DNA from: an uncultured Bacteroidales bacterium
GTDB taxonomy: Bacteria > Bacteroidota > Bacteroidia > Bacteroidales > UBA932
DNA length: 64,000 nt
Reading direction: 5' to 3'
Assembly (NCBI GenBank): GCA_905233655.1
Contig: CAJOCS010000001.1
Coordinates: forward strand, 1,004-65,003
Every line of letters begins with the position of its first letter. The stretch's first letter is position 1. The position numbers and the translations under genes are program-made. Positions 1 to 64,000 of the stretch are shown here, one piece after another. The notes below the pieces were generated by a model that was given only the letters and a program-made list of their open reading frames with translations, was not told the origin of the DNA and searched no databases.

Positions 1-166
1 GTCCAGGACGCAGAGCACCACCTATAGGGAGGGCTCTGCTCCGAGGAGAGATTGACTTAACAAGGGCTTAACCCTGTCCAACCAGAGGAGGCCACTATAG
101 GCAACCGTCTCCTCCCTTCGCGAAAAAGGTTTAATACTACCCCCAACGGACTAAATTCATACGAAA

Positions 167-1093
167 ATGGCAAAAGAACTCTTACTCAGGCTTATCGACG
201 GCGACTACAAGGAAAATGAAGTCACCGGAAACGATATGGGCGAGCAGAATGTCTACCTTATTCTCACATCGCTTCTGAAACCGGGCAAACTGGTGGACTG
301 GCCGCTGAACAGCGAGCGTCCGAATCACGGAATTGTCCCGGATGAGATTGGTGAAGACTATGTGAAACTCACTGTCTGGAACGTAGGAAGCTCTTCAAAT
401 TCCATTACGCTTCACCTTGGCGAATCCTATTCCGACACTTACTGCTTCGGGGAATGGAGCTACTCCTACCGCATTTCCCTGGAAGAGGCCAGCGAAGAAA
501 CAATCGCCGCCTTCGGCCCGGGACGGATTCTTGCCGAGGCGGAGGCCTGCGACGACTACATCAAAAGGATAGAGCTATATGAGTCGGCCGCAAAGCTCAA
601 CAGCCCCGAGGCCTATGCCTGGCTGGTGAATCACGAACTCACGAAAACCGGCGGCTACGGTCCGGAACTCTACAAAGCACAGGATTGGCTGAAAGAGGCC
701 GTGGATAAAGGCGTCGGCGAAAAAGCCAAGGAAGTGTTTGACGCCCGTCCGGCTTTCTATGTCGTGGACGGAGTTCTCCTGGGCGTTTACCGCGGCGGGA
801 AACTGCTCACCGTGCCGGAAGACGTGGTGACCATAGCCACATACAGTTTCTCCCGCTGCCGCTACATGATTGAAAAACTGATTGTCCCCTCCTCGGTGAA
901 GGAAATCCAGGACCAGGCATTCACCGACTGCAAATTCATCCGGGAAGTGGAAATCCAGGGGCCGGCAAACATCGGCAAATACGTTTTCCACGGCTGCTCC
1001 GCCCTGAAAAAGATTACCCTCGACCGCAATGCGCAAATCGACGGCGAGTTTCTCGCCTGGAACATGAAGAATGTAGAAGTGATCTATAAATAG
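167..1093 (+). CDS. LRR_5/BspA-like leucine-rich repeat protein with Sel1-like segment, no obvious signal peptide
   Basis: ORF; repeats such as VVTIATYSFSRCRYMIEKLIVPSSVKEIQDQAFTDCKFIREVEI typical of LRR_5; Sel1-like YESAAKLNSPEAYAWLV. Confidence 0.8.
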   Translation: MAKELLLRLIDGDYKENEVTGNDMGEQNVYLILTSLLKPGKLVDWPLNSERPNHGIVPDEIGEDYVKLTVWNVGSSSNSITLHLGESYSDTYCFGEWSYSYRISLEEASEETIAAFGPGRILAEAEACDDYIKRIELYESAAKLNSPEAYAWLVNHELTKTGGYGPELYKAQDWLKEAVDKGVGEKAKEVFDARPAFYVVDGVLLGVYRGGKLLTVPEDVVTIATYSFSRCRYMIEKLIVPSSVKEIQDQAFTDCKFIREVEIQGPANIGKYVFHGCSALKKITLDRNAQIDGEFLAWNMKNVEVIYK

Positions 1094-1126
1094 CCCCTGT
1101 CTCATCCCCGATAAACGAAAAGCCTT

Positions 1127-3139
1127 ATGAAAAAAGAACGCTTCCAGGAAATAATGCAGGAAATCCGCCGCGCCCGCTGGCAGGACGTCGTGGACATGAA
1201 AGAAGGCCCCGCCGGATTCGAGCTCAACCTCAGGTTCTGCTGGAACAGGGAAGCCCGCACCGTCCTGCTCATGGCCGACGAGATTGTCCCTTACATGGAA
1301 AAACTCTCCGACGAAGACGTCTTCAGCCTGAATTATATGTACATTACTCCCGATGTCCCGGTCAAGGAGAGAAGCCTGGCGAACGACTACTTGTACGACG
1401 TATTTATCCGCTATTCCGGAGACATCCAGCCACACTGGAAGCAGCTTCGAGTCCGCACCGGAGGTAAAGAACAGACTCTTCAGAGGAGCAGCCTGTATCC
1501 CGGGCTCGCCATCCAGGGAACTCCGCTTCGCGTCTACGCTATGGACGACGGAAGCATCACCCTCATGAATGCCGACGGAGACCTCCTCGGGATGGGAGAG
1601 AACCATGAGGTTTTCCAGGAAATCTTCCCCGGTGTGGAAGCCATACTGGAGTACGACCACGACGAGTTCCCGGCCCTGTGGGAATGGCTGTACATAGACC
1701 ACGACATCGAGGGCGAAAGCACGCCGTGGTACAGGAAGGAGCACCAGAAAAGGGAAAGCATCGAGGAAGGGATGGTATATCTTGACAGTTCCGACATTTA
1801 CAAGGAGCTTCCTGTGGTGACGGTAAAGAAAATGGAAGACCGCAGCATTACGCTTGAACTTTCCGGAAAGAAGGTCAAGAAGCAGGAGGTGGTCCTGAAC
1901 GAGCCGAACGCCACGGTAACCATCTGGGAAAAGGACGGACATTCTCTCAAAGCCCGAATCTACACCCCCGAGCCCCGGAAGGAGACTGCAGAGTCCTTCT
2001 TCGGCGAAGGCCCTGTCCCCTCCGGCTGCCAGCTTACGATGGTGCTTTCTCACAACGGAAAAGAATTCATGTGCGTCAAGGATGTCAGGGAAAGCAATCT
2101 GCGTCTGAAACCGGACGAATATAAAGAAGACATCTTCTGGAACTGGCCGTCAGTATGGGGTTTCACAGACGGAAAGATGGTGGTTGGACGAAATGACCGG
2201 AATTGGCGGAAGACCTTCATCGGCCTTCTCCCGGCCGGAGAGACGCTGTCTTTCAAAATAGACGACTACGACGAGTTCGACGACGACGATAACGATACCC
2301 ATTACGGAGAAATCGGCCTCCGGTGGGAGAACGTGAAGAAGGATTTCGAGATTCAGGACGGCATCCTGAAAAGCGTCCCGGACCAGGAGGAAATAGTTGT
2401 TCCCGAAGATGCCGCCGAAATTGAATACGACGCCCTTCTCACGGCTCCTTCGCTCCGCAGAATCACCATCCATAAAGGTGTAAAGCGCTTCTCGGGCGCG
2501 CTGAGCGAGTTCCACAGCAAGCGCGGCAACAAACTGGACGTCACTTTCCTCGGCTCTCTCCAGCAGTGGTTCGACCTTGCCCTCAGCCTTTCCGGGCACA
2601 TCGGCAGGCTTGTCATCGGCGGCAAGGAGCAGACTTTCTATCACGAAGGGGCTCTTGAGATTCCTGAAGGAATCACCAGCATAGGCAATTATATGTTCGA
2701 GTACTGCGACACCCTTGAAAGCGTCGTGCTCCCGAAGGAGGTCGTCTCTGTCGGCGACCACGCCTTCGCCTATTGCCGGAACCTTCGGAGCGTAAAGGTG
2801 CTTGGGCCCGCCGACGTCGGCCCGTCGGCCTTCACATCCTGCAAAAGCCTCGAAGAGTTGTATCTTGCCGACGGAGTAAAGTCGCTCGGCAGCGGTTGTC
2901 TGGACTTTGTAACTTCGCTAAAGAGCGTATTCATTCCCAAAAGCGTAAAAAAAGCCCAGATTCTCAGCAGCCAGAACGACGGCCGCTCGTGGGCGCCAAT
3001 CTTCCTGTGCGAGGCGCCTGAACGCCCCAAAGGCTGGGTGAAGACCTGGAACCTCTCCTATTTCGACCCGCGCTTCGGCCTGGGCCACGGGTACGACTAC
3101 TATCACGAGGCCGTTTGGGGCTGCGAACGGGAAAAATAG
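1127..3139 (+). CDS. LRR_5/BspA-like leucine-rich repeat protein
   Basis: ORF; ITSIGNYMFEYCDTLESVVLPKEVVSVGDHAFAYCRNLRSVKV repeats; no obvious signal peptide. Confidence 0.8.
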   Translation: MKKERFQEIMQEIRRARWQDVVDMKEGPAGFELNLRFCWNREARTVLLMADEIVPYMEKLSDEDVFSLNYMYITPDVPVKERSLANDYLYDVFIRYSGDIQPHWKQLRVRTGGKEQTLQRSSLYPGLAIQGTPLRVYAMDDGSITLMNADGDLLGMGENHEVFQEIFPGVEAILEYDHDEFPALWEWLYIDHDIEGESTPWYRKEHQKRESIEEGMVYLDSSDIYKELPVVTVKKMEDRSITLELSGKKVKKQEVVLNEPNATVTIWEKDGHSLKARIYTPEPRKETAESFFGEGPVPSGCQLTMVLSHNGKEFMCVKDVRESNLRLKPDEYKEDIFWNWPSVWGFTDGKMVVGRNDRNWRKTFIGLLPAGETLSFKIDDYDEFDDDDNDTHYGEIGLRWENVKKDFEIQDGILKSVPDQEEIVVPEDAAEIEYDALLTAPSLRRITIHKGVKRFSGALSEFHSKRGNKLDVTFLGSLQQWFDLALSLSGHIGRLVIGGKEQTFYHEGALEIPEGITSIGNYMFEYCDTLESVVLPKEVVSVGDHAFAYCRNLRSVKVLGPADVGPSAFTSCKSLEELYLADGVKSLGSGCLDFVTSLKSVFIPKSVKKAQILSSQNDGRSWAPIFLCEAPERPKGWVKTWNLSYFDPRFGLGHGYDYYHEAVWGCEREK

Positions 3140-3194
3140 CATCCCCCCATGCAAGGTTTCGCACACCACGGGATTATAATGTAAAGATATTAGT

Positions 3195-3202
3195 TACCTT
3201 TG
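3195..3202 (+). promoter_or_regulatory. Bacteroidetes -7 element TACCTTTG, 4 nt before the ATG
   Basis: Exact TAnnTTTG match followed by CAGT-ATG. Confidence 0.6.
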
Positions 3203-3206
3203 CAGT

Positions 3207-3773
3207 ATGAAGACTAAATACTTCTTCGTTTATGTATTTGTGGGAATCGCTTTCCTGGCGGTTTCACTGTGGGTGTGGCTCTCCGGCGGCAGGAACGCCC
3301 GCGCTGTCAACGCCAAGTACCGCCTGGGCGGAGTGATGCTCACTGCATGGTCTTTCCTTTCCATGGTTTCCTGCGACATTCCCGGCCTGCCGCCCTTACC
3401 CGGCGGCGACAACGGGGATGACGGCATGATTATGTGCTACGACCCGGTGATGCCGGAAGAAGACTATACGCTGATAGAAATCCGGCATGCCGACCAGTCC
3501 CGGAATTTTGAAGCCAACGAAATCGTTCCCGGCGACACCATTGTCGTGAGAATCATCAAGCCCGCCAATACGGAATACACCCTTGAAGTCACTTCGATGG
3601 CAAGCGAAGAAAACCCTGAAGAGATGGTGCTGCAGCACACCGATTTCACGGTGGAGCAGGCCGACGACGTCTCCGCCGAGATCCTTCTTTCGGAAGATAT
3701 CACCTATAAGGGACAGGGCGCCATTTGGGTGGAGAGCCAGTGGAGCGGATACAGGTCTGTCATCATCCTCTGA
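3207..3773 (+). CDS. Putative membrane protein/lipoprotein with MCYDPVM motif, possibly rSAM-associated
   Basis: ORF with two N-terminal hydrophobic segments, then ...SMVSCDIPGLPP...MIMCYDPVMPEEDY. Confidence 0.65.
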   Translation: MKTKYFFVYVFVGIAFLAVSLWVWLSGGRNARAVNAKYRLGGVMLTAWSFLSMVSCDIPGLPPLPGGDNGDDGMIMCYDPVMPEEDYTLIEIRHADQSRNFEANEIVPGDTIVVRIIKPANTEYTLEVTSMASEENPEEMVLQHTDFTVEQADDVSAEILLSEDITYKGQGAIWVESQWSGYRSVIIL

Positions 3774-3819
3774 TGCCGCATTCCTCGCCGTAGAAGATTT
3801 TGCGGGCAAAAACGCCGAC

Positions 3820-4044
3820 ATGCGCTTTTGCAATCACTCTCCAAAGGTTCTGGGTAACATTTTTGAAAGGCCGATAGAGGACATTCTCAACGACGGGAGC
3901 GTCCGGGAGTGGTACTCGGCAGTCCCGGAAAATTGTGCCGACTGCCCGCTTCTTGCCCGTTGCGCCGGCGGCTGCCGCGCGGCCTCTGAACAGGTCTTCG
4001 GCACTTTCGCCCACGAAGACCCCATCCTTTCCGCAAGCCTATAG
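3820..4044 (+). pseudogene. Orphan SPASM-domain C-terminal remnant of a radical SAM protein
   Basis: MRFCNHSPKVLGNIFERPIEDILNDGSVREWYSAVPENCADCPLLARCAGGCRAASEQVFG has a SPASM-type cysteine pattern; no radical SAM CxxxCxxC core upstream in any frame. Confidence 0.65.
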
Positions 4045-5232
4045 AAGACCTTCTTCGCCGGCGCGGAAAATGAGTTCGGCGGTGTTTGCAACGTCGAATT
4101 TCACCAGCAGGCGCTTGCGGTACCACTTGATGGTTTCCGGGCTCAGGCACAAGGCGTCGGCAATCTGGCCTGCGGTGTAACCCTTCGAAAGAAGGTCCAG
4201 AATCTCCTTCTCACGGCCGGTAATCTTCACTCCGGAGGCCGATTTAATCTCGGACGGCGGCTCCGAAGCCACCTGCATCGTAACGCGGCGGCGCCGGACT
4301 AACCATACGGCAAGCACTACTACGAGCAAAAGCAGGACCACGCAGAAGAGTATAACCCAGGTGAGTACCCGTTTCTGGGCGCTAAGCACCTCTTTCATAT
4401 AATTCAGATTCTCCGTACGGAAACCGGGGCTGTAGTCCGGATGGGCGGCGTAGTAGGCATCGGCCCTACGAAGGAAAGGAAGGCTCTTCCAGGGCTTACC
4501 CTGCTCCATATACAGGCGGCCGTAGCCCTTCCAGACGTCCACTATCATCAGCGAATCGGCCGAGGCCACAGCATATTCCATGGCCTTGTCGTAAGCGGCC
4601 TCGGCCTTTCGCATATCGCCTTCATCTATCCAGGTCTCGCCGATATTGTACCACAGCACGGAATTGCTCTCGTTCCAGCCATAGCGCTCGAAAATCTCTC
4701 CAGCCTTTTCATACCACCGCATGGCCTCCGGAATGGAGTCCATCATATTGTAAAGGTTGCCGATGGAACCGTAAAGGGCCGAATAGGCATCGTCTATCTC
4801 GCGCTGCGGATAACCTTCTGGATTGGTAGGAGAGGTGGCGCCTGCGGCCATCGAATCCACGCACACGAGCGAGAGTTTGTAATAGAACATGGCGCTGTCG
4901 TACTGCTCCCGGCCGTAGAAAAGCTGCCCGATGTAGCGGAGAGCGTCGCTGTCGGCATCATTCCATCCCCGGGGATGGCTTATGCCTATGGCCTTGCGCG
5001 CATAGAACATGCTCTTCTCTGTGTTGACGTGGCTGTAACCCCGCATCAGCGACCTGTAGGCATTGTTCAGGTCCACCAGCTGCCGCGTCGAGGCATTGTC
5101 AATCGCATCGGGCGTCCACGCAGCGACAACCCTCTCCAGGGAGTCCAGATTCTGCACCCTCTGGTCGTTGTACGCAAACCCGTGAACAGGCCACAAGGCA
5201 AGCGCCAAAGCTATCACCGCTCTTCTTTTCAC
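4039..5232 (-). CDS. TPR-containing membrane-anchored LuxR-family transcriptional regulator
   Basis: ORF track 4039..5241; TPR-like N-terminus, TM segment VLTWVILFCVVLLLLVVVLAVWLV, C-terminal HTH ITGREKEILDLLSKGYTAGQIADALCLSPETIKWYRKRLLVKF; GTG at 5232 preferred because the upstream TTG lies inside a -7 motif. Confidence 0.82.
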   Translation of the reverse strand: MKRRAVIALALALWPVHGFAYNDQRVQNLDSLERVVAAWTPDAIDNASTRQLVDLNNAYRSLMRGYSHVNTEKSMFYARKAIGISHPRGWNDADSDALRYIGQLFYGREQYDSAMFYYKLSLVCVDSMAAGATSPTNPEGYPQREIDDAYSALYGSIGNLYNMMDSIPEAMRWYEKAGEIFERYGWNESNSVLWYNIGETWIDEGDMRKAEAAYDKAMEYAVASADSLMIVDVWKGYGRLYMEQGKPWKSLPFLRRADAYYAAHPDYSPGFRTENLNYMKEVLSAQKRVLTWVILFCVVLLLLVVVLAVWLVRRRRVTMQVASEPPSEIKSASGVKITGREKEILDLLSKGYTAGQIADALCLSPETIKWYRKRLLVKFDVANTAELIFRAGEEGLL

Positions 5233-5238
5233 AAGAAA

Positions 5239-5246
5239 CAAATATA
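5239..5246 (-). promoter_or_regulatory. Bacteroidetes -7 element TATATTTG for the LuxR-TPR gene
   Basis: Minus-strand TATATTTG, then 6 nt, then GTG. Confidence 0.5.
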
Positions 5247-5393
5247 CGCAAAAAGTCCCGTTTCACACATTATAGTGGCGTATTTCCCCTATATTCCCCA
5301 CTTTAGGGTGGTGTTTTCCACGCGCGTGTTACCGAACTTTGCGGGCCGTTATTTCGGGCTGTAGATTAAAATATAATTTTTAACACATAAAAT

Positions 5394-5525
5394 ATGAAAA
5401 AGTATTACGAAAGCCCCGCTGCAGAAACAGTGGACGTTACGCTGGAATTCAACATCCTTTCCGGCGAGAATCAGTTGTCAAGTCCCAACAATTACTCCGA
5501 CGGAGGAGAAGGATTCGACTGGTAG
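5394..5525 (+). CDS. 43-aa microprotein MKKYYESPAAETVDVTLEFNILSGENQLSSPNNYSDGGEGFDW
   Basis: ATG-to-TAG short ORF read directly; paralogous to the 13664..13798 ORF; both precede a fimbrillin-like lipoprotein gene. Confidence 0.7.
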   Translation: MKKYYESPAAETVDVTLEFNILSGENQLSSPNNYSDGGEGFDW

Positions 5526-5554
5526 CATGTATAACCTCTAAAAGTGAAATCGAA

Positions 5555-7006
5555 ATGAAAAAATACATGTTCATCGCAGTTTCGGCCATTATAGCTATCG
5601 CCGCCTGCACCAAAGAAGCTTACACTCCTGCAGAAGAACCCACAGGAATTCCCTTCACCGCTACCATCCAGAACGACGCCGACGTCCGCGCCATCACCGA
5701 CAATGGAACAAGCCTCAACGTAAACTGGGCCGAGAACGAAACCCTTGCCCTCATCTACACCGCCGGCGGCTCCGCCCGCAATACCACCGCAACCATCACC
5801 GATGTGGACGGAACTGGTAAGGCAACCATCAGTGCAACACTTGACGCAGCCGTCACCGACGGAACAAGCGTGACCATTATCTATCCCGCATCCGCAGCCG
5901 ACGGCACCACCGGCAACGTCCTTGCAAGCGTAATCGCCACTCAGGACGGCACGCTCAGCGCTTCCCGCGACGTTCACAAGGGCAGCGGAACCATCAAGGT
6001 AGAGTCTGCCACGGCTTCACTTTCAAATGGCGCCACACTCACAGCACAGTATGCAATCTGCAAATTCGAGATTGAAGATGCCGACGGCTCCAACAGCCTT
6101 TACGTCAGCAGTTTCGTAGTGAAGGACAACTCCGACAATATCATCACCACCGTTACCCCCGGTTCCTCCACAAGCACTCTCTATGTGGTGCTTCCCGCCA
6201 CCTCCGGTCTGCTCTGGTTCGAGGCTGTCTCTTCCGGCGCTCCTTACGTAGCCAAGGGCACTGCAAGCCTTTCCGCCGGCTCGGTCTACCGCCCCACAGT
6301 GAAGATGGCAACCATCTTCAACATCATCGGCGCCAACGGCAAATTCTATAAAGACAAGGCCGATGCAGTCGCTGCAGGCACCACCGCCGCCGCCATTATC
6401 GCCTACCTGGGCGATGACACCGCGGAAAGCGGATATCAGCACGGACTTGCAATTTCGATGAGAAACTGCGGAACCAGTTCATACAGATGGAGAAGCACCG
6501 AACTCTCCGGCATCGACAACGGAACCGGGCATCAGTTCACCACTTATTCAGACGTACTGGCGGCAAAAGAATCAGGTCTGGAATTGTCTGCCGGTAAGGA
6601 CGATGCGGACAATTACCCTGCTTTCTATGCGGCGATTCATAATGATATCAGCCTTACCGGCGAAACCGGTATGACGGCAAGTCTTCCCTCAAGCGGCACC
6701 AGCACATGGTTTCTGCCTTCGGCTTTCCAATGGAACCAGATTATGTGTGGCCTAATGGGAAACTATTCAGGTCTGACTAATATGCCTAACAGTGTATATA
6801 ATGTCCTTGCCAATTCTACTTCTGATAAGTTTTCTGCCGCAACCGGGTCTACAAATTGCTGGTTCAAGACAGCCACACCCTCTATTCACACCAGTTCTGA
6901 ATATGATGCGGACAATAACTGGAACTTTAGATCCTCTGCAAGCGGTGGAGAATTGTCGACAGCAGGAAAGAATTTCTGTTTTGTCCGCGCTGCGCTGGCA
7001 TTCTAA
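5555..7006 (+). CDS. Fimbrillin-like lipoprotein
   Basis: Lipoprotein signal MKKYMFIAVSAIIAIAAC; fimbrillin-like beta-rich N-terminal region (GIPFTATIQNDADVRAITDNGTSLNVNWAENETLALIY). Confidence 0.65.
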   Translation: MKKYMFIAVSAIIAIAACTKEAYTPAEEPTGIPFTATIQNDADVRAITDNGTSLNVNWAENETLALIYTAGGSARNTTATITDVDGTGKATISATLDAAVTDGTSVTIIYPASAADGTTGNVLASVIATQDGTLSASRDVHKGSGTIKVESATASLSNGATLTAQYAICKFEIEDADGSNSLYVSSFVVKDNSDNIITTVTPGSSTSTLYVVLPATSGLLWFEAVSSGAPYVAKGTASLSAGSVYRPTVKMATIFNIIGANGKFYKDKADAVAAGTTAAAIIAYLGDDTAESGYQHGLAISMRNCGTSSYRWRSTELSGIDNGTGHQFTTYSDVLAAKESGLELSAGKDDADNYPAFYAAIHNDISLTGETGMTASLPSSGTSTWFLPSAFQWNQIMCGLMGNYSGLTNMPNSVYNVLANSTSDKFSAATGSTNCWFKTATPSIHTSSEYDADNNWNFRSSASGGELSTAGKNFCFVRAALAF

Positions 7007-7042
7007 ATCATAGATAACAGCGCGAAAGCGTTGTGGAGAAAA

Positions 7043-7107
7043 GGGATGGGGATGATGCGACGTGGGCGTCGGCCTTGAATTCGCCCGCGGAGCATTATCC
7101 CCATCCC
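7043..7107. other. Long intergenic inverted repeat/hairpin
   Basis: GGGATGGGGAT (7043-7053) is perfectly complementary to ATCCCCATCCC (7097-7107); inner pairing GGGCG/CGCCC and ATGC/GCAT. Confidence 0.7.
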
Positions 7108-7167
7108 GTATTATATCCGCGCGAGCACAGATTGCGCGTGCGCATACGCATTAAGGATATTTTTTCT

Positions 7168-7175
7168 TACCTTTG
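7168..7175 (+). promoter_or_regulatory. Bacteroidetes -7 element TACCTTTG upstream of susC
   Basis: Exact TAnnTTTG match about 30 nt before the MRTKYRILL start. Confidence 0.6.
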
Positions 7176-7204
7176 TATGATTGAGTCCCGTAACACTAAA
7201 ACGG

Positions 7205-10192
7205 ATGCGCACGAAATACCGAATTCTTTTGCAGATACTTCTGCTCCTGATGCCGCTGACAGCGCTGGCACAGGGCGGAAGGACACACCGATACACCATT
7301 TCAGTGGTGGACAGCGACGGGCAGCCCCTTCCGGGAGCCGTAGCCCTGAACGTAGCCACGAACCAGGGATATACCGCCGCAGAGGACGGCGTAATCGGCC
7401 TGGAGGAGAGAGAAGGGAGCGTCCTGAACATAATGTTCCTCGGTTTTGACGACGCCACCATCACCCTGGGCCGCGAGCTTGCCCTTACGGTAACGATGCA
7501 GCCCACCCAGTCCATGATGGAAGAGGCCGTGGTGATAGGCTATGGCTCGGTGAAACGCAAGGATATCACAACAGCCGTGTCGGTGGTTTCCACCGAAGAC
7601 GTGGACATGAGGCCAATAACGTCGGCCGGTTCAATACTGCAGGGAAAGGCGGCGGGCGTGCAGGTGGTGCAGCCTTCGGGAATGCCCGGAGCGGCACTGT
7701 CAATCAGAGTGAGGGGCGCAACCTCGGTTCAGGCATCCAACGAACCACTGTACGTCGTGGACGGTACTCCCACCGACGACATCTCTCATCTGGCCCCGGA
7801 AGACATCGCGTCGATGCAGGTTCTCAAGGACGCCTCGTCGTCGGCCATATACGGCGCCAGGGCGGCGAACGGCGTGGTGCTCATTAACACCAAGGGAGGC
7901 CAGACGGGAAGGACGGACCTTCATTTCAATGCATACGCCGGCGTGTCGCGCCTCGGAAAGACAATGCAGGCGCTCAACACACAGCAGTACAAGGATCTGA
8001 TGGCCGAACTGGCCGGCAAAACCGTCACCGTTCCCACCATTCCGGAAAGCGAAAACCGGTACACGGACTGGAACGACATCCTCTTCGGCACCGGTGTTAC
8101 GCAGAACTATCAGCTTTCACTCTCAAGCGGGAGCGAGCGGCTGCGTTACTACGTTTCCGCCGGCCACAGCGAGGAAAAGGGCATCGTGAACAAAGCCTAT
8201 TTCCGGAGGACGAATTTCCGCGCCAACGTGGACAACGAACTCTTCCCCTGGCTGAACGTGAAACTCAATGCGGGCTATTCCCACAATGCCGGCCGCAGCG
8301 TATATGAAAGCCGCAGCTCCATGAGGGCCGGTTCCATACTTTCGGCCATAAACACCCCGCCATTCATGCAAGTCTGGGCCGACGAAGCCCACACCACCTA
8401 CGACGAAGACGCCTACGGCTCCAGGATCCTGAACCCGATGGCGGCGAACGCTGCCGACATGACAAATTCCGCCGACCGCCTTACCGGCGGCCTCACGCTG
8501 GAGCTGAAGCCGCTTCCGGGCCTCACTTTCCGCAGCGCAGGCTCAATTGACCTTTCAAATTCCCGCAACGACTACTATCTGGACCCGGTTTCCACCTCCG
8601 ACGGACGCTCCACCAAAGGATATGTTTCGGAAGGAGTGTCCCGCAACTTCGAATGGCTGTGGGAGAATATCCTCACCTATGCACTCAGCATAGGAGGAGT
8701 ACACAACCTGAACGTAATGGCCGGTTCAACCCTTCAGCATGCACAGTGGGACGGCAACAGCCTCGCGGGCTATGACCTTCCCGCAGCCTACCCCGACATC
8801 CATTCGGTGGGCGTGGCGAACCAGCTGGACGAAGACGCCACATGGTCGAGCTCCAGCGCCTGGGCCCTGGCTTCCTTCCTGGGAAGGGTAAATTACGATT
8901 TCGGCGGACGATATCTCTTCTCGGCCAACATCAGGGCCGACGGTTCGTCGCGCTTCGCTCCCGGCCACCGCTGGGGCGTGTTCCCTTCGGTGTCGGCGGC
9001 ATGGAGAATCTCGAACGAAGATTTCATGGCCGGCAGCCGCGAATGGCTCGACGACCTTAAGCTCCGCGCCGGATGGGGCCGAAACGGCAACCAGGGCGGA
9101 ATAGGCAATTACGCCTACCTCGCCTCCATGAGGGGCGTCAAAGTGGTTCCCACCGAGGAGAATGCATATCCCGGTCTGGCAATCACCCAGAACACCGCGG
9201 CAAACCCGGAACTCACCTGGGAAAAGACCACGCAGCTGAATGTGGGACTCGATGTTTCGATGTTCAGATCCAGGCTCATGCTTAGCGCCGACGCCTACGT
9301 AAAGCGCACCACCGACCTGCTGCTTACAGTAGCCCTGCCGGACAACGTGAACCTCCCCGGAGGCATTACCCGCAACGACGGCGAAATGCTCAACCGGGGC
9401 ATGGAATTCACCCTTTCGAGCAAGAACTTCACCGGTGAATTCAAATGGGACACCGACCTCAACCTTTCGCTGAACCGCAACAAAGTGCTGGAGCTGGGCC
9501 TTAACAAAGTCTACTACTACGCCTCCATGTACACCACTGGAGAACCTGCGGTTATTCTCCGGGAAGGCCTGCCGCTCGGCAGCTTCTTCGGCTACAAATC
9601 CCTTGGCGTTAACCCGGAAACCGGCGACATCGACTATGAGGACATCTCCGGGAACGGCAGCATCGGCCCGGAAGACAGGACCGTGATTGGCTGCGCGCAG
9701 CCGGATTTCATCTTCGGCATCACCAACGACTTTTCCTGGAAGGGCCTCCACCTGGAAGTTTTCCTGCAGGGAAGCTATGGAAACGACATTTTCAATGCGT
9801 CGCGAATCGACACGGAAGGCATGTTCGACTTCCGCAACCAGAGCGTGGCGGTCCTGCGCCGGTGGATGCGTCCGGGCATGGAGACCGACATTCCCCGCTC
9901 GGGAAACACGGAGAACATCCGGAACTCTTCCCGTTTCGTGGAGGACGGCTCATACCTGAGGCTCAAGAGCGTTACTCTCTCGTATTCGCTGCCACGGCGC
10001 CTTCTCGGGCGTAGCGGAGTGAAAGAGCTCCTGGTATATGTGACCGGGCAGAACCTTCTCACCCTCACCAGTTATTCCGGCTTCGACCCGGAAGTGAACG
10101 CCTACGGAGCAAGTTCCGTGGCTATGGGAGTGGACTACGGCACCTACCCCCAGAGCCGCACCTGCATTGCCGGAGTAAAAATAGGATTTTAA
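7205..10192 (+). CDS. SusC/RagA-family TonB-dependent outer membrane receptor
   Basis: Carboxypeptidase-like N-domain; plug motif VVIGYGSVKRKDITTAVSVV...LQGKAAGVQVVQPSGMPGAALSIRVRG; ATG at 7205 preferred over TTG at 7181. Confidence 0.95.
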   Translation: MRTKYRILLQILLLLMPLTALAQGGRTHRYTISVVDSDGQPLPGAVALNVATNQGYTAAEDGVIGLEEREGSVLNIMFLGFDDATITLGRELALTVTMQPTQSMMEEAVVIGYGSVKRKDITTAVSVVSTEDVDMRPITSAGSILQGKAAGVQVVQPSGMPGAALSIRVRGATSVQASNEPLYVVDGTPTDDISHLAPEDIASMQVLKDASSSAIYGARAANGVVLINTKGGQTGRTDLHFNAYAGVSRLGKTMQALNTQQYKDLMAELAGKTVTVPTIPESENRYTDWNDILFGTGVTQNYQLSLSSGSERLRYYVSAGHSEEKGIVNKAYFRRTNFRANVDNELFPWLNVKLNAGYSHNAGRSVYESRSSMRAGSILSAINTPPFMQVWADEAHTTYDEDAYGSRILNPMAANAADMTNSADRLTGGLTLELKPLPGLTFRSAGSIDLSNSRNDYYLDPVSTSDGRSTKGYVSEGVSRNFEWLWENILTYALSIGGVHNLNVMAGSTLQHAQWDGNSLAGYDLPAAYPDIHSVGVANQLDEDATWSSSSAWALASFLGRVNYDFGGRYLFSANIRADGSSRFAPGHRWGVFPSVSAAWRISNEDFMAGSREWLDDLKLRAGWGRNGNQGGIGNYAYLASMRGVKVVPTEENAYPGLAITQNTAANPELTWEKTTQLNVGLDVSMFRSRLMLSADAYVKRTTDLLLTVALPDNVNLPGGITRNDGEMLNRGMEFTLSSKNFTGEFKWDTDLNLSLNRNKVLELGLNKVYYYASMYTTGEPAVILREGLPLGSFFGYKSLGVNPETGDIDYEDISGNGSIGPEDRTVIGCAQPDFIFGITNDFSWKGLHLEVFLQGSYGNDIFNASRIDTEGMFDFRNQSVAVLRRWMRPGMETDIPRSGNTENIRNSSRFVEDGSYLRLKSVTLSYSLPRRLLGRSGVKELLVYVTGQNLLTLTSYSGFDPEVNAYGASSVAMGVDYGTYPQSRTCIAGVKIGF

Positions 10193-10207
10193 CAAGGAGG
10201 AGCAATC

Positions 10208-11653
10208 ATGAAGAAACTGATTTCAATACTGTCTCTGACAATCCTCCTTGCAGGATGCGAAAAATTCCTGGACGTCAAACCCACGGCCGACCTCACCCGC
10301 CCCGCCGAACCTGAGACCGAAAACGACGCCATTGTGCCGAAATATGCCAGCGAGGCCGAAGCCCAGGCAGAACTGAACGGCGTCTACGCCATTTTCAAGG
10401 CCGACATCTACGAGATGGAGAGCTTCCTTGTGGGCGACGTTATGACCGACAACTGCTACGTGGGCGGCGACGGAGTGAACGAAGAACAGTTCGACAACGT
10501 GGCCCTTACCGCCACCAACAACCTCGTGGACGTGATGTGGCAGCAGTACTACGCCATCATAGGCTCCGCGACCACCGTAATCGAGAACGTGAGGCTTATG
10601 GACGCAGAGGCAATCGCCACCGACGCCGCCGCAAAGATAATCGCCGAGGCCCGTTTCCTGCGCGCCTGGGTCCTCTTTGACGTGGTACGCCTCTGGGGCG
10701 CCGCTCCGCTTACCCTGGAGCTCCTGCCGCCCATAACCGCCGCCAACCTGGACCGCCTCTATCCCCTGATGTATCCGGAAAGGACCGGCGTCGAAGAGCT
10801 CTACGACCAGATTCTCGCCGACCTTGACGACGACGACGTGATATCGCTTCTGGACTCCTACTCCCACGGAGCCTTCCGCGCCAGCAAAGGAGCCGCCTAC
10901 GGCCTCAAGGCCAAGGTTCTCGCCACCCGCGGAAGCGTAGCCACAAGGGATTACAGCCAGGTAATCCTCTACTGCGACAAAGCCATCGCCGAGGGCTACA
11001 AGCTCGTGGACGACTTCGATTCGCTCTGGACCGTGGCCGGAAAATTCTCCACCGAGGGCATGTTAGAACTCCTGTTCACCACCGAGGCCGAGCAGCACAA
11101 CTGGGCCTACTGGGTGCTCCTCTCGGACATTTCCGGCGAAGTCTCCGTAAGCTGGAGACGCTACTGCACGCCCACTAAGGAGCTGCTTGCGAAATTCGAC
11201 ACGGAGCACGACGTCCGCTACGCCTCCAGCTTCTACTGGGCGAAGGTTCCGTACAACACCTGGTACCCCGCCGGCAATTACCCGCTGGCCTACAAGATAA
11301 GGCAGAAAGACAATAACATTATACTGCTCCGGCTTGCCGACATCCTCCTTCTCAAGGCCGAAGCCCTCGTTGAAAACGGCGACGCGAAGGGCGCCGTCGA
11401 GATTGTGAACACCATCCGAACCAGAGCGCATATCGGCGCCCTGGACGTGAAGATGTCGAAGGAGCAGGCGCGCCTTGCCGTGGAGAACGAGCGTCAGCTT
11501 GAACTTGTGCTGGAAGGCCAGCGCTGGTACGACCTCGTGCGAAACGAAAGGGCCGTGGAGGTGCTTGGAATTGAGCCTTTCCGCCAGCTTCTCCCCATAC
11601 CGCAGAGCCAGATGGACATCAACACCAGGCTCACCCAGAACGAAGGATATTGA
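10208..11653 (+). CDS. SusD/RagB-family nutrient-binding lipoprotein
   Basis: MKKLISILSLTILLAGCEKFLDVKP; follows susC; SusD-like C-terminus ELVLEGQRWYDLVR. Confidence 0.95.
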   Translation: MKKLISILSLTILLAGCEKFLDVKPTADLTRPAEPETENDAIVPKYASEAEAQAELNGVYAIFKADIYEMESFLVGDVMTDNCYVGGDGVNEEQFDNVALTATNNLVDVMWQQYYAIIGSATTVIENVRLMDAEAIATDAAAKIIAEARFLRAWVLFDVVRLWGAAPLTLELLPPITAANLDRLYPLMYPERTGVEELYDQILADLDDDDVISLLDSYSHGAFRASKGAAYGLKAKVLATRGSVATRDYSQVILYCDKAIAEGYKLVDDFDSLWTVAGKFSTEGMLELLFTTEAEQHNWAYWVLLSDISGEVSVSWRRYCTPTKELLAKFDTEHDVRYASSFYWAKVPYNTWYPAGNYPLAYKIRQKDNNIILLRLADILLLKAEALVENGDAKGAVEIVNTIRTRAHIGALDVKMSKEQARLAVENERQLELVLEGQRWYDLVRNERAVEVLGIEPFRQLLPIPQSQMDINTRLTQNEGY

Positions 11654-11665
11654 ATAATATAAGCC

Positions 11666-13662
11666 ATGAAAAAAGTACTTGCACTTATTGCACTGGCTCT
11701 TTCCCTGATGGTTTCATGCGGGAAGGAAAAACCCGAAAATAACGGAGGCGACGGCACCCTGGCCATCACCTCCCTTGCAATAACCTCGGGCGAGACGGTC
11801 CAGATTCCCGGCACCGTCACTTTCCAGGTGATAATTGAGGACGAAAAAGTCAATCTGTCCACCCTGGAAGTGTCCGCAGCCCTTTCCGACGGCACCGTAA
11901 TCGCATCGGCCTCCATCCGTACCCCCGGTCACAAGGCCGACATCCCCGACGGCTCCATCGAACTTCCGTTCGCCGCCGGCATGGTGGATGGAGAGAGCAT
12001 CGGCCTCAGTTTCAAGGCCATCAACGTGGAAGGCGCCGAGGTGCGTCAGAACCGGATAGTAACGCTCAAGAGGCCCGTCCTCCCGAAGACGCTCTACATG
12101 ACCATCGGCAAGGATGTCTATCCCATGACGCAGAACCTTCAGAACCCGAATCTGTATGAAACCGCATCGGGTGCCTTCGAGAACATCGCCACGGCGGTTA
12201 TCGCCACTTCCGAGGAGCCCGGAGCCAATGATTTCGTATGGGTTGGAAGCGACAAGCCCTGCACCGGACGCCTGGGCACGCTCGGAGAAGCTGGAATAGA
12301 GCTCAGCTTTCCCTCCTGGCTGGTGGACAAGTGGGCCTTCGACACCGAGAGCTTTGAAGTGTCGCCGAAGGGCGAGGAGCTAAACATAAGCATAGCCGGA
12401 ACCAAACTGACTCCTTCCGGCGGCATCCTCTATGCCAGCGTACAGTTCCAGCAGGGTGCCACCGTTGAGATTAAAGGCATCTCCGACCTCCAGGGCGCAT
12501 GGAACCGCGACTTCTTCTCCTACGAAGGCGGCAAGCTCACTTTCCTTCGCGAAAGCGGCACCTACGACGTTTACTACAGTCCCAAATACAATTACATCTG
12601 GATTGCAAAGATGACTTCCGTCGCTCCGGAGAACTACTGGGTAATAGGCCACGGATTCACCTGCGCAACAGAATGGCACAACGACTACTTCTACGGCGGC
12701 TGGTCCGAGACCGACATCACCCGCATGGGCTACGCCGTGAAGGTTGGGGCCGACTCCTGGCAGTGCTCCATGTACCTGAACAACGCCCACGAGTGGGCCA
12801 CGGTCGAATTCGAAATCTATTCCGACCTCGAATGGGGCAAGGGCCAGGGAATTGAGCTCAGCACCATAAGCGGCGACACCAAGGGACTCACCATCGGCAA
12901 CGGAAAGGGCATAACCAGCACCTCCGGCTTCCAGAGCGGCTATTATACCTTCACCTTCCATGCCTCCACCCATACCGCTGAAATCCAGCGAATCTCAGAG
13001 TGGCAGGGAAGCAGCGATTCCGGAATCAGCATCAACGGCGTCTCTCTCGAAAACGACGCCTCAGGCTATGCCTTCGCCTCCATCAACTTCACCAAGGGAC
13101 AGAGTGTGAGCGTAAGCGGCATCTCAGACCTTGAAGGCGCCTACAACCGCGACTTCTTCTTCCAGTACGCCTCCTCCGCGAAAGCGGCCAGTGGAGCGTC
13201 CGTTACTACCCGGCATGGAACTACATCTGGGTGTTCAACGAGAGCCTCACCTACCCCGACTGCCTCTACGTCCTCGGAAACGGCAAGATGTCCTGCCCGG
13301 TGTGGTACAACGCCCTCGGCGCCCCCACCGACAACTTCTACCTGCGTTCGGTGCCATATTGCTGCATAGCCCCGAAGATAGCCGACAATGAATTCCAGGC
13401 CACCATGTACCTCTCCACCGACAACGACTGGAAGGACGTACGCCTCGAGTTCTACAGCGACCTCGCCTGGGGCAAGGCCGAGCCCGTGAAACTCGCCGAC
13501 GCGGCCATCACCGGCAACGCCGCAGCCATGTTCGAGATTGTGAACCCCGGTCTTGACGGCTGCAACATCCACAGCCTGGATTCCTTCGAGGACGGTTACT
13601 ACCGCGTAATCTTCCGCACGTCGGCCTCCGGCGCCACCGTTGAAATCAATAAAGTTCAATAA
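11666..13662 (+). CDS. DUF5121/DUF5125-type surface lipoprotein with an internal frameshift near 13150-13200
   Basis: Two ORFs (11666..13369 and 13231..13662) jointly encode two copies of the same module; second copy resumes in another frame as RESGQWSVRYYPAWNYIWVFNE. Confidence 0.75.
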
Positions 13663-13663
13663 T

Positions 13664-13798
13664 ATGAAAAAAGAGTATCTGACTCCGCAGGCCGATAGCG
13701 TCCTGCTTAAGCTGGAGAGTGTTTTCCTGCTCAGCACGGCAAGCGGAAACACCACTGAAAACATCACCGAACAGGCCTATGACGGCGACTGGGAATAA
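13664..13798 (+). CDS. 44-aa microprotein MKKEYLTPQADSVLLKLESVFLLSTASGNTTENITEQAYDGDWE
   Basis: Short ORF read directly; shares the MKKxYxxPxA(E/D)xVxxxLE pattern with 5394..5525. Confidence 0.7.
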   Translation: MKKEYLTPQADSVLLKLESVFLLSTASGNTTENITEQAYDGDWE

Positions 13799-13811
13799 AA
13801 CTGCATGCCTT

Positions 13812-15276
13812 ATGAAAAAGATTTTGATTCTGGCTCTGGGCATGGTATTCGCCCTTTTTGCCTGCAACAAGGAAAACTCTACCGTTATTGGTGCAATTGA
13901 AATGACCTTCACGGGAAGTCTCGAACAGCTTCCCGAAACCAAGACATACCTCGAGTGGGATGGCGGAATCCCCGGCTATAAGGTTGGCTGGTGGGCCGGC
14001 AATGAAATCCGTGTATTCGACGGCACCGCTACCGCCCGCAAGTTCACCGCTTCCACAAAGGGTGAATCTTCCGATTTCACCGGCTCCCGCCACATACTAT
14101 GCCCTGTATCCATATCAGGCCGACGCCAAGTGCACCGCCGGCGGAGTATTCACCGCCGAGCTGCCTGCAACCCAGCCCCTCGTGGCCGGAGAACTGGCCG
14201 ACAACCTGAACCTCACCGTAGCGATGACCACCGGCACCAGCTTCGCCTTCAAGAATGTTGGAACCATCCTTGCATTCAGGCTCACTAATGTGGTTACGAA
14301 CTGCAGCTATGTCACCATCGAGGGAAACAACAGCGAAACCCTCGCCGGCACGCTCACGATCGATTACAACGGCGGAGACCCTTCGGTTACCTCCGTCGCA
14401 AGCCCTTCAACCGTGGTCACCCTTACGAATTCCAACCCCACCCTTGACAGCGGCACCTACTTCTGCGTGGTAAATCCCGTAAACATTACCGGCGGTTTCA
14501 CAATCACCTTCTACGACGGTTCCGACAACGAGATTACCCATGTCTCCAGCACCAAGCCCGTGAACATGACACGCGGGAAGCTCCTTAACCTCGGAACCCT
14601 GCCTCTCAAGCCCACCATCAACGGCACCGCCCTCACCTACGATTCGGTGAACAAGCGCTATTATGGAGACTTCACCTTCGACGGATCCGCAATCTCCATG
14701 TCCGGAATCGACATCGCCCACGCAGTCAATCCCGACTTCTTCTCCTACAGCGCCGGCGTTCTCACCTTCCTGCGCAGCACTTCCATTACCTGGACCGTAG
14801 AGTACTTCACCGACTACAACTTCATCTGGGTGTCGAACACCATGCTTGGCTTCCCGGATGTACTCTATGTAGTGGGCAACGGCAAATCGGCTTGTCCTTC
14901 CTATGAACACGCAACCGGCGAACCCGGCGTCATGTGGAATCTGAGCGCACCTTATTTCTGTGTGGCACCGCTCATTGAAACAACGGCCGAAGCCCACACG
15001 CTTCAGGTAACCATGTCCGTCTCCACCGGCAATTCATGGGGAGACGTGCGCGTCTACTTTGGCAAGGGCGGCGGCAACTGGGCCACGCTTTCCTCCAGCG
15101 CCACGGTAATCAGCGGAGACAATGCTTCTTCGTTCGAAATTGCCGACGACGGCGGCGGAACCATGACCCTGCACAGCAAGGCCGGATTTGACAAAGACGG
15201 TTACTACCGCATGGTCCTCACCTACGACCGCACGGAAAACATCATTACCGGAATAGCACTTACAAAACTCGACTAA
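13812..15276 (+). CDS. Fimbrillin-like N-domain plus DUF5121-type module lipoprotein, frameshift near 14090
   Basis: MKKILILALGMVFALFACNKENS...TKGESSDFTGS in one frame, continuing as PATYYALYPYQADAK... in the 13960..15276 ORF; C-terminal module matches those of the preceding protein. Confidence 0.7.
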
Positions 15277-17055
15277 ATGCGCAGAATCCTTCCACTGGCC
15301 ATACTGCTGGCGTTGTTCTCCTGCACCGACAAGGGGCCGGAGAACAACACTGTGCCGGCTGAAAAACCGGATGTCCGCGGCACCCTGGTCTGCGAGGAAG
15401 CCGGAGCCCTTGTGGCCCGCACCGTCCCCGGCGGAGCTCCCGTCAAACTAAGCCAGCTCTGGAAGATGGCCAGGCCCTCGGCCCCGGCCCTTTCTCCGGA
15501 CGGGAAAACCCTGGTGTTTCAGGGCATGGAAAAGGGCAAGTGGCAGCTGTATTCCTATGAGCTCACCACAGGTGAAGAGCCTGAGCTTCTTGTAGAAGGT
15601 TCGGCTCCCAGTTTCAGCGCCGACGGAAAACGTCTCGCCTTCTCCAAAAACGGCCAGCTGGCCATAATGAACATGGAGACAAAAACTGTCCGCGCACTTA
15701 CCTTTGAGGCCGACGCCCCCTACCAGCAGGCGTCCTTCTCCCCCGACGGGACGGCTCTTCTGTACTCATTCATGCAGGGGAACCGGATCCAGATAGGGCG
15801 CATGGACATCGAAAGCATGTCTTCCCAGACCCTGTTCCGCAACCCCGACGTGGGCCATTCCTCCCCCGTGTACTACAGCGAGGGCAAGTTCTGCTTCGTA
15901 AGCCGTGACGGAGGCAATTACTCCATCTGCAGCGCCTCCGACGGAAGTTCATCCTTCAAAACCGTATTCAAGGGGGCCGACTGTCCCGCACCGGCCATCC
16001 CGGGCTGGATTGTTTTCAGCAAGGCGGGCTCACTCTGCCTCGGCCATCCCGAGAGCGGAGCGGAGTATCCGCTGGAAATCAGCGGCGACGCATCGGCCTT
16101 CAGCAGTGCGGTGGTGAGCATCGCGGAACCCGTGAACAGCGGTCCCGTGACGCCGGAAAACGGCGACGACACCTCCTCCGACCAGCAGCAGCCCGTCCTC
16201 AAAGGCCGCATGGTATATCACAGCTACTCCTCCTACAACGCCCGTGACTCCAGGATGTTCGTCTACGACTTCAGCACCGGCGAGAATACGGAAATAAGCC
16301 GGGGATGGACCGCCCTCGTGAATCCCATGAACGGACACTTCTCGCCCGACGGGAAACTCATCACCTTCATGGCCGAGGGAAGCGATACCGGAAGCTGGGA
16401 CATCTACCTGTACGACGTCACCACCGGAGCCCAGCCTGTGAACCTCACCCCGTCCGGAAGCTACCGTGACGAAGACCCGAAATTCTCCTTCGACGGAAGG
16501 AAGATAGTGTTCAAGCGGGAGGACCATCTGGCGGAAATCGGCGTGGAAGGCGGCTCGGTGAGAATTCTCACTCCGGACCAGAGCGGCCTCAGCATGCCGT
16601 TCTATTCCACCGACGGCAACAAAGTGGTGTTCGGAGGAGGCGACGGGGCCAACTCATACATCGGCCTGCTGGATTTGACGACTTCCCGGATAACCCGGCT
16701 CTACGACCGCACCGGCGTGGTGGAGTACTATCCCGTAACCATTGACGCCACATCCTTCTATTATACCGCGCACGTCTCAGCCGACGACAATCACGACCAG
16801 CTTTTCAAAGGCTTCTTCGACGGCTCCAACTGCATCGCCATGGCCTTCAACAATGCCAGGGCCGACTATTCCGACGCCTGCCCCGTGAGCGGCGGATGGC
16901 TCATTTTCTGCTCCACCCGCTCCGGAAGCCAGGGCGGATATGACCTTTACATCGGCCATGAGATTTCCGGTGTGATATATTCCCTGAACAATTATTCTTC
17001 AACCATAAACTCCAGTTTAAATGAATTGGGTGCGTCTTATTGCGCTGTCCGTTAG
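15277..17055 (+). CDS. TolB-like/PD40 beta-propeller lipoprotein
   Basis: Lipoprotein signal MRRILPLAILLALFSC; repeated SPDGKTLVFQG / SFDGRKIVFKR / STDGNKVVFGG motifs. Confidence 0.85.
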   Translation: MRRILPLAILLALFSCTDKGPENNTVPAEKPDVRGTLVCEEAGALVARTVPGGAPVKLSQLWKMARPSAPALSPDGKTLVFQGMEKGKWQLYSYELTTGEEPELLVEGSAPSFSADGKRLAFSKNGQLAIMNMETKTVRALTFEADAPYQQASFSPDGTALLYSFMQGNRIQIGRMDIESMSSQTLFRNPDVGHSSPVYYSEGKFCFVSRDGGNYSICSASDGSSSFKTVFKGADCPAPAIPGWIVFSKAGSLCLGHPESGAEYPLEISGDASAFSSAVVSIAEPVNSGPVTPENGDDTSSDQQQPVLKGRMVYHSYSSYNARDSRMFVYDFSTGENTEISRGWTALVNPMNGHFSPDGKLITFMAEGSDTGSWDIYLYDVTTGAQPVNLTPSGSYRDEDPKFSFDGRKIVFKREDHLAEIGVEGGSVRILTPDQSGLSMPFYSTDGNKVVFGGGDGANSYIGLLDLTTSRITRLYDRTGVVEYYPVTIDATSFYYTAHVSADDNHDQLFKGFFDGSNCIAMAFNNARADYSDACPVSGGWLIFCSTRSGSQGGYDLYIGHEISGVIYSLNNYSSTINSSLNELGASYCAVR

Positions 17056-18637
17056 CGCATCGCTGTTTTTCTCCTGTGGGCAGAAACTGCCCGTCGTAAC
17101 CTGGACCGAAGGTGAGCCCGACGGCGGCAACACCGTGCATTGTTTCACTATAAGTCCCGCCTCGGCCCTCGGCGAAGACTGGGAAATATGGTTCTCCCAG
17201 ATTACCGGAAACACCGACGCCCTGGAAGGTTCCGGCGCTCTTATCGAGCAGGTCCAGGGCAACGCCTACCGTATTTATCCCAATCCGGAAGCCACACCTG
17301 GCGACACCGTAAAGATTCTCTACCGCAGCATTCCCCTGAAGCGCAACTGCTGGGCCCCTGAAGGCTTCGTACTCCGCAATTCCAAGGGACAGTATCCCCT
17401 CGAGGCCAGGTACAATTTCCTGGTCACGGAAGAGCAGCTTCCGGAAAAAACCTGGCGCAAGCCCGATTTCAGCACCCCGGGGCATCCGCTCGCCTACCGT
17501 GGATACATGCTGGACGTATCCCGCAATTTCACGCCGAAGGATGAGGTGATTCGCCTGCTCGACACCCTCGCCGCCTACCGCGTGAACTATTTCCAGTTTC
17601 ATTTCGCCGACGACGAAGGCTGGCGGCTGGAAGTGGAAGGCATCCCCGAGCTCACCTCCGTGGGCGCATTCCACGCCCTTCCCACCATGGGCCCGGACGG
17701 CAAGTGGCAGGAACTCACGGCCCTGCAGCCCTCATACGACGGCTGCGCCGACCGCAACGACACCCGCTCCCTCGCAAACGGATACTACACTAAGGCCGAG
17801 TTCATAGAGATTATCCAGCACGCCAAGGAGCTCGGAATCACGGTGATTCCGGAAATTGACACTCCCGGCCATTCCAGGGCCGCCATCATTTCCATGGAGG
17901 CCTACTGCCGCCGCACCGGAGACGACTCGATGCGGCTTCGCATAGACGACGACCCTTCGGTCTACGTAACGGCCCAGGGCTACAACGACAACATTCTCCC
18001 CGTGGACAGGGAATCCGTCTATACCTTCCTCTACAGGGTTTGGGACTACGTAATCGATATCTACCGCGAGGCCGACGTCCCGCTTCCGGTAATCCATATC
18101 GGCGGAGATGAAGTGCCCCGCGGCGTATGGGCATGGAGCGACAATCCCACAGCAATGCGCAGCTACTACATCGGCCGCATGGCCGACTATGCCGCGAGCC
18201 GCGGCGTAAAGATTGCCGGCTGGCAGGAAATCGTCCAGGGACTTGACGAAGAGTCGTTCGCAAAGCTGAAGGAGGTCCTTTTCGGCATCAACTGCTGGAA
18301 GAGAGTCTCCACCGAAATGATTGCCGACATGCGCGAGCGCGGAATTCCAATCATCATTTCCGACGCGAAATATACCTATGCCGACCAGGCCTACTCCTCC
18401 GCAAAAACCGAACTGGGCCACTCCTGGGCCGGATACATCAGTCCGGAACTCACCTACGAGTACACCCCCGACCTCGGCGAAGGCGTCCTTGGCATCCAGG
18501 TACAGTTCTTTGCCGAGACGCTGCGCAACACCTCTGAAATCTACTACCACACCTTCCCGAAAATGCTCGGAATCTTCGACCTTGCCTGGAACGGGCGCTA
18601 CTACTATTACGACACCGACGGCAACCAGCGCGACTGA
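17021..18637 (+). CDS. GH20 beta-N-acetylhexosaminidase, lipoprotein
   Basis: YRGYMLDVSRNF, NYFQFHFADDEGWRLE and the HIGGDEVPRGVW catalytic DE motif; overlaps the upstream gene by 35 nt. Confidence 0.92.
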   Translation: MNWVRLIALSVSASLFFSCGQKLPVVTWTEGEPDGGNTVHCFTISPASALGEDWEIWFSQITGNTDALEGSGALIEQVQGNAYRIYPNPEATPGDTVKILYRSIPLKRNCWAPEGFVLRNSKGQYPLEARYNFLVTEEQLPEKTWRKPDFSTPGHPLAYRGYMLDVSRNFTPKDEVIRLLDTLAAYRVNYFQFHFADDEGWRLEVEGIPELTSVGAFHALPTMGPDGKWQELTALQPSYDGCADRNDTRSLANGYYTKAEFIEIIQHAKELGITVIPEIDTPGHSRAAIISMEAYCRRTGDDSMRLRIDDDPSVYVTAQGYNDNILPVDRESVYTFLYRVWDYVIDIYREADVPLPVIHIGGDEVPRGVWAWSDNPTAMRSYYIGRMADYAASRGVKIAGWQEIVQGLDEESFAKLKEVLFGINCWKRVSTEMIADMRERGIPIIISDAKYTYADQAYSSAKTELGHSWAGYISPELTYEYTPDLGEGVLGIQVQFFAETLRNTSEIYYHTFPKMLGIFDLAWNGRYYYYDTDGNQRD

Positions 18638-18639
18638 GC

Positions 18640-19389
18640 ATGGACAAGAGCGTAGCAAGCATTCTCAGAGACTATGCCCGCAAGTATGAAACGGCGGATT
18701 TCCTGCAGGGAGATCCGTCGTGGTTTATGCATCGGGTGAGCGGCAGCGCGAACCGGGAAATGATGGCCTTCATGGCCGCCGGGCTCAGCTATGGCAGCCG
18801 CGCCCAGTTCCTTCCGCGCATCCAGTGGCTGCTGGACAGCGCTGAAGGAGAGCCGGACGCCTGGGTGCGTGAAGGAGCATTCTGCTCCTGCCTGAGCCCC
18901 TCCGACAGAAGCTGCTACTACCGCCTCTACACAAAGGCCGACATGTATGCCTTCCTGGAGCGCTGCCGGAAGATTCTCAATGAATACGGCTCTCTCGGAG
19001 AATATGTTGAAACCTCTTCCGGAGACGCCCTCGGGGCGGTGAAAGCCCTGTGCTCGGCCTTCGGAGACACGGCGGTGGTGCCGAAGGATGCGACGTCGGC
19101 CTGCAAGAGATTATGCATGTTCCTGAGGTGGATGGTGCGCGACGGCTCGCCAGTGGACCTGGGGCTGTGGAGCGGCTTTCTCAACAAGCGCAGCCTGATT
19201 ATGCCCCTGGATACCCATGTGCTCACCGAGGCGGGCCGGCTCGGCCTCGTAAAGAGCAGGAATGCGTCCATGAACGCCGCCCTCGGGCTCACCCGGGCAA
19301 TGGCGGAAATATTCCCCGACGACCCGCTGAAAGGAGATTTCGCCCTCTTCGGATATGGAGTTAACCAAAATTTGACTATCTTCGCATAA
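18640..19389 (+). CDS. TIGR02757-family (DUF2400) protein
   Basis: Family-like features: [39 protein letters not shown]. Confidence 0.85.
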
Positions 19390-19405
19390 CAAAACACACA
19401 ATTAT

Positions 19406-20035
19406 ATGAGTCAGCTTCACGTAATAGATCACCCCATGATTCAGCACAAGCTCACAATCATGAGGAAAAAGGAAACGGGTTCCAAGGACTTCCGCGTACT
19501 GCTTAAGGAAATCTCCCTTCTGATGGGCTATGAAGTCACCCGCGACCTCCCGCTTGAAGACATCGAGATAGAAACTCCAATCTGCCCCATGACCGCCAAA
19601 GAGGTGTCTGGCCGCAAAATGGCCATCGTGCCCATCCTGAGGGCCGGTCTCGGCATGGTGGACGGCCTCCAGAGCCTGGTGCCGGTGGCGAAGGTAGGCC
19701 ACATCGGCCTTTACAGGAACGAGGAGACTCACAAGCCCGTGGTCTATTACTGCAAGCTTCCCGAAGACATCGACCGCCGTCTGGTAATTGTCACGGATCC
19801 CATGCTCGCAACCGGCGGAAGCGCCTGCGACGCAATTGCCATGCTTAAGGAGAGAAACTGCAGGAACATCCGTCTGATGTGCCTCGTGGCTGTTCCCGAG
19901 GGTATCGAGAGGGTTCAGAGGGAGCACCCCGACGTGGACATCTACGTTGCCGCGGTGGACGACCATCTTAACGAAAACGCCTACATCGTCCCTGGCCTCG
20001 GAGACGCCGGCGACCGCATTTTCGGCACCAAGTAA
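19406..20035 (+). CDS. upp: Uracil phosphoribosyltransferase
   Basis: [20 protein letters not shown]-binding motif; [14 protein letters not shown]-terminus. Confidence 0.95.
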
Positions 20036-20041
20036 TCCGCT

Positions 20042-21091
20042 TTAAAGAATTTTGGAATAATGGCACTGGAGCAGCTGAGGAGGCTGCCCGTGCCAGTTGT
20101 GCATTCCGTTGCCAAGGCAGTTCTTCCATTCCCTGCAGCCCTCGCACTCTCCGGTGCGGGCCCAGCTGCGGTCCCGGAAGGGCTGGAAACGGGTGTCCCA
20201 GACCTCGAAGAAATTGTCCTTGTAGATACTGCCCTGGGAGAATGCATCCCGGTCGATATTCGGGCAGGCGCAGATGCGTCCGTCTATCAGAACGGATGCG
20301 ATGTTCACTCCCGCGCGGCAGAAATACCGTATGTCACGGACTGCTTCTTCATAACGGCCCAGATAGCCCTCGCAGCTGAAAGTGACCTTCATGGGGCCTC
20401 CTTCCTCCCGCTTTTCGCGGATAAATTCCATAAGGGAGGTGAACTGGGCGTTGTCCAGATGCATGTCCGGGTCGGAGGCCGCCCTGCCTATGGGAATGAT
20501 GGTGAAAAGCCTCCACTGCTTCACTCCCTGGCCGCGCAGGACCTCGTAAAGTTCCTGAAGCTCCCCTATATTGCGTTTGTTTACGCAGGTCACAACGTCG
20601 GAATTCAGCCTCGGCTCCGCGGCAATGAGGCCGATGGCTTTCAGCGCCCGGGCGTAGCTGCCGGGCCTTCCGCGCATCCAGTCGTGCGATGCCTCAAGGC
20701 CGTCGAGGCTTACCGTTATGGCGCCCATTCCGGCCCCCACGAGCTTTGCGTGCATGGCTTCGTCGTAGAACCAGCCGTTTGAAACCATTCCCCATCCGAT
20801 TCTCCGGCGGCGGAGTTCCGCGCCGACGGTGGCGATGTCCGGCCTCAGCAAAGGCTCTCCGCCGGTGAGCACCACGCAGAGGTCCTTCGCCCTCTCCTTC
20901 TCCGGAATGGTGTCAATCGCTGCGAGGAAATCCTCGAGGGGCATATCCTTTTCGCGGCAGAGCTGCGAGCAGTCGCTTCCGCAGTGGCGGCAGTGAAGGT
21001 TGCAGCGGGTGGTGCACTCCCAGAAAAGATAACTGAGTTCATGCACTTTTATCTCATTGTCTCGGAAAAGTCTGAAGAAAAACGGATTCAC
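20042..21091 (-). CDS. Radical SAM/SPASM protein of the TIGR04133-like rSAM/lipoprotein system
   Basis: CTTRCNLHCRHCGSDC radical SAM motif, LTGGEPLLR, C-terminal SPASM-like cysteines CEGCREWKNCLGN; GTG start. Confidence 0.85.
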   Translation of the reverse strand: MNPFFFRLFRDNEIKVHELSYLFWECTTRCNLHCRHCGSDCSQLCREKDMPLEDFLAAIDTIPEKERAKDLCVVLTGGEPLLRPDIATVGAELRRRRIGWGMVSNGWFYDEAMHAKLVGAGMGAITVSLDGLEASHDWMRGRPGSYARALKAIGLIAAEPRLNSDVVTCVNKRNIGELQELYEVLRGQGVKQWRLFTIIPIGRAASDPDMHLDNAQFTSLMEFIREKREEGGPMKVTFSCEGYLGRYEEAVRDIRYFCRAGVNIASVLIDGRICACPNIDRDAFSQGSIYKDNFFEVWDTRFQPFRDRSWARTGECEGCREWKNCLGNGMHNWHGQPPQLLQCHYSKIL

Positions 21092-21108
21092 TACGGTATG
21101 TTTTTTTG

Positions 21109-21116
21109 CAAATATA
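21109..21116 (-). promoter_or_regulatory. -7 element TATATTTG for the radical SAM gene
   Basis: Minus-strand TATATTTG 17 nt upstream of the GTG start. Confidence 0.5.
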
Positions 21117-21127
21117 ATGATAATTGC

Positions 21128-21135
21128 TATTTTTG
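21128..21135 (+). promoter_or_regulatory. -7 element TATTTTTG with a TTTG at 21105-21108 (19-nt spacer)
   Basis: Matches TTTG-N19-TAnnTTTG; ATG lies 5 nt downstream. Confidence 0.6.
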
Positions 21136-21140
21136 CAATT

Positions 21141-21356
21141 ATGAAATGGCTTCACAACTTCCTTAAAGGAGCCTCCCTCACAGGGGCGCTCTTTGTGTTC
21201 CAGGCCTGCTACGGCATGCCTCAGCCTCCCGAGTTCGAAGACGCGGAAGAGGCGCCTGTAACTGCCTCGGCAGAGACGAAGGCCGGAGACGAAGGTGAGG
21301 ACATTGTTCCTCTCGGCGAAGCGGAAAATGCCACCGATGTCTCCGAAGTGGAGTAA
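21141..21356 (+). CDS. Small radical-SAM-associated putative lipoprotein (TIGR04134-like)
   Basis: MKWLHNFLKGASLTGALFVFQACYGMPQPPEFEDAEEA: lipobox FQAC, 71 aa, divergent from the rSAM gene. Confidence 0.7.
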   Translation: MKWLHNFLKGASLTGALFVFQACYGMPQPPEFEDAEEAPVTASAETKAGDEGEDIVPLGEAENATDVSEVE

Positions 21357-21360
21357 TCTA

Positions 21361-21393
21361 AGGCCCGACCGTTAAACGTTGGGCCTTTGTTTT
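21361..21393 (+). terminator. Rho-independent terminator
   Basis: AAGGCCCGAC-CGTTAAAC-GTTGGGCCTT stem-loop followed by TGTTTT. Confidence 0.7.
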
Positions 21394-21406
21394 AACTGCG
21401 TTTGTT

Positions 21407-22657
21407 ATGAAAAAGACTTTTATGCTGAGCCTTGCGGCGGCTGTTGCAATCGGCTGCTGCTCTCCGAAGCTTGAAACGCCCACGGGGCAGTCGGTACCGG
21501 ACCTGGGATGGCTTATGACCGGAGCGGGACCTTATACTTTACGCACACACGTGGACGCGGCGCCGGGGCCGGCTACGCTTCAGCTCGTAACCGACCTGTC
21601 CCTTATGGCCAGCGAAGCGGACGTGGTATTCTCGGCCGACGTCGAGGTGGCTCAGGACAGCACGCTGGAAGTATCTCTTGGGCAGCTGGAGCCCGGATTC
21701 TATGAGGTGAGGCTGCGCGATTCGGTGCGATGGAATATCGGCATACGGCCGGACGCCGTTGTGAGCGCTCCGGATTTCGGCCCTGACGACGATGCCTTCA
21801 GCGGCTTCTGGCAGCAGACGCTCGCACAGCTCTCCGAAGTGCCTCTGGAGCCCGAATACACCCTGATGCCGGAATATTCTAACGACAGCAGGACCTGCTA
21901 CGAGGTGCGCTACAAATCCTTCGGCGGAGAAATTGCCGGAGGAATACTCTCGGTGCCGGTTGCGGAGGGAAAATATCCCGTTTACATCCAGTATATGGGC
22001 TACGGAGCCTATCCCTTCTACTTCGACCCGGATGCAAATCCGGACAGGATCGATTTCCTTGTGAGCGTACGCGGGCAGGGCATTTTCAGGGAGGCGAAAG
22101 AGCGCTGGATAGACCGTGGGCTCGACTCCAGGGAGAATTTCTACTACCGCGGGGCGTTCTGCGACGTCAAGAGGGCCGTGGATTTCGCCGCTTCGCTCGA
22201 TAAGGCCGACACCACCAACATGGTGGCTTTCGGCGAGAGCCAGGGCGGTGCATTCACATTCATAGCCGCAGCGCTTGACAGCCGCATAAAGGCAATAGCC
22301 CCCGCCGTTCCTTTCCTCGGCGACTATTCCGACTACTGCCGTATTGTCTGGTGGCCCGTGCACGAAGTATTCGAAGCGGCCGACGCCGAGGGAATCTCCC
22401 GCGACGCCGTTCTGGACATGCTCCGCTGGTTCGACGTGCGCAATTTCGCCCCCATGATTAACTGCCCGGTATATATGGCATTCGGCCTTCAGGACCCCAC
22501 CTGCCCTCCCCATACCAACTTCGCAATCTATAACAATCTGGGCAGCACGGAGAAAAAATTCCTCTGCGTGCCCACCTGCGGCCATGCCATGTGGCTTGAA
22601 CCGTACTGGAGCGGGGAAAGGGACGAATTTCTTGCCTCCCAGCTGGAAACGAAATAG
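21407..22657 (+). CDS. Acetylxylan esterase family (AXE1/CE7-like) lipoprotein
   Basis: GESQGGAFTFIAAALD nucleophile motif; CE7-like fold sequence; lipoprotein signal. Confidence 0.85.
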   Translation: MKKTFMLSLAAAVAIGCCSPKLETPTGQSVPDLGWLMTGAGPYTLRTHVDAAPGPATLQLVTDLSLMASEADVVFSADVEVAQDSTLEVSLGQLEPGFYEVRLRDSVRWNIGIRPDAVVSAPDFGPDDDAFSGFWQQTLAQLSEVPLEPEYTLMPEYSNDSRTCYEVRYKSFGGEIAGGILSVPVAEGKYPVYIQYMGYGAYPFYFDPDANPDRIDFLVSVRGQGIFREAKERWIDRGLDSRENFYYRGAFCDVKRAVDFAASLDKADTTNMVAFGESQGGAFTFIAAALDSRIKAIAPAVPFLGDYSDYCRIVWWPVHEVFEAADAEGISRDAVLDMLRWFDVRNFAPMINCPVYMAFGLQDPTCPPHTNFAIYNNLGSTEKKFLCVPTCGHAMWLEPYWSGERDEFLASQLETK

Positions 22658-22721
22658 GGCGAAACATGTATAAAAAGTACAGGTTTTTGCAATAATAGTA
22701 TAATTCTTTGCAAATATTGCC

Positions 22722-22729
22722 TATCTTTG
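22722..22729 (+). promoter_or_regulatory. -7 element TATCTTTG, 4 nt before the ATG of the AraC gene
   Basis: Exact TAnnTTTG then CAAT-ATG. Confidence 0.6.
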
Positions 22730-22733
22730 CAAT

Positions 22734-23612
22734 ATGAAGAACGTATTGCAGGAGATTACCCCGCTTTCCCAGAAGGACTGCTTCTATATAGCCGAACGCC
22801 ACAAGAGCGAATTCCTTTTCCCGCTGCACTCCCACGAGGAATGCGAACTCAACTTCATAGAGCACGGAAAAGGCGTCCGGAGAGTGGTGGGAGACAGTAT
22901 TGAGTATATCGGAGAATACGAACTCACCCTCATTGCAGGTAAGGGCCTTGAGCACGCCTGGGAGCAGGGTGAATGCACCGCCGGCGACGTGCGGGAGATC
23001 ACCATCCAGTTCTCCCCCGCCCTGTTCGAGGGCGAGCTTCTGAGCCGGAACCAGTTCGCCAGCATCCACCATATGCTCCAGAGGGCCGAACACGGCCTTA
23101 ATTTTTCGATGGAGGCAATAATGAAAGTATATTCCATACTCGATATCATTTCCTCCATGCAGGAACGTTTCGAGCAGTTCCTAAGCTTCCTCAGGCTGCT
23201 CTACGTACTGTCCCAGGACCAGCACGCAAGAACCCTGGCGTCCAGTTCGTACGCCAATGTGGAGCACGACGAGGAAAGCCGCCGGGTGAGAAAAGTAAAG
23301 GACTATATAGCAGAGCATTACCACGAGCCCATAAAGCTGGAGCAGCTGTCCGAGCTCACGGGAATGACGCCTTCCGCCCTGAGCCGGTTCTTCCGTCAGC
23401 ACACGGGGCGCACCATAATGGATTACATCATCGACATCAGGCTCGGGAACGCCGCCAGGCTGCTTGTGGACACCACCATCGGCATAGCTGAAATCTGCTA
23501 CGAATGCGGCTTTAACAACCTGAGCAATTTCAACCGTACTTTCAAGGCGAGAAGGGGTTATACCCCCAGGGATTTCCGCGCACTTTTCAAAAAAAGCAGG
23601 GTCCTCGTCTGA
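22734..23612 (+). CDS. AraC-family transcriptional regulator
   Basis: Cupin-like N-domain; HTH IKLEQLSELTGMTPSALSRFFRQHTGRTIMDYIIDIRL ... IAEICYECGFNNLSNFNRTFKARRGYTPRDFR. Confidence 0.93.
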   Translation: MKNVLQEITPLSQKDCFYIAERHKSEFLFPLHSHEECELNFIEHGKGVRRVVGDSIEYIGEYELTLIAGKGLEHAWEQGECTAGDVREITIQFSPALFEGELLSRNQFASIHHMLQRAEHGLNFSMEAIMKVYSILDIISSMQERFEQFLSFLRLLYVLSQDQHARTLASSSYANVEHDEESRRVRKVKDYIAEHYHEPIKLEQLSELTGMTPSALSRFFRQHTGRTIMDYIIDIRLGNAARLLVDTTIGIAEICYECGFNNLSNFNRTFKARRGYTPRDFRALFKKSRVLV

Positions 23613-23724
23613 GCTAAATCAAAAAAGTATCATTTTTTGACAAAAAGCCGTTTGTTTGCGCGCGCTTAAAGGTTTAAATTTGCATCGTGTCCCGAAAGAC
23701 ACGGTATTTATGTCGGCCAACATA

Positions 23725-24981
23725 ATGAAAATAACACTCAGAACCGCTGTATGGGCCCTTGTGCTCATCTGCGCCGTCAATTGCACAAAATCTCCGTTCA
23801 CCACCGTGAAGGACGGGCAGTTCTACCGTTACGGAAAGCCCATCACCTTCATAGGAACCAATTTCTGGTACGGACCCATCCTCGCCTCGGAAGGCAGGGG
23901 TGCGGATTTGCAGCGCCTTGAAATGGAGCTGGACACTCTTCACGCCCTTGGAATCGACAACCTCAGGGTGCTGGTGGGCGGCGACGGCCCGGACGGAGTG
24001 TTCTCCCGCGTGGACCCTTCCCTGCAGACAGCCCCCGGCGTCTACAACGACACCCTTCTCCGCGGCCTGGACCGCTTCCTGGTGGAACTCGGGAAGAGAG
24101 ACATGCAGGCGGTCCTGTATGTGAACAATTCCTGGGAATGGAGCGGCGGATACGGCCAGTATCTGGAATGGGCCACCGGCGAAAAGGCCCTCATCCCGCT
24201 CATCGACGGCTACTGGCCCTTCATGCAGCAGATGCGGAAGTTCCAGACATCGGCCCCGGCCCAGGAGCTGTATTTCCAGCACCTGCGCAACATCGTGGGC
24301 CGCACCAACAGCATTACCGGCAAACCCTACCGTGACGACCCTGCCATTTTCGCATGGCAGCTGGGCAACGAGCCGCGCTGCTTCTCGGACGAGGAGGAGA
24401 TACGCGACGGCTTCATCGGCTGGATGACCGAAGCCGCCCGAATTGTCAAGGAACTGGACCCCAATCATCTTCTTTCCACCGGGAACGAGGGCCTGATGGG
24501 CTGTGAGCAGGATTCCACCCTTCTCGAGAGGGTGAACACCATCCCGGGAATAGACTACATGACAATTCATATCTGGCCCTACAACTGGGGCTGGGTGAGT
24601 GCCGGTTCCCTTCGCGAGGACCTCGAAAGCGCCATGCACAACACCGGAGAATACATCCGCTTCCATGCCGCCCTGGGCCGCCGGCTCGGCCTTCCGGTGG
24701 TTGCCGAAGAATTCGGCTTCCCGCGCGACGGCTTCCAGAGCTCCCAGGACAGCTCCACCTCCGCACGCGATACTTACTATGCCTTTGTGTTCGACAAGGT
24801 GGGCTCCGAACTCCAGGGTGCCAATTTCTGGGGCTGGAGCGGCTTTGCCGAACCCCTGCACGAACAGTGGCAGGAAGGCGACCCCTACACCGGAGACCCG
24901 GCCCAGGAGGCCCAGGGCCTCAACGGCGTCTATATCTGGGACACTACCGTGGATATTATCAAAGAATCAATAATCAACTAA
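23725..24981 (+). CDS. GH5 (GH5_7-like) beta-mannanase, lipoprotein
   Basis: FYRYGKPITFIGTNFWYGPI, AWQLGNEPR acid/base Glu, VVAEEFGF nucleophile; ATG at 23725 gives lipoprotein signal LVLICAVNC. Confidence 0.88.
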   Translation: MKITLRTAVWALVLICAVNCTKSPFTTVKDGQFYRYGKPITFIGTNFWYGPILASEGRGADLQRLEMELDTLHALGIDNLRVLVGGDGPDGVFSRVDPSLQTAPGVYNDTLLRGLDRFLVELGKRDMQAVLYVNNSWEWSGGYGQYLEWATGEKALIPLIDGYWPFMQQMRKFQTSAPAQELYFQHLRNIVGRTNSITGKPYRDDPAIFAWQLGNEPRCFSDEEEIRDGFIGWMTEAARIVKELDPNHLLSTGNEGLMGCEQDSTLLERVNTIPGIDYMTIHIWPYNWGWVSAGSLREDLESAMHNTGEYIRFHAALGRRLGLPVVAEEFGFPRDGFQSSQDSSTSARDTYYAFVFDKVGSELQGANFWGWSGFAEPLHEQWQEGDPYTGDPAQEAQGLNGVYIWDTTVDIIKESIIN

Positions 24982-25003
24982 CCATTAACCAAAAACAAGT
25001 AGC

Positions 25004-28000
25004 ATGAAACAAAAATTTGTGACCTTCATGCTTGCGCTCCTTTGCGCAGGTGCCCTGTTCGCCCAGAACAGGGTCACCGGTACTGTCACGGACGACACCG
25101 GACAGGGCGTAATCGGAGCCTCAGTCATGGAGAAGGGCACCAGCAACGGTGCCATCACAGACCTTGATGGAAACTACACGATTACCGTCCGCAACGGCGC
25201 GGTGCTCGTGTTCTCCTCCATCGGCTATGCAACTCAGGAGATTGCGTACAGTGGCCAGCCGGTCATCAACGTAACTCTGGCCGAAGATACCGAATTCCTC
25301 GACGAAGTAGTCGTCGTGGGTTACGGTACCATGAAGAAGAGCGACCTTGCGGGCGCCTCCGTCTCCATGAGGGAGGAAGACATCCGCGGCTCTATCATCA
25401 CCAACATCGACCAGTCCCTGCAGGGCCGCGCCGCCGGTGTCACCGCAGTGCAGACCTCGGGTGCTCCGGGTTCATCCTCGTCAATCCGCGTCCGCGGCCA
25501 GGCGACCATCAACGCCAACGCGGAACCCCTGTACGTCATTGACGGCGTAATCATGCAGGGCGGCGGCCAGTCGGGTGCCGACTTCGGACTTGGCGACGCA
25601 CTGGGCAACGGTGCAGTTTCCACAATCTCCCCTCTCTCCACCATCAACCCTGCCGACATCGTGTCCATGGAAATCCTCAAGGATGCTTCCGCAACGGCCA
25701 TCTACGGTGCCCAGGGTGCAAACGGTGTGGTTCTCATCACCACCAAGCGCGGCCGTGCCGGTGACGCCAAGTTCACCTACGACGGCATGGTGGCCATCCA
25801 GCGCCAGACAAAGCGCATCGACCTCCTTAACCTCCGCGAGTTCGCCGAGTACTACAACGACCTCGCCTCGGTGGCAATGGTCACTGCGAACGACTACTAC
25901 AGCGATCCTTCCATCCTCGGAAAGGGTACCAACTGGCAGGATGCAATCTTCCGCACCGCTCTCCAGCAGCAGCATCAAATCAGCGCCCAGGGCGGTACCG
26001 ACAAGGTCCAGTACTACATTTCCGGTTCCTGGATGGACCAGCAGGGTACCATCATCGGCTCCGACTTCAAGCGTTTCAGCGTGCGCGCCAACCTCGACGC
26101 CCAGCTGAAAGACTGGTGGAGAATCGGCCTCAGCACCGCTTATTCCTCCACCAACGAGAACATGAAGCTGGCCGACTCCGACGAAGGTATCATCGGCTAC
26201 TCCCTCACCTCGCTGCCTTCCGCTCCTATCTACGACCAGGACGGCAACTACTACAACATCTCCATGAAGAACTACTCCATCATCAACCCCGTTGCAATGG
26301 CAATGCTGGAGCAGATTCTCCTCAAGAGACAGAAAATCAACGGAAACATCTATTCCGAGATTTCCTTCCTCCCGAACCTCGTATGGCATGCCGAGCTTGA
26401 CTACGACCTCTCCTATTCCGCAGGTCAGACCTTCAATCCTTCGGTGAGCCTCGGTTCCTACCAGAGAGCCGCCAACGAGGCACGCAACCAGAAGAACAAC
26501 TCCATCTACTGGGCCGTGAAGAACTACCTCACCTGGAACAAGACCCTTGGCAAGCACAACATCACCGCCATGGTCGGTCAGGAAGCCTGGGAGAGCACCT
26601 GGGACTATATGTCCGTATTCAACACCGCGCTCCCGTCCAACGATGTGATGAACCCCTACCTCGGTACGGGTACTCCCACCATCGGCTACGGCTTCGGTTC
26701 CTCCGCAATGGCTTCATTCTTCACCCGTGAGACCTGGAATTTCGACAACCGCTACATCGCAACCTATACTTTCCGTTACGATGGCAGCTCGAACTTCGGC
26801 CCCAACAAGAGATGGGCTCCCTTCCACTCCTTCGCACTGGCATGGCGCTTCACCAACGAGCCTTTCTTCCCCGACGGACTCAAGAGCGTCATGAACGACG
26901 GTAAGCTCCGTTTCGGCTGGGGACAGACCGGTAACTCCGGTATCGGCTCCTACAAGTGGGGCACCTCGATGACCAAGGTCGCAACCGGCCTGGGCACCGG
27001 CTACCGCCAGAGCAACCTCCCGAACCCCAACATCATGTGGGAAAAGCAGGAACAGATCAACGTCGGTCTCGACCTCAACTTCTTCAACAACCGCCTCAAC
27101 CTCACCGCAGAATGGTATAACAAGCGTTCCGACAACATGCTCATGCCTCTGCAGCTGCCCTCCTACATGGGCACCATGGGTAACGGCTCTTCCGCTCTCG
27201 CAGCGCCCTGGGGCAACTATGGCAACATCCTGAACACCGGTTTCGAGTTCACGCTGAGCGCCCACCCCATTGAGACCCGCAACTTCCACTGGACAACCGA
27301 AGGTCAGATTTCCTTCAACCGCAACAAGCTCGTCGCCCTCGCCGGCACCGCTTCCGCAGCCATCGTGGGCTACGGCCAGTGGAACGACATCGTGTCCGTC
27401 TCCAACGTGGGCGAGGCCCTCTACGGCTTCTACGGCTACGTGACCGACGGCATCTACCAGAGCATCGAAGAGGTTATGGCCGGCCCCGTCCAGGGCGACG
27501 CCATGCCTCACACCGTGGATGCGGAAGGCGTCTGGCACGCTTCCCAGGATCCCGCCGACTACAACCAGTACAACACCACCTGGGTTGGTGATATCCGCTT
27601 CAAGGATCTGAACGGCGACGGTCACATCACCGAGGCCGACCGCCAGAACATCGGCTCCCCGATGCCCAAGTTCACCTTCGGTTGGACCAACACCTTCGTG
27701 TACAAGAACTGGGATCTGAGCGTGTTCATCAACGGCACATATGGCAACAAGGTTCTGAACTACCTCAACATGCGAATCGGCAACATGAAGAGCGCATGGG
27801 CCAACCAGCCTGCAAGCGTTCTCGACCGCACCCGCCTCGAGGCCATCGACCCTGCCAAGACCTATGACGGCACCGGCGGCGTATGGAACTGGTTCGAGGA
27901 TCCCACCAATGTGCAGGTTGCCAATCCCGGCGCCACGATTCCCCGTGCCACCACCGGCGACCCCAACGACAACGACCGCCTGAGCAACCGTTACATTGAG

Positions 28001-28249
28001 GACGGCTCCTATCTCCGCGTCAAGAACATCACCCTGGGTTACACCTTCCCGAAATCTCTCCTGCAGAACGCACACATCGAGAGCGTAAGGGTACAGGTGA
28101 ACATCCAGAACCTGCTCACCTTCACCAAGTACACCGGATATGATCCGGAAATCGGTGCAAGTACCGCTTCCGTGAATGTCATGGGCCTGGATAACGGCCG
28201 TTATCCTTCCCCGACTGCATATTCCCTCGGCGTTAACATCACATTCTAA
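25004..28249 (+). CDS. SusC/RagA-family TonB-dependent receptor
   Basis: RVTGTVTDDTGQGVIGASVMEKGT, FLDEVVVVGYGTMKKSDLAGASVS plug. Confidence 0.97.
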   Translation: MKQKFVTFMLALLCAGALFAQNRVTGTVTDDTGQGVIGASVMEKGTSNGAITDLDGNYTITVRNGAVLVFSSIGYATQEIAYSGQPVINVTLAEDTEFLDEVVVVGYGTMKKSDLAGASVSMREEDIRGSIITNIDQSLQGRAAGVTAVQTSGAPGSSSSIRVRGQATINANAEPLYVIDGVIMQGGGQSGADFGLGDALGNGAVSTISPLSTINPADIVSMEILKDASATAIYGAQGANGVVLITTKRGRAGDAKFTYDGMVAIQRQTKRIDLLNLREFAEYYNDLASVAMVTANDYYSDPSILGKGTNWQDAIFRTALQQQHQISAQGGTDKVQYYISGSWMDQQGTIIGSDFKRFSVRANLDAQLKDWWRIGLSTAYSSTNENMKLADSDEGIIGYSLTSLPSAPIYDQDGNYYNISMKNYSIINPVAMAMLEQILLKRQKINGNIYSEISFLPNLVWHAELDYDLSYSAGQTFNPSVSLGSYQRAANEARNQKNNSIYWAVKNYLTWNKTLGKHNITAMVGQEAWESTWDYMSVFNTALPSNDVMNPYLGTGTPTIGYGFGSSAMASFFTRETWNFDNRYIATYTFRYDGSSNFGPNKRWAPFHSFALAWRFTNEPFFPDGLKSVMNDGKLRFGWGQTGNSGIGSYKWGTSMTKVATGLGTGYRQSNLPNPNIMWEKQEQINVGLDLNFFNNRLNLTAEWYNKRSDNMLMPLQLPSYMGTMGNGSSALAAPWGNYGNILNTGFEFTLSAHPIETRNFHWTTEGQISFNRNKLVALAGTASAAIVGYGQWNDIVSVSNVGEALYGFYGYVTDGIYQSIEEVMAGPVQGDAMPHTVDAEGVWHASQDPADYNQYNTTWVGDIRFKDLNGDGHITEADRQNIGSPMPKFTFGWTNTFVYKNWDLSVFINGTYGNKVLNYLNMRIGNMKSAWANQPASVLDRTRLEAIDPAKTYDGTGGVWNWFEDPTNVQVANPGATIPRATTGDPNDNDRLSNRYIEDGSYLRVKNITLGYTFPKSLLQNAHIESVRVQVNIQNLLTFTKYTGYDPEIGASTASVNVMGLDNGRYPSPTAYSLGVNITF

Positions 28250-28261
28250 TAAAGGGAGGAT

Positions 28262-30022
28262 ATGACAATGAAAAATACCATCAAATATATTGCTCTCTGC
28301 CTGGTCGCCGTTCTGTTCGCATCTTCCTGCGAAAAGTTCCTGGACCGCCCTTCCGAGGACTCCTACAACTCTTCCAACTTCTATCAGGACGAGACTCAGT
28401 GCATCCAGGGTGTGAATTACCTTTACAACTCTCCCTGGTACGACGTTATCCGCGGTTTCTACCGTGTTGGCGAATGCTTCTCCGGTAACTACTACATGGG
28501 TTCCAGCCCGTATCTGCAGTTCACCGTGAACGGTTCCGACAAGGAGCTCAGCGACATGTCCTCGTCCCTGTGGGCAGTGAACGCCAACGCCATCACCGTT
28601 TACAACCGTCTCAAGGAAACCACCGGCGTGAACCCCGACGTGGTGAAGATGTGCGAGGGCGAGGCCCTCACCTGGAAGGCTTTCGCCTACTTCTTCCTCG
28701 TCCGCAGCTTCGGTGACGTTCCCATTATCCACGACATGTCGGCAATGATTGCCGCCAACAACTACAACGAGGTATACAAAGCCCCCAGGGCCCAGGTCTA
28801 CGAGTACATCGTGATGCTGCTCGAGAAAGCCATGACCCTGCTGCCAAAGAAGGTTGCCAACAAGGACGGCCGAATCGACTACTACAGCGCCGAGGCCCTG
28901 CTTGCTAAGGTTTACCTCCAGAAGGCCGGCGTGAGCGGCACCCTCAACCAGGAAGACCTGGACAAGGCTGCCATGTATGCCAAGGACGTGATCGAGAATT
29001 CCGGCCGCCAGCTGCTGCCTGAGTATTCCGACATCTTCCGCATGCAGAACAACAAGAACCTCGAGGCCCTCATCTCCTGGCACTGGGATGCATCCGCACA
29101 GCCCTGGACCGCTCAGAACTCCTTCCAGAGCGACCTCGGCATGAACGGCATGGATGAATTCGGTGACGTATGGGGCCAGTGGAACGGTCCTTCCATCGCA
29201 CTGCAGGACCAGTTTGGCGTGAGCGCCATCCAGGATCCCAGCACCCGCAGCGATGTGGACACCCGCCGCAAGGCTACCATGATGCTCGCAGGCGACACCT
29301 ACGACTACTTCTGGACCACCAATGGCGGTTTCGACTACCTCCGCTTCTTCTATGACGACGACTACGGCCCGTCCGGCACTGCAAATGCCTCCGACAAGAG
29401 CATGAACAGCCCCACCGGCGCCGCCTGCGTCAAGTTCCTCTATGGCGACGGCAACGACCACATGGCAGCCCTCGGCGTATCCGCCGGACGTATGGCCTAT
29501 GGTCTTTCCACCCATATTCTCCGCCTTGCCGATGTCTATCTTATCTACTGCGAAGCCAAGCTCCACGGTCCCGGTTCTTCCACCACCGACGCTTTCGCCC
29601 TGCAGTGCTACAACGACATCCGCAACCGTGCAATTCCCGGCTCGGTGAGCGCCAAGACCTCCATCACCTTCGAAGAGGTGTTCAAGGAGCGCAACCTGGA
29701 GCTCGCCCTCGAAGGCGACCGCTGGTACGACTACGTGAGGGTAGGATACTACAATCCCACTTTCTGCGTGAACGACATCCAGGCCCAGAGGCGCAACTCC
29801 TGGCAGGGTACCCTCAACGACGTTTACAAGGCCTACTATGAGAGCGGCAAGACCGCATGGGATGCCTCCTCAATCAGCTACAACGCCGGTGAGTTCACTC
29901 CCACTGCCGATGCCATCCTCGCAAAACTCGCGGCACTGCCCTTCCCCGCAGAGGATGTGGTTTACAACCCTCACCTGGAAGACGAGCCTCAGGAGTTTGA
30001 CCTCAGCACCATCAAGTTCTAA
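28262..30022 (+). CDS. SusD/RagB-family lipoprotein
   Basis: LFASSCEKFLDRPSEDSY; ELALEGDRWYDYVRVGYYNP; follows susC. Confidence 0.96.
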   Translation: MTMKNTIKYIALCLVAVLFASSCEKFLDRPSEDSYNSSNFYQDETQCIQGVNYLYNSPWYDVIRGFYRVGECFSGNYYMGSSPYLQFTVNGSDKELSDMSSSLWAVNANAITVYNRLKETTGVNPDVVKMCEGEALTWKAFAYFFLVRSFGDVPIIHDMSAMIAANNYNEVYKAPRAQVYEYIVMLLEKAMTLLPKKVANKDGRIDYYSAEALLAKVYLQKAGVSGTLNQEDLDKAAMYAKDVIENSGRQLLPEYSDIFRMQNNKNLEALISWHWDASAQPWTAQNSFQSDLGMNGMDEFGDVWGQWNGPSIALQDQFGVSAIQDPSTRSDVDTRRKATMMLAGDTYDYFWTTNGGFDYLRFFYDDDYGPSGTANASDKSMNSPTGAACVKFLYGDGNDHMAALGVSAGRMAYGLSTHILRLADVYLIYCEAKLHGPGSSTTDAFALQCYNDIRNRAIPGSVSAKTSITFEEVFKERNLELALEGDRWYDYVRVGYYNPTFCVNDIQAQRRNSWQGTLNDVYKAYYESGKTAWDASSISYNAGEFTPTADAILAKLAALPFPAEDVVYNPHLEDEPQEFDLSTIKF

Positions 30023-30041
30023 TCCTTAGCACACCGAAGAA

Positions 30042-31370
30042 ATGAAAAATATAATTGCCAAATTTGGTCTTTATACCGTAGCCTTCGCAGCGTTGGCTCT
30101 CGGTTTCACAGCGTGTGAGGATGAACCCGACCGTTTCGAACTCGCAGACGGCAAGCCTACGATCTACTATGTACGTCCCGTCGCAGCCGCGGCGAAGGAT
30201 TCCCTCCTCACCGGCGCCTACATGGGCAACAGCATCTGCATCGTGGGTGAAAACCTCCGCAGTGTCTACCAGCTGGACTTCAACGACATCACAGCCACGC
30301 TGAACAACAGCTACATGACGGACAACACCATTCTCGTGGACGTTCCCAACGAGATTCCCGGTGAGGTCTCGAACATGATGTATTTCATTACCAAGAACCG
30401 CGATACCGTGCGCTTCGACTTCAACGTCCTGGTGCCCGGTCCGTCACTGCTCTCCATGAAGAACGAGCACGTTCCCGCCGGCGGTACCGGCATCCTCTAC
30501 GGCGACTATTTCGTAGACGATCCCAACGTCCCCATCCAGGTCTTCGTAGGCGACAAGCAGGCCACCATCACCGACTTCACCAAGACCGCCATCACCTTCA
30601 AGGTCCCCGACGACGCCGTGGTGAATTCCCCGGTTAAGGTGAAGACCATCTACGGTGAAGTGAAATCCACCTTCAACTGGATGGACACCCGCGGAATGCT
30701 CTTCAATTTCGACTCCGACCCCCATCCCGGCAACCACGGCTGGCACGCTCAGGTCATCGAGACCGACGAAACTGCCCTCGAAGGCAATTTCCTCCGTTTC
30801 GGCGGCGCAGACGTAACCTTCAGTGAGGACGGCGGCTGGGACGACGGCCACTTCTGCTTCGAGTACTGGCCCGGCGACTGGGACGACCCTGTCACCTATT
30901 CCGCCAGTCCCCGCCTGACCGACTTTGTGGACTTCTCCAAGTGGGAAAGCATGGCTCTCAAGTTCGAGATGTACATTCCTTCTTCCAATCCCTGGATGGC
31001 AGGTTCCATGCAGCTCATCGTGGGTGGTGTCGACAAGATTACCGGCGGTGCCGCAGGCGCAACCGATATCGATGGCAACACTCTTGCGGGAGCAAACAAC
31101 ACCTGGTTCAACGGCACGTCACTCCCCCGCGGACTTTACACTCCCTGGGTGTCTACCGGTTCCTATGACACCGGCAACGAGTGGCTCACCGTCACCGTTC
31201 CTTATGCCAACTTCATCTACGGCTCCGACGGTTCCATCGCGACGGGACCCGCACTCACCGCCAGTGATTTCACCTCTCTCACCATCTTTGTGTGGAGCGG
31301 CGGAAACAAGGGTACCGAGTGCCATCCCATCATCAAGATCGACAACATCCGTGCTGTTCCCGTTAAATAA
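30042..31370 (+). CDS. Surface glycan-binding lipoprotein (IPT/TIG plus SGBP-B-like C-domain)
   Basis: Lipoprotein signal; TIG-like N-part; C-domain with FDSDPHPGNHGWHA...GHFCFEYWPGDW. Confidence 0.8.
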   Translation: MKNIIAKFGLYTVAFAALALGFTACEDEPDRFELADGKPTIYYVRPVAAAAKDSLLTGAYMGNSICIVGENLRSVYQLDFNDITATLNNSYMTDNTILVDVPNEIPGEVSNMMYFITKNRDTVRFDFNVLVPGPSLLSMKNEHVPAGGTGILYGDYFVDDPNVPIQVFVGDKQATITDFTKTAITFKVPDDAVVNSPVKVKTIYGEVKSTFNWMDTRGMLFNFDSDPHPGNHGWHAQVIETDETALEGNFLRFGGADVTFSEDGGWDDGHFCFEYWPGDWDDPVTYSASPRLTDFVDFSKWESMALKFEMYIPSSNPWMAGSMQLIVGGVDKITGGAAGATDIDGNTLAGANNTWFNGTSLPRGLYTPWVSTGSYDTGNEWLTVTVPYANFIYGSDGSIATGPALTASDFTSLTIFVWSGGNKGTECHPIIKIDNIRAVPVK

Positions 31371-31385
31371 TAAGGAGATACGATT

Positions 31386-33755
31386 ATGAAAAAGATATTC
31401 AAATTTGCATCCCTCATCCTTGCTGCAGCAGCCCTCGTGGCAGTATCCTGCACCCAGGAGGAACTGAGCACAGACCAGTACGAGAACGAGGATGTCATCC
31501 TCCAGGCCTACGGCCCCCAGCCGGTAGTCCGCGGCGGTGAACTCCGCTTCATCGGCTCCCACCTCGAGAAGGTGGTCTCCGTGACCATTCCCGAGAACAA
31601 CGTGATTGAAGACATCACCGTGGTTTCCTCCGGCAAGCACTCCGAAATCCGCGTGACCGTCCCCAAGGAGACGTCTGCACCCGGATATCCGGTCCTTACC
31701 CTTGCCGACGGCACCACCCTCACCGGCAAGACCCAGCTCAGCTACAGCGAGCCCATCAGCATCACCATGGTGAACCCTGCATCGGCCTTCCCCGGCGAGA
31801 AGATCACCATTACCGGTGAATACCTCAACCTCATCCACGAAGTCGTTTTCGAGAAGGATGTCATCGTGAGCGAAGACGCTTTCTCGAAGCACACCCGCTA
31901 CGAGATCGAGCTCACCGTGCCCGCAACGGCACGCACCGGCGCCCTCACCCTGGGCACCGTAGACCAGAGCAAGGAACCCGGCGAGGACCTTCTCAAGACT
32001 CTGAACCTCATTGTCTACGAGAATGAGTTCAACGTGGGAACCGCTTCCGGCCAGGTACGTCCTGCAACGGTCAAGGCAGGAGCCACCTTCTCCATCGAAG
32101 GCGCTCACCTCGACCTCGTGAAGAGCGTCAAGCTCGAGGGCGTGACCGTGACCGAATTCAGCGGCAACGCTTCCAAGATAAGCTTCACCCTTCCGGCCGA
32201 GGCCAAGGACGGCGAAGTGTTCATGGTAATGGAGTCCGGCGTCGAGGTCTCCGCAGGTGACCTCACCACCGTCGCTCCCAGCAACCTCTCGGTCGCTCCG
32301 GCACCCGTGAAGAACGGCGCTGCAATCACCATCAGCGGTAACGACCTCGACCTTGTCGCGGCCGTGAACCTTCCCAACGCCGACGGTGTTGAATTCGCCC
32401 TCGCAGGCGGAAGCATCACCCTCACCGTTCCGGAGGAGGCACGTGAAGGCGCCATCTCCCTGGTGATGGTTAACGGCAAGTCCGCTACCGTGAATTACAC
32501 TCTGGTGAAACCCACGGTGACCGGTTTCAGCGCTAACCCGGCTTCTGCCGGTTCTGACATTACCGTCAGCGGTACCGACCTCGACCTCGTCGCGGCCGTG
32601 ACCTTCGGCGGCGGCATCAAGGTCGATGTCACGGCCTCCGAGGATGCCATCACCGTCGCCGTTCCGACGGCGGCCGAGACCGGTGTCTTCGTGCTGAACC
32701 TCAAGAACGGCGTGGACCTCGAAACCATCGACCTCAATATCGACAAGCCCGCAGGTGCCTATATCCCTGTCTTCCCTGAAGACATGTACGCTCCCGGTTC
32801 CATGTTTATCGTGGATATCGAGAACGGCGAGCACCTCACCGGCGTTCAAGTCGACGGTGCCAATGTCAATTACATCCTCAGCGGCAGCACGCTCTACCTG
32901 CAGATTCCCGACACGGCCCGTCGCGGCAGCGAGCTCACCCTCGTTTCCGACAACGGCAGCGTCACCTACACGATGAACATCGATCCGGGTGACATCATCG
33001 AGACCGTCCTGTTCCAGGGCCCCGTCGACAACGGCAACTGGCAGAACTGGGAGGTTCCCGCCGACACCTACACCAAGGTCGAACTCAAGGCCGGACAGAC
33101 CATCCGCTACTATGTAACCCTCAAGGACAGCTGGTGGCAGATGCAGTTCTTCGATGGTCACTGGGGCCAGATGGACGTCGGTTTCGGTAACGGCTACAAC
33201 GTCAACGCCGGCATCTATGATGCTTCCGAAGGCTTCATCGCCGTGACCCTGACGGACGAGCTGATCACCCTGCTGACCACCTACACCGACTGGGGCAACT
33301 CCGGTATCCTCCAGTGGGAGAACCTCGCCCTCGAAAAGATTACCTACTATGAGGACAATTCCGACGGTACGGAAATCTGGAGCGGTCCGGTGGAAATCAC
33401 CTGGAGCGACGGCGGCCGCGTGGCCCTGCCGACAGCTGCCTTCCAGGTCGCCAAGGCCGGTCAGAAACTCCGTCTCTTCTATACCCAGAAGCAGGATGTG
33501 TGGGCCCAGGCCCAGGTCAATGACGCCAACTGGACGACCATCGACCTTTCCGCCGACGGCCTCGCGAACCCGATTGTTCCGACGGACATCTACGGCTGGT
33601 TCTCCGACGGCATCCTCGACCGCTGCACGGAGATCTCCCTCACCCAGGATCTGCTGGACCACCTGACCACCGCTACCACTGAGTATGAAGATGTCGTCTG
33701 TTCCATCATCATCCAGGGAAGCGACCTGATCTTCAACAAGGTTACCATCAAGTAA
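31386..33755 (+). CDS. Multi-IPT/TIG-domain surface glycan-binding lipoprotein
   Basis: Successive TIG-like repeats including two copies of DLDLVAAV; PUL position after susD. Confidence 0.8.
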   Translation: MKKIFKFASLILAAAALVAVSCTQEELSTDQYENEDVILQAYGPQPVVRGGELRFIGSHLEKVVSVTIPENNVIEDITVVSSGKHSEIRVTVPKETSAPGYPVLTLADGTTLTGKTQLSYSEPISITMVNPASAFPGEKITITGEYLNLIHEVVFEKDVIVSEDAFSKHTRYEIELTVPATARTGALTLGTVDQSKEPGEDLLKTLNLIVYENEFNVGTASGQVRPATVKAGATFSIEGAHLDLVKSVKLEGVTVTEFSGNASKISFTLPAEAKDGEVFMVMESGVEVSAGDLTTVAPSNLSVAPAPVKNGAAITISGNDLDLVAAVNLPNADGVEFALAGGSITLTVPEEAREGAISLVMVNGKSATVNYTLVKPTVTGFSANPASAGSDITVSGTDLDLVAAVTFGGGIKVDVTASEDAITVAVPTAAETGVFVLNLKNGVDLETIDLNIDKPAGAYIPVFPEDMYAPGSMFIVDIENGEHLTGVQVDGANVNYILSGSTLYLQIPDTARRGSELTLVSDNGSVTYTMNIDPGDIIETVLFQGPVDNGNWQNWEVPADTYTKVELKAGQTIRYYVTLKDSWWQMQFFDGHWGQMDVGFGNGYNVNAGIYDASEGFIAVTLTDELITLLTTYTDWGNSGILQWENLALEKITYYEDNSDGTEIWSGPVEITWSDGGRVALPTAAFQVAKAGQKLRLFYTQKQDVWAQAQVNDANWTTIDLSADGLANPIVPTDIYGWFSDGILDRCTEISLTQDLLDHLTTATTEYEDVVCSIIIQGSDLIFNKVTIK

Positions 33756-33800
33756 ACCCTACTATCAATCCGGAGGGGCCTGACCGTCCCTCCGGGTTCC

Positions 33801-35198
33801 ATGAGAAGTATTAGACATATCTTCGCTCTGGCAGCCGTTGCCATGAGCATCTGGGCCTGCTCCAAAGACAATCCCGCATTATCGGAAGAGCAGCCAAAGG
33901 TTCCCTCAGATATTACTCTCAGTTCCGCGAACTTCGAAATCGGCCATGGCGGGGAAACCCTCACCCTTACCGTGACGGCTCCTGAGCGGCCGAAAGCCAC
34001 CACCGACGCCTCCTGGATCAAGATTAGCGACGGCATCTTCAAAAACTATCGGCTCGAATTCACCCTCACGGTGGAAGCCAACGGCGCTTTCGAGAGGCGG
34101 GAAGCCACGGTTACGGTTTCAAGCGGCAGAGTGTCGAAAAGCGTAACGGTGAGCCAGCGGGGGCGGGAAAAGCCCGAAATCAACGACCTGGACATAGCCA
34201 GAAACCTCGTTACGCCGAACCCCACAGCCGAAGCGAAAGCCCTGTACGACTACCTTCTCGGCATTTACGGCAGCAAGACAGTTTCCTCTGTGATGGCCGA
34301 TGTCAACTGGAACACTAGCATTGCACAGAAAGTGTATCAGCAGACCGGGAAGTACCCGGCAATGAACTGCTACGACTTCATCCATATCTACGTACCTTCC
34401 GGCAACGGCTGGATAAATTATCAGGATCTCAATCCCGTCACCTCCTGGCACGACGCCGGAGGTATAGTTTCCCTGATGTGGCATTTCAACGTGCCTCTTA
34501 CTGAAACCACGACTCCCGGCAGCAACGGCTCCGGAGTCACCTGCAGCCCGGACCAAACCACGTTCAAGGCCTCCAACGCCCTGAAAGAAGGCACCTGGGA
34601 GAATGCATGGTATGTTCAACAGATGAATAAAGTGGCCGATATAATCCTTCAGCTGCAGGGAAAGGGAATCGCCGCCATCTGGCGCCCCTATCACGAGGCC
34701 GCCGGCAACTATCACGCCCTTAAATGGAACGGCAGCGCCTGGTTCTGGTGGGGCGCGGAAGGCCCGGACGTGTTCAAAGCCCTTTGGAACGACATGTACG
34801 ACCGATTTGCGGCAAAGGGCATCCGGAACCTCATCTGGGTATGGACGGCCCAGAATTACAATGGCGACAGCTCCTCCTACGACAGCGACGCTCCCTGGTA
34901 TCCGGGCGACGGAAGGGTTGACGTCGTGGCCCGCGACATCTACGGCTCCACTGCAAGCGGTGTAGCCCTCGATTTCGTGACTCTCCAGAACACCTACAAC
35001 CACAAGATGGTCACCCTCGGCGAATGCGGCCACGGCAACGACGCATTCCCCGCCCTCGCCGCCATATGGGCCGAGGGCGGCAGTTACAGCTGGTTCATGC
35101 CCTGGTATGAAAACGGCGGAACCATGGTCAGCTGGGACTGGTGGAAGGCAGCTTTCGCCTGCGAATATGTATTAACACGTGAAGATATAAGCTTATGA
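33801..35198 (+). CDS. GH26 beta-mannanase with N-terminal BACON domain
   Basis: BACON-like ITLSSANFEIGHGGETLTLTVTAPERP...VTVSQRG; GH26 motifs WRPYHEAAGNYHALKWNGSAWFWWG and LGECGHGND. Confidence 0.9.
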   Translation: MRSIRHIFALAAVAMSIWACSKDNPALSEEQPKVPSDITLSSANFEIGHGGETLTLTVTAPERPKATTDASWIKISDGIFKNYRLEFTLTVEANGAFERREATVTVSSGRVSKSVTVSQRGREKPEINDLDIARNLVTPNPTAEAKALYDYLLGIYGSKTVSSVMADVNWNTSIAQKVYQQTGKYPAMNCYDFIHIYVPSGNGWINYQDLNPVTSWHDAGGIVSLMWHFNVPLTETTTPGSNGSGVTCSPDQTTFKASNALKEGTWENAWYVQQMNKVADIILQLQGKGIAAIWRPYHEAAGNYHALKWNGSAWFWWGAEGPDVFKALWNDMYDRFAAKGIRNLIWVWTAQNYNGDSSSYDSDAPWYPGDGRVDVVARDIYGSTASGVALDFVTLQNTYNHKMVTLGECGHGNDAFPALAAIWAEGGSYSWFMPWYENGGTMVSWDWWKAAFACEYVLTREDISL

Positions 35199-36724
35199 GA
35201 AGACTTGCTATTTGGCTGCTCTCGGCCGCAGCGCTTGCTCTTGCCGCCTGTGGCGGAGATGAAAAGCCGGGAAATGACGACTCGACGCCGTCCGTCCCGA
35301 CTGCCATTACGGTGGATCAGGCGACGATAGCCACTTCGGTGGACGGAGGAAGCTATCCGGTGAAGATTACCTCACCGGCCCGTCCCAGCCTCAGTGGCCT
35401 GCCCGACTGGATTACCCTCACCGACGGCACTTTCAACGCCAAGACCTATAAGATTACCATGACCCTTAACGTGGCCGCCAACAGGGACTACGAAGAGCGC
35501 AGCGCAACGCTCACCGTTTCCGCGGCGGGTGTCCAGGATGTCACGATTATGGTTTCCCAGCCGGCAAAAGAACTGGTGAAGGACCCTGTACTCCCGAATA
35601 ACGCCGCCGTGGCAAGGACCATGGAACTCGGCCTTGGCTGGAACATGGGTAACCATTTCGACGCATACAGCAACGGAGTTGCAAACGAAACCGCCTGGGG
35701 CGGAACACCGGCTACTCAGGCCACCTTCACGGGTGTAAAGGCCGCCGGTTTCACCACCGTACGCATCCCGGTAACCTGGCTCGGCCACATCGGCGAGGCT
35801 CCGGACTACACACTGGACGAAACGTGGCTGAACCGCGTTTATGAGGTTGTGGGCTTTGCCGAGAATGCCGGACTGAACGTGATTCTGAACACGCATCACG
35901 ACGAAGACCACGGCGACGGCCACTGGCTGAACCTCGGCGCCGCCCTGAACAGCGAAGACACCAACGCTCAGATTAAAGCGGAAATCGCAGCCGTATGGCG
36001 CCAGATTGCCGAAAAGTTCAAGGACAAGGGGGATTTCCTGATGCTTGAATCCTTCAACGAGCTCATCTGCGGAAGTGAATGGAGCATAGGCTCGAATCCC
36101 GAAAAGAAGGGACAGATAATCAACGAGTGGAACCAGGTGTTCGTGGACGCCGTTCGCGCTACTGGAGGAAACAACGCCACCCGCTGGCTAGGCGTTCCCG
36201 GTTACGCCGCCAACCCCCATTACCTGAGGTATTTCACCATGCCAAGCGACCCCGCGTCGAAGACCATGGTGGCCTTCCACTGCTATGACCCCTACGATTA
36301 CACTATCGGCGAGAGGCAGCTGCCCGACTGGGGCCATACCGGAAAATCCTATCCGAGGGGCGAAGACGAGCTGAAAGACCTGTTCAACGGCCTGTACAAC
36401 ACGTACATCCTAAACAACATTCCCATCTACATGGGAGAATTCGGCTGCTCGATGCGCAATCATGCCGACGCCAAGTCCTGGGCCTATTACCTTTACTATC
36501 TGGAGTATTTCGTAAAAGTCTCAAGGGCTTTCGGCATCCCTGCAGTACTGTGGGACAACGAAAACGAAGGCTACGGCCAGGAACATCACCCCTACCTGAA
36601 CCACGGCACCGGAGCATACATCGACTACTCCAAGGAAGCGGTGGACGTTATGGTTAAGGCCTGGTCCACAAGCGACGAAAGCTATACTCTCGACTACGTC
36701 TACAACAACGCTCCGCAGTTTTAA
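35195..36724 (+). CDS. GH5 (GH5_4-like) endo-glucanase/xyloglucanase with BACON domain
   Basis: LGWNMGNHFDAY, VRIPVTWLGH, ESFNELICG, YMGEFGCS; N-terminal BACON; 4-nt overlap with the upstream gene. Confidence 0.88.
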   Translation: MRRLAIWLLSAAALALAACGGDEKPGNDDSTPSVPTAITVDQATIATSVDGGSYPVKITSPARPSLSGLPDWITLTDGTFNAKTYKITMTLNVAANRDYEERSATLTVSAAGVQDVTIMVSQPAKELVKDPVLPNNAAVARTMELGLGWNMGNHFDAYSNGVANETAWGGTPATQATFTGVKAAGFTTVRIPVTWLGHIGEAPDYTLDETWLNRVYEVVGFAENAGLNVILNTHHDEDHGDGHWLNLGAALNSEDTNAQIKAEIAAVWRQIAEKFKDKGDFLMLESFNELICGSEWSIGSNPEKKGQIINEWNQVFVDAVRATGGNNATRWLGVPGYAANPHYLRYFTMPSDPASKTMVAFHCYDPYDYTIGERQLPDWGHTGKSYPRGEDELKDLFNGLYNTYILNNIPIYMGEFGCSMRNHADAKSWAYYLYYLEYFVKVSRAFGIPAVLWDNENEGYGQEHHPYLNHGTGAYIDYSKEAVDVMVKAWSTSDESYTLDYVYNNAPQF

Positions 36725-37992
36725 TGGCCAGGAAACTTCTCATCTGTACCGCATTGGCGTTTTTTGCTCTCTGGGCCTGCGACAAGGATAACGAAGTCGC
36801 CGCTCCGGAGCCGGACGACCATACCGCCGTCACACCGGGAGGACAGAAGGAGGAACAGACTCCGCCCCAGTCTGCAGGTGAAGAATGGGAAAGCGCCGCT
36901 TCCGCCGTACGGAACATGGGCGCGGGCTGGAACCTCGGCAACACCTTGGATTCCAACAGCGGAGACGTGGACAACATGTGGATAGAAGCCTACACCAGCC
37001 GCACTCCTTCCGACTACGAGACGGCCTGGGGCCAGCCGGTCACCACCAGGGAACTGATTCACATGTTCAAAGAGGCCGGTTTCGGTGCAATCCGGGTGCC
37101 GGTAACCTGGTATCCTCACATGGGTACCATTACGGTTTCAGGGAAAAGCTGGGATATGAGCTCCTGGACCGGGAACGAAGTGGACCCTGCATGGATGGCC
37201 CGCGTAAAAGAAGTGGTGGATTACGTGATTGACGAAGGCATGTACTGCATTCTCAACGTCCATCACGATACGGGCTCCGCAAGCACCGCCTGGCTGGTCG
37301 CAGGAGGAGAAGAATTCAAGGCCTCCAAAACGCGTTACCAGGCCCTTTGGGAGCAGATTGCAAACACTTTCAAGGACTACGGCGAAAGGCTCCTCTTCGA
37401 GTCCTACAACGAGATGCTGGACCCGCTGGATTCCTGGTGCTTCGCCTCTTTCGCCGCCCCCGGAGGCTATGATGCGAGCATGGCGACAGAGGCCTACGCG
37501 GTCATCAACTACTATGCGGCGCTGTTTGCCGAAACGGTCCGCGCAACGGGTGGAAACAACGCTCTCCGCAATTTGATTGTGAATACCTATGCTGCCTGCA
37601 GCGGCGACGGAACATGGAGTTCCCATCTGAAGGAGCCTCTCACAAAGATGCAGATTCCCGAAGAACCGGGGCACATCGCCATTGAAGTCCACAGCTATTG
37701 GGAGGCCGACAAATTCGATTCCCAGAAGGCCGACATAGACCAGTTGTTCATAAATCTGTACGAGAATATCGCCCTACGACTCAGTGTACCTGTGATAATC
37801 GGGGAATGGGGCGGAGGAAGCGACTCCGACAGCGAAGCAAACGTTCGTTTCGCCTCGTATTTCTCGCAGAAAGCCAAAGATGCGGAAATCGCCGCATTCT
37901 GGTGGATGGGCCTTTCGAACGGGAGCGACCGTTCCATCCCGGCCTGGAGCATTCCACAGACCAAAGACGCCATACTTGAAGCCTATAAATAA
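36724..37992 (+). CDS. GH5 endo-glycanase (cellulase-type)
   Basis: GAGWNLGNTLDS, IRVPVTWYPHMG, ESYNEMLDP, IIGEWGGGSD. Confidence 0.87.
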   Translation: MARKLLICTALAFFALWACDKDNEVAAPEPDDHTAVTPGGQKEEQTPPQSAGEEWESAASAVRNMGAGWNLGNTLDSNSGDVDNMWIEAYTSRTPSDYETAWGQPVTTRELIHMFKEAGFGAIRVPVTWYPHMGTITVSGKSWDMSSWTGNEVDPAWMARVKEVVDYVIDEGMYCILNVHHDTGSASTAWLVAGGEEFKASKTRYQALWEQIANTFKDYGERLLFESYNEMLDPLDSWCFASFAAPGGYDASMATEAYAVINYYAALFAETVRATGGNNALRNLIVNTYAACSGDGTWSSHLKEPLTKMQIPEEPGHIAIEVHSYWEADKFDSQKADIDQLFINLYENIALRLSVPVIIGEWGGGSDSDSEANVRFASYFSQKAKDAEIAAFWWMGLSNGSDRSIPAWSIPQTKDAILEAYK

Positions 37993-38007
37993 TTGAAACA
38001 TACCATT

Positions 38008-39099
38008 ATGCGCCACAGTTTCATATTCGCATCACTTGCCCTTTTGGCGGCCGTTTCCTGTTCCACGGGAAAGCCCATGAACACGCCGAAGGAGTTGCTT
38101 GCCCACCGCCTGTTCGCCGCAGTCGAAAACAACCATATCCTCTATGGCCATCAGGACGACCTTGTCTACGGCCATGACTGGCTGGTGACTGACACCGGGG
38201 GCGACACCCTCGGGCGTTCCGACGTCAGGGCCGTCTCGGGGCATTTCCCCGCAATCGTGGGTTTCGACCTCGGCGGAATAGAGTTCGGCGACAGCGCCAA
38301 CCTGGACGGCGTGGACTTCGGCCTTATGAGACGGGCGGCGCTGAAACATATCGAGCGGGGCGGAATCGTGACCTTCTCCTGGCATCCGCGCAATCCGCTC
38401 ACCGGAGGCGACGCCTGGGACGTTTCCTCCGACCAGGTGGTTTCTTCGGTGCTTGAAGGCGGGCAGCTGCACCCCCTGTTCATGCAGTGGCTGGACCGCA
38501 CGGCGGATTTCCTTGAGAGTCTCGGAAAGGACACGCCTATAATTTTCCGTCCCTGGCACGAGAATGTGGGAAGCTGGTTCTGGTGGGGTGGCGGACTCTG
38601 TTCCGAAAACGATTACAGGGAGCTCTACCGGCTCACCTGGGTGCACTTCACCAAGGCCCGCGGCCTGGAAAACATCCTCTGGTGCTACTCCCCCAACGGT
38701 AATGCAACGGTACAGGAATATATGGCCCGATATCCCGGCGACGAATTCGTGAACATACTCGGCGTTGACACATATATGTATGTAGGTGACGGGAGCGTAG
38801 AAGTCGCACGCGTACGCTATATGGAAGAACTTCGTGGAATTCTGGTGCCACTGAACGCGATTGCCACCGAACACCACAAACTGATGTGCCTCTCCGAAAC
38901 CGGCCTGGAGGGCCTCACAGACCCTTCCTGGTGGACGGAAACCCTTTATCCCATGCTGAGGGAATTCCCCGTCGCCTATGTGCTTACATGGCGTAACGCC
39001 CACGACAAACCCGGACATTTCTATGCCCCCTGGCCCGGATTCAGCGGTGAAAACGACTTCATCGAGTTCTGCAACAAAGAAGAAATTGAACTACTATAG
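38008..39099 (+). CDS. GH26 beta-mannanase
   Basis: ILYGHQDDLVYGHDW, IIFRPWHENVGSWFWWG, LSETGLEG; ATG at 38008 gives lipoprotein signal LAAVSC. Confidence 0.9.
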   Translation: MRHSFIFASLALLAAVSCSTGKPMNTPKELLAHRLFAAVENNHILYGHQDDLVYGHDWLVTDTGGDTLGRSDVRAVSGHFPAIVGFDLGGIEFGDSANLDGVDFGLMRRAALKHIERGGIVTFSWHPRNPLTGGDAWDVSSDQVVSSVLEGGQLHPLFMQWLDRTADFLESLGKDTPIIFRPWHENVGSWFWWGGGLCSENDYRELYRLTWVHFTKARGLENILWCYSPNGNATVQEYMARYPGDEFVNILGVDTYMYVGDGSVEVARVRYMEELRGILVPLNAIATEHHKLMCLSETGLEGLTDPSWWTETLYPMLREFPVAYVLTWRNAHDKPGHFYAPWPGFSGENDFIEFCNKEEIELL

Positions 39100-39102
39100 A
39101 CT

Positions 39103-40263
39103 ATGACTTTCAACGAAAGGCTTGCCCAGATAAGCTGGGAACACGAGCAGCTGCTCGAAAGAGAGAACAAGCCCATTGAGGGCAACGGCGTCTATGAGCG
39201 CTGGCTGTATCCCGTACTCACGGCGGCACACGCCCCGCTTGAATGGCGTTACGACCTCGACCCCGAGACCAATCCCTACCTGATGGAACGCTTCGGCATC
39301 CACGCGGTATTCAATGCCGGCGCCATAAAATGGCAGGGCCGATACCTGCTTGTGGCCCGTGTCGAGGGCGCCGACCGCAAATCCTTCTTCGCCGTGGCCG
39401 AGAGCCCGAACGGAGTGGATCACTTCCGCTTCTGGGACCGGCCCATAACCATGCCCGAGTGGGGAGAACCCGCAACCAACGTCTACGACATGCGCCTCAC
39501 CGCCCATGAGGACGGCTGGGTCTACGGCATCTTCTGCGTGGAGCGCAAGGACCCGTCGGCCCCGGAAGGAGACCTCTCTTCGGCCGTGGCCTGCGCCGGT
39601 GTTGCAAGGACGAAGGACTTCGTGAACTGGGAGAGGCTTCCGGACATCGTGTCAAAGAGCCAGCAGCGCAATGTGGTCCTGCATCCCGATTTCGTGGACG
39701 GCAAATATGCCCTCTACACCCGTCCGCAGGACGGTTTTATTGACGCCGGAAACGGCGGCGGAATCGGCTGGACCCTGGTGGACAGCATGGAGAAAGCCGT
39801 CATCGGCGAAGAGAAAATCATCAACCGCCGCTTCTACCACACCATAAAGGAAAGCAAGAACGGAGAGGGACCGCACCCTATAAAGACTCCCCGCGGCTGG
39901 CTGCATCTGGCACATGGAGTGAGGGGTTGCGCCAGCGGACTGCGCTATGTATTATATATGTATATGACATCCCTCGAGGACCCCACCCGCCTAATTGCCG
40001 AACCGGCCGGTTTCTTCATGGTCCCCGAAGACGACGAATATGTGGGCGACGTGATGAACGTCCTCTTCTCCAACGGCTGGATATGCGACCCCGACGGCCG
40101 CGTGTTCATCTACTACGCCTCCTGCGACACCCGGCTTCACGTTGCTACCTCCACGGTCGACCGCCTGGTGGACTACTGCATGAACACCGCCCCTGACGGT
40201 CTGCGCACGGGAAAATCCGTGGAAACCCTCAACGCCCTCATAGACAAAAACACTGTAAAATGA
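39103..40263 (+). CDS. GH130 beta-mannosyl-glucose/mannoside phosphorylase
   Basis: [38 protein letters not shown] typical of GH130; no signal peptide. Confidence 0.93.
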
Positions 40264-41708
40264 GAAGATTTCTCTGTTTTCTCTGCGCGCTGCTGCTTTC
40301 GGCGGCAATAAGCGATGCACGCCCCCTGGAGCTCGCCCATGTGTTCTCCGACCATGCAGTGCTTCAGCGCGAAAGCAGCGTGGCCGTGTGGGGCTGGGGC
40401 GAAGCCGGAAAAACGGTGACCATCTCCGCTTCCTGGCTCAAAAAGTCCGTCCGCACCAAAGTGAATGACGACGGTTCCTGGCGCGTCACGCTACTTACCC
40501 TCAAGGCCGGCGGCCCCTATTCGCTCACCGTAAAATCTGGGAAAGAGAAGATTCAGATAAATGATATCCTCCTTGGGGAAGTGTGGCTCTGCAGCGGCCA
40601 GTCCAACATGCAGATGCCCCTCTCCGGCTTCGGCTTCCAGGAAGTGGAAGGCGCCACAGAGACTATTATGGACGCGCCCCGTTTCCAGGACAGAATCCGC
40701 GTCCTGAACGTAATGTCCGACACCACCCATGTTCTTCAGGCCGATATCGCCGAAACCTGGGAGAAAGCATCGCCCGGCACCGCGTCCCGCACGTCGGCGG
40801 TGGCATACTTCTTTGCAAAGAGGCTCACAGAGTCGCTCGGGGTTCCGGTGGGCATTATAGTGAACGCCTGGGGCGGCAGCAGAATCGAGCCCTGGATGAG
40901 CCGGGATGCCGTTCTTGACGCCGGAGTGAGCGACGGAGAGCTGCGTGAAATAGACGCCCTCCGCGAAATTGCGGGCCGGTGGCCGAACTCCGTTGGCAGC
41001 TGCTGGAACGGCCGCATGGCACCCCTCGCCGGTTACGGTATAAAAGGCTTCCTCTGGTATCAGGGATGCTCCAACATAGGACAGAACTGCTATGACAAGC
41101 TTCAGGCGGCCATGGTCCGGCTCTGGAGAGAGAGCTGGGGGCTGGGAGAACTGCCCTTCATCTACGCCCTTCTCGCACCTTATGAGCACGGCGACGCCGA
41201 CGGCCGCTGGAGGCCCTTCTTCGTGGAAACACAGCTTCGCACCCAGGAGCTCGTGAACTCCGTATGGGCCGTTTCCACCGAAACGCTCGGCAACAAGGTC
41301 ACCGTCCACCCGGCAAAGAAAAAAGAGGTTGCCGACATGATGGTCCTTCGCGCCCTGCAGAACGTCTACGGCATGGACTGCGGCGTCTCAATCGAGCTCC
41401 CGCGCCTGCAGGAGGCCGATTTCTCCTCCGACGGAAGCGTCCGCGTGCGCCTTACCGAAGTGTGGTCCAACCTGGGTTCCATCTCCAGCCGCGAAGTCAC
41501 AGGCTTCGAACTTGCAGGCGAAGACCGCCAGTTCCACCTTGCGAATGCAAGCATCGACTGGGACGGGGAGACCATCATTGTCTCCTGCCCCGAAGTGCCC
41601 CATCCCGTGGCCGTGCGCTATGGCTGGCGGAACTGGATGGGAGCGAACCTCCAAAAATCCAACGGCATACCCGTGCCACCTTTCAGAAGCGATGACTGGG
41701 ACTATTGA
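40260..41708 (+). CDS. Sialate O-acetylesterase-type (SASA) carbohydrate esterase
   Basis: [27 protein letters not shown]; signal peptide. Confidence 0.92.
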
Positions 41709-42840
41709 CAATATACTCGGCTACTGGCTCACCCTCAAGGACCCCCGCGGGGGCTTTTACGGCGAGGCCGACTCCGCCGGCAGAATCCACTACGACGCCC
41801 CCCGCGGCGAGATTCTCAACGCCCGTATAATCTGGGCGTTCTCGGCGGCATATTCGGCACTGAAGAAAACGGAATACCTTGAAGCGGCCGTCCACGCCGC
41901 CGACTACTTCCTCCGGCATTTCTGCGACCACAAATGGGGCGGAGTATATTGGAGCATGGACTCCACGGGCGAACGGCTCGACACGAAAAAGCAGCTCTAC
42001 GCCCAGGGCTTTGCCATCTATGGCCTGAGCGAGCTTTATGCCGCCACCCACGACGACGCAGCCCTGAAGGAAGCCTGCAATCTCTTCCACGTTGTGGAAA
42101 GCAAATTCCGCGACCGCGAAAACGGGGGCTACACCGAAGCTCTCGCGAGGGACTTCAGCCCGCTCGAAGACATGTCCCTCTCGGCCCACGACATCAATGC
42201 CGAGAAGACCATGAACTCCCACCTCCACATCCTTGAGGCCTATGCCAATCTTTATAAGGTGTGGCCGGACGAGGAGCTGAAAGGGGCCGTGAAGGAGCTT
42301 CTGGACATCATCGGCACAAAAGTGAAGGGGCCGGACGGGCATTTGCAGCTCTACTTTACCCGCGACTGGAAAGTCATTCCCGGCGCCGTCTCGTACGGCC
42401 ACGACATTGAGACTTCCTGGCTCATGCTGGAGTGCGCTGCGGCCCTTAAGGACTTCGACGTTGTGAACCGCGTGCGTCCCGTGGCGCTAGAGCTCGGAAA
42501 AGCCGGAAACGAAGGCCTTCTTCCCGACGGCTCCATGCTCTACGAAAAACTCCCCGACGGCAGCATCGACGCATCCCGCCAGTGGTGGGTGCAGGCCGAG
42601 GCCGTGGTGGGCAATCTGTGGCTCTGGAAATATCACGCATGCCCGGAGGGCTACACTAATGCTAAAGCCGCGTGGGATTATATCCGGGAGCATCTGATTG
42701 ACACGGAGCTCGGGGAATGGTACTGGGCAATCCTTCCCGACGGCTCCCCCGACCTCTCCCAGCCGAAAGCCGGCTTCTGGAAGTGCCCCTATCACAACAC
42801 CAGAATGTGCCTTGAGGCGCTTCAAATCCTCGATTTTTAA
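41692..42840 (+). CDS. AGE-family N-acylglucosamine/cellobiose (mannobiose) 2-epimerase
   Basis: [25 protein letters not shown]...HLHILEAYANLYK...VSYGHDIETSWLMLE; 17-nt overlap with the upstream gene. Confidence 0.92.
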   Translation: MTGTIDNILGYWLTLKDPRGGFYGEADSAGRIHYDAPRGEILNARIIWAFSAAYSALKKTEYLEAAVHAADYFLRHFCDHKWGGVYWSMDSTGERLDTKKQLYAQGFAIYGLSELYAATHDDAALKEACNLFHVVESKFRDRENGGYTEALARDFSPLEDMSLSAHDINAEKTMNSHLHILEAYANLYKVWPDEELKGAVKELLDIIGTKVKGPDGHLQLYFTRDWKVIPGAVSYGHDIETSWLMLECAAALKDFDVVNRVRPVALELGKAGNEGLLPDGSMLYEKLPDGSIDASRQWWVQAEAVVGNLWLWKYHACPEGYTNAKAAWDYIREHLIDTELGEWYWAILPDGSPDLSQPKAGFWKCPYHNTRMCLEALQILDF

Positions 42841-42859
42841 TTAAAACCACTATAAGCAT

Positions 42860-44203
42860 ATGGCTAAACTCTCTGAAAAGATAGGATATGCGCTGGGTGA
42901 CGCCGCAGCCGGCGGCATTACCTGGAAAGTGATGTCCATCGCCTTTCCCTTCTTCTTTACCAATGTCTTCGGCCTTACGGTGGCCGATGCCGCCGCCCTT
43001 ATGCTGGTGGCGCGTCTTTTCGACGTCGTTACCGACCCCATGATGGGCGCCATCGCCGACCGCACCCAGTCGCGCTGGGGGACCTATCGGCCCTGGCTCA
43101 TCTTCGGAGCCATTCCGCTGGGCCTGGTATTCGCCCTGCTGCTCTACACACCGGACCTCGGGCCCGCCGGCAAGCGCATCTATGCCTACACGCTGTATCT
43201 TCTTATGATGGTAGTCTACACAGCCGTCAACGTGCCTTACGGCTCACTGCTGGGCGTGATGACCGACGACGACAACGAGAAGAACCAGTTCTCGTCGTAC
43301 CGCATGGTGGGAGCTTATGCCATGGGCTTCGTGATGCTCTTCTCCTTCCCCTATCTGCAGAGGATGGTGGGCGGAGAGCCCAAGCACCAGTATGCAGTGC
43401 TGGGAGTCATCCTTGGAGCCATTGCGGCCCTGGGAACCCTTGCCTGCGGCCTGCTTACCAAAGAGCGCCTGAAACCGGTCCGCGCCGAGAAATTCTCCTT
43501 CAAGCCCTTTGCCGACCTGTTCCGTAACAAGCCGTGGATTTATCTTACACTGATAGGAATCTGCACCAACTTCTTCAACGGTTTCCGTTACGCAGTTGCA
43601 GCATACCTTATGGAATACTGCCTCCACGGAGATGTAACCGTAATGGGCCTCGTAATCAACTACACCGTGTTCATGATGTTCGGGGAGGCCACCTGCATGG
43701 TCTTCGGAGGCCTCAGCCCGTGGTTTACCAAGAAGGTGGGCTCCAAGAGGAAAGCGTTTGCATGGGCGGCGGTAATCTGCGCAGTCTCGTCCATACTGTT
43801 CTTCTTCATCCCGATGGATCCCGCATGGATCTGGGTTATGGTCGCGAACGTGATTGTGACTTCCATCGGCATCGGCTTCTATTCCCCGCTGCTGTGGAGC
43901 ATGTATGCCGACGTTGCCGACTATGCCACCGAAAAGAACGGCACCTCCTCCACCGGACTCATCTTCTCGTCCGGTACCATGGCTCAGAAGTTCGGTTCGG
44001 CCATCTCCGGCGCCCTCGTAGCCATGTTCCTGGGTTTGGCCGGCTTTATCTCCAAGACCGACCCCGCCACCGGGGAGACCGTCGTGGAGATTCTCAATGA
44101 GGGCTCTGTCCAGACCATGATCTGGTCGCTGTTCTCGCTGTTCCCGGCTGCAATAGCGGCACTTATCCTTTTACTGATTCGCCTTTATCCCATCAAGAAA
44201 TGA
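42860..44203 (+). CDS. GPH/MFS-family sugar:cation symporter
   Basis: MelB-like N-terminus KIGYALGDAAAGG and RLFDVVTDPMMGAIADRTQSRWGTYRPWLIFGAIPL; multiple TM helices. Confidence 0.94.
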   Translation: MAKLSEKIGYALGDAAAGGITWKVMSIAFPFFFTNVFGLTVADAAALMLVARLFDVVTDPMMGAIADRTQSRWGTYRPWLIFGAIPLGLVFALLLYTPDLGPAGKRIYAYTLYLLMMVVYTAVNVPYGSLLGVMTDDDNEKNQFSSYRMVGAYAMGFVMLFSFPYLQRMVGGEPKHQYAVLGVILGAIAALGTLACGLLTKERLKPVRAEKFSFKPFADLFRNKPWIYLTLIGICTNFFNGFRYAVAAYLMEYCLHGDVTVMGLVINYTVFMMFGEATCMVFGGLSPWFTKKVGSKRKAFAWAAVICAVSSILFFFIPMDPAWIWVMVANVIVTSIGIGFYSPLLWSMYADVADYATEKNGTSSTGLIFSSGTMAQKFGSAISGALVAMFLGLAGFISKTDPATGETVVEILNEGSVQTMIWSLFSLFPAAIAALILLLIRLYPIKK

Positions 44204-45759
44204 GGTATCTGAAATGTTTGGCCGCGGCCCTCGCCATAATTGCCGCCTTCTCCTGCAAAAACGGCGGCAACACGTCGCAGAGCAATGATTTCCAGACCGT
44301 AGCGGTCACCCTTCACAACCCCATCATTCCGGGCTTCCATCCGGACCCTTCATGCGTGGCGGTCGGGGGAGACTTCTACCTTGTGAACTCCACCTTCCAC
44401 TATTTCCCGGGCGTGCCGGTATATCACAGCACCGACCTCCAGAACTGGGAGCAGATTGGAAACGTGCTGGACAGGCCTTCGCAGCTGCCCCTTGCCGAGC
44501 CGAGCTCCTGGCTGGGCATCTACGCCCCCACCATCCGCTACCACGACGGCACCTTTTACATGATTACCACCAATGTGGGCAACGGCGGAAACTTCATGGT
44601 CACAGCCACCGACCCGGCAGGCCCCTGGAGCGAGCCCATCTGGCTCGAGCAGCAGGGAATAGACCCGTCGCTGCTCTTTGAAGACGGCAAGTGCTACATG
44701 GTCTCCAACCCCGATGCAACCATAACCCTCTGCGAGATAGACCCCGTGACCGGAGCTACCCTCAGCCCTTCAAAACCCCTCTGGAAGGGCACCGGAGGCC
44801 GATTCCCGGAGGGCCCGCACATCTATCACAAGGACGGATGGTACTACCTCCTCATTTCCGAAGGGGGCATCGAGATGGCCCACTGCCTCACAGTGGCCCG
44901 TAGCCGTGACATCTACGGCCCCTACGAAAGTTCTCCCCGCAATCCCATCTTCACCCACTGCTCGCTCAAGGGCCAGGAAAGCAATATCCAGGCTACCGGC
45001 CACGGCGACATTTTCCAGAGCCCGGACGGAAGGTGGTGGATAACGATGCTGGCCTTCAGGCGCTACGGCGGAGACTACCATCACATAGGCCGCGAAACAT
45101 TCCTCTGTCCCGTCACCTGGGAGGACGGCTGGCCGGTTATCAACGGCGGAGAGCCCCTTGCCGAAACGATGACCGTGGAAATGGGCTGGACGCCCGCAGC
45201 GCCCGTCTCGCGCGACAGGCAGTACGGCTGGGACAGCATCGGCCCGGAATGGATGCACATCCAGAGCCCCGTGGAAGAGAATTACAGCGTTTCCGGCGGC
45301 AAACTCGTACTTCGCGGGAGCGGTAAAGGCCTTGGCTTCGACAGCCAGCATCCCACCGCCCTTCTGCGCCGTCAGCAGAGCGCCGAGGCTTTCTTCGAGA
45401 GTAAAGTCAGGGTTGCCGCCAACTCCGAAGGCGGAATTGCCATCTATCAGATTTTCAACGGCTATGCCGAGTTCTTCCTGCGCCGCGGGCTGCTCCGCAC
45501 CCAGGCTGTGGTACGCTATCAGGTCAAAGGCCTGCAGCACGAGGACACCGTGGTGGATATCTTTGGAAGCGACGCCACCCTTGGCATAATTGCCCACGGC
45601 GACCACTACGAGTTCCTTCTCAATGGACGGGAGATTGCCCGTCTGGACACGGCCCTGCTCTCCTCCGAAGTGGTGGGCGGATTCACCGGCGTAACCGTGG
45701 GTCCTTACTGCATTGAGGGGACGGCCTCATTCGACTACTTTACATACCAAGAAAGATGA
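44200..45759 (+). CDS. GH43 beta-xylosidase/alpha-L-arabinofuranosidase family
   Basis: NPIIPGFHPDPSCVAVGGDFYLVNSTFHYFPGVPVYHSTDLQNW; C-terminal beta-sandwich. Confidence 0.92.
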   Translation: MRYLKCLAAALAIIAAFSCKNGGNTSQSNDFQTVAVTLHNPIIPGFHPDPSCVAVGGDFYLVNSTFHYFPGVPVYHSTDLQNWEQIGNVLDRPSQLPLAEPSSWLGIYAPTIRYHDGTFYMITTNVGNGGNFMVTATDPAGPWSEPIWLEQQGIDPSLLFEDGKCYMVSNPDATITLCEIDPVTGATLSPSKPLWKGTGGRFPEGPHIYHKDGWYYLLISEGGIEMAHCLTVARSRDIYGPYESSPRNPIFTHCSLKGQESNIQATGHGDIFQSPDGRWWITMLAFRRYGGDYHHIGRETFLCPVTWEDGWPVINGGEPLAETMTVEMGWTPAAPVSRDRQYGWDSIGPEWMHIQSPVEENYSVSGGKLVLRGSGKGLGFDSQHPTALLRRQQSAEAFFESKVRVAANSEGGIAIYQIFNGYAEFFLRRGLLRTQAVVRYQVKGLQHEDTVVDIFGSDATLGIIAHGDHYEFLLNGREIARLDTALLSSEVVGGFTGVTVGPYCIEGTASFDYFTYQER

Positions 45760-48506
45760 AAAAACTCCTTCCAGTCCTGTCGGCGGTCGTTTTAGTGGCC
45801 GCCTGCACCTCCCGCAACGAGGTCCGGATAGACCTTGATAACGCCCCTGCGGAATCCATCCGCATAGAAGTGCTGGGGCCGCAGATTTTCCGTGTCTGCG
45901 CAGCTCCGGAAGGAAAAGTCCGCAGCCGGGAAAGCCTTGCGATAGTGCCTCAGAAACGCTATACCAACTTTACGGTGACGCGCGACTCCCTGGTGAGGAT
46001 AGTCACTCCGGAAGCCAGCGTAACGGTTAATCCAAGCGGAGGGGACATCTGCTTCTACGACGCCGAAGGAAATCTGCTCCTCGGCCACGGAAGCATGGAT
46101 TTCACTCCCGTCGAGGTGGAGGGCAGGAAAGCCTGGAGCACCCATGTGAGCTTCCCCGCAGCGCAGTTCGAGGCCTTTTACGGGCTCGGCCAGCAGCAGA
46201 GCGGAGAGCTCGACCACCGCGGCCACAACGAAGAACTCTTCCAGTACAACACCAAGATTTCCATCCCCTTCGTCCTTTCCAACCGCGGATACGGGCTTCT
46301 CTTCGACCATTATTCCCTGAGCCGATGGGGCAATCCGGCCCCCTATCGCCAGATGGGCGAGGTATTTGATATGCATCTGACCGGCTCTTACACCACCGCC
46401 GACGGAGTGGTGCTCATACAGAGCGAAGACAGCCTCTACTACGAAAACGAGCGCGCCGTCCGTAACCTTCCGGGCCTGCCCCTTAATGGTGCGATAGTGG
46501 TTTATGAAGGCAGCATAACCGCCAGGGAGACAGGCGATTATCATTTCATTCAATACTATGCCGGTTTCCAGCGGACCATGCTTGGCGGCGAGGAAGTGAT
46601 GTCCCGTCGCTGGAGACCCGCCTGGAACCCCAACAGCTTCAAGTTCACGGCCCATCTGGAGGCCGGAGTGCCCACCCCGATACGAATCGAATGGGAGCCC
46701 GATGGAGATGTCTCCTACATCGGCCTGAGGGTGGCTCCGCTGATGGACGCGGCAGAGCAGGAAGCCCTTTCTTTCTGGAGTGAATTCGAGCCTCAGATGG
46801 ACTTCTATTTCATTGGAGGAGGCAGTGCCGACAAGGTGATTTCCGGGTATCGCAGGCTCAGCGGCAAAAGCCCGGTGGTGCCCCGCTGGGCTCTTGGATT
46901 CTGGCAGAGCCGGGAGCGCTATTCCTCTCAGGATGAATTGCTTGCGGCCCTAACGGAACTTCGCGCGAGGGGTATTCCGGTGGACAATATAGTCCAGGAC
47001 TGGCAGTACTGGGAAAGCGACCAGTGGGGCAGTCATGAGTTCGACCCCGCCCGCTTCCCCGACCCCGAAGCCATGCTCGACAGCGTGCACGCCCTCCACG
47101 GCCGCTTCATGATAAGCGTATGGCCGAAATTCTACACCAATACGGAGCATTACAAGGAGCTCCGGGCCGCGGGCTTCGCCTACACCCATGCCGAAGATTC
47201 CGCACTGGTAGACTGGCTGGGGCATAGGGAGTCGTTCTACGACGCCTATTCCCGGAAAGGCCGGGAGATGTTCTGGAGGCAGATAGACGAGAGCCTTTAC
47301 ACCCGTTACGGCCGCAAGATAGACGCCTGGTGGATGGACGCCTCGGAGCCCAACCTGCGCGACTGTCTCCCCATGGACTACCAGAAATGGCTCACCACTC
47401 CCACGGCGCTCGGCCCCTCCACCGAATACCTCAACGCCTACGCTCTGGTAAATGCCGACGCCATCTACAACGGGCAGCGTTACCCGGACAAGCGTGTCTT
47501 CCTGCTCACCCGCAACGGCTTTGCCGGCCTGCAGCGCTACAGCACGGCTTCCTGGAGCGGCGACATCGGCACATCCTGGACCGACATGCGCACCCAGATG
47601 GCTGCAGGACTGAATTACTGCATGAGCGGCATTCCCGTCTGGGGAATGGACATAGGAGGTTTCTCCGTAATGGGCAAGTTCTACGACAGCGCCAACCTCG
47701 ACGAATGGCGGGAGCTTCAGACCCGCTGGCACCAGATGGGAGCATTTGTGCCGCTGTTCCGCACCCACGGCCAGTGGCCGCAGAGGGAGCTCTGGAACAT
47801 TGCACCGGAAGGCAGCCCTGCCTACGAGAGCATACTGTGGTACATGCAGCTGCGCTACCGCCTCATGCCCTATATCTATTCCCTCGCCGGCGCCGTCCAT
47901 TTCGACGACTACACCATTATGAGGGCGCTGCCGATGGATTATCCCTCCGACCCCGAGGTTCGCGACCTTTCCGACCAGTGGATGTTCGGCCCGGCCTTCA
48001 TGGCCTGCCCGGTGTATGAATACGGTGAGCGGAGCCGCAGCGTCTACTTCCCCATGGGCCTTTGGTACGACTTCTACACTGGCTCTTCCATGGCTGGCGG
48101 AAAACGCTTCGACGTTAACGCGCCCTTCGACAGGATGCCCCTCTGGGTAAGGGCCGGGGCGATTGTTCCCGTCGGCCCTGCAATGCAGTGGAGCGACGAA
48201 AAACAGGCCGACGACATCCTTCTCATGGTATACGCCGGGGCCGACGGCAGCTTCACCCTCTACGAGGACGACGGCGTGAGTTACGGCTACGAAAGGGGCG
48301 AATTCGCCCGCATCCGGATAGAGTGGGACGACGCGGAGGGCACGCTCCGGATAGGAGAAAGGGAAGGCTCCTTCCCGGGAATGCTCGCAGAGCGCAGCTT
48401 CCGAGTTGTGCTTTGCAGCCCCGATTCCCCCGCCGGATATGACCCCGATGCGGCCGGAAACGTGGTTTTACACTATGACGGAAGCCCTGTGGAGGCAAAG
48501 TTTTAA
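45756..48506 (+). CDS. GH31 alpha-glycosidase with inserted PA14-like domain (alpha-xylosidase-like)
   Basis: PA14-like VVYEGSITARETGDYHFIQYYAGFQRTMLGGE; catalytic WWMDASEPN. Confidence 0.92.
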   Translation: MKKLLPVLSAVVLVAACTSRNEVRIDLDNAPAESIRIEVLGPQIFRVCAAPEGKVRSRESLAIVPQKRYTNFTVTRDSLVRIVTPEASVTVNPSGGDICFYDAEGNLLLGHGSMDFTPVEVEGRKAWSTHVSFPAAQFEAFYGLGQQQSGELDHRGHNEELFQYNTKISIPFVLSNRGYGLLFDHYSLSRWGNPAPYRQMGEVFDMHLTGSYTTADGVVLIQSEDSLYYENERAVRNLPGLPLNGAIVVYEGSITARETGDYHFIQYYAGFQRTMLGGEEVMSRRWRPAWNPNSFKFTAHLEAGVPTPIRIEWEPDGDVSYIGLRVAPLMDAAEQEALSFWSEFEPQMDFYFIGGGSADKVISGYRRLSGKSPVVPRWALGFWQSRERYSSQDELLAALTELRARGIPVDNIVQDWQYWESDQWGSHEFDPARFPDPEAMLDSVHALHGRFMISVWPKFYTNTEHYKELRAAGFAYTHAEDSALVDWLGHRESFYDAYSRKGREMFWRQIDESLYTRYGRKIDAWWMDASEPNLRDCLPMDYQKWLTTPTALGPSTEYLNAYALVNADAIYNGQRYPDKRVFLLTRNGFAGLQRYSTASWSGDIGTSWTDMRTQMAAGLNYCMSGIPVWGMDIGGFSVMGKFYDSANLDEWRELQTRWHQMGAFVPLFRTHGQWPQRELWNIAPEGSPAYESILWYMQLRYRLMPYIYSLAGAVHFDDYTIMRALPMDYPSDPEVRDLSDQWMFGPAFMACPVYEYGERSRSVYFPMGLWYDFYTGSSMAGGKRFDVNAPFDRMPLWVRAGAIVPVGPAMQWSDEKQADDILLMVYAGADGSFTLYEDDGVSYGYERGEFARIRIEWDDAEGTLRIGEREGSFPGMLAERSFRVVLCSPDSPAGYDPDAAGNVVLHYDGSPVEAKF

Positions 48507-48512
48507 AAAATA

Positions 48513-48544
48513 TTTGGCGGTTTCCAAAGGAATTGCTACCTTTG
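48513..48544 (+). promoter_or_regulatory. rpmH promoter: TTTG-N20-TACCTTTG
   Basis: TTTG at 48513-48516 and TACCTTTG at 48537-48544. Confidence 0.65.
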
Positions 48545-48581
48545 CAGCCCATTACGCAAAAAATATAAAAAACGATATACC

Positions 48582-48734
48582 ATGAAAAGAACATTTCAAC
48601 CTTCCCGCCGCAAGCGTGTCAACAAGCACGGCTTCCGCGCAAGAATGGCTTCCGCCAACGGCCGTCGCGTGCTGAGCGCACGTCGTCGTCACGCCCGCAA
48701 GAAGCTCAGCGTCTCCGACGAAGACCGCTGGTAG
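48582..48734 (+). CDS. rpmH: 50S ribosomal protein L34
   Basis: [50 protein letters not shown] read directly (below ORF-track cutoff). Confidence 0.97.
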
Positions 48735-48757
48735 AGTTCAACCCCCATGCATCCCTT

Positions 48758-48788
48758 AAAGGCTGGCCAGAATTGGCCGGCCTTTTTT
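48758..48788 (+). terminator. Rho-independent terminator after rpmH
   Basis: AGGCTGGCCA-GAAT-TGGCCGGCCT followed by TTTTT. Confidence 0.8.
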
Positions 48789-48906
48789 GTGTGTAGTCTG
48801 ATCCGCCACATGCCTGTCTATTTTTGTTAAAAAATAGCGGAGTTTTAACAGATTATTCTTATATTGTAGCGTCAAACCACGCTAAAACGTTATTATTCCA
48901 ATAATT

Positions 48907-49872
48907 ATGCTTAAAGTCAGACCTAAAATCAGCCTGGGAATTCTGGTGGTCATCATGGCCACAGCCCTCTCTTCCTGTGAAGACGGAGGGCTTCCCGAAG
49001 GTTTCTCCTTCAGCTTCGCGCCCAAAGGAGTGACCATCCCTGCTACTGGCGGAAGCGCCACCGTGACCTTCTCTTCTCCGGCCACGTGGGTTGCCGAAGT
49101 TTCGGAGGACTGGGTCCAGATTTCCCCCAAACAGGGAAGCGGAGGCGAGTGCACCGTAACTGTCAGCATCGGCGCCAATCCAGCCAAAGATGCCCGCAGC
49201 GCAATGGTTAAAGTCTCATTGCCGGACTTCGACTACAGCGAAGAACTCTCCGTAACGCAGCTGGCGTACGACGCTTCGCTCAAACTGTCGGAGTCTTCGC
49301 TGCAGCTCTCATCTGAAGCCGGAACCGGCAAAATCACGGTGAGCTCCACCGTGAACTGGACTGCCGCGGCCACCGACGACTGGTTCAGCTTTTCTCCCGC
49401 CCAGGGCGGCTTCGGCGACACCGAAGTTACCGTCACCGTTACCGAGAACACCGTCGCGGTAGCCCGTGAAGGAAGCATTACCTTCACCGGAGAAGGAGAA
49501 ACCGCAACCTACACGGTAAGCCAGAGCGCCGCTCCCGCATGGCTCAGGCTCTCTGCCTCTGAGGCGGAATTCTCCTCCAAGGGCGGCAGCCTTGTCCTTA
49601 CTCTCACCTCCAACTCCGCATGGAGCCTCAGTTTCGACGCAGACTGGGCCACCGTGTCGGCAAGCGAAGGCCCCGCAGGCGAAACGCAGATTACCATCGC
49701 CGTGGACGTCAACGAGTCTGTGGAAGCACGCAGCGCCGCTCTCACCTTCAATGCCGTGAACGAGAACGTTGTCTTCACCCTCAGGCAGAAAGGCCTTAAC
49801 GAGGTTGGCGGTATCACCGGCGACATCGGCCCCTGGGAGGATGGCGGCGAAGGAGAATACGGAAGAAAATAA
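48907..49872 (+). CDS. Lipoprotein made of three BACON-like repeats
   Basis: Repeated GG(S)...VTFSS-ATWV...DWVQISPKQGSGGE and similar blocks; lipoprotein signal ATALSSC. Confidence 0.82.
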   Translation: MLKVRPKISLGILVVIMATALSSCEDGGLPEGFSFSFAPKGVTIPATGGSATVTFSSPATWVAEVSEDWVQISPKQGSGGECTVTVSIGANPAKDARSAMVKVSLPDFDYSEELSVTQLAYDASLKLSESSLQLSSEAGTGKITVSSTVNWTAAATDDWFSFSPAQGGFGDTEVTVTVTENTVAVAREGSITFTGEGETATYTVSQSAAPAWLRLSASEAEFSSKGGSLVLTLTSNSAWSLSFDADWATVSASEGPAGETQITIAVDVNESVEARSAALTFNAVNENVVFTLRQKGLNEVGGITGDIGPWEDGGEGEYGRK

Positions 49873-49888
49873 CTAAAATCAACACTAT

Positions 49889-52387
49889 ATGACCAAACGT
49901 TCAGCCCTGATGCTGGTTCCGCTCGCAGCGCTCTTGCTGGGAGCGTGCAACCAGTTGTCCGAGGATCCGTCCATCGGCCCCGGACAATCACGGGAGATTG
50001 TTCTCTCGGGGTCCATCGGCGCGTACACCAGAGTCTCGGAGCAGGCCTTTGACGCCGGCGACGAGGCGGGGCTCTTCATAGGCAGCCCGGTGAACGTGGC
50101 CAATGTCAAGATCACCAGCGACGGGAAAGGCGGTTTCTCCCCTTCCGAGAAGCTGTACTGGGACGCTGAGCAGGAAGACGACCAGGCTTCCTCCTTCATC
50201 GCCTATTATCCCTTCGCCGACGTTCAGGACGCAGCCTCCAACTTCACGTTCAGCATGAACGCGGACCAGTCGGTGGCGGCGAACTACGCCTCCGCGGACT
50301 TCCTCTATGCAAAAACAGAGGCGGCTCCCGGCGACGGAACCATCTACCTTCCCTTCAACCATGTGATGTCGCGCTTTATCATCAGTGTGGACTGCAATGT
50401 GGAAGGCCACTCAATCAATGCCGTCACCGTTGACGGCGTGAAAATGCAGGCCATCGTCAACCTTGCCGAGGGCAGCTTCACCGCAGATGGAGAAGCCGTA
50501 AGCGCCAAGGCGGCCGATTTCAACGGCGTGTTCGTGCTCATCCTGGCACCTCAGACCGCCGCTCCCGAGATTACCCTTTCCGTGTCCAACGGAGAAGAGG
50601 TGAGCTTCACCCCCAAGGCTTCCATGGACTTCGCGTCCGGCAAGCAGATCCGTGCCAATCTCGTGCTTGAAATGAGCGGCATCGAAAGCTTTGAAGCCGA
50701 GATTGAAGACTGGGTTGGAGACAGCTTGATTATCCAGGAAGAAAGGCCCGGCGACAGCGGTGAAGAGCACACATGGAGCATCTACAACTGCGCCAGCGGG
50801 GAAACCATAGCTCTCGAAGCGAACGAAGACGGCATCCTCGAAGCCCGCATGTACGGCTATGAAAGCAATTCTCCTTTCCTCTTTGTCAAAGACGGCGCCG
50901 AGTACTTCGGCCAGGTCTACCGGGACTACGTCATTGACAACGAAGAGGAAGTGAGGCTCATCCGGGTGGAAACGGCCGACGGCGTCTCGCCCTACGCCCT
51001 GTATCTCAGTTCCGAGGACGAGCTCGATTTCACCGTATGCTTCGATCCTGCAGGCCTTACCGCAACATTCGCTGAGATTCCCTACGACTGGGAGTCCGTG
51101 GGCACCGGCATGTTCATCGACGGCTTCATCGCCGGACTGTTCAGCCTCCCCGCCCAGGAAGTGGAAGTGGAAATCATGAGCTCTCCCAACTACGAGAACA
51201 CCTACGGCCTTGACGACCCGTACTCCAGATTCCTGTTCGTCAGTGACTACCAATTCAATCATGAGCCTTCCGTGCTTGTATTCGTAATCAAGGAAGACGA
51301 CACCGTCTACTTCAAGACAAGCAAGACCGGCCTCTCCTACGGCCAGTACGGGATGTTCTACGCCGCTTCCGCCGTTCCGGAAAATGGCTGGACGAGTTTC
51401 AACTACTACGGAACCCTGGACACGGAGAACAATTACATCTCCTTCTACGATATTAGCGTGACGCCCTGCGACGTGGGAGCATACTCTTCCAACCGCCAGG
51501 GTATGATGGCCATCACCCTTCCCGGAGGCACCCGCCCCGTGAGATACTACAGTCTCGACTACCTCGGCATTAACGTCCCCACCCTCAAATATGGCAATAC
51601 AGCTACGGTATCCATCTCCGGAGAGCCCCAGCTCGACGTGGCTGGAGTTGCCTACATGGTTGTCGCCGGTTCGCCCGAGGAAGAGGAGATAAATCGTATC
51701 ATTGCCGATATCGCGGCTGGAAACGGCTATGAGGCAGAGAACTTCGTGCGTTACGGTTCCTTCGGAATACAGTGGGAATGCAGCGAAGCCGGCGCTTACA
51801 CCGCCGTGCTGGTCACATACGACTCCGAATACACCTATCGGTGGTCCACCACCGTCAGTTTCGAAGTCGAAGTTTCCAATTACGATTACGACCGCTGGCT
51901 CGGCGAATGGGAAATCAACGGCAGGACCTATACCATTTCCCAGGACGTCTACGGCCTGAGCTACCTCATCGAAGGCTTTGATGGAGCCTACTCGGTTCCT
52001 CTGAACTTCGACGCCGAAACAGGAGACATCCTCTTCTACACCGGAGCACAGGATTCTCCCTATAACGGAGACAGCTGGCAGATCTACCGTGTCGGTTACG
52101 GCACCGACCTCTATATCGACGGTGAGGAAGTCGTCGCACGCTTTATACAGTACGAAGACAACTACGCCAAAATCGAACCCGAAATAGACGACATCAAGTA
52201 CTTTGGCCTCCTTGCCTACAACGCGGAAAGCGAGCGTCTGGCCTATATTTCGGAGGACGATCTCATCCTCATCCCTCTCGAGATATACAAGATATCCGAA
52301 CCCGTAGCCGGAGCGCCCGCAATGCATCAGGCAAGGGCACGTTCCCTCTCCTTACCCTCCGATGCCAACACAATTTCCAAGAAATAA
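49889..52387 (+). CDS. Fimbrillin-like lipoprotein
   Basis: Lipobox LLGAC; EIVLSGSIGAYTRVSEQAFDAGDEAGLFIG...FIAYYPFAD. Confidence 0.78.
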   Translation: MTKRSALMLVPLAALLLGACNQLSEDPSIGPGQSREIVLSGSIGAYTRVSEQAFDAGDEAGLFIGSPVNVANVKITSDGKGGFSPSEKLYWDAEQEDDQASSFIAYYPFADVQDAASNFTFSMNADQSVAANYASADFLYAKTEAAPGDGTIYLPFNHVMSRFIISVDCNVEGHSINAVTVDGVKMQAIVNLAEGSFTADGEAVSAKAADFNGVFVLILAPQTAAPEITLSVSNGEEVSFTPKASMDFASGKQIRANLVLEMSGIESFEAEIEDWVGDSLIIQEERPGDSGEEHTWSIYNCASGETIALEANEDGILEARMYGYESNSPFLFVKDGAEYFGQVYRDYVIDNEEEVRLIRVETADGVSPYALYLSSEDELDFTVCFDPAGLTATFAEIPYDWESVGTGMFIDGFIAGLFSLPAQEVEVEIMSSPNYENTYGLDDPYSRFLFVSDYQFNHEPSVLVFVIKEDDTVYFKTSKTGLSYGQYGMFYAASAVPENGWTSFNYYGTLDTENNYISFYDISVTPCDVGAYSSNRQGMMAITLPGGTRPVRYYSLDYLGINVPTLKYGNTATVSISGEPQLDVAGVAYMVVAGSPEEEEINRIIADIAAGNGYEAENFVRYGSFGIQWECSEAGAYTAVLVTYDSEYTYRWSTTVSFEVEVSNYDYDRWLGEWEINGRTYTISQDVYGLSYLIEGFDGAYSVPLNFDAETGDILFYTGAQDSPYNGDSWQIYRVGYGTDLYIDGEEVVARFIQYEDNYAKIEPEIDDIKYFGLLAYNAESERLAYISEDDLILIPLEIYKISEPVAGAPAMHQARARSLSLPSDANTISKK

Positions 52388-52394
52388 CTGACCT

Positions 52395-55292
52395 ATGAAA
52401 AGATATTTACAATTCCTGACTGTGATGCTTTCCGCCGGCGCACTTTTCGTCGCCTGTAACAGTGAAAGCAATCCCGAATTGGCCGGAGGAAAGGAAATCC
52501 GCTTCTCCGCCGCCATCGGCCAGTACCAGTCCAAGGCGGGCGACACCGCTTTCGACGAAGGCGACGCCATCGGCCTCTTTGCCGAAGAGCCCGTCTCCGC
52601 CGAGAACGCCCGTCTCGAATGGACCGGCAACGCCCTTACTCCCGAAAGCCCCATCCTCTGGGGTAAGTACCAGCTGCTGGACGAGGACGTCCGGTTCTTT
52701 GCATACTATCCTTATGCCGCAGACGCCGCGAAGCAGTTCGTCTTCTCCGTCCCGGCAGACCAGTCTTCGGAAGAAGCATTCACGGCAGCAGACCTGATGC
52801 TCGCCTCCACGGTGGCATCGCCCATGGATGAAAGCGTAATGCTCCATTTCGCGCACAGGATGGTACGCCTGGTGATGGTTCCCGACAACCGTATGGATGC
52901 GGAAATTGTCGAGGCCACCTTCTCCGGCGCAGTCCTTTCCGCCGACGTTGATATCACCGTTCCTTCCGTGGCGCTTCAGGCCAATGCCCAGGCCCAGCCC
53001 GTCAAGGCCGCTCCCGTGGCCGACTCCGACGGCAACAAGGCATGGTCGGTTATTATCCCCGCCCAGACTATCCCCACCCTTTCCATCAGCGTTCTCATGA
53101 GCGACGGAAAGGAATATGTCCTGGAAGCCAATAACGTTGTCCTCCAGGAAGGCCGCAGCTACACCGCCAACGTCATCTTCGACGCCGCCATGAGCCCGCT
53201 CGAGTTCACCGCCGACATCGCCGACTGGATTGACGACTGGGGCTACATCGGCAAGGATCACGATCCCGGCAAGCTGCCCGTCACCTGGACAATCTCTTTC
53301 TACGGCAACGAATATCCGATGGAAGAACTCGAGAACGGCCTCTGGCACGTGCTCGTTCCCGAATTCTACGGCCAGGGCGAATTCCAGGTAATCAAGGAGA
53401 ACAACTACTCCAACAACAGCATTCCCTGGCGCCAGTACTACGGCGTGAACGTTCCCGACTACAACATGTTCACCGTCGCGGACGACGAGAATCTTGAACT
53501 CGCACTCTCTCCCGACGCCATCATCTATCTCGCATCCGAAGCGCCCGTCCTCGAGTTCTGGCTCGACCCGAAGGCGCGCAAGCTCACAGTGGGCACACAT
53601 GAGTATAATTGGGAGTCCATCGGCTACGGCAAGATGGTCGAAACCGCACTCGCCGGATACTTCGAAGTGCCCAAGCAGGAACTCGACGTGGAATTTTTCA
53701 AGGATCCCGCTCTCCCCAACGTCTACCGTATTGCACAGCCTTACCGCAACTGGGTTTGCCCCGAGGGCTTCACCTACTCACGCGGCGACGACCTCCTGCT
53801 CTTTATCCGTGACGATTATTACGTCCACTTCAACTACACCCGCACTGGTGTCAGCACCAGTGACACCGGAATGCTCTCCATTTCCTCCTCGAACGGATAC
53901 CTGTATCCGGAAGACGGCTTCATGTACTTCTGGTCTGTCGACGTGATGTACGCCGACCAGTGGAACACCGTTTCCGGTTCCCGCCTGTACATGTATGTCA
54001 CCCTGCCCGGCGGTACCCGTCCGCTCGACACCAGCTTACAGGTCTCATTCGAAGGCATCAAAGACGTCGCCGGCGCAGACGGTGTTCTCACAAAGGCCGC
54101 ACAGCTCGGCCTCTATGCCGGTATGGATATCGAAGAAGTACGCGGCGGTCTCTATTCCGGCCACTACTCCGCAACCGATATCCGCTCTCTTGCAGGTGAA
54201 CTCATCACCGCAGGCGATGTGATCGACTTCGAGAATCAGTGCTGGGTTGAACTCAGAATTCCCGTAACCCAGACCGGCACCTACACTTATGTAATTGTCG
54301 GCAAGGGCTCCGACGGAAAGTGGACCTATGCTTCCGCCTACTACAGCGCACTTCTCGATGAAGAAGCACCCGCGGCAAGCATCACCGTAAGCGCCGCCGC
54401 AGGACTGTTCGCCGAGCAGGAAATCGTCGCCCATGTGAACTTCGAGAATCCCCAGTCCCTGTGGGCCCTCGCAGTAGAGAAATCCCTCTGGGACGGCTCC
54501 GAATACACCGACGACGACATCTACGACCTCGTTCTCTCCTACGGCACCGCACAGAGCATCGCTTACCTTGGCGCCGACGGCATGGACATTACCTTCCGCA
54601 ACCTCAAGAGCGCAACGCCCTACTACATTTTCGTAGCCGGCATCAGCGCGTTTGACATGTCGGCATGGGCAAAGTGCGAAGCCAGCACCGGCACCGCCCC
54701 CAACTTCACTTCGTTCGGCACCGGTCACTATCACGACAACTGGATGAACGCCTTCGGCGAAGACGGATGGCACACTGAGGTTGAAATCATGAAGGCCGAC
54801 ACCGAGCCCGTCCGCTACCGCGCCATGGCTCCTTACGACGCTTTCTGGGAGAAACATGCGAACGCCGAGTACTGCAACGGCGAATCCGCTCCCTGGATTG
54901 ATTTCTGCATCGTGGATAATGACATCCACTACCTGCCTTACCTGAACGGCTATCTCGAGCCGGAACTCGGCCCCGTCCAGTACAGCTGCACCAACTCCCG
55001 TTCCGGATACTTCTATCCTTACAACACCATGCTTCAGGAAGGAGTGTACAACATTGCTCCGGGCGCATACATCCTCGGAACCAATTACTGGTACGACCTC
55101 ACCAACACCGAGGCAGTCATCTATCTTGAGATGCCCGGCTACACCCTCACGCTCGAAGGGGAGGAGCCCGCTCACGCACCTCGCATGAGCAGAAGCTCCG
55201 GCGAAGCCGCCGCACCTCTCACTGAGCTGCGCCCTCTGACCCGTCACATGCTCCACACCGGAGAAATCAAAGTAACCGTCCGTGAACAATAA
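52395..55292 (+). CDS. Fimbrillin-like lipoprotein
   Basis: EIRFSAAIGQYQSKAGDTAFDEGDAIGLFAEEPV...FFAYYPYAADA. Confidence 0.78.
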   Translation: MKRYLQFLTVMLSAGALFVACNSESNPELAGGKEIRFSAAIGQYQSKAGDTAFDEGDAIGLFAEEPVSAENARLEWTGNALTPESPILWGKYQLLDEDVRFFAYYPYAADAAKQFVFSVPADQSSEEAFTAADLMLASTVASPMDESVMLHFAHRMVRLVMVPDNRMDAEIVEATFSGAVLSADVDITVPSVALQANAQAQPVKAAPVADSDGNKAWSVIIPAQTIPTLSISVLMSDGKEYVLEANNVVLQEGRSYTANVIFDAAMSPLEFTADIADWIDDWGYIGKDHDPGKLPVTWTISFYGNEYPMEELENGLWHVLVPEFYGQGEFQVIKENNYSNNSIPWRQYYGVNVPDYNMFTVADDENLELALSPDAIIYLASEAPVLEFWLDPKARKLTVGTHEYNWESIGYGKMVETALAGYFEVPKQELDVEFFKDPALPNVYRIAQPYRNWVCPEGFTYSRGDDLLLFIRDDYYVHFNYTRTGVSTSDTGMLSISSSNGYLYPEDGFMYFWSVDVMYADQWNTVSGSRLYMYVTLPGGTRPLDTSLQVSFEGIKDVAGADGVLTKAAQLGLYAGMDIEEVRGGLYSGHYSATDIRSLAGELITAGDVIDFENQCWVELRIPVTQTGTYTYVIVGKGSDGKWTYASAYYSALLDEEAPAASITVSAAAGLFAEQEIVAHVNFENPQSLWALAVEKSLWDGSEYTDDDIYDLVLSYGTAQSIAYLGADGMDITFRNLKSATPYYIFVAGISAFDMSAWAKCEASTGTAPNFTSFGTGHYHDNWMNAFGEDGWHTEVEIMKADTEPVRYRAMAPYDAFWEKHANAEYCNGESAPWIDFCIVDNDIHYLPYLNGYLEPELGPVQYSCTNSRSGYFYPYNTMLQEGVYNIAPGAYILGTNYWYDLTNTEAVIYLEMPGYTLTLEGEEPAHAPRMSRSSGEAAAPLTELRPLTRHMLHTGEIKVTVREQ

Positions 55293-55311
55293 ATACCAGA
55301 ACGAACGTATC

Positions 55312-57801
55312 ATGAAAAAACTCATTAACATATTAGCCATTGCCACCGTTTTCGGTGCCGCACTCACCGGCTGCGACAAGTTCGCAGAGGAAAACGGCGC
55401 TACCGGAAAGAACGAGATCAAGTTCTCGGCTTCGGTGGGATCATTCCAGGTAAAGGCCACCGACACCGCCTTTGAAGACGGTGACATGATTGGCCTGTTT
55501 GCGGACGATCCGGTCTATGTGGAGAATGTAAAACTCACCTTCTCCAACGGCAATCTGACGCCCGAAGAGCCCGTTTTCTGGGGCGACCAGCAGCTGCTCG
55601 AGCAGCCCACATATTTCTACGCATACTATCCCTATTCCGCGGAACTGCTCGACGAGGGGATGCAGGGTGACCAACGCCACTTCCACTTCTCGGTAAATGC
55701 CGACCAGTCCACCCACGCAGCCCTCACCGCCTCCGACCTCATGATGGCGAAGGCCCAGAGCTCTCCTGCCGACGGCACCGTCCAGCTGAACTTCGCCCAC
55801 GCCCTCTCGAAGATTGTCTTCACCGTGGAAAACCGCATTGACGAGGTTGCCGTAAAGAGCATTCTCCTCGGCAACGTTTGCACCGGCGGATGGGCGAACA
55901 TCGGCGAAATCGGCTCCGCATGGACCGACTGGGACGAGCCCGTAACGGTTGTTCCCGAAGCTTTCCAGCTGAACGGCGAAGCCGCATGGGCGGCAATCGT
56001 TCCGCCCCAGTATGCACGTCCCGCCATCCTCGTAGAGATGGCCGACGGCCGCCAGTTCACCTTCAACACCGAGCAGGACGTGTGCTTCGAGCCTTCACGC
56101 CGCTACAACGCCAAAGTCGTTATCGATGCGACCTGCATCTCCACCGACTTCACCGCCAGCGTTTCCGACTGGATTGACAACGACGACATCACCTTCGGCC
56201 AGTGGAAAGACTACGGCGACTGGATTCTTGTGGTTAACAACGACTACAGCTACTGGATGGACCGCTACACCAACGCCGAGCGTACCACCTACATCGAGGC
56301 TCACCAGGGCGACAATGTCATGTTCTACAGCCAGGACGGCTCTGTAATGGGTATCTCAGCCACTACAAGCACCATCGAAAGCGGCGTCCTCTATGACCTG
56401 GTGGCCGGCGGTGCGGCTCTCGTGATCCCCGAAGACGGCGTCTGGTTCGTCAACATCAACCTTGCCAATAACTACGTGTATGCAATCCGCACGGGAGACC
56501 TTCCTGTGTACGAGGATCCCGTATGGTCGCTTATCGGCACCATCAACGGCACCAACTGGGATTACGACTTCGACATGACCATGGACGAAAGCGGTGTCTA
56601 CTACGCAGAGTTCGAGTACCACGAAGGCGAGGAATTCAAATTCCGCCGGGACCATGACTGGAGTGTGAATTTCGGCGTGGCTTATGGTACCGAAGCCCTT
56701 CAGGCCGACAATGCCTACGAAGTGTACCAGGACGGCCAGAACATCATGCTTTCCCAGAGCGGTGTGTGGAGGGTACGTCTTGAAACCCAGTACAACATGA
56801 TTACCATGTGGCGCATCGGCGACATCGAGGAGCCCGGCATTGAACTGGACCAGATTCAGCCCATCGTGGACTGCGAGGACGGCACCGAGGGTGAATTCAC
56901 CCAGGTTGTCTATGCAGTCTCCACCAACGGTTTTGTGGTATACGACGGCAAGTACTCCATCTTCTGCTACACCAGGACCGACCCTCAGGTGTATCCCGGC
57001 TATGTCGTACACGTAAGCGGCACCAAGACCACCTACAACGGGGTTCCGGAAGTGACGGACGTGACCTTTGAGGTGTTGGCTCAGGAGTATGAGGACATGA
57101 TTGACCTCACCTACATGTATAACGACGTGAGCGCTTATCTCGACCAGGGCTTTGCCGACATCGCGATTCCCATCAGCATCGAGGGCGCTCTCGGTAGCGA
57201 CGCCCGTACTATCTCCGTGGAAGGCCAGACCATGCAGGGCAGCATCTACTATGCACCCGATTGCTGGGGCCTCCAGGAACTTGCGAACCACAACGTAATC
57301 GCCAGCGGCTTCTACAACGGCCGAAGCGAGAGCAGAGTCTACATCATTATTACCAATATCGCCGACCTTGGCGAAATCGAGGTAGAAGAACCGGAGGAGC
57401 CCGAGGTTCCCGAGGGCACGACCTTTATCGCCTTTGAAAAGGCCACCCTTGCCGGTTTTGCAGCAAGCGGTGCGATCGTTGAGCTTGATGAAGTTATCTC
57501 CATGAGCAACAGCTCAAATTACGGCACCACAACAGTGACCGAACTGCGTGTCTATAAGAATCAGACTCTTACCCTCGCCGCAGCAGAAGGATTTGAGATT
57601 GTGCTCGTTGAGTTCGCCTGCCAGGCAAACGGAGCCACCAAGTACGGCCCCGGCTGCTTCGCGGAAGTCGAAGGATACACCTATGAATCCAACAGCAGCA
57701 ACGGTCTCTGGACCGGCAACGCCACCGAACTTGTATTTACAGCATCCACCAACCAGGTCCGCATCGAAGGCCTGAAGGTTGGTTATGTAGCCGTTCAGTA
57801 A
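55312..57801 (+). CDS. Fimbrillin-like lipoprotein with SusE/F-like domain
   Basis: EIKFSASVGSFQVKATDTAFEDGDMIGLFADDPV plus WSLIGTINGTNWDYDFDMTMDESGVYYAEFEYHEGEEFKFRRDHDW. Confidence 0.8.
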   Translation: MKKLINILAIATVFGAALTGCDKFAEENGATGKNEIKFSASVGSFQVKATDTAFEDGDMIGLFADDPVYVENVKLTFSNGNLTPEEPVFWGDQQLLEQPTYFYAYYPYSAELLDEGMQGDQRHFHFSVNADQSTHAALTASDLMMAKAQSSPADGTVQLNFAHALSKIVFTVENRIDEVAVKSILLGNVCTGGWANIGEIGSAWTDWDEPVTVVPEAFQLNGEAAWAAIVPPQYARPAILVEMADGRQFTFNTEQDVCFEPSRRYNAKVVIDATCISTDFTASVSDWIDNDDITFGQWKDYGDWILVVNNDYSYWMDRYTNAERTTYIEAHQGDNVMFYSQDGSVMGISATTSTIESGVLYDLVAGGAALVIPEDGVWFVNINLANNYVYAIRTGDLPVYEDPVWSLIGTINGTNWDYDFDMTMDESGVYYAEFEYHEGEEFKFRRDHDWSVNFGVAYGTEALQADNAYEVYQDGQNIMLSQSGVWRVRLETQYNMITMWRIGDIEEPGIELDQIQPIVDCEDGTEGEFTQVVYAVSTNGFVVYDGKYSIFCYTRTDPQVYPGYVVHVSGTKTTYNGVPEVTDVTFEVLAQEYEDMIDLTYMYNDVSAYLDQGFADIAIPISIEGALGSDARTISVEGQTMQGSIYYAPDCWGLQELANHNVIASGFYNGRSESRVYIIITNIADLGEIEVEEPEEPEVPEGTTFIAFEKATLAGFAASGAIVELDEVISMSNSSNYGTTTVTELRVYKNQTLTLAAAEGFEIVLVEFACQANGATKYGPGCFAEVEGYTYESNSSNGLWTGNATELVFTASTNQVRIEGLKVGYVAVQ

Positions 57802-57813
57802 TTCGAATGAGTT

Positions 57814-58983
57814 ATGATTAAGAGAACAATTATACTATTGATAACGGCCCTGTCGCTGGGCGCTGTCCTCGCCGGATGTTCAGTCCGGGAGGACAACAGC
57901 CCGGACGCAGGACGGGAAATCCGCTTCACGGCAAGCGTTGGAACCTTCCAGGTGAAGGCCACCGACACTGCGCTGGAAACGGGTGACGCGGTGGGCCTGT
58001 TTGCCTACGAACCGGTGAGTGCGGCCAACGTGCGCATGAACTGGAACGGGCAGCAGCTCATCCCCGAGCAGCCGCTGTTCTGGGGCCCTTATGAGACCCA
58101 GACCAACTTCCGCGCCTACTATCCGTATAAGGAGGACATGAGAGAACGCTCCGTGCTCTGCGTCAACGCCGACCAGACCACCCATGCGCTTTTCACCGAG
58201 TCCGACCTTATGCTTGCCGACACCTTCGCTTCACCCCAGGACGGCGTGGTGAACTTCCAGTTCCGCCACATGCTCTCCAAAGTCATCCTCAACATCGAGA
58301 ATCTCACCGATGCCGAGCAGATAGCCGAGGTTTATCTCTCCAACGTCCGCGGACGCTACAGTGTGAGCCTGGATTGGACCGACGCCTATGCCATGGACAC
58401 CTCCGGCCTTGGCACCATCAAGGCCGGCAAGGTCACCGTCAACGGCGCCGAAGCCTGGGCCGTGATTGTGCCTCCCCAGTGGTGCAACCCCTGTCTCATA
58501 ATCACCACCGTTAGCGGACGCCAGTACGACTTCACACTGGGTAGTGAAATCTACTTTGAGTCCGGACACCGCTACAACGCACACGTCACCATCGACGGCG
58601 ATACCGTAAGCACCGACTTCACTTCCGACGTTACCGAGTGGACCGACAACAACGACGTCATGTTCGCCGAGGTTCACGAATGGTGCCTCATCGGCTCCTT
58701 CACGAACTGGGGCGAAGACCTCTATTTCACCAATGAGGGCAATGGCATCTATACCATCGAGTTCAATTACTTCACCGGTGACGAGTTCAAGTTCCGCAGG
58801 GATGCCGACTGGGAGTTCAACTACGGTATCGGCGAATACGGCGAAGCGTTTGTGGCCAAAGACGGCACATACGCCCTCACTCAGGGCGGAGCCAACATCT
58901 CCCTGAACGCCGACGGTCTCTGGTCGATGACTCTGGATACCGTGGCCGAAACCGTCACCTTCGAGTTTATCAGTGAATTCTAG
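57814..58983 (+). CDS. Fimbrillin-like lipoprotein with C-terminal SusE/F-like domain
   Basis: EIRFTASVGTFQVKATDTALETGDAVGLFAYEPV plus WCLIGSFTNWGEDLYFTNEGNGIYTIEFNYFTGDEFKFRRDADW. Confidence 0.8.
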   Translation: MIKRTIILLITALSLGAVLAGCSVREDNSPDAGREIRFTASVGTFQVKATDTALETGDAVGLFAYEPVSAANVRMNWNGQQLIPEQPLFWGPYETQTNFRAYYPYKEDMRERSVLCVNADQTTHALFTESDLMLADTFASPQDGVVNFQFRHMLSKVILNIENLTDAEQIAEVYLSNVRGRYSVSLDWTDAYAMDTSGLGTIKAGKVTVNGAEAWAVIVPPQWCNPCLIITTVSGRQYDFTLGSEIYFESGHRYNAHVTIDGDTVSTDFTSDVTEWTDNNDVMFAEVHEWCLIGSFTNWGEDLYFTNEGNGIYTIEFNYFTGDEFKFRRDADWEFNYGIGEYGEAFVAKDGTYALTQGGANISLNADGLWSMTLDTVAETVTFEFISEF

Positions 58984-59066
58984 TGGAACTAGGAATACAT
59001 GCTTGAAGGGAATGTCTGGAAGGCCGTGGACGAGGAACCATAGCCCGCAGACGCATATCTCAGCTC

Positions 59067-59095
59067 AAAGAGGCCCGCGATGCGGACCTCTTTTT
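59067..59095 (+). terminator. Rho-independent terminator
   Basis: AAAGAGGCCCGC-GAT-GCGGACCTCTTTTT. Confidence 0.8.
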
Positions 59096-59119
59096 GCTTG
59101 CTTATTCTGCAAAAAAGTG

Positions 59120-59127
59120 TAACTTTG
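59120..59127 (+). promoter_or_regulatory. -7 element TAACTTTG upstream of the Dcu transporter
   Basis: Exact TAnnTTTG with TTG at 59098-59100 (19-nt spacer). Confidence 0.55.
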
Positions 59128-59154
59128 TAAAGCTAAGCACAAACACTGGAATCG

Positions 59155-60474
59155 ATGTCAACAGCACTGATACTTTTACAGCTTGCCGTAGTTCTGGCGA
59201 TGATTTTCATCGGTGCCCGGGTGGGCTCCATCGGCCTTGGAATGTACGGCATGGTGGGCGTGTTCATCCTGGTCTTCGTCTTCGGACTCGAGCCGGGGAA
59301 CATCCCCATCGACGTGATGCTCATCATTGTGGCGGTGATTACGGCTTCGTCGGCCCTGCAGGCGGCCGGAGGCCTGGATTACATGGTGGATGTGGCGGCT
59401 CGCTTCCTCCGGAAACACCCCAACCATATAACCTTCTACGGTCCGCTCACGACCTGGCTGTTCTGCATCCTGGCGGGCACGGCGCACACCTGCTATGCAC
59501 TGCTGCCCATTATTTCCGAGATATCCCTCAAGGCGAAAATCCGTCCGGAAAGGCCGCTGAGCGTTGCCACGATTTCGGCCTCACTGGGCATTACCGGTTC
59601 GCCTGTGAGCGCCGCCACGGCCGCGGTTCTGTCACAGAGCCTTCTCGGCGCCGAGGGTATTGGTATGGGAGAGATTCTTCTGGTTACCATTCCGTCTTCG
59701 CTGGTGGCAATTCTGCTAGCATCTTTCGTGCAGAACTTCGTCGGGAAACCCCTGGAGGAGGACCCCGAATATCAGCGCAGGGTAAAGGAAGGCCTGCTTG
59801 AAGAGCAGAAAGCCGAAGAACCCGGGAAAGAGATAAACCCGCGCGCCAAATGGGCCGTGCTGGTGTTCCTTCTGGGAGTGCTTCTGGTGGTGCTTTTCGG
59901 CAGTTTCCCTTCCCTGAGGCCGAGCTTCAACGGCACTGCGGTGAGCATGAATTCCACCATCGAGATGATTATGATGTCCATCGCCGCGCTCATCCTCCTG
60001 GTTGGCAAGGCCGACGTGAAGGTGGCCGTGAAGGGCAACGTGTTCGCAGCCGGAATGACGGCCATGGTGTCCATCTTCGGCGTGGCATGGATGGGCAGCA
60101 CCTTCTTTGAGGGCAACAAGGAAGCCATCCTCGGAAGCGTCGCGGGAGTTTTCACCCAGTATCCCATACTCTTTGCCATTCCGCTCTTCCTTATGAGCAT
60201 AATGCTCTTCTCCCAGGCGGCGACGGTCAAGACCCTCTATCCCGTGGGCATTGCAATGGGCATTTCGCCCCTTATGATGCTGGCCCTCTTCCCTGCCGTG
60301 AACGGCTACTTCTTCCTTCCGAACTATCCCACCGAGGTGGCGGCCATCGGCTTTGACCGCACCGGAACCACAAAGATAGGCAAGTACGTGGTGAACCATT
60401 CCTTCCAGCTCGCAGGTTTCATAACCACCTTTGTCTCGATAGGGCTGGGATGCCTGATAATACAATTTCTATAA
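59155..60474 (+). CDS. dcuB: Anaerobic C4-dicarboxylate transporter (DcuA/DcuB family)
   Basis: GGLDYMVDVAARFLRKHPNHITFYGPLTTWLFCILAGTAHTCYALLPII. Confidence 0.9.
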   Translation: MSTALILLQLAVVLAMIFIGARVGSIGLGMYGMVGVFILVFVFGLEPGNIPIDVMLIIVAVITASSALQAAGGLDYMVDVAARFLRKHPNHITFYGPLTTWLFCILAGTAHTCYALLPIISEISLKAKIRPERPLSVATISASLGITGSPVSAATAAVLSQSLLGAEGIGMGEILLVTIPSSLVAILLASFVQNFVGKPLEEDPEYQRRVKEGLLEEQKAEEPGKEINPRAKWAVLVFLLGVLLVVLFGSFPSLRPSFNGTAVSMNSTIEMIMMSIAALILLVGKADVKVAVKGNVFAAGMTAMVSIFGVAWMGSTFFEGNKEAILGSVAGVFTQYPILFAIPLFLMSIMLFSQAATVKTLYPVGIAMGISPLMMLALFPAVNGYFFLPNYPTEVAAIGFDRTGTTKIGKYVVNHSFQLAGFITTFVSIGLGCLIIQFL

Positions 60475-60491
60475 CTGATAACCAACCAATT

Positions 60492-61544
60492 ATGAACACA
60501 TTCCGCAAACTCATCCTCGTCACTGCAGCACTCCTTGCCGCCGTCACCCTGAGCGCAAAACCACGTGTGAGAATCATCGCCACCGGCGGCACCATCGCCG
60601 GCGTGAGCGCCACCTCGGCATCGTCGGCCTATACCGCCGGCCAGGTGGGTATCCAGACCCTTATCGACGCTGTGCCCCAGATGCTGTATCTGGCCGACGT
60701 GAGCGGCGAACAGCTCGTGAACATCGGCTCGCAGGACATGAACGACGAAGTCTGGCTCCAGCTTGCAAAACGCATCAATGTCCTTCTGAATGAAGAAGGC
60801 TACGACGCCGTTGTCGTGACCCACGGAACCGACACCATGGAAGAGACCGCATACTTCCTCAACCTTACGGTGAAGAGCGAAAAGCCCGTCATCCTGGTGG
60901 GTTCCATGCGTCCTTCCACCGCCATCAGCGCCGACGGTCCCGCCAACCTCTACAATGCGGTTGCGGCCGCCGCCTCGCCCGAATGCGTGGGCCTGGGCGT
61001 GCTCTGCTGCATGAACAACCAGCTTCTCGACGCCAAGAGCGTTATCAAGACCCACACCATCGACTGCGACACCTTCGAAGGCGGAAAAGTGGGCTGCATA
61101 GGCTATGTCTACAATGGCGAAGCCCACATCCTTCAGAGAGTCACCAACAAGCACACCGTGAATTCCGAATTCGACATAACCCGTCTGGACCGTCTCCCGA
61201 GGGTTGGCATCGTATACGGCTATGCGAACTGCTCTCCCCTGCCGATGCAGGCATTCGTGGACGCACATTTCGACGGAATTGTGCTCGCAGGCGTAGGTGA
61301 CGGCAACTTCTACAAGGATGTATTCGACGTGGCCGTCGCAGCCCAGCAGAGGGGCATCCAGATTGTGCGCTCCTCCCGCTGCCCCACCGGTCCCACCTGC
61401 CTGAACAGCGAGGTCGACGACGCCCGCTACCACTTTGTGGCGGCCCTGGACCTCAACCCCCAGAAAGCCCGCATCCTTCTGATGCTCGCCCTCACGAAGA
61501 CTCATGACTGGCAGGAAATCCAGCAGTATTTTATGGAGTATTAG
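60492..61544 (+). CDS. ansB: Type II (periplasmic) L-asparaginase
   Basis: Signal peptide; IIATGGTIAG and VVTHGTDTMEETAYFL active-site motifs. Confidence 0.95.
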   Translation: MNTFRKLILVTAALLAAVTLSAKPRVRIIATGGTIAGVSATSASSAYTAGQVGIQTLIDAVPQMLYLADVSGEQLVNIGSQDMNDEVWLQLAKRINVLLNEEGYDAVVVTHGTDTMEETAYFLNLTVKSEKPVILVGSMRPSTAISADGPANLYNAVAAAASPECVGLGVLCCMNNQLLDAKSVIKTHTIDCDTFEGGKVGCIGYVYNGEAHILQRVTNKHTVNSEFDITRLDRLPRVGIVYGYANCSPLPMQAFVDAHFDGIVLAGVGDGNFYKDVFDVAVAAQQRGIQIVRSSRCPTGPTCLNSEVDDARYHFVAALDLNPQKARILLMLALTKTHDWQEIQQYFMEY

Positions 61545-61547
61545 GCT

Positions 61548-62699
61548 ATGAAAAAACTATTATTGAGCCTTGCAGCGGCCCTTCTGGCCGTTTCGGCATT
61601 CGCCCAGGGCGGCAACACCGGCGACGGCGGTCCCGACGGGGACTTCGCCTCCCTTTCCGAGCGTCTCCTGAACCTTGAAAAGAAAGGCGACGGTTTCAAT
61701 CTCTTCCTGAATTACTCCTCCTCGTTCCAGCTGGACGACAGCTGGCACGGCGCCTTCCGTGCAAAGCAGCTGAGGGTTGAGATGAAAGGCAACCTCGGCG
61801 AACATCTGAGTTACCGCATCCGTCACCGTCTGAACAAGAGCACCGTGGCTATGAGCGAAGAGAACTTCGCGAAGGCCACCGACGTAATGTCCGTAACCTG
61901 GCGTTTCAATGACAAATTCTCCATCATGGGCGGCAAGATGTGCCAGTTCTGGGGCGGATTCGAGTTCGACGAGAACCCCATGTACATCTACGAATTCTCC
62001 GAAATGGTGAACAACATGGACAACTTCCTCGCAGGCGCCGCCCTGCTGTGGTATCCCATGCCCGGACACGAATTCGTACTGAACATTACCAATTCCTACA
62101 GCGGCCGCTTTGCCGATGAATACGGCTGGGCACCCGCCACGGTGGACGGAACCCTTCTGCAGGAAGCCACCCTTCCGCTTAGCTATATCCTCAACTGGAA
62201 CGGCAATATGTTCGGCGGCCTTCTGGAGACCCGCTGGAGCGTGGGCCTCTACAACCAGGCGAAGGGTTATCAGGACTACATGGCCTTCCTCGGCCAGAAG
62301 CTGGTCCTGCCCCGTTTCCAGTGCTATCTGGACTGGATGAGTGCCTGGGAAGGGCTCGACCGTCTGAGGCTCGCCACCGCTGAAATCGGCGGCGCCGGTT
62401 TCCAGACCAACGTACACTACAATTCCTTCGTCCTCAAGGCCAACTGGCAGTTCATGCCCGGCTGGAACCTCATGGTCAAGGGCATGTACGACACGGCATC
62501 GGCCCCCGGTTTCGACAATTACCGTCAGGTCACGAGCGGAGTCTGCTCCCTGGAGTACTATCCCGTCCAGGATCAGGACTTCCGCGTGTTCCTCGCATAC
62601 ATCGGCCACAATTATAACTTCGACGCGGCAGTCGGTATCCCGAACGCCTTTACCAACCGCATCGAGCTCGGTTTCATGTACAGAATCAAAGCTTATTAA
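61548..62699 (+). CDS. Outer membrane porin (phosphate-selective porin O/P-like)
   Basis: Signal peptide; beta-strand-rich sequence KQLRVEMKGNLGEHLSYRIRHRLN ... terminal aromatic-rich FMYRIKAY. Confidence 0.75.
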   Translation: MKKLLLSLAAALLAVSAFAQGGNTGDGGPDGDFASLSERLLNLEKKGDGFNLFLNYSSSFQLDDSWHGAFRAKQLRVEMKGNLGEHLSYRIRHRLNKSTVAMSEENFAKATDVMSVTWRFNDKFSIMGGKMCQFWGGFEFDENPMYIYEFSEMVNNMDNFLAGAALLWYPMPGHEFVLNITNSYSGRFADEYGWAPATVDGTLLQEATLPLSYILNWNGNMFGGLLETRWSVGLYNQAKGYQDYMAFLGQKLVLPRFQCYLDWMSAWEGLDRLRLATAEIGGAGFQTNVHYNSFVLKANWQFMPGWNLMVKGMYDTASAPGFDNYRQVTSGVCSLEYYPVQDQDFRVFLAYIGHNYNFDAAVGIPNAFTNRIELGFMYRIKAY

Positions 62700-62711
62700 T
62701 CAGATATAACC

Positions 62712-64000
62712 ATGTCAGAACAGAAATTCAGAATTGAGAGCGACCTTCTGGGCGAACTCCAGGTTCCGGCCGACGCCTACTACGGCGTACAGACCCAGCG
62801 CGCAATCAACAATTACAAGATCTCCAACACCAGGATGTGCGACTATCCGGAGTACATCGTCGCAATGGCCTATGTCAAGATGGCCGCCGCCGAGGCAAAT
62901 GCCAGGCTGGGCGTGATGGACCGCAAGATCGGTGACGCCATCGTGGCCGCATGCCGCGAGATTGTGGACGGCAAGCTCCACGACCAGTTCCCTGTGGATA
63001 TGATGCAGGGCGGCGCCGGCACTTCCGTGAACATGAACGCCAACGAGGTCATCGCCAACCGCGCCCTTGAAATCATGGGCCACAAGAAAGGTGAATACCA
63101 GTTCTGCTCCCCCAACGACCACGTGAACTGCGCACAGAGCACCAACGACGCATATCCCACCGCTTTCCGTTACACCTTCTACAGGATGAACAAGCAGGTG
63201 ATAGCCGCCCTTGAGAGGCTCATAGCCGCCTTCCGCGCCAAGGGTGAGGAATTCAAGGACATCATCAAGATGGGCCGCACCCAGCTGCAGGACGCAGTTC
63301 CCATGACCTCCGGCCAGGAATTCAACGCCTTCGCCAACAACCTTGAGGAAGAAATCGCCAACCTCAACCGCAACGCCGTTCTCCTGAAGGAAATCAACAT
63401 GGGCGGAACCGCTATCGGAACCGGCCTCAACGCAGTTCCCGGTTTTGCCGAGCTCTGCACCTCCCTTTTGAGCGAATTCAGCGGCGACTCTTTCGAGAAG
63501 GCTCCCGACCTCGTTGAGGCTACGCCCGACACCGGCGCCTACGTGAGCTACAGCGCAGCCCTGAAGCGTCTCGCCGTGAAACTCTCCAAGACCTGCAACG
63601 ACCTCCGCCTCATGGCTTCCGGTCCCCGTTGCGGCCTGCACGAGATCAATCTTCCTCCCATGGCTCCCGGTTCTTCCATCATGCCCGGCAAGGTGAACCC
63701 CGTCATTCCCGAGGTAACCAACCAGGTTTGCTTCAAGGTAATCGGCAACGACACCGCAGTGGCATTCGCAGCCGAGGCCGGCCAGCTTCAGCTCAATGTG
63801 ATGGAGCCCGTAATCGTGGAGTGCATCCTCGAAAGCCAGACCTGGCCCGTGAATGTGATGGACACCCTGCGCACCAAGGGCGTCGAGGGCATCACCGTGA
63901 ATGCCGAGCACTGCTACGACATGGTGAAGAATTCCATCGGCATTGTGACTGCCCTGAACCCCTACATCGGCTACAAGGCCTCCACAAAGGTTGCGAAGGA
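62712..64000 (+). CDS. aspA: Aspartate ammonia-lyase, truncated by window end
   Basis: [16 protein letters not shown] fumarase/aspartase signature; [24 protein letters not shown]-terminus. Confidence 0.96.

Follow-up and report, generated by a model that had tools for sequence, protein, structure and literature searches.

The closest described system is that of the linear polyphosphorylated peptides (LPPs), for which the same five proteins as those considered here were reported from Bacillota, together with YxxP precursors (Popov et al. 2026, PMC13381572). YxxP-dependent binding to the RiPP recognition element (RRE), RRE-dependent cleavage by an S26-like peptidase and multiple phosphorylation of the core Ser3 were shown in that study, P-13 being held by N33 of LppB and Y-16 by D70. 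LPPs were stated to be restricted to Bacillota (PMC13381572). That RREs recognise the YxxP motif is documented (PMC12710340). Lasso peptides with a discrete B1, among them the paeninodin type, resemble the system described here: they too have a YxxP/WxxP leader, a PqqD-like B1, an exporter, and tailoring genes for a kinase and a nucleotidyltransferase. RiPP precursors are also described from the same order, Bacteroidales. Those have a GG leader, a C39 peptidase exporter (PCATs) and rSAM/YcaO clusters (PMC10352776), whereas a YxxP leader, an RRE and an S26 peptidase are found here. Finally, the HPr-rel-A system has an HprK-like kinase (HprK-related kinase A, TIGR04352) beside a PqqD-like chaperone (PqqD-related, TIGR04353). 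Profile matches to this system were weak here and all below the curated cut-offs. The description of HPr-rel-A is not known to include an S26 protease or a YxxP precursor.

Two microproteins and their gene neighbourhood

The window is the whole stretch of 64,000 nucleotides that was analysed, taken from a MAG (1.73 Mb, 83% complete) of an uncultured Bacteroidales bacterium. Two short ORFs are present on its + strand at 5394-5525 and 13664-13798. Their sequences and spacing were confirmed as reported in the preliminary description: 29 nt separate peptide 1 from the ATG of a fimbrillin-like lipoprotein gene (5555), and 13 nt separate peptide 2 from that of another (13812). Leaders were predicted from the family alignment. 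The predicted leader of peptide 1 is MKKYYESPAAETVDVTLEFNILSG (5394..5465), with YxxP, alternating hydrophobic residues, an E and ILSG; the predicted core ENQLSSPNNYSDGGEGFDW and the stop codon follow (5466..5525). Peptide 2 was divided in the same way into a predicted leader MKKEYLTPQADSVLLKLESVFLLS (13664..13735) and a predicted core TASGNTTENITEQAYDGDWE with its stop codon (13736..13798).

All of the main genes between 5394 and 18637 lie on the + strand. Peptide 1 is followed by its fimbrillin-like lipoprotein partner (5555..7006, 483 aa), a SusC/RagA-family TonB-dependent transporter (TIGR04056; 7181..10192), a SusD/RagB-family lipoprotein (10208..11653) and a lipoprotein without an upstream peptide, whose position suggests a SusE/F-like protein and whose frame is interrupted near 13130-13231 (11666..13662). 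The transporter is a neighbour in the same gene run and lies outside the peptide pathway, and the SusD/RagB-family lipoprotein is likewise a neighbour. Next come peptide 2, the second fimbrillin-like lipoprotein (13812..15276, beginning MKKILILALGMVFALFACNKE, frame interrupted near 14090, at 14085-14095), a lipoprotein of the TolB-like beta-propeller type and one more secreted protein. A divergent gene for a TPR/LuxR-type regulator (4039-5241) is located upstream of peptide 1.

The partner of peptide 1 was modelled with AF2. Without an alignment the model was uninformative (mean pLDDT 36). With 61 homologs, residues 30-250 mostly reached a pLDDT of 70-92 and were modelled as a beta-sandwich fimbrillin fold. 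The top PDB matches found with Foldseek were Bacteroides fimbrial/adhesion proteins and Porphyromonas gingivalis Mfa4 (E 6e-8 to 1e-4, probability about 1); TM-scores were low because the C-terminal half of the lipoprotein is unmodelled. Pfam Mfa_like_1 matched one of 61 partner lipoproteins. The N-terminal region of the window lipoprotein is thus predicted to have a fimbrillin fold, as in the fimbrillins of type V pili and Mfa-like proteins, but the partner lipoproteins described here vary in their C-terminal region.

A family of YxxP peptides encoded beside lipoprotein genes

Searched as a DNA pattern, MKKxYxxP gave three matches in the source genome and none in the reversed control. A profile search, as suggested in the preliminary description, was productive: a profile from 20 members matched in 115/151 genomes of the genus, at up to 17 places per genome. 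Eight matches were obtained in the source MAG, i.e. the two of the window and six others. Iteration of the profile over the fetched loci yielded 88 distinct peptides of 38-66 aa, and no ORF matched at E<1 when the DNA of these loci was reversed. No family was found for the peptides in Pfam or NCBIfam, whether they were queried singly or as an alignment. Used as a profile against the PDB, the peptide alignment returned nothing meaningful, and literature searches on the microprotein/fimbrillin pair found nothing. Both window peptides are members of a large unannotated family of Bacteroidales small proteins, with eight copies in the MAG and up to 17 in relatives.

An alignment of 100 peptides anchored on YxxP needed no gaps. 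Y(-3) and P(0) were present in 100/100, an invariance that is partly built in since the profile selects for Y and P. In the leader, E was found at +3 in 51% and at +10 in 57% of the peptides, hydrophobic residues at +4, +5, +7 (88%) and +9 and at +13/+14 (97-98%), and small residues at +16 (86%) and also at +17. Ser occupied +16/+17 in 73/88 peptides. The core of 13-38 residues contains 24% D/E, 2% K/R and 0% Cys, usually with an aromatic residue near its end. The layout is thus a gap-free YxxP leader followed by a short, acidic, Cys-free core. Nine homolog pairs gave a pS of 0.25 and a pN of 0.09, i.e. a dN/dS of about 0.33 (leader 0.39, core 0.27), a value biased low because the pairs were picked by protein similarity. 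This check, also proposed at the outset, revealed a synonymous excess in leader and core: the peptide homologs evolve under purifying selection.

In the source genome, seven of the eight peptides directly precede a lipoprotein gene; the remaining one lies at the end of a contig. For 66/88 distinct peptides the next gene was a same-strand lipoprotein within 150 nt, against a background of 32% in these lipoprotein-rich loci. Over all fetched loci, 89/95 genes directly downstream of a peptide encoded lipoproteins vs 227/1256 other genes; gene and lipoprotein calls were simple heuristics and many loci had been chosen for having peptides. With the fold match to Bacteroides fimbrial proteins, this adjacency supports the conserved unit of microprotein and fimbrillin-like lipoprotein proposed from the window. 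An N-terminal domain (TK..W..GD) is common to the downstream lipoproteins, whose C-terminal regions are diverse (GLUG, F5/8C, lyases, lipases, M64 peptidase, CBMs). A functional partnership between peptide and adjacent lipoprotein is putative.

Another arrangement was seen in genome G507 (17 peptide matches), where at loci L281 and L287 the peptides immediately follow large genes for secreted proteins instead of preceding them.

Many peptides overlap the downstream start codon or sit a few nucleotides from it, as would a leader ORF that acts on the lipoprotein gene by translational coupling or by attenuation and whose peptide is inert. The amino-acid constraint and the synonymous excess in leader and core make this improbable, as do the leader pattern kept across families, the clustering with RRE genes described below and the position of the G507 peptides downstream of a large gene. 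Somewhat less probable still is a cytoplasmic chaperone or pilot of the adjacent lipoprotein, unconnected to the RRE. It would suit the near one-to-one pairing with lipoproteins, but these are diverse outside the shared N-terminal domain, and such a role would leave unexplained YxxP, the constant leader, the division into leader and core and the linkage and co-occurrence of the peptides with the RRE cassette.

The RRE cassette and its co-occurrence with the peptides

A PqqD-like RRE (PF05402) was detected in 52/61 genomes of the genus. In most fetched loci it was accompanied by an HprK-like kinase, an S26-like protease and an MsbA-like exporter. In the source genome, the S26 protease, RRE and exporter are together on contig 30 and the kinase is on contig 22 (19026-19823). 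The RRE reading is frameshifted; this and the frame breaks in two lipoprotein genes of the window are probably indel errors of the MAG. No PF14907 nucleotidyltransferase was found in the source MAG, which is 83% complete; this NTP-transferase is present in compact operons of relatives. The S26 Ser/His/Asp motif was conserved in 98/99 homologs and also in the source-genome copy, and the protease of locus L189 matched an archaeal-type signal peptidase. The kinase P-loop was found in 94/96 homologs. Among 126 RRE sequences, the positions aligned with LppB N33 and D70 were N in 99% and D in 95%.

As read from sequence, the same enzyme set as in the LPP pathway occurs across many Bacteroidales families. 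Common to both are the YxxP leader with variable cores, a discrete RRE that has the N and D by which LppB holds Pro and Tyr, a SipW/archaeal-type S26 leader peptidase, an HprK-like kinase, an MsbA-like exporter and, here in compact operons, the PF14907 NTP-transferase. Both are without a lasso leader peptidase and frequently set in capsule loci. The two differ in their hosts (Bacteroidota here, Bacillota for LPPs) and in the precursors. Here a genome has many of these, for the most part dispersed and presumably processed in trans, each with a surface or secreted protein encoded alongside. They also differ in the full leader motif YxxPxVLxHQxIxFETxxS, which is not conserved here: only Y, P, hydrophobic-x-hydrophobic-E (35/88) and a Ser are kept, and HQ and the ET|xxS spacing are absent. 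Compared with structures, the Bacteroidales RRE profile was nearer TfuB1 (E=3e-5) than LppB (chain 9x8z_B, E=0.84), the identification of this chain as LppB resting on the chain name and the N-D spacing. Because the full Bacillota motif is not conserved and the RRE could fall inside or outside the LPP clade, the label 'LPP-like' is used rather than LPP.

Peptide and RRE occur in the same genomes. Out of 295 genomes of the order, 16 had a peptide, 18 a strong RRE and 13 both, with 10 family labels (Fisher p=2.9e-16, genomes being counted as independent with kinship ignored and MAG completeness varying). Peptide detection outside the genus rests on weak scores; in the order, a peptide went undetected in five of the genomes with an RRE, and a strong RRE was lacking from three of those with a peptide. 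In 248 genomes of the phylum, confident peptides were found only in the source genome and G168, which also gave the two best RRE matches, and G384 was marginal. Within the genus, RRE-positive genomes averaged 3.6 peptides vs 1.2 in RRE-negative ones (p=0.009, genome completeness uncontrolled).

The peptide family also clusters with the RRE cassette. Both were found in one gene cluster at nine loci from eight genomes (L187 and L188 of one genome, L193, L201, L268, L269, L270, L345 and L360). The order is peptide-lipoprotein-kinase-S26-RRE-NTase-exporter in L268 and in L360, which belongs to the cultured Proteiniphilum acetatigenes DSM 18083. L269 reads peptide-kinase-S26-RRE-NTase-exporter, and the cluster of L270 spans about 6 kb. 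Of 80 RRE loci taken from a scan of genome contigs, only L345 and L360 had a peptide detected within the fetched stretch; the dispersed arrangement is therefore the usual one.

Two other settings of the RRE were observed. In L202, L208, L211, L214 and L219, a capsule-locus RRE and a PF14907-like nucleotidyltransferase stand beside Wza/Wzc genes with no recognised peptide nearby; these loci may hold diverged precursors. In L144 (genome G073), kinase, S26 protease and RRE are near mobile-element-like genes, and a YxxP peptide (806-956) is several kb off.

Precursors of a radical SAM (SPASM) RiPP pathway had been thought conceivable in the preliminary description, and the window does contain a SPASM remnant (3790-4041) and a radical SAM gene (20042-21091). 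The remnant that it placed at 3820 stands as a SPASM C-terminal fragment on the + strand, straight after a lipoprotein-like ORF (3207-3773), but there is no radical SAM core upstream and a link to the peptides is not supported. A motif scan of local neighbourhoods found CxxxCxxC in only 3/632 genes of 60 peptide loci, the peptide core is without Cys, and the intact radical SAM protein of the window belongs to a separate family, TIGR04133 (rSAM/lipoprotein system). A radical SAM origin of the product is thus very improbable.

The TIGR04133 radical SAM/SPASM protein is encoded on the − strand and scored above the curated cut-off. Divergent from its gene is a short ORF (21057-21356) that no NCBIfam model matches.

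Lasso peptide precursors, with the same YxxP leader and RRE and a macrolactam ring, are just as improbable: YxxP, the discrete RRE and the presence of lasso PqqD models among the best weak NCBIfam matches speak for them, but this reading was set aside since leader peptidase B2 (PF13471) is missing from 59/61 genus genomes, the source genome included, and an S26-type protease accompanies the RRE instead. The only clear PF13471 match among the 61 genomes (G013, contig C1, 494687-495040) shares its contig with an RRE (488357-488554).

A putative LPP-like pathway and its products

We consider it probable, from the sequence comparisons above, that the microproteins are precursors of an RRE-dependent, LPP-like RiPP pathway, dispersed in the genome, matured in trans and putatively paired with surface proteins. 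The RiPP-precursor role that had been thought conceivable for the microprotein gains support from the leader/core layout and from the co-occurrence and clustering with the RRE. Docking, cleavage, Ser phosphorylation and export are inferred from the LPP precedent and from the conserved RRE residues, S26 motifs and kinase P-loops. The YxxP strand of the leader would dock on the discrete PqqD-like RRE. The S26 signal-peptidase-like protease would probably cut near [ILF][LCA]x[SGA]|S, and the Ser that opens the core is the probable substrate of the HprK-like kinase. The acidic core of 13-38 residues is probably moved out by the MsbA-like exporter, and the mature peptide probably acts at the cell surface with the adjacent protein. 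As the precursors are scattered and the machinery is encoded at other sites, with S26, RRE and exporter sharing a contig and the kinase on a second one, maturation would be in trans.

Several points count against this LPP-like pathway. Most precursors are not near the cassette, the source-genome RRE is frameshifted and PF14907 was not found in its incomplete MAG. The RRE profile is nearer TfuB1 than LppB and the full Bacillota motif is not conserved. In five order genomes the RRE was found with no peptide detected, in three the peptide without a strong RRE.

A broader model is advanced tentatively and is rather doubtful. One LPP-like maturation and export set would serve many precursors in trans, and every precursor would have a modular surface lipoprotein of its own encoded beside it, with a fimbrillin-like N-domain common to all and an enzyme or binding module that varies. 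The mature acidic peptide would be the surface partner of that protein, e.g. by completing or anchoring it, or as its link to the capsule. The ties of the peptides to surface lipoproteins and to capsule loci suggest where the product acts.

P. acetatigenes DSM 18083 is a cultured type strain with a compact seven-gene cluster, which makes binding, cleavage and phosphorylation open to direct testing. The distributed system, if true, would provide the first biological role to be proposed for the LPP class, whose range would then include Bacteroidota. Membership of the peptide family in such a pathway would, if true, provide a function for many short Bacteroidales ORFs that are missed by gene callers or labelled hypothetical.
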